DNA of 13,220 bases from Thermoproteota archaeon. GTDB lineage: Archaea; Korarchaeota; Korarchaeia; B14-G2. Positions 1 through 13,220 of the stretch are shown one piece after another. A model generated the notes under the pieces. It had not been told where the DNA came from. It searched no databases and saw only the letters and a program-made list of their open reading frames with translations. The position numbers and the translations under genes are program-made. Position 1 is the first letter of the stretch; the number at the start of each line of letters is the position of its first letter. The DNA lies in the NCBI GenBank assembly GCA_003661385.1, contig QMWA01000027.1, positions 1-13,220 of the forward strand. The letters run 5' to 3'.

Positions 1-102
1 CTGCCGCTAGCAGTGCAGTGCCCAGCTTGCTCAAGCCTCGAGACGGTGATACTGGATGGAAGAGGGTGTGTAGTAAGGAGCATAAGAGCAGAGAGGTCAT
101 GA
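1..102 (+). CDS. hypA: HypA hydrogenase nickel metallochaperone, C-terminal end (partial)
   Basis: Frame 1 is open from the window edge to TGA at 100-102 and gives 33 residues. They contain CPAC (residues 7-10 of the fragment), followed by a short beta-like tail (ETVILDGRG...VVRSIRAE). This matches the end of HypA: the second CxxC of the zinc ribbon, then a strand of the type 'v..G.el.v.sIe.e'. In the family, HypA binds nickel at its N-terminus and uses the zinc site structurally while delivering Ni to [NiFe]-hydrogenase together with HypB. The identification rests on a short piece, but hypB lies directly downstream, which is the usual neighbour. The 5' part lies outside the window. Confidence 0.8.
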   Translation: MPLAVQCPACSSLETVILDGRGCVVRSIRAERS

Positions 103-155
103 GCTGTCTGAACTCTGGCTTCCACCGCAGGCTACTGCCTGAAAGCTAGCAGCAT

Positions 156-162
156 GTTTTTA
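156..162 (+). promoter_or_regulatory. Possible TATA box for hypB
   Basis: A T-rich TTTTTAA lies in the hypA-hypB gap. Its centre is about 26 bp upstream of position 186, which would place a transcript start about 10 nt before the ATG at 196. It would mean that the more upstream ATG at 154 is not used. Weak evidence from one short motif; hypB could equally be read from the hypA transcript. Confidence 0.3.
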
Positions 163-182
163 ACCTCTGGAGGAGGAAGCTT

Positions 183-187
183 GGAGG
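183..187 (+). promoter_or_regulatory. Shine-Dalgarno site that decides the hypB start
   Basis: GGAGG, complementary to the archaeal 16S 3' end, sits 8 nt before the ATG at 196. The in-frame ATG at 154 has no comparable site, so 196 is preferred. Confidence 0.6.
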
Positions 188-195
188 GAAGCTGG

Positions 196-1068
196 ATGAG
201 CGCTGGCAGGCTTAAGAAGGCCTTGGAGCACTACTATGAGCATACTGCTGAGCACGCTGAGAAGCTCCGTGAGTATGCTGAGATGGCTAGGGGGGAGGGA
301 GCAGCTGGAGCTTCCCAGAAGCTTGAGCTTGCAGCTGAGCTCATGGATAGAGCAGCTGAGGCCATCAGGAGCGCCTGCATGAGCCTTAGCGAGGGGCCCT
401 CTAGGGTCATTGAGGCTGAGAGCCATGAGATCCTTGACATAGAGGTTGAGGAGAGTCTTCTCGAGGTGAATAGGAGGATTGCTGAGGAGAACAGAAGGCT
501 CCTCGATGAGCGCGGGGTCTATGTGGTCGAGTTCATGGGGTCTATTGGCTCAGGGAAGACTAGCTTGATCGAGGCTTTGGTCGAGAAGCTCAAGGAGAGG
601 TATAGGATTGGGTATGTGGCTGGCGACTTGACCACCACCATTGACGCTGACAGGGTAGGTAGGCATGGGGTTCCTGTAGTCCAGCTTAACACTGGAAGGG
701 AGTGCCACCTCGATGCAAACCTCTTCAGAAAGGCCCTATACCAGCTTGACCTCAATGGAATAGACTTGCTGCTGGTTGAGAACGTTGGGAACCTGATCTG
801 CCCAGCTGACTTCCCACTAGGCTCTCACAGGAAGGTTGTGGTTGTGAGCGTGACTGAGGGCGAGCACATGGTTAGGAAGCACCCCATCATATTCAAGGAA
901 GCTGACGTAGCTGTCATAAACAAAGTTGACCTGGCAGAGGAGATGGGTGTGAGCCCAAGCTCCCTTGAGAGGGACGCTAAGGAGCTTAACCCCAGGATAA
1001 AGGTTGTTAAGACGAGCGTGAAGACTGGTGACGGCATAGATGAGCTTGTGGAGGCCCTAGGACTCTAG
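196..1068 (+). CDS. hypB: HypB, GTPase for nickel insertion into hydrogenase
   Basis: HypB is a SIMIBI-class GTPase that works with HypA to load Ni into [NiFe]-hydrogenase precursors in the cytoplasm. With the start at 196 it has 290 residues. The Walker A loop is GSIGSGKT (115-122). The metal-site segment GRECHLDA has C170 and H171, and a further Cys lies in NLICPADFPLG (C202). VSVTEG follows, and the guanine-specificity motif is NKVD (242-245). The core (about residues 75-290) fits the usual archaeal size of about 220 residues. In front is an extra region of roughly 75 residues, rich in Ala/Glu/Lys/Leu, predicted helical, with a few His (12, 16, 20). It is not the poly-His or CxxCGC start of some bacterial HypB. 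The gene begins 93 nt after hypA. A longer form starting at ATG 154 is possible but has no ribosome site. Confidence 0.93.
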   Translation: MSAGRLKKALEHYYEHTAEHAEKLREYAEMARGEGAAGASQKLELAAELMDRAAEAIRSACMSLSEGPSRVIEAESHEILDIEVEESLLEVNRRIAEENRRLLDERGVYVVEFMGSIGSGKTSLIEALVEKLKERYRIGYVAGDLTTTIDADRVGRHGVPVVQLNTGRECHLDANLFRKALYQLDLNGIDLLLVENVGNLICPADFPLGSHRKVVVVSVTEGEHMVRKHPIIFKEADVAVINKVDLAEEMGVSPSSLERDAKELNPRIKVVKTSVKTGDGIDELVEALGL

Positions 1069-1124
1069 CTGTGGTGCTGGAGCCGTGTAAGCCGGGGGCT
1101 TCTGGCGCCAAATGCGTGGTTGAG

Positions 1125-1132
1125 CTTAAATA
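1125..1132 (+). promoter_or_regulatory. TATA box of the C25 peptidase gene
   Basis: CTTAAATA is a good archaeal TATA element. Its centre is about 26 bp upstream of 1155, giving an expected leader of only about 9 nt before the TTG start at 1164. A GGTG at 1157-1160 could act as a weak ribosome site. Confidence 0.55.
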
Positions 1133-1163
1133 CCGTGTAGCTGCCTGGGTTCTAGTGGTGTAG

Positions 1164-3347
1164 TTGAGGGTAGTCAAGGCTTTGGCCTCGCTCGTCGTGC
1201 TGGCTGCTCTCATGGTTCAGCCTACAGCAAGCCTAGAGCGGGACCTGGAGCTCACCGTGGAGGTGCCTGAGCCCAGGGTGTGGGTTGAGGACAGAGAGCT
1301 GCACCTGAGCTTCCATCCTGTTGCAGAAGCCCACAGGTATGGGGTGGCAGTGCTTGTGCCTAATGGCTGGGATGTCAGTGAGGTGCTAGCTGAGCCCATT
1401 GAAGTAGAGCCCTTGGGCGAGGGGGTTGTCTGCAGCACAGGAGAGCTGCTGGAGTACGGTGGGACACACAGCTTTAGGGGCTATAGGATAGCTCTCATAT
1501 CGATCGGAGCTGTAAGGTACCAGGGGCTTAGAGCTGAGCTCGTCAGGAAGGTGAGGCTTGTACTGAAGCTTAAGCCAGCAAGCTACGTGTACCCATACGA
1601 GTTCCCCCTGGTTGAGAGGTGGATTGAGAGAAACGTGGTGAACCCCTGGGAGCTTGAGAGCTATAGGCCAGTACACATGTCAGTAGACTACCTGATCATA
1701 ACCAGAGAGATGTTCCTCCAGGCTCTCCAGAGCTTTGTGAACTGGAAGAAGTCGCTAGGCTTCAAGGTGAAGGTTGCTACGCTGGAGGAGATCGTCAGAA
1801 CGCAGGGCGGTAGAGACTCAGCTGAGAAGATAAGGAACTACATAAGGCAGCTCTATGGGAGAGAAGCTGTCAAGTGGGTCCTCCTGGTGGGGGACGCAGA
1901 CCCAGATGACGTGCATAGGGAGCCTAAGTACTTGGTTGACAAGCCATGGGAGATCCCAGTGAGGTACGCCTACAACCCAGATGGAGTGGAGAGGTTTGGG
2001 ATAATTGAGCCTCCAGTCAGCTACACTCCAACAGACATGTACTACGCCTGCCTAGATGGCACATGGGACAAGGACAGGGATGGGGTGTATGGGGAGTCTA
2101 GGAGGAACTCGACTGAAAACGAGGTGGACTGGTTCCCTGAAGTGTACGTTGGCAGGCTCTGCGTCAGGACTGTTGAGGAGCTGAGAGACATGCTGGCTAA
2201 GGCAGTGAGCTACGAGAAAAACGCACCTAAGGAGCTCACTATGCTGCTGATAGGGTGCCAGACGCATGAGCACGAGGACACCTCCAGGATAGCAGAGTAC
2301 ATAGCTAAGTTTGCTCCACCAGATGTGAGGGTCATCAGGATATACGAGAGGTTTGGGAACCTCTCGCACTCTAACGTCGTGAAGACCATAAACAAGTATG
2401 ATCCTCAGCTAATCAGCATAGGAGCTCACGGCAACGAGTATGAGCTCGGCACCAGGATGAGAGGAGGAGAGACTATACTCAGCATAAGAGACACGCTCAC
2501 GCTTCGAGGAAGAGGGTTCATTGCGTTCGTCTACGCTTGCGCAAGCAACGCCTTCGACATGCTTGGGATACCGTACTACTTCGGTGAGATGCTGATGAAG
2601 GACCCAGATGGCTCAGCTGTAGCCTACATAGGTGCAACGAGGACAATATGGACTGGCAGAGAGTGGCAGCAGTACGAGTTCTGGAAGGAGATGTTCCAGG
2701 AAGGCAACTACTTCCCTGGCTCAGCACTCTACAACGCCAAGATATCGATGCTTGTTGCAGGCGGCTCCTACGACGATGAGGCAACCAGGAAGAACGTTTT
2801 CGCCATGTGCTTGCTTGGAGACCCAGCCTTGATGATCAGAGCTGGAGCGAACCCAGTAAGCTACCTCTCACTCAGGCTAAGGGCTGCACTGGAGAAGGCT
2901 AAGATCACAGCTGAGACAGACGCAGACAGGGAGATAGCTAAGCTGATAGCTTCGAGCGGCAAGAGCCTGGTAGACAAGATATTGGTTGGAGGCCCGTTCT
3001 CCAACAGGCTGGCAAGAGAGCACAACCCAAGCTGGCTTCAGTTCAAGAGGGAAGACAGCAGCATTGTGATGGTTGTGAAGAACAGGAGGTTCGAGTTCAC
3101 ACCAGACATGTGGAGCAGCAGAGACTATGGGATAGCGCTCGTCTTGAGGCACAAGAGAGGCTACCTGATAATGCTAGAGGGGATAACCAGGTATGGAACC
3201 AGAGCTGCTACGCTCTACCTGCTCAACAACATAGATGTCTTCCTGAACACCAAGGCTGTAGTAGTAGAGTGGGTGGATGTGAACGGAGACCACATGGTCG
3301 ATGCGAACGAGGTCAAGGAGGTGTGGAGCATAGCCATCGAGGGCTAG
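1164..3347 (+). CDS. Secreted gingipain-like cysteine peptidase (family C25)
   Basis: 727 residues from a TTG start. Residues 1-23 form a signal peptide: a lysine at 5, then a hydrophobic stretch 6-18, then PTAS. A prodomain-like segment runs to about 165. The C25 catalytic domain follows at about 170-560. The catalytic His is in GAHG (H422) and the nucleophile Cys in VYACASN (C459); the family uses this His/Cys dyad with a caspase-like fold. An acidic calcium-type loop DKDRDG (302-307) precedes the VYVGRL segment, both typical of C25. From about 600 a separate C-terminal module begins (LVGGP, 607-611). It ends with a near-perfect 12-residue EF-hand loop, D705-N707-D709-D713-E716. The protein is expected to act outside the membrane. 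The same C-terminal module occurs in the next gene downstream. Substrate unknown; the peptidase class is clear. Confidence 0.9.
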   Translation: MRVVKALASLVVLAALMVQPTASLERDLELTVEVPEPRVWVEDRELHLSFHPVAEAHRYGVAVLVPNGWDVSEVLAEPIEVEPLGEGVVCSTGELLEYGGTHSFRGYRIALISIGAVRYQGLRAELVRKVRLVLKLKPASYVYPYEFPLVERWIERNVVNPWELESYRPVHMSVDYLIITREMFLQALQSFVNWKKSLGFKVKVATLEEIVRTQGGRDSAEKIRNYIRQLYGREAVKWVLLVGDADPDDVHREPKYLVDKPWEIPVRYAYNPDGVERFGIIEPPVSYTPTDMYYACLDGTWDKDRDGVYGESRRNSTENEVDWFPEVYVGRLCVRTVEELRDMLAKAVSYEKNAPKELTMLLIGCQTHEHEDTSRIAEYIAKFAPPDVRVIRIYERFGNLSHSNVVKTINKYDPQLISIGAHGNEYELGTRMRGGETILSIRDTLTLRGRGFIAFVYACASNAFDMLGIPYYFGEMLMKDPDGSAVAYIGATRTIWTGREWQQYEFWKEMFQEGNYFPGSALYNAKISMLVAGGSYDDEATRKNVFAMCLLGDPALMIRAGANPVSYLSLRLRAALEKAKITAETDADREIAKLIASSGKSLVDKILVGGPFSNRLAREHNPSWLQFKREDSSIVMVVKNRRFEFTPDMWSSRDYGIALVLRHKRGYLIMLEGITRYGTRAATLYLLNNIDVFLNTKAVVVEWVDVNGDHMVDANEVKEVWSIAIEG

Positions 3348-3351
3348 CTTA

Positions 3352-3375
3352 TAGCCAGCGATGTACTGCTGGCTA
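3352..3375 (+). repeat. Perfect inverted repeat just after the peptidase stop
   Basis: TAGCCAGC (3352-3359) and GCTGGCTA (3368-3375) form an 8-bp stem with an 8-nt loop, 4 nt after the stop codon. It could be a 3'-end stabilising hairpin or a protein-binding palindrome. No T-run follows, so it is not a typical archaeal terminator. Confidence 0.5.
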
Positions 3376-3677
3376 GCACCATGGTGGCCTAGAGGCGCGT
3401 GAAGCCTTCGAGGTTGATGGCGTGTGCACTGCCTTTCATCGGTAAGAGGCCTGACCTCAGTGCTCGTGGGCAAGAGAGGCTGGAGCCCCGGGGTCTACGT
3501 GACCACTAGCTGCAGCAGCCTGCTCCTAGCCTCCCTTACCTCCAGCCTCTAGCGCCACCTAGCCCTCCTCGGCCTCTGAGAAGCCATGAGCCTATTAGGC
3601 GTGTAAGCTACTTGAGGCTGGTGTGATGAAGCTAGCTGCTGGCTTTAGCCCTGCTCCAGGCTCCGCCCTAGGTTAAG
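3376..3677. other. Gene-free intergenic stretch
   Basis: About 300 bp without a convincing gene on either strand. Open frames are short (the longest starting with ATG, at 3418, is about 30 codons) and resemble no family. I see no tRNA T-arm, no repeat array and no IS ends. The stretch 3500-3590 is C-rich on this strand. A GTGATGA at about 3623 resembles a C box but has no D box at the right distance. It may simply hold the 3' and 5' flanks of the two secreted-protein genes. Confidence 0.5.
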
Positions 3678-3685
3678 CTTTAATA
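3678..3685 (+). promoter_or_regulatory. TATA box of the 412-residue surface protein gene
   Basis: CTTTAATA in an otherwise GC-rich region puts the expected transcript start near 3708, giving a leader of about 28 nt. The leader contains AGGTG at 3725-3729, 6 nt before the ATG at 3736 and a good match to the archaeal anti-Shine-Dalgarno. This gene therefore seems to have its own promoter, separate from the peptidase gene. Confidence 0.5.
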
Positions 3686-3735
3686 CCTCCTTATGGAAGG
3701 CTGATAAGTACATGCCTGCCTAAAAGGTGTGAGGT

Positions 3736-4974
3736 ATGCTGGGAAGAAGGCTGCTTGCTGCTCTGCTTGTCACCACAATGCTGCTAACAGTAGCCTATGC
3801 TGGTGTAAATGTCGCTGTTGCGCAAGACTACCTTTGGCATGGGGTGCAGGAGTTTGTGATCCTTGCTAACGGGACAATGATATATAGGAATAAGATCAGG
3901 ATCATATGGGGTGAGCTCGGGGGAGAGACTAGGGAGCTTACTCCAGAGGAGTGGGAGGAGTATAAGAGCAGGCCTGGTGTCCAGAGGCTGTTCCAATCTC
4001 TGTCAGAGGGGAGGCTTGTCACAGACTTCTACACCTTGATCGGGCTAGGCTACCACAACGGGACAGACTTCACCGTGTACGACCCAGACTACAGGCTGTA
4101 CAAGGTGTTCCAGGGCTTTAAGCTTGATGACGAGGAGCACAGCTTCTACCAGGAGTTCCTAGTGTACTGGCCTAGAGCTAGGAACTGGGAGAGGGTTGAG
4201 GAGGGCATCAAGTTCACGTTCCTGGATGTATGGCACTATGATAACCCTGATGCGTGGATAGACGAGCTGACATTTAAGTTCGGGTCGGGAGTGAAGCTCG
4301 TGAGAGCTGTCGCCATCGACGACTTTGGAGACGAGGTGGAGCCCCATGAGCAGACTGAGGACATGGTGAGGTGGGTCTGGCCTCAGAACGGGAACATATA
4401 CCAGTATGAGATCACGATAACGTTCGATGGAATAGACAAGATCCCTGGGCTAGTAGGGCTGGACGCGCACTTCTACAACTTCACTCTCGAGAAGCCAATG
4501 ATATACATATCAAATGACATCGACGCCGAGCACTACCACAAGCTGAGGAAGCTGATTGAGCTGCCTGGAATGAGCATATCGCCAGGCAAGGCCTCCCCTG
4601 ACAAGCACTGGTTCATTGTGGGTGGGCCTATCGCTGTGCCTGAGGCTGCTGAGGTCAACAGCCTGGTTGGGATAGAGTTCGTGAAGGAAGCTGATGGCAT
4701 AAAGCTGGTGTATGGCGGTCAGGAGTACAAGATGACCTTTGACATGTTTGGGAAGGAGGACTGGGCTATAATAGGAGCATACGAGCAGGACGGCAGGATA
4801 ATCTACTTCATCCAGGGGATATCCAGGTTTGGGACTGCAGCTGGCGTCCTATGGGTTAGCAAGTGTGAGTACAGGAAGAAGCCTGCTGCACCACCTTACA
4901 TAATCCACTGGGTTGATAGGAACGGGAATGGGAGAGCTGACCCAGCAGACATTATAGAGCTCGTGTATCCATAG
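3736..4974 (+). CDS. Secreted surface protein of unknown function with the same C-terminal module as the peptidase
   Basis: 412 residues. The N-terminus is a signal peptide (Arg 4-5, hydrophobic 6-28, cleavage likely near VAVA-QD at 29-30). I do not recognise the main body (about 31-285): it is rich in Tyr/Trp/Asp/Glu, looks beta-rich, has no further membrane segment, and carries possible N-glycosylation sites NGT (45, 108) and NFT (248). From about 290 it aligns by eye with the end of the C25 peptidase. IVGGP (294-298) matches LVGGP, then FDMFGKEDWAIIGA matches TPDMWSSRDYGIAL, GISRFGTAAGVLW matches GITRYGTRAATLY, and HWVDRNGNG matches EWVDVNGDH. The final loop D394-N396-N398-D402-D405 is a degenerate EF-hand. 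A VGGP-type module is reminiscent of archaeal S-layer and surface proteins, from memory only. Function is unknown; a cell-surface location is likely. A convergent gene ends 10 bp downstream. Confidence 0.8.
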   Translation: MLGRRLLAALLVTTMLLTVAYAGVNVAVAQDYLWHGVQEFVILANGTMIYRNKIRIIWGELGGETRELTPEEWEEYKSRPGVQRLFQSLSEGRLVTDFYTLIGLGYHNGTDFTVYDPDYRLYKVFQGFKLDDEEHSFYQEFLVYWPRARNWERVEEGIKFTFLDVWHYDNPDAWIDELTFKFGSGVKLVRAVAIDDFGDEVEPHEQTEDMVRWVWPQNGNIYQYEITITFDGIDKIPGLVGLDAHFYNFTLEKPMIYISNDIDAEHYHKLRKLIELPGMSISPGKASPDKHWFIVGGPIAVPEAAEVNSLVGIEFVKEADGIKLVYGGQEYKMTFDMFGKEDWAIIGAYEQDGRIIYFIQGISRFGTAAGVLWVSKCEYRKKPAAPPYIIHWVDRNGNGRADPADIIELVYP

Positions 4975-4984
4975 CCCTAACCCC

Positions 4985-4991
4985 TTATTTT
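4985..4991 (+). terminator. Possible short T-rich terminator
   Basis: TTATTTT 10 bp after the stop of the 412-residue protein gene is the kind of short T-tract at which archaeal RNA polymerase stops. It overlaps the stop codon of the convergent gene. Tentative. Confidence 0.25.
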
Positions 4992-5958
4992 GGCCTCAAG
5001 TAGTCTCCTGGCGCTGTCCCGATGGCCACCTGGTAGCACTCTTCTCCGTTTGAGACCAGCTCTAATGTCCCCCTGAACTTTATGTGCTCCCCTTCTTTGA
5101 ATAGGCTTCTGTGCTCTCCGTTCCATGAGACTAGCTGCACAGGCTGTGGTGTTATGGTGGGGTTGGCTATCTTGTACACTGCAGGCCTGTAGTGGGATAG
5201 CTTGCTGTCTATGATCCTGCATGACCCCCTGACTCTCGCTACTGGCGTGAATCTCCTCTCCCCGTATCTCTCTGCTGCCTCGTGCCTTGGCTTTACTGCG
5301 TTGATGACAAACCTGGCTCCCTGTAGACTCCGCGGTTCAGCCTCCTCTTGGAGATCCAGTCTACCCTGGTGATCTCGAGGCGCCCCTTAGCTTCTAGAGA
5401 CAGGGCTGCCTCTATCACTCTGGTATAGTTTTCAGCTCCTTCTACTGCTAGGTCTATGTCTGAGCTGGATGTGTGCATCTGTAAGGCTATGGAGCCTCTC
5501 AGGCCTATCGTGTACTCTGGTAGCTTGGCTTCCCTCTCAAGCTCCTGCATGAGCTCTAGGGCCTTCTGCTCTAGGGGGTCTCTCCTGGGCTTCTCTTCTA
5601 CTGCCAGCCTGCCTTCCTGTGGTGTTATGTGGCGCTCTATTCTCGATGTGGGCACTGCTATGAGCTCTTTTCCGAGGTATGGGCAGCAGTAGACGTAGGC
5701 TGGGAAGTGCTCTCTGAGCACGCTGAGGCTTCTCAGGTATCCTCTAGGTGTCAGCGCGTCTACTTGCCTGAGCATCGTTGTGCCAGCTAGCCTCCACCTT
5801 ACCCCCTCGTATTCCCCTGGGAACAGGTGCTTTAGCTCCTCTGGTATGTACTTCAGGGCTGCTATCACCCTGGATGGGGGGTGGGTGTAGCCTAGTACTG
5901 TGAATATGAGCTTGTCTCTGGTCAGGAGAATGTCCCCATCTCTGTACACAGTGGTCAC
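4985..5958 (-). pseudogene. Nucleotidyltransferase-fold protein, interrupted by a -1 frameshift
   Basis: Read from GTG at 5958, the frame gives 213 good residues up to VYR (last codon 5322-5320), then quickly runs to a stop at 5293-5295. Re-reading one base at 5320 (GGG at 5321-5319, perhaps once GGGG) continues as GARFVINAV... for 111 more residues to TAA at 4985-4987. The joined product is about 324 residues, close to the 341 of the upstream paralogue, and the tail matches it: RIIDS/EVIDD, YRPAVYKI/YIPSVWLV, LVSW/VVSY, GEHIKFRGTLELV/GETIIAAGVLEEV. The first part has the shared GYTHP (23-27) and the polymerase-beta-type motif GS (155-156) with DID (167-169). The start overlaps the upstream stop as GTGA, implying coupled translation. 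The family resembles the archaeal 'predicted nucleotidyltransferase' group; substrate unknown. The gene is either a fresh pseudogene or a sequencing error; recoding is less likely because no slippery heptamer is visible. Confidence 0.75.
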
Positions 5959-6980
5959 CTGGCTACCTTTATCCCGTGGGCGTGTAGCCTCGGGTTCTGT
6001 GTTACCGTGATCTGCAGGTAGCTTCTCGCTGGTGACTTGACTTCCTCGAGCACCCCTGCTGCTATTATGGTCTCTCCTGCTTTGGCCTGCATCTTGAAGT
6101 CCTCTATGTATGAGACCACTCTCTCTACTGGTGGGCCTTCCACTGGCTCTACTAGCCAGACTGATGGTATGTATATCGACTCCGTGTCGTCTATGACCTC
6201 TAGCTTCGCCTTAGCCTCGCCTACCCTCCTTATGGTGAGGGGCTCGCCTCTCACCTCGCTCCAGCCTTTGACTGGGTGGAACTCGACCTTTATCTCTCTC
6301 CAGCTGGTGTATACTGCGTAGTAGGGCTTTCTCAGCTGGTGCCATAGGTGCTCTCCTGGTGTGAGGAAGGTGCTCCAGAAGGGCTTGCTGGCATGGTAGT
6401 GTAGCCAGGCCCTGTACTCCTGCTCCAGCTGGATGCCTGGGTCCCTGTACGCTTCCTCCAGGAACTCAGCTAGCTCCCTGGCGTTCCTGAGGCCTATGAC
6501 TGTCAGGTCTATGTCTGATAGCTTTGGGTGGTGGAAACCATGTTGGATTGACCCGAAGACACCTAGGCTTCCTATAGACACCTGGGTGTGGTCTTCTATG
6601 AGCTCCACTATCCTCCTGAGCTCCCTGGTAAGCTCGTCTTCCTCCCTTGAGAGAGCCGCTCTTAAGCCCTCTTCAGGCCTTCTAGCCTCCTTTACTAGGT
6701 GAGCTGGTGCTCCAGGAACCCTGGTGTTGAGGTGTGGGTGTACTACTGTGAGCTCAGGGTGCATTTCGATGAGCTCCATGGGCTCGCTCCCATAGAGCTT
6801 GTAGTACACAGTCTTGGGGTAGCCTCTCGGTGCTCTAGGGTTCCTTGACTTGAACACGCTGGGTGGAGTGTACTCTGGCTCACAGACCCACCCTGAGCTT
6901 GGGTGGGTGTAGCCTAGCACCCTCATTATCACGCCGCTATGCAAGACTACAGAGTCCCTGTCTCTGAGCTGCATGAGCAT
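5955..6980 (-). CDS. Nucleotidyltransferase-fold protein (polymerase-beta superfamily), intact paralogue
   Basis: 341 residues. An N-terminal domain with GYTHP (23-27), where the paralogue has the same motif at the same positions, is followed by the nucleotidyltransferase core. The core has GS at 143-144 and DID at 156-158, matching hG[GS]x9-13Dh[DE]h. A likely third acidic residue is E233 in IKVEFHP. A beta-rich C-terminal region (about 255-330) is conserved in the neighbour. In the superfamily these residues bind Mg-NTP and transfer a nucleotide; the acceptor is unknown here. No helix-turn-helix or toxin-antitoxin partner is seen. The ATG at 6980 is supported by a TATA element about 28 bp upstream, so the transcript is probably leaderless; the in-frame ATG at 6974 is an alternative. 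It overlaps the next gene by 4 bp and probably forms an operon with it. Confidence 0.8.
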   Translation of the reverse strand: MLMQLRDRDSVVLHSGVIMRVLGYTHPSSGWVCEPEYTPPSVFKSRNPRAPRGYPKTVYYKLYGSEPMELIEMHPELTVVHPHLNTRVPGAPAHLVKEARRPEEGLRAALSREEDELTRELRRIVELIEDHTQVSIGSLGVFGSIQHGFHHPKLSDIDLTVIGLRNARELAEFLEEAYRDPGIQLEQEYRAWLHYHASKPFWSTFLTPGEHLWHQLRKPYYAVYTSWREIKVEFHPVKGWSEVRGEPLTIRRVGEAKAKLEVIDDTESIYIPSVWLVEPVEGPPVERVVSYIEDFKMQAKAGETIIAAGVLEEVKSPARSYLQITVTQNPRLHAHGIKVAR

Positions 6981-6988
6981 CGGGTGAG

Positions 6989-6994
6989 TTATAT
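6989..6994 (+). promoter_or_regulatory. TATA box for the pilin-like cluster
   Basis: TTATAT is centred 27 bp upstream of the GTG at 7019, so the transcript would begin at or next to the start codon (leaderless). It lies inside a 38-bp divergent gap shared with the minus-strand promoter. Confidence 0.5.
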
Positions 6995-7005
6995 GCTCAT
7001 GTCCC

Positions 7006-7011
7006 TTATAC
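7006..7011 (-). promoter_or_regulatory. TATA box for the nucleotidyltransferase pair
   Basis: Read on the minus strand this is GTATAA, followed by GG. It is centred about 28 bp upstream of the ATG at 6980, consistent with a leaderless transcript. It is interleaved with the plus-strand element at 6989-6994. Confidence 0.5.
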
Positions 7012-7018
7012 GTTTGGG

Positions 7019-7420
7019 GTGTATTTGAGCAGGGTTGTAGCTCAAGCCCTCCTGATCATATCTAGCCTGGCCCTCCTGGCTGCTTTAAGCGAGGACCTCA
7101 TCTTAGGCTTCAGCAGGCTGCTTGAGGCGCGTGAGAGGAGGGCTCTGCTTGAGTTCTCCCGCGAGATAGACTCTAGCATATGCTCTGTGCTCTATGGCGG
7201 GTGTGTTGTGAAGGTTGTTGAGTGCCCTGGTGTTGAGGCTGAGTCTACGTGTGAGCTCGGTACTGTTGTGGTCTTCAAGCTCGGCAACCAGACAGCCACC
7301 TACTACTACCCTGTTGTAGTTCAGGTTCCAGGCTACTTCCCAGAAGGAGAGCTGAGGGTCAGAGCTAGGAGAGCTGGCTGGGGTGTTGCTGTGGAGTTTG
7401 AGGTGGTTGGCGGTGGGTGA
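7019..7420 (+). CDS. Small membrane-anchored protein, pilin-like, gene 1 of cluster
   Basis: 133 residues from GTG 7019 (TTG at 7025 is an in-frame alternative). There is a short tail with Arg5, one hydrophobic helix at about 6-23, an amphipathic charged helix to about 50, then a domain outside the membrane with four Cys (55, 62, 69, 78), probably two disulfides, and beta-type sequence to the end. This is the layout of archaeal type IV pilin or pseudopilin proteins, but there is no clear [KR]G cleavage site before the helix. First gene of a run of five; the next start overlaps its stop by 8 bp. No family recognised; it could also be a plain membrane-anchored protein. Confidence 0.65.
   Translation: MYLSRVVAQALLIISSLALLAALSEDLILGFSRLLEARERRALLEFSREIDSSICSVLYGGCVVKVVECPGVEAESTCELGTVVVFKLGNQTATYYYPVVVQVPGYFPEGELRVRARRAGWGVAVEFEVVGGG
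7400..7405 (+). promoter_or_regulatory. Shine-Dalgarno site that decides the start of cluster gene 2
   Basis: GAGGTG, a full match to the archaeal consensus, lies inside the end of gene 1 and 7 nt before the GTG at 7413. This favours 7413 over the longer start at 7383. Confidence 0.55.
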
Positions 7421-7838
7421 GCTGCTGAGAACCGTCTACCTGGCTCTTGGGGTGTTTATGCTGGTGTCCTCTGTCCCTCTGGGGGCTGCTGTCTCAGCTG
7501 AGCTCAGGAGGAGGTTCATACTTGAGGTTGCTGAGGACCTTGCTCTGGCTATTAGGCTCGTGAACTCGACTAAGGTCTCTGTTTTGTATAGGCTTCCAGA
7601 AGCCAGTGAGGTTTCTCTCGTCGAAGCTGATGCAGCATACACTGTGAGGGTAGCTGGCAGCACTGTGGAGGTAGCCTACACTGGGCTTGACTGGAGCAGG
7701 TTTCCACCCAGGGCATGTGAGCGTGAGGTGGAGGTCAGCTGTGGAGTCCAGGTCATGTGCGATGTTGAGCTCAAGGCCGGGGATACTGCCTTGATAGAGC
7801 CAGCTAGTGGGGGCGTCATCATTGGAGGAGGTGGTTGA
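7413..7838 (+). CDS. Small membrane-anchored protein, pilin-like, gene 2 of cluster
   Basis: 141 residues from GTG 7413. Arg6 is followed by a hydrophobic helix (about 8-24). A second amphipathic helix with EDLALAIRLVN comes next, then SVLYRLPEASEVSLVEA...YTVRV and a Cys-bearing part (102, 110, 116). The pattern 'helix, then v.Y.LP....v.l......v.v' is common in archaeal pseudopilins and gives the best hint to the nature of this cluster, though that is from memory and not from a search. It overlaps gene 1 by 8 bp. The tail is glycine-rich. An odd number of Cys suggests one could pair with another cluster protein. Confidence 0.65.
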   Translation: MGELLRTVYLALGVFMLVSSVPLGAAVSAELRRRFILEVAEDLALAIRLVNSTKVSVLYRLPEASEVSLVEADAAYTVRVAGSTVEVAYTGLDWSRFPPRACEREVEVSCGVQVMCDVELKAGDTALIEPASGGVIIGGGG

Positions 7839-7950
7839 GGCCTTCGCTGCCGTCCTGCTGTTCACCCTCGCTCTCCTGGCTCTGCTTGCTGTCGAGCCTA
7901 GCAGAGAGCCTGCTGTCAACCTGACTAAAGAGCTCTGGTGGTTTCCTTGA
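7822..7950 (+). CDS. Very small single-helix membrane protein, gene 3 of cluster
   Basis: 42 residues from TTG 7822. Alternatives are GTG 7807 (47 residues) and GTG 7831 (39 residues, overlapping gene 2 by 8 bp). An acidic start LEEVVE leads into a hydrophobic helix AFAAVLLFTLALLALLAV, then a short polar tail ending KELWWFP. It is too short for usual gene callers. Support comes from context: without it a gap of more than 100 bp would break the overlapping run, and its stop TGA (7948-7950) overlaps the TTG start of gene 4 as TTGA, the usual coupling arrangement. The hydrophobic core followed by a short tail fits a pilin-like or accessory membrane peptide. Function unknown. Confidence 0.5.
   Translation: MEEVVEAFAAVLLFTLALLALLAVEPSREPAVNLTKELWWFP
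7937..7941 (+). promoter_or_regulatory. Shine-Dalgarno site for cluster gene 4
   Basis: GGTGG sits 5 nt before the TTG at 7947. This supports that start over the GTG at 7938, which lies within the site itself. Confidence 0.45.
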
Positions 7951-8306
7951 GGGGAGCTAGCTTAGCTCTACTAGACTGCATCCTGGTTGCTGCAGTAGCT
8001 GTGGCTGCACTAGCTGTGAGAGCACACTTCACTAGGAGCTTCGATGAGGCTGTTGTGCTCGAGTCCTTCAGAGCCTCTAAGGCTGCTGTGGAGCTCGGCT
8101 GGGATGGGATGCTGCTCCACAGCGTCTGGAGGCTCCTATCAGGAGGCAATGGAGCCCAGCTGCTTCACGAGGCTTGTGGCGCCAGAGTCGAGCTGGGACC
8201 GAGTGAGGCAGGGGAGGTCAGCGTAGTCTATGGTGAGGCTAGAGCTCTGCTCGTCTGCTATGGAGCTATGGTGGAGCTTAGGGTCATGATGGGGGTGGGT
8301 GCATAG
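7947..8306 (+). CDS. Small membrane-anchored protein with class III-like signal, gene 4 of cluster
   Basis: 119 residues from TTG 7947. The start reads (M)RG-ASLALLDCILVAAVAVAALAV. An Arg-Gly pair directly before a hydrophobic helix is what archaeal prepilin peptidases cut in class III signal peptides. Then come an amphipathic helix (FDEAVVLESFRASKAAVEL) and a small beta-type domain with two Cys (in EACG and LVCYG), plus one Cys inside the helix. It overlaps the 42-residue gene by 4 bp and ends 1 bp before gene 5. Likely a minor pilin or pseudopilin; no family recognised. Confidence 0.65.
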   Translation: MRGASLALLDCILVAAVAVAALAVRAHFTRSFDEAVVLESFRASKAAVELGWDGMLLHSVWRLLSGGNGAQLLHEACGARVELGPSEAGEVSVVYGEARALLVCYGAMVELRVMMGVGA

Positions 8307-8307
8307 C

Positions 8308-9303
8308 ATGCATAGGAGAGGGGTGGTCTTAACCATAGCAGCTTTGGTGGCTGCGCTCTCTACACTAGCTTGGAGCCCTCTCCCATACAGGTTTTATGGG
8401 GAGAGGAACAGGAGGCTCGGTGAGATAGCGCTGCTCTGGTGTGAAAGGGAGCTTTCCCAGGTTTCTCTCCTCGTTTATGTGAGGAGCTGGCTTGACAGCA
8501 GGATAGCTGAGGTAGCCTCGTGTGGCCTAGACCCATACTGCGAGCTCTCTAGGGTTCCAGCCAGCAGCTGGGCTGGCGAGTACTCTAGGTGGCTCTCTAG
8601 GCTTCCAGTCGAGGGGAGCTTGAAGGCGTATGCTACTGCGCAGCCCTACTCTGGGCAGACTGTAGACGAGCAGCAGCTGAAGGCTATAGACGGGAGAGCT
8701 CAGCCAGGTGGTGTTTACATCGAGGGGCAGCTTAGCGGCTGTCTTAAGGCCTCAGTAGCGTACACTGAGGTGGACTTGAGCATAAGAGCTGCACACCCAG
8801 CTAGAATATACCTGCTATACCACATGTCAGAAGCTGCTAAGGCTGCAGCTGAGAAGACCATCAGAACTAGGTTAGACCATGGGCGTAGAGCTGGAGCTAA
8901 GGTGATAGCATGCAGGTACTCCAGACTCTATGAGCAGCTGCTGAGGGAGGAGCTGAGCAGGCTTCCATGGCCTCTTAGAGAGTCTAGCCTAGAGGTGAGG
9001 TATGTGGTTTCAGTTGATGTAAGGTACTATCACAGGTACTATGAGGATTACCTTGGCTTAGGGCCTGCCACCCGCGTGACTAAGGTCGTCAGCGTGGAGA
9101 TAGCGGTTCTGGAGAGGCAGGCCTGCGACAGGAGCCCGTACTCCAAGGTCTTCACGGGAGGGGAGCTTGTCAGCGTAGAGTACGCTGGGAGGGCCTGGAG
9201 GACAGGAGTCTTCATGTATGTTAGGAGCTGGATTGAGAGGGGGCATGTCAGGTATAGGGGGAGCAGCTTCAAGCTAGAGAGAAGGCTGTCACTCAGCTTC
9301 TAA
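8308..9303 (+). CDS. Larger membrane-anchored extracellular protein, gene 5 of cluster
   Basis: 331 residues from ATG 8308, which has GGTG 6 nt upstream; a GTG at 8299 is the longer alternative. The start is MHRRG-VVLTIAALVAALSTLAW, again a basic-Gly pair before a single hydrophobic helix. The remaining 300 residues are soluble and mixed helix/strand, with six Cys, including SCGLDPYC. By shape only (an RRG-start hydrophobic helix with a large outside domain, last in a pseudopilin run) it recalls bacterial GspK, the tip pseudopilin of type II secretion; I see no sequence proof. No assembly ATPase or platform gene lies in the window, so any machine would be encoded elsewhere. It is the last gene of the run, and a new promoter overlaps its stop. 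Confidence 0.65.
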   Translation: MHRRGVVLTIAALVAALSTLAWSPLPYRFYGERNRRLGEIALLWCERELSQVSLLVYVRSWLDSRIAEVASCGLDPYCELSRVPASSWAGEYSRWLSRLPVEGSLKAYATAQPYSGQTVDEQQLKAIDGRAQPGGVYIEGQLSGCLKASVAYTEVDLSIRAAHPARIYLLYHMSEAAKAAAEKTIRTRLDHGRRAGAKVIACRYSRLYEQLLREELSRLPWPLRESSLEVRYVVSVDVRYYHRYYEDYLGLGPATRVTKVVSVEIAVLERQACDRSPYSKVFTGGELVSVEYAGRAWRTGVFMYVRSWIERGHVRYRGSSFKLERRLSLSF

Positions 9304-9310
9304 ATATAAG
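9302..9310 (+). promoter_or_regulatory. TATA box overlapping the end of cluster gene 5
   Basis: AAATATAAG is a strong archaeal TATA element. Its centre is about 26 bp upstream of the ATG at 9332, which points to a leaderless transcript starting there. The ATG at 9311 would lie immediately next to the TATA box and could be used only by read-through transcripts. Confidence 0.55.
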
Positions 9311-9331
9311 ATGGGAAGACAGAGGCTGTGT

Positions 9332-9904
9332 ATGAGGAAGGTCAGGCTGGCCTACTGTGCTGAGTGGGCTCTGGACTTCAGGAGGGCAGCTGAGCTCTTC
9401 ATGGAGGCTGCAGCTGAAGCTGAGGACAAGGGAGTGAAGGCTTCCTGCCTAGCTAACGCAGCCAGGACCGCAAGCCTGTGCGGGGACGAGGACCTCGTGG
9501 CAAGAGCGTCAGAGGCCCTTGAAGCCCTGTCAGATGCCCCACTCTACACGTGGCTGGTGAAGAGCACCTCCAAGTACAGGAGGGTAGCTGGGCACCTAGC
9601 TGGACTCAGGGCTGCGGTACACTCAGCTGGAGCATTCAAGTTCACGCTTCTCCCGCTGGGAGGCGCATGCCAGATAAGAGGCTATACGGAAGCCGAGTTC
9701 AGGATAGAGGAGGTGCGTGAAGCAGAGCTGAGGGAGCTGACCAGCATCAGGAGGGGAGAGGGGTGGCTTCTGGCTGAGTTCTCAGGTGGGTTCATCTACC
9801 TCATGGAGGATGGGGCTGTTGTCGGGGTGGCTCTGGGAGAGAAGCCTGTACCTCAGGTGTCTAAGGCTCTGGAGGAGCTCAGCAAGCTCATTGGGAGGGA
9901 GTAG
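9332..9904 (+). CDS. Soluble protein of unknown function with TPR-like N-terminus
   Basis: 190 residues from ATG 9332 (197 if ATG 9311 is used). No signal peptide or membrane helix. Residues about 1-70 are Ala-rich antiparallel-type helices (ALDFRRAAELFMEAAAEAEDKG, then ASCLANAARTASLCGDEDLVARA...) resembling two TPR-like hairpins. The second half is mixed alpha/beta (FKFTLLPLGGACQIRGYTEAEFRI...GWLLAEFSGGFIYLMEDG). I do not recognise the family. Its TATA box overlaps the end of the pilin-like cluster, so it is probably transcribed separately. The 3' end overlaps the convergent tatD gene by 52 bp. Confidence 0.7.
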   Translation: MRKVRLAYCAEWALDFRRAAELFMEAAAEAEDKGVKASCLANAARTASLCGDEDLVARASEALEALSDAPLYTWLVKSTSKYRRVAGHLAGLRAAVHSAGAFKFTLLPLGGACQIRGYTEAEFRIEEVREAELRELTSIRRGEGWLLAEFSGGFIYLMEDGAVVGVALGEKPVPQVSKALEELSKLIGRE

Positions 9905-10647
9905 AGGCCCACAGTGTTCTCGAAGGCTGCCTCAGAGACGACGGCAGCCTCCACCCCCCTTATCCTAGCTACCTCAGCTGCAGCTACAGCTATGTTCGCA
10001 GGCTCGTTTCTCTCTCCAGCTACAGGTGCTAGCGCAGGAGAGTCGGACTCCAGCACCAGGCACTCTAGCGGAGCTTCAGCAGCAACTCTACGAGTTCCAG
10101 CATGCCTGGTGACAGACGTCGAAACTGAGATCAAGTAGCCTAGCTTAGCAGCTCTCTCAACGTCACTAGAGCTGCCGGTGTAAGCGTGCAGCAGCACTAG
10201 GTCAGCTCTGTGCTCCTCAAGCAAGTCTAGCACAGCCTTCTGAGACCACCTAGAGTGCACTACAATAGGCTTCTTCAGCTCCATGGCCAAGCTTATGAAG
10301 TCTGAGAAAACCCTCCTCTGAACCTCCCTTTCCTCCACTCCTCTGGCCATCTTGAAGTCCAAGCCCACCTCTCCTATAGCAGCTATGCTGTGAGAGAACT
10401 TCCTAGCGAGCTCCTCGACCTCCTCAGCTTCCCTGCTGTATAGGCGTGGATCCAGCCCAATGCTCCAGAAGACGCCGGCCTCCATGAGCTCGCCAGCCAT
10501 GCTGGCATGCCTCATAGCCTCAGCTACGCTGAGAGTAGAGCTGACCATGTAGACTACACCAGCCCTCTTAGCTCTCTCAACTACCTCTGCTAGGTCAGCT
10601 GAGAAAGCTGAGTCCAGTAGGTGGCAGTGTGCGTCAGCTAGCCTCAT
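9853..10647 (-). CDS. TatD-family metal-dependent hydrolase (deoxyribonuclease)
   Basis: 264 residues. All TatD metal-ligand motifs are present: DAHCHL (H7, H9), GEVGLDF (E93), VVHSR (H131), LLHAYTGS (H154) and LESDSPAL (D202). The family has a TIM-barrel fold with a two-metal site, and characterised members are 3'-5' exonucleases acting on DNA. The length is normal for the family. The ATG at 10647 is chosen because a TATA-like element sits about 26 bp upstream (leaderless) and the next residues are the conserved MRLADAHCH; the upstream TTG at 10665 is unlikely. It is divergent from radA over a 63-bp gap, so both nucleic-acid genes may respond together, though that is only a suggestion from context. 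The 3' end overlaps the convergent unknown gene. Confidence 0.92.
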   Translation of the reverse strand: MRLADAHCHLLDSAFSADLAEVVERAKRAGVVYMVSSTLSVAEAMRHASMAGELMEAGVFWSIGLDPRLYSREAEEVEELARKFSHSIAAIGEVGLDFKMARGVEEREVQRRVFSDFISLAMELKKPIVVHSRWSQKAVLDLLEEHRADLVLLHAYTGSSSDVERAAKLGYLISVSTSVTRHAGTRRVAAEAPLECLVLESDSPALAPVAGERNEPANIAVAAAEVARIRGVEAAVVSEAAFENTVGLYSLPMSLLSSSRALDT

Positions 10648-10668
10648 GCAGCACAAACCCAGCAAACG

Positions 10669-10678
10669 CTTAAATACC
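10669..10678. promoter_or_regulatory. Shared TATA-like element for tatD and radA
   Basis: CTTAAATACC reads as a TATA box on the plus strand (expected start near 10699, leader about 12 nt with GGTG at 10700-10703 before radA). On the minus strand it reads GGTATTTAAG (expected start at about 10647, the tatD ATG). It is the only AT-rich stretch in the gap at the right distance from both genes. Confidence 0.55.
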
Positions 10679-10710
10679 TTGGCTACGCCTTTACCATTAG
10701 GTGCAGTAGC

Positions 10711-11676
10711 TTGGGTAGGAGGTCAAAGAAGGAGATTGAGGAGATCACAGACCTACCTGGCATAGGCCCTCAGACAGCTGAGAAGCTTAGGGCAGCAGGG
10801 TACACGACTATAGAGTCTATAGCGACAGCCTCGCCAGCTGAGATAGCCATGATAAGCGGGATAAGTGAGGCTCAGGCAGCTAAGTTCATAGCAGCTGCCA
10901 GAGCAGCACTAGACCTCGGGGAAGTCGAGACCGCATACGAGTTCCTCCAGAGGAGGAAGCAGGTCAGGAAGATAACGACCGGCTGCAAGGCCCTAGATGA
11001 CATGCTAGATGGAGGCATAGAGACAGGCACGATAACGGAGGTCTACGGGCCATATGGAAGCGGCAAGACACAGCTATGCCACCAGCTCTCAGTTACAGTC
11101 CAGCTCCCAGAGGAGAGGGGTGGGCTAGGCAAGGGGGCATTCTACATAGACACAGAGCACACCTTCAGGCCGGAGAGGATAGTTCAGATAGCCAAGGCCT
11201 TTGAGCTAGACCCCATGGAGGCCTTAAAGAACATACTCTACGCCAGGGCGTTCAACACAGACCACCAGGTGCTCATCACAGACAAGGCAGAGGAGTACAT
11301 TAAGAGCAGGAACATAGGGCTCCTCATAGTAGATTCGCTCATAAGCCACTTCAGAGGAGAGTACGTTGGGAGAGAGACCCTAGCTGAGAGGCAGCAGAGG
11401 CTTAACAAGTACATACACAAGCTCCTCAGGATGGCAAGCGTATACAACATAGGAGTCCTGGTGACGAACCAGGTGCTAGCTAACCCAGGCATATACTACG
11501 GAGACCCGCTCTCACCAGCTGGAGGCCATGTGCTAGGCCATGGGGTCACATGCAGGCTCTACATAAGGAGAACTAAGGGGGATAGGAGGGTGATAAAGCT
11601 GGTGAAGAGCCCATACCTCCCAGAGTCCTCCATAGAGGTCGCGATCACTGAGAGCGGGATTGCAGCCGTCGAGTGA
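10711..11676 (+). CDS. radA: RadA, archaeal RecA/Rad51-type recombinase
   Basis: 321 residues from a TTG start with GGTG 7 nt upstream. An N-terminal helix-hairpin-helix DNA-binding domain (about 12-65; LPGIGPQTAEKLRAAG) is followed by the RecA ATPase core with Walker A GPYGSGKT (113-120), YIDTEHTFRPERI, Walker B LLIVD (204-208), VTNQV (251-255), an L2-type loop (about 256-275) and KLVKSPYLPE near the end. It forms filaments on single-stranded DNA and drives strand exchange in repair. The length is normal for archaeal RadA. In the linker, the residue that aligns with the Phe of the FxxA polymerisation motif appears to be Val72 (VETA). The 3' end overlaps the convergent pncB gene by 32 bp. Confidence 0.97.
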   Translation: MGRRSKKEIEEITDLPGIGPQTAEKLRAAGYTTIESIATASPAEIAMISGISEAQAAKFIAAARAALDLGEVETAYEFLQRRKQVRKITTGCKALDDMLDGGIETGTITEVYGPYGSGKTQLCHQLSVTVQLPEERGGLGKGAFYIDTEHTFRPERIVQIAKAFELDPMEALKNILYARAFNTDHQVLITDKAEEYIKSRNIGLLIVDSLISHFRGEYVGRETLAERQQRLNKYIHKLLRMASVYNIGVLVTNQVLANPGIYYGDPLSPAGGHVLGHGVTCRLYIRRTKGDRRVIKLVKSPYLPESSIEVAITESGIAAVE

Positions 11677-12820
11677 GCCTGCTGAGCTGCTCGAGCACGT
11701 AGCTACGTATCTCCAGCACGCTCCTCTTGGGGGCTATAGCCCTGCCTCTCTCAACGTGCTTGACCATCTTGTTCTCCATGAGCTCACCGCAGCTCGGGCA
11801 CCTGGGCTTAGGGGAGCCAGCTGCTAAGACCATGGATTCCATGCAGCTGCTGCAGTAGAACACGTCCTTCCTGCCAGCTGGCTTCCCCCTCTTGGCTACA
11901 GGCCTCCCCTCGACCTCAACTATGTCCATGCTGAAGTCCACGGTCTTGGCGTTCGATATGTAGGTCCCGACTCCGAAGGCGTCAGCTCCAGCTTCAGCTA
12001 GCTTCGCAACAGACTCCTCATTGAGCCCTCCTGACACGAATATCTTCACATGCCTATAGCCTCTTAAGTCGAGCTCCCACCTCACCTCCCTCACTATGTC
12101 CTCCATTGACCCCCTCCTAGAGCTTGGGGTGTCAAGCCTGACAGCAAAGAGCTTTTCCTTGAGGAGGTCAGCTGCCATGACAGCCTCAACCTTCTCATCA
12201 TAGAACGTGTCAACTAGAGCTATCCTGGGGACATCGCTGGGCATCACGTCGTCAAAAGCCTTCCAGGCGCCCCTCTGGTCTCCGAAAACCAGGATCAGGG
12301 CGTGAGGCATTGTGCCAACGGGCTTGAGGCCGAGCTCGCTCAGCAGCTTGAGGGAGCCGCCGTCGCAGCCCCCTATTATCGCAGCTCTCTCTACGACCAG
12401 GCTGACAGCAGGGTGCATCCTCCTCACCCCAAAGCTGTAGACAGGCTTCCCCTCGGCTGCGAGCTTCACCCTAGCAGCTGCCGTAGCTACGCCAGAAGCC
12501 TGGCACAGCATCCCCAGTATGGCGGTCTCATACCTGCAGAACACCCCATAGGGGCCCTCCACCCTAGCTACGGGGACCTCCCTCCTGAAGACTGTGCCCT
12601 CTGGCAGGGAGTAGAAGTCCACGCTAAGGCCCTCTAGGAGCTTGCATACATCCTCCACACCTGCTAGCACAGCCCAGCTCCAGTTGTTAGGGAGCTTATG
12701 TGAGACTATCTCAGCAGCTACCCACGTGTCATATAGCCCCTTCCTCCTGAGGATCTCCTCAGTCCTCTCGAAGTATATGTCAGTTACATCACCCCTCTTA
12801 ACTTCCTCCCAAGTCACCAT
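11645..12820 (-). CDS. pncB: Nicotinate phosphoribosyltransferase with zinc knuckle
   Basis: 391 residues from ATG 12820 (a TTG at 12847 is a longer, less likely start). It makes nicotinate mononucleotide from nicotinate and PRPP in NAD salvage. Family signatures in order: DIYF near the start, SFGVRRMHP (H136, the region of the conserved histidine), IGGCDGG, TMPHAL, ALVDTFYDE, VRLDTPSSRRG (227-237), FVSGGL (261-266) and AFGVGTYIS. Near the C-terminus, CSSC (323, 326) and CPSC (341, 344) form a four-Cys zinc knuckle, known from the archaeal Thermoplasma enzyme. It is convergent with radA and overlaps it by 32 bp, so it is not in the radA operon. Confidence 0.93.
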   Translation of the reverse strand: MVTWEEVKRGDVTDIYFERTEEILRRKGLYDTWVAAEIVSHKLPNNWSWAVLAGVEDVCKLLEGLSVDFYSLPEGTVFRREVPVARVEGPYGVFCRYETAILGMLCQASGVATAAARVKLAAEGKPVYSFGVRRMHPAVSLVVERAAIIGGCDGGSLKLLSELGLKPVGTMPHALILVFGDQRGAWKAFDDVMPSDVPRIALVDTFYDEKVEAVMAADLLKEKLFAVRLDTPSSRRGSMEDIVREVRWELDLRGYRHVKIFVSGGLNEESVAKLAEAGADAFGVGTYISNAKTVDFSMDIVEVEGRPVAKRGKPAGRKDVFYCSSCMESMVLAAGSPKPRCPSCGELMENKMVKHVERGRAIAPKRSVLEIRSYVLEQLSRLTRRLQSRSQ

Positions 12821-12849
12821 GTTGAATAGACGCAAGCTAGCACCCAAAA

Positions 12850-12857
12850 GAATATTA
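12850..12857 (-). promoter_or_regulatory. Possible TATA element for pncB
   Basis: On the minus strand TAATATTC lies about 30 bp upstream of the ATG at 12820. It gives an expected start near 12829 and a leader of about 9 nt. No clear ribosome site is seen. Moderate to weak. Confidence 0.35.
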
Positions 12858-12872
12858 GGGCAATCAGCCCCA

Positions 12873-12882
12873 TGTATAAAGG
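12873..12882 (+). promoter_or_regulatory. TATA box of the GTPBP1-like gene
   Basis: TGTATAAAGG is a strong TATA element. Its centre lies about 25 bp upstream of the ATG at 12902, so the transcript is probably leaderless. It shares an 81-bp divergent gap with the pncB promoter. Confidence 0.6.
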
Positions 12883-12901
12883 TTAGCAGGCTGGTGGCTG
12901 C

Positions 12902-13220
12902 ATGGAGAGGGTCCGAGGGAAGGAGAGGGAGACTGGGCCAGTCGAGTACAAGCTCACGCTGGCTGGAGCAAGCGAGCGCAGGATAGAGGAGCTAGCAACC
13001 CAAATGGAGTACAGGATAAGAGAGGGAGGGGGAGAAGCCTTCTATGAGATTGGGGTGTCAGATGAAGGCGAGCTGCTGGGGCTGCCACCCCAAGAGCTAG
13101 AGAAGACCCTGGAAGTCCTGAGGGAGGTAGCTAGGAGGATTGGAGCTGAGCTCAGGGTCCTCAGGGAGGTTGAGGGGAAGAAGGGGCTTGTTGTAGAGGT
13201 TCACGTGAGGAAGGTCCTCC
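12902..13220 (+). CDS. GTPBP1-like translational GTPase, N-terminal part (partial)
   Basis: 106 codons run open to the window edge. The sequence has EYKLTL, then RRIEELATQMEYRIREGGGEAFYEIGVSDEGELLGL, then a helix ELEKTLEVLREVARRIGAE. This fits the N-terminal domain that precedes the EF-Tu-type G domain in archaeal and eukaryotic GTPBP1-like proteins: a TQM.yRl.EG.GEA.Y.IGv.ddG.. segment. The G domain itself would lie past the end, so the GTPase call is inferred from this domain only. Members act on the ribosome or in mRNA surveillance. ATG 12902 is supported by a TATA box about 25 bp upstream. Confidence 0.7.
   Translation, partial: MERVRGKERETGPVEYKLTLAGASERRIEELATQMEYRIREGGGEAFYEIGVSDEGELLGLPPQELEKTLEVLREVARRIGAELRVLREVEGKKGLVVEVHVRKVL

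Follow-up and report, generated by a model that had tools for sequence, protein, structure and literature searches.

The S-layer anchor domain of Methanococcus voltae, which comprises residues 24-75 and 484-576, has been crystallised and is dimeric (PDB 9FSA; PMC11410804). How secreted proteins are retained at the surface of archaea that lack wall polymers is nevertheless a question largely unanswered beyond lipid anchors, membrane helices and archaeosortase. Gram-positive bacteria offer the CWB2 and SLH modules, mobile and non-covalent, that are common to S-layer proteins and other secreted proteins and occur in triplicate. In type IX secretion, many secreted proteins carry a C-terminal domain and a C25 peptidase, PorU, is found nearby, but these domains belong to another family than the module described below.

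The window, by which we mean the whole 13,220-nucleotide stretch of korarchaeal DNA that was analysed, contains two adjacent genes whose products are unlike except for a C-terminal module of roughly 150 residues. The relevant features are as follows.

1164..3347, + strand: C25 peptidase, first carrier of the module; 727 aa, TTG start (ORF and Pfam)
1164..1232, + strand: putative signal peptide of the peptidase, residues 1-23, ...LVVLAALMVQPTAS (hydrophobic N-terminus, read off the translation)
1689..2834, + strand: C25 catalytic domain (Pfam and genome profile search)
2874..3344, core 2976-3329, + strand: C-terminal S_layer_C-like module of the peptidase (BLASTP, HMM, model, fold search)
3276..3311, + strand: EF-hand-type loop of the peptidase module, DVNGDHMVDANE (sequence, alignments)
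3736..4974, + strand: secreted protein, second carrier; 412 aa (ORF, Pfam, BLASTP)
3736..3825, + strand: putative signal peptide of the neighbour, residues 1-30 (hydrophobic segment at residue 7, mean 2.1)
4486..4971, core 4597-4965, + strand: C-terminal S_layer_C-like module of the neighbour (BLASTP, HMM, model, fold search)
4915..4950, + strand: EF-hand-type loop of the neighbour module, DRNGNGRADPAD (sequence; codon-pattern match at 4909-4931)

The first carrier belongs to peptidase family C25, with Peptidase_C25 covering residues 176-557 (Pfam, E 2.7e-60) and PF01364 scoring 205 bits where the cut-off is 23. From what is known of gingipains, the His of GAHGNE and the Cys of VYACASN correspond to the C25 catalytic dyad. 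The second gene follows on the same strand after about 390 bases. Its product has no Pfam domain above cut-off, and its N-terminal part is without a known domain.

An earlier note on this DNA had aligned the two tails by eye and held the remainder of the proteins to be unrelated, and both observations are borne out. BLASTP aligns the tails with 51.6 bits (E 3e-14; 36 of 129 positions, or 28%, identical), whereas the best match between the non-tail parts has an E value of 3.4. The Smith-Waterman score of the tails is 123, compared with 26.3 +/- 4.2 for 2000 shuffles (maximum 56). When the terminal acidic loop is cut off, the score is still 104 against 23.8 +/- 4.2 (maximum 53), so the match is not confined to the loop, and chance or loop-only similarity can be ruled out. 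The module boundary required revision: the shared tail stands, but its beginning moves some 25-40 residues upstream from the L/IVGGP segment first taken as its start, because a beta-alpha unit (strand plus helix) precedes the GGP strand. The corrected starts lie near residue 571 in the peptidase (position 2874) and near residue 251 in the neighbour (position 4486).

Separate AlphaFold2 models were made for each tail, with the neighbour's sequence left out of the peptidase-tail alignment; the alignments behind the two models have most rows in common. The peptidase tail gave a pLDDT of 79.0 and a pTM of 0.78, the neighbour tail 74.6 and 0.72, and the order of strands and helices from the GGP strand onward is identical. 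Element order and fold neighbours both indicate that the tails adopt the same predicted fold, and the suspicion that they might differ in fold is not upheld. By Z score, the closest solved folds for both tails are N-terminal domains of GH67, GH84, GH115 and GH20 glycosidases (best VIA Z 7.6 and 6.6), with BcsB at 4.9-6.1. These domains share the predicted fold of the tails but occur in different protein contexts and show no significant sequence similarity, save for a weak BcsB Pfam match in one relative (L045, 0.026). PDB 9FSA is present in the VIA fold list of the neighbour tail only (Z 4.9, rmsd 3.7 A over 98 residues) and is absent from that of the peptidase tail. Since every fold Z is below 8 and the alignments share rows, the fold match on its own would be weak.

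Like S_layer_C (PF05124, 9FSA), the module has a GGP-x-x-N strand-helix element, a V-x-G-x-x-R-x-G-T helix and the same alpha/beta order; it differs in adding a W-x-D strand and an EF-type loop, and in riding on enzymes and binding proteins. Most members lie below the Pfam cut-off, including both window tails: the peptidase tail reaches 13.2 bits of the 23.9-bit gathering score, and the neighbour tail gives no match. Among 40 module sequences picked at <60% identity, 13 are matched by S_layer_C with a best E of 3.8e-6, most of them falling short of the curated score. A few carriers elsewhere do pass the cut-off (25.1-25.6 bits), and both L056 and L062 pass it and are also matched by the module HMM. 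The top PDB match of a profile built from 15 tails is 9FSA (E 4.6e-4; 0.0057 with the 40-tail profile). Comparison by hhalign relates the module to the C-terminal parts of korarchaeal S-layer proteins, which are bona fide S_layer_C domains, with significant similarity (prob 97.2, E 3.4e-11). This match places the module in the S_layer_C superfamily, in which it is a paralogous, contiguous, EF-capped branch.

S_layer_C domains themselves were matched in all 26 genomes of the class, in 24 of them above the curated cut-off. A protein of roughly 930 aa, encoded in many genomes, carries one half of the domain at each end as in Methanococcus (8.5e-42 in genome G002); in the genome of the window these halves seem to fall on contig ends (C14 and C18). 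In G002, a 937-aa protein whose ends make up the S-layer anchor is encoded at C1:1520121-1522637. The module does not share this two-end assembly, being contiguous and C-terminal; the split form is that of the separate proteins of roughly 930 aa. The korarchaeal S-layer protein examined here ends without a membrane segment. Although the superfamily is known, we found in open-licence papers no account of such a module in Korarchaeota, nor of its phylum-wide use at the C-terminus of secreted enzymes with an EF-type loop as its end.

The hallmark of the module is a C-terminal EF-hand-type loop, WxDxNGNGxVxxxEI. The strict 12-residue pattern D-x-[DNS]-x-[DNS]-G-x-[hydrophobic]-x-x-x-[ED] is present in 53 of 84 carrier ORFs and in none of 398 mechanical ORFs, and most other carriers have near variants. 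Both window proteins are of the latter kind: the neighbour has a 12-residue loop of the form D-x-N-G-N-G-x-x-D-x-x-D, and the peptidase loop reads D-x-N-G-D-H, with His and not Gly at position 6. In 77 of the 84 non-redundant ORFs the module ends no more than 15 residues before the stop. Nine positions are invariant in the 40 modules (G16, G17, D62, G81, G86, T87, A89, W112 and D114).

Neither model contains a helix-loop-helix EF-hand domain; both place a single loop between strands, adding no more than a helical turn, and a helical EF-hand was rejected for this strand-flanked geometry. Dockerin was likewise discarded, as the 40-module alignment has one loop per module and not two tandem Ca2+ loop-helix repeats. 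Matches to calmodulin-type PDB entries were traced to the loop and the residues that lead into it, because the alignments span only the final 20-45 positions of the profile.

With a profile of the two tails, the window's own genome yields 16 matches at E <=0.01, and many others occur across its class. The 15-tail profile matches all 26 class genomes, with 1-19 copies each, and the 40-tail profile matches 29 of 29 genomes of the phylum Korarchaeota. By these profile searches the module is present in nearly all korarchaeal genomes. In genus g6 (two genomes, 71-78% complete), S_layer_C proteins are present and no EF-capped module was found. None of the matches inspected in three genomes (G019, G020 and G025) is of the EF-capped secreted kind; they are wHTH or N-terminal S_layer_C-type proteins, and most matched genomes of archaea outside the phylum hold one weaker, different copy. 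A narrower module alignment used as a contig query recovered only 7 loci.

The carriers are diverse. Their other domains, which are unrelated to each other, include C25, C11 and M28 peptidases, transglutaminase, the oligopeptide-binding SBP_bac_5, thioredoxin-like domains, GH113, GH114, WD40 and BNR propellers, FG-GAP with CARDB, Flg_new_2 and a PMT_2 membrane protein. In a simple Kyte-Doolittle scan of the retrieved loci, made with no trained predictor, a hydrophobic N-terminus was seen in 61 of the 71 carriers of full length, and a further strong hydrophobic segment in only 4. The ten without a hydrophobic N-terminus include five wHTH regulators and the downstream half of a split gene. ArsR-type wHTH regulators (L045-L047, L123, L125) share with the module a C-terminal S_layer_C domain and a terminal D-x-D-x-D-G loop (hhalign E 1.2e-15), but they are apparently cytoplasmic DNA-binding proteins and are found mostly once per genome in many other archaea. 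That they bear the same domain, loop included, indicates that tethering to the surface is not an intrinsic property of the domain.

The occurrence of one tail on many unrelated exported proteins suggests that it probably serves as a general tag that holds secreted proteins on the cell surface. More specifically, we consider it moderately probable that the tail is a dedicated calcium-closed, non-covalent docking module by which the phylum retains proteins at its surface. Carriers would be exported through an N-terminal signal that is then lost, leaving them with no membrane segment of their own, and the C-terminal module would fold outside the cell. Its last strand, with the invariant W-x-D, would lead into the EF-type loop, which probably binds Ca2+ and would thereby pin the C-terminus. 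The folded module would then hold its carrier in the surface layer through a non-covalent contact between domains. By analogy with the M. voltae anchor, which pairs with itself, the simplest contact would be with a homologous S-layer anchor domain. In its proposed working such a module would resemble CWB2 and SLH modules, but it has no Pfam match to those families and is present once per carrier. Tentatively, and with the balance of probability somewhat against it, one may extend this reading to a phylum-wide display in which each genome supplies some ten secreted enzymes and binding proteins that dock to the S-layer by a C-terminal anchor paralogue, replacing lipid, membrane-helix or sortase anchoring.

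Of the functions proposed earlier, a common signal for sorting, anchoring or assembly, kinship with S-layer anchor domains makes anchoring or assembly plausible; the suggested link to C25 peptidases found no support. Several observations weigh against retention: the regulators just described, the missing C-terminal membrane segment of the S-layer protein, genus g6, the fold Z scores below 8, and a PMT_2-type carrier (L061) that is already a membrane protein, so that the module cannot be solely a substitute anchor. A phylum-wide C-terminal paralogue of the S-layer anchor would nonetheless point to an undescribed retention route. It would also serve as a marker of the surface proteome that an uncultivated phylum exports, and it is open to direct testing with recombinant domains.

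Alternatively, the module might be a Ca2+-closed C-terminal domain that caps exported enzymes for folding or stability, or that pairs them as homodimers; it would let them survive heat and proteolysis and make them dimeric, with no part in tethering. The position of the EF-type loop at the very end of the module, the dimeric state of the M. voltae relative (PMC11410804) and the carrier already in the membrane would all suit this explanation. We regard it as unlikely, though it deserves some weight, as most carriers have no other anchor and the module is found on proteins that need retention. In genome G002, for example, the genes downstream of a module-bearing SBP_bac_5 protein encode two permeases of the BPD_transp_1 family and an ABC ATPase for oligopeptides, and a binding protein beside its permeases should stay at the cell. 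That the module binds not protein but a glycan or polymer of the surface, such as an S-layer or N-glycan or a lipid-linked sugar, by analogy with CWB2 domains, is a rather improbable reading. It draws on the glycosidase N-terminal domains and BcsB as best solved neighbours and on a weak CW_binding_2 match elsewhere in one module-bearing C25 protein, but the low Z scores count against it, the invariant Gly, Asp, Thr, Ala and Trp residues form no obvious sugar site, and the GH67, GH84, GH115 and GH20 N-terminal domains are not known to bind sugars.

A cleaved sorting signal processed by the C25 peptidase, in the manner of PorU, is suggested by the module on the peptidase and by PorU's membership of the same family, but the match to the NCBIfam T9SS_sortase model (E 1.9e-19) has only 68.9 bits where the equivalog cut-off is 420, and we saw no sign of cleavage. 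Moreover, C25 matches occur in only 8 of the 26 class genomes, whereas the module or S_layer_C-type relatives are in all of them, and the essentially complete genome G002 carries five modules with no C25 match above threshold. In genus g4, the C25 proteins that were checked are without the module; it is found on the window's C25 protein, on one in genome G021 (858 aa, truncated by the end of its contig) and, probably, on the split C25/C11 gene of contig C84. The tag is thus independent of C25 peptidases: processing by them is very improbable, and the PF01364 distribution rules out a C25-dependent sorting system. The earlier expectation of a mobile C-terminal module on many unrelated secreted proteins is supported by the HMM search and the carrier domains, but its supposed frequent tie to genomes with C25 is not. 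Copying of the tail between two adjacent genes, with no wider role, would fit their common strand and proximity, but it is hardly credible given dozens of unlinked carriers, about as similar to each other as the window pair, in all class genera except g6. In genome G021, two homologues of the neighbour protein (33-34% identity) are encoded side by side, and both carry the module.

The second C25 peptidase gene of the window's genome (G000) is split, and the module also ends proteins of other kinds at two further loci:

Locus L050 (G000:C84), 979-4657: second C25 gene, split over two overlapping ORFs
Locus L101 (G008:C126:2000-19851): array of seven genes, all on the same strand, with the module at the end of each
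Locus L061 (G000:C10), 3592-5670: PMT_2-type membrane glycosyltransferase with the module at its end

Similarity between the first ORF of L050 and the window peptidase ends at peptidase residue 496, while the start of the second ORF matches residues 504-562 and is followed by a clostripain (C11) domain and then by the module. The pair looks like a single C25-C11-module protein broken by a frameshift, either real or assembly-derived. N-terminal parts differ among the seven genes of the array, with Flg_new_2 repeats among them. The module-ending glycosyltransferase may reflect a physical link between protein glycosylation and the surface layer.

At their N-termini, korarchaeal S-layer proteins (L134, L141 and L143) carry an acidic DYDGDG-like loop (for example, IDYDGDGVPDIAIIIG) immediately preceding the first strand of the split S_layer_C domain, whereas the loop of the module follows the last long strand. 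In both genomes a gene lies immediately downstream of the S-layer gene:

L139, 2165-4462: downstream gene
L141, 3823-5499: downstream gene

In the window's genome, its product bears a membrane segment at the C-terminus, together with a tail rich in Arg. The downstream gene is a candidate for the S-layer's stalk or membrane anchor.

S_layer_C-type domains were also observed in other settings. ArsR-type winged-helix regulators (L045-L047, L123 and L125), found in many archaea and mostly once per genome, combine such a domain with a terminal D-x-D-x-D-G loop, as in the module. Here a surface-anchor fold serves in a regulator that is apparently cytoplasmic. Secreted proteins of ~513 residues from several genera (L119-L121, L124 and L056) carry the domain at the N-terminus, without an EF loop and followed by an unidentified region.

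Other genes in the window include:

7019-9303, + strand: four consecutive ORFs whose products are hydrophobic at the N-terminus and may be pilin-like surface proteins
5293-6980, - strand: pair of adjacent ORFs that overlap; both contain a GS...SDIDL motif of the nucleotidyltransferase type
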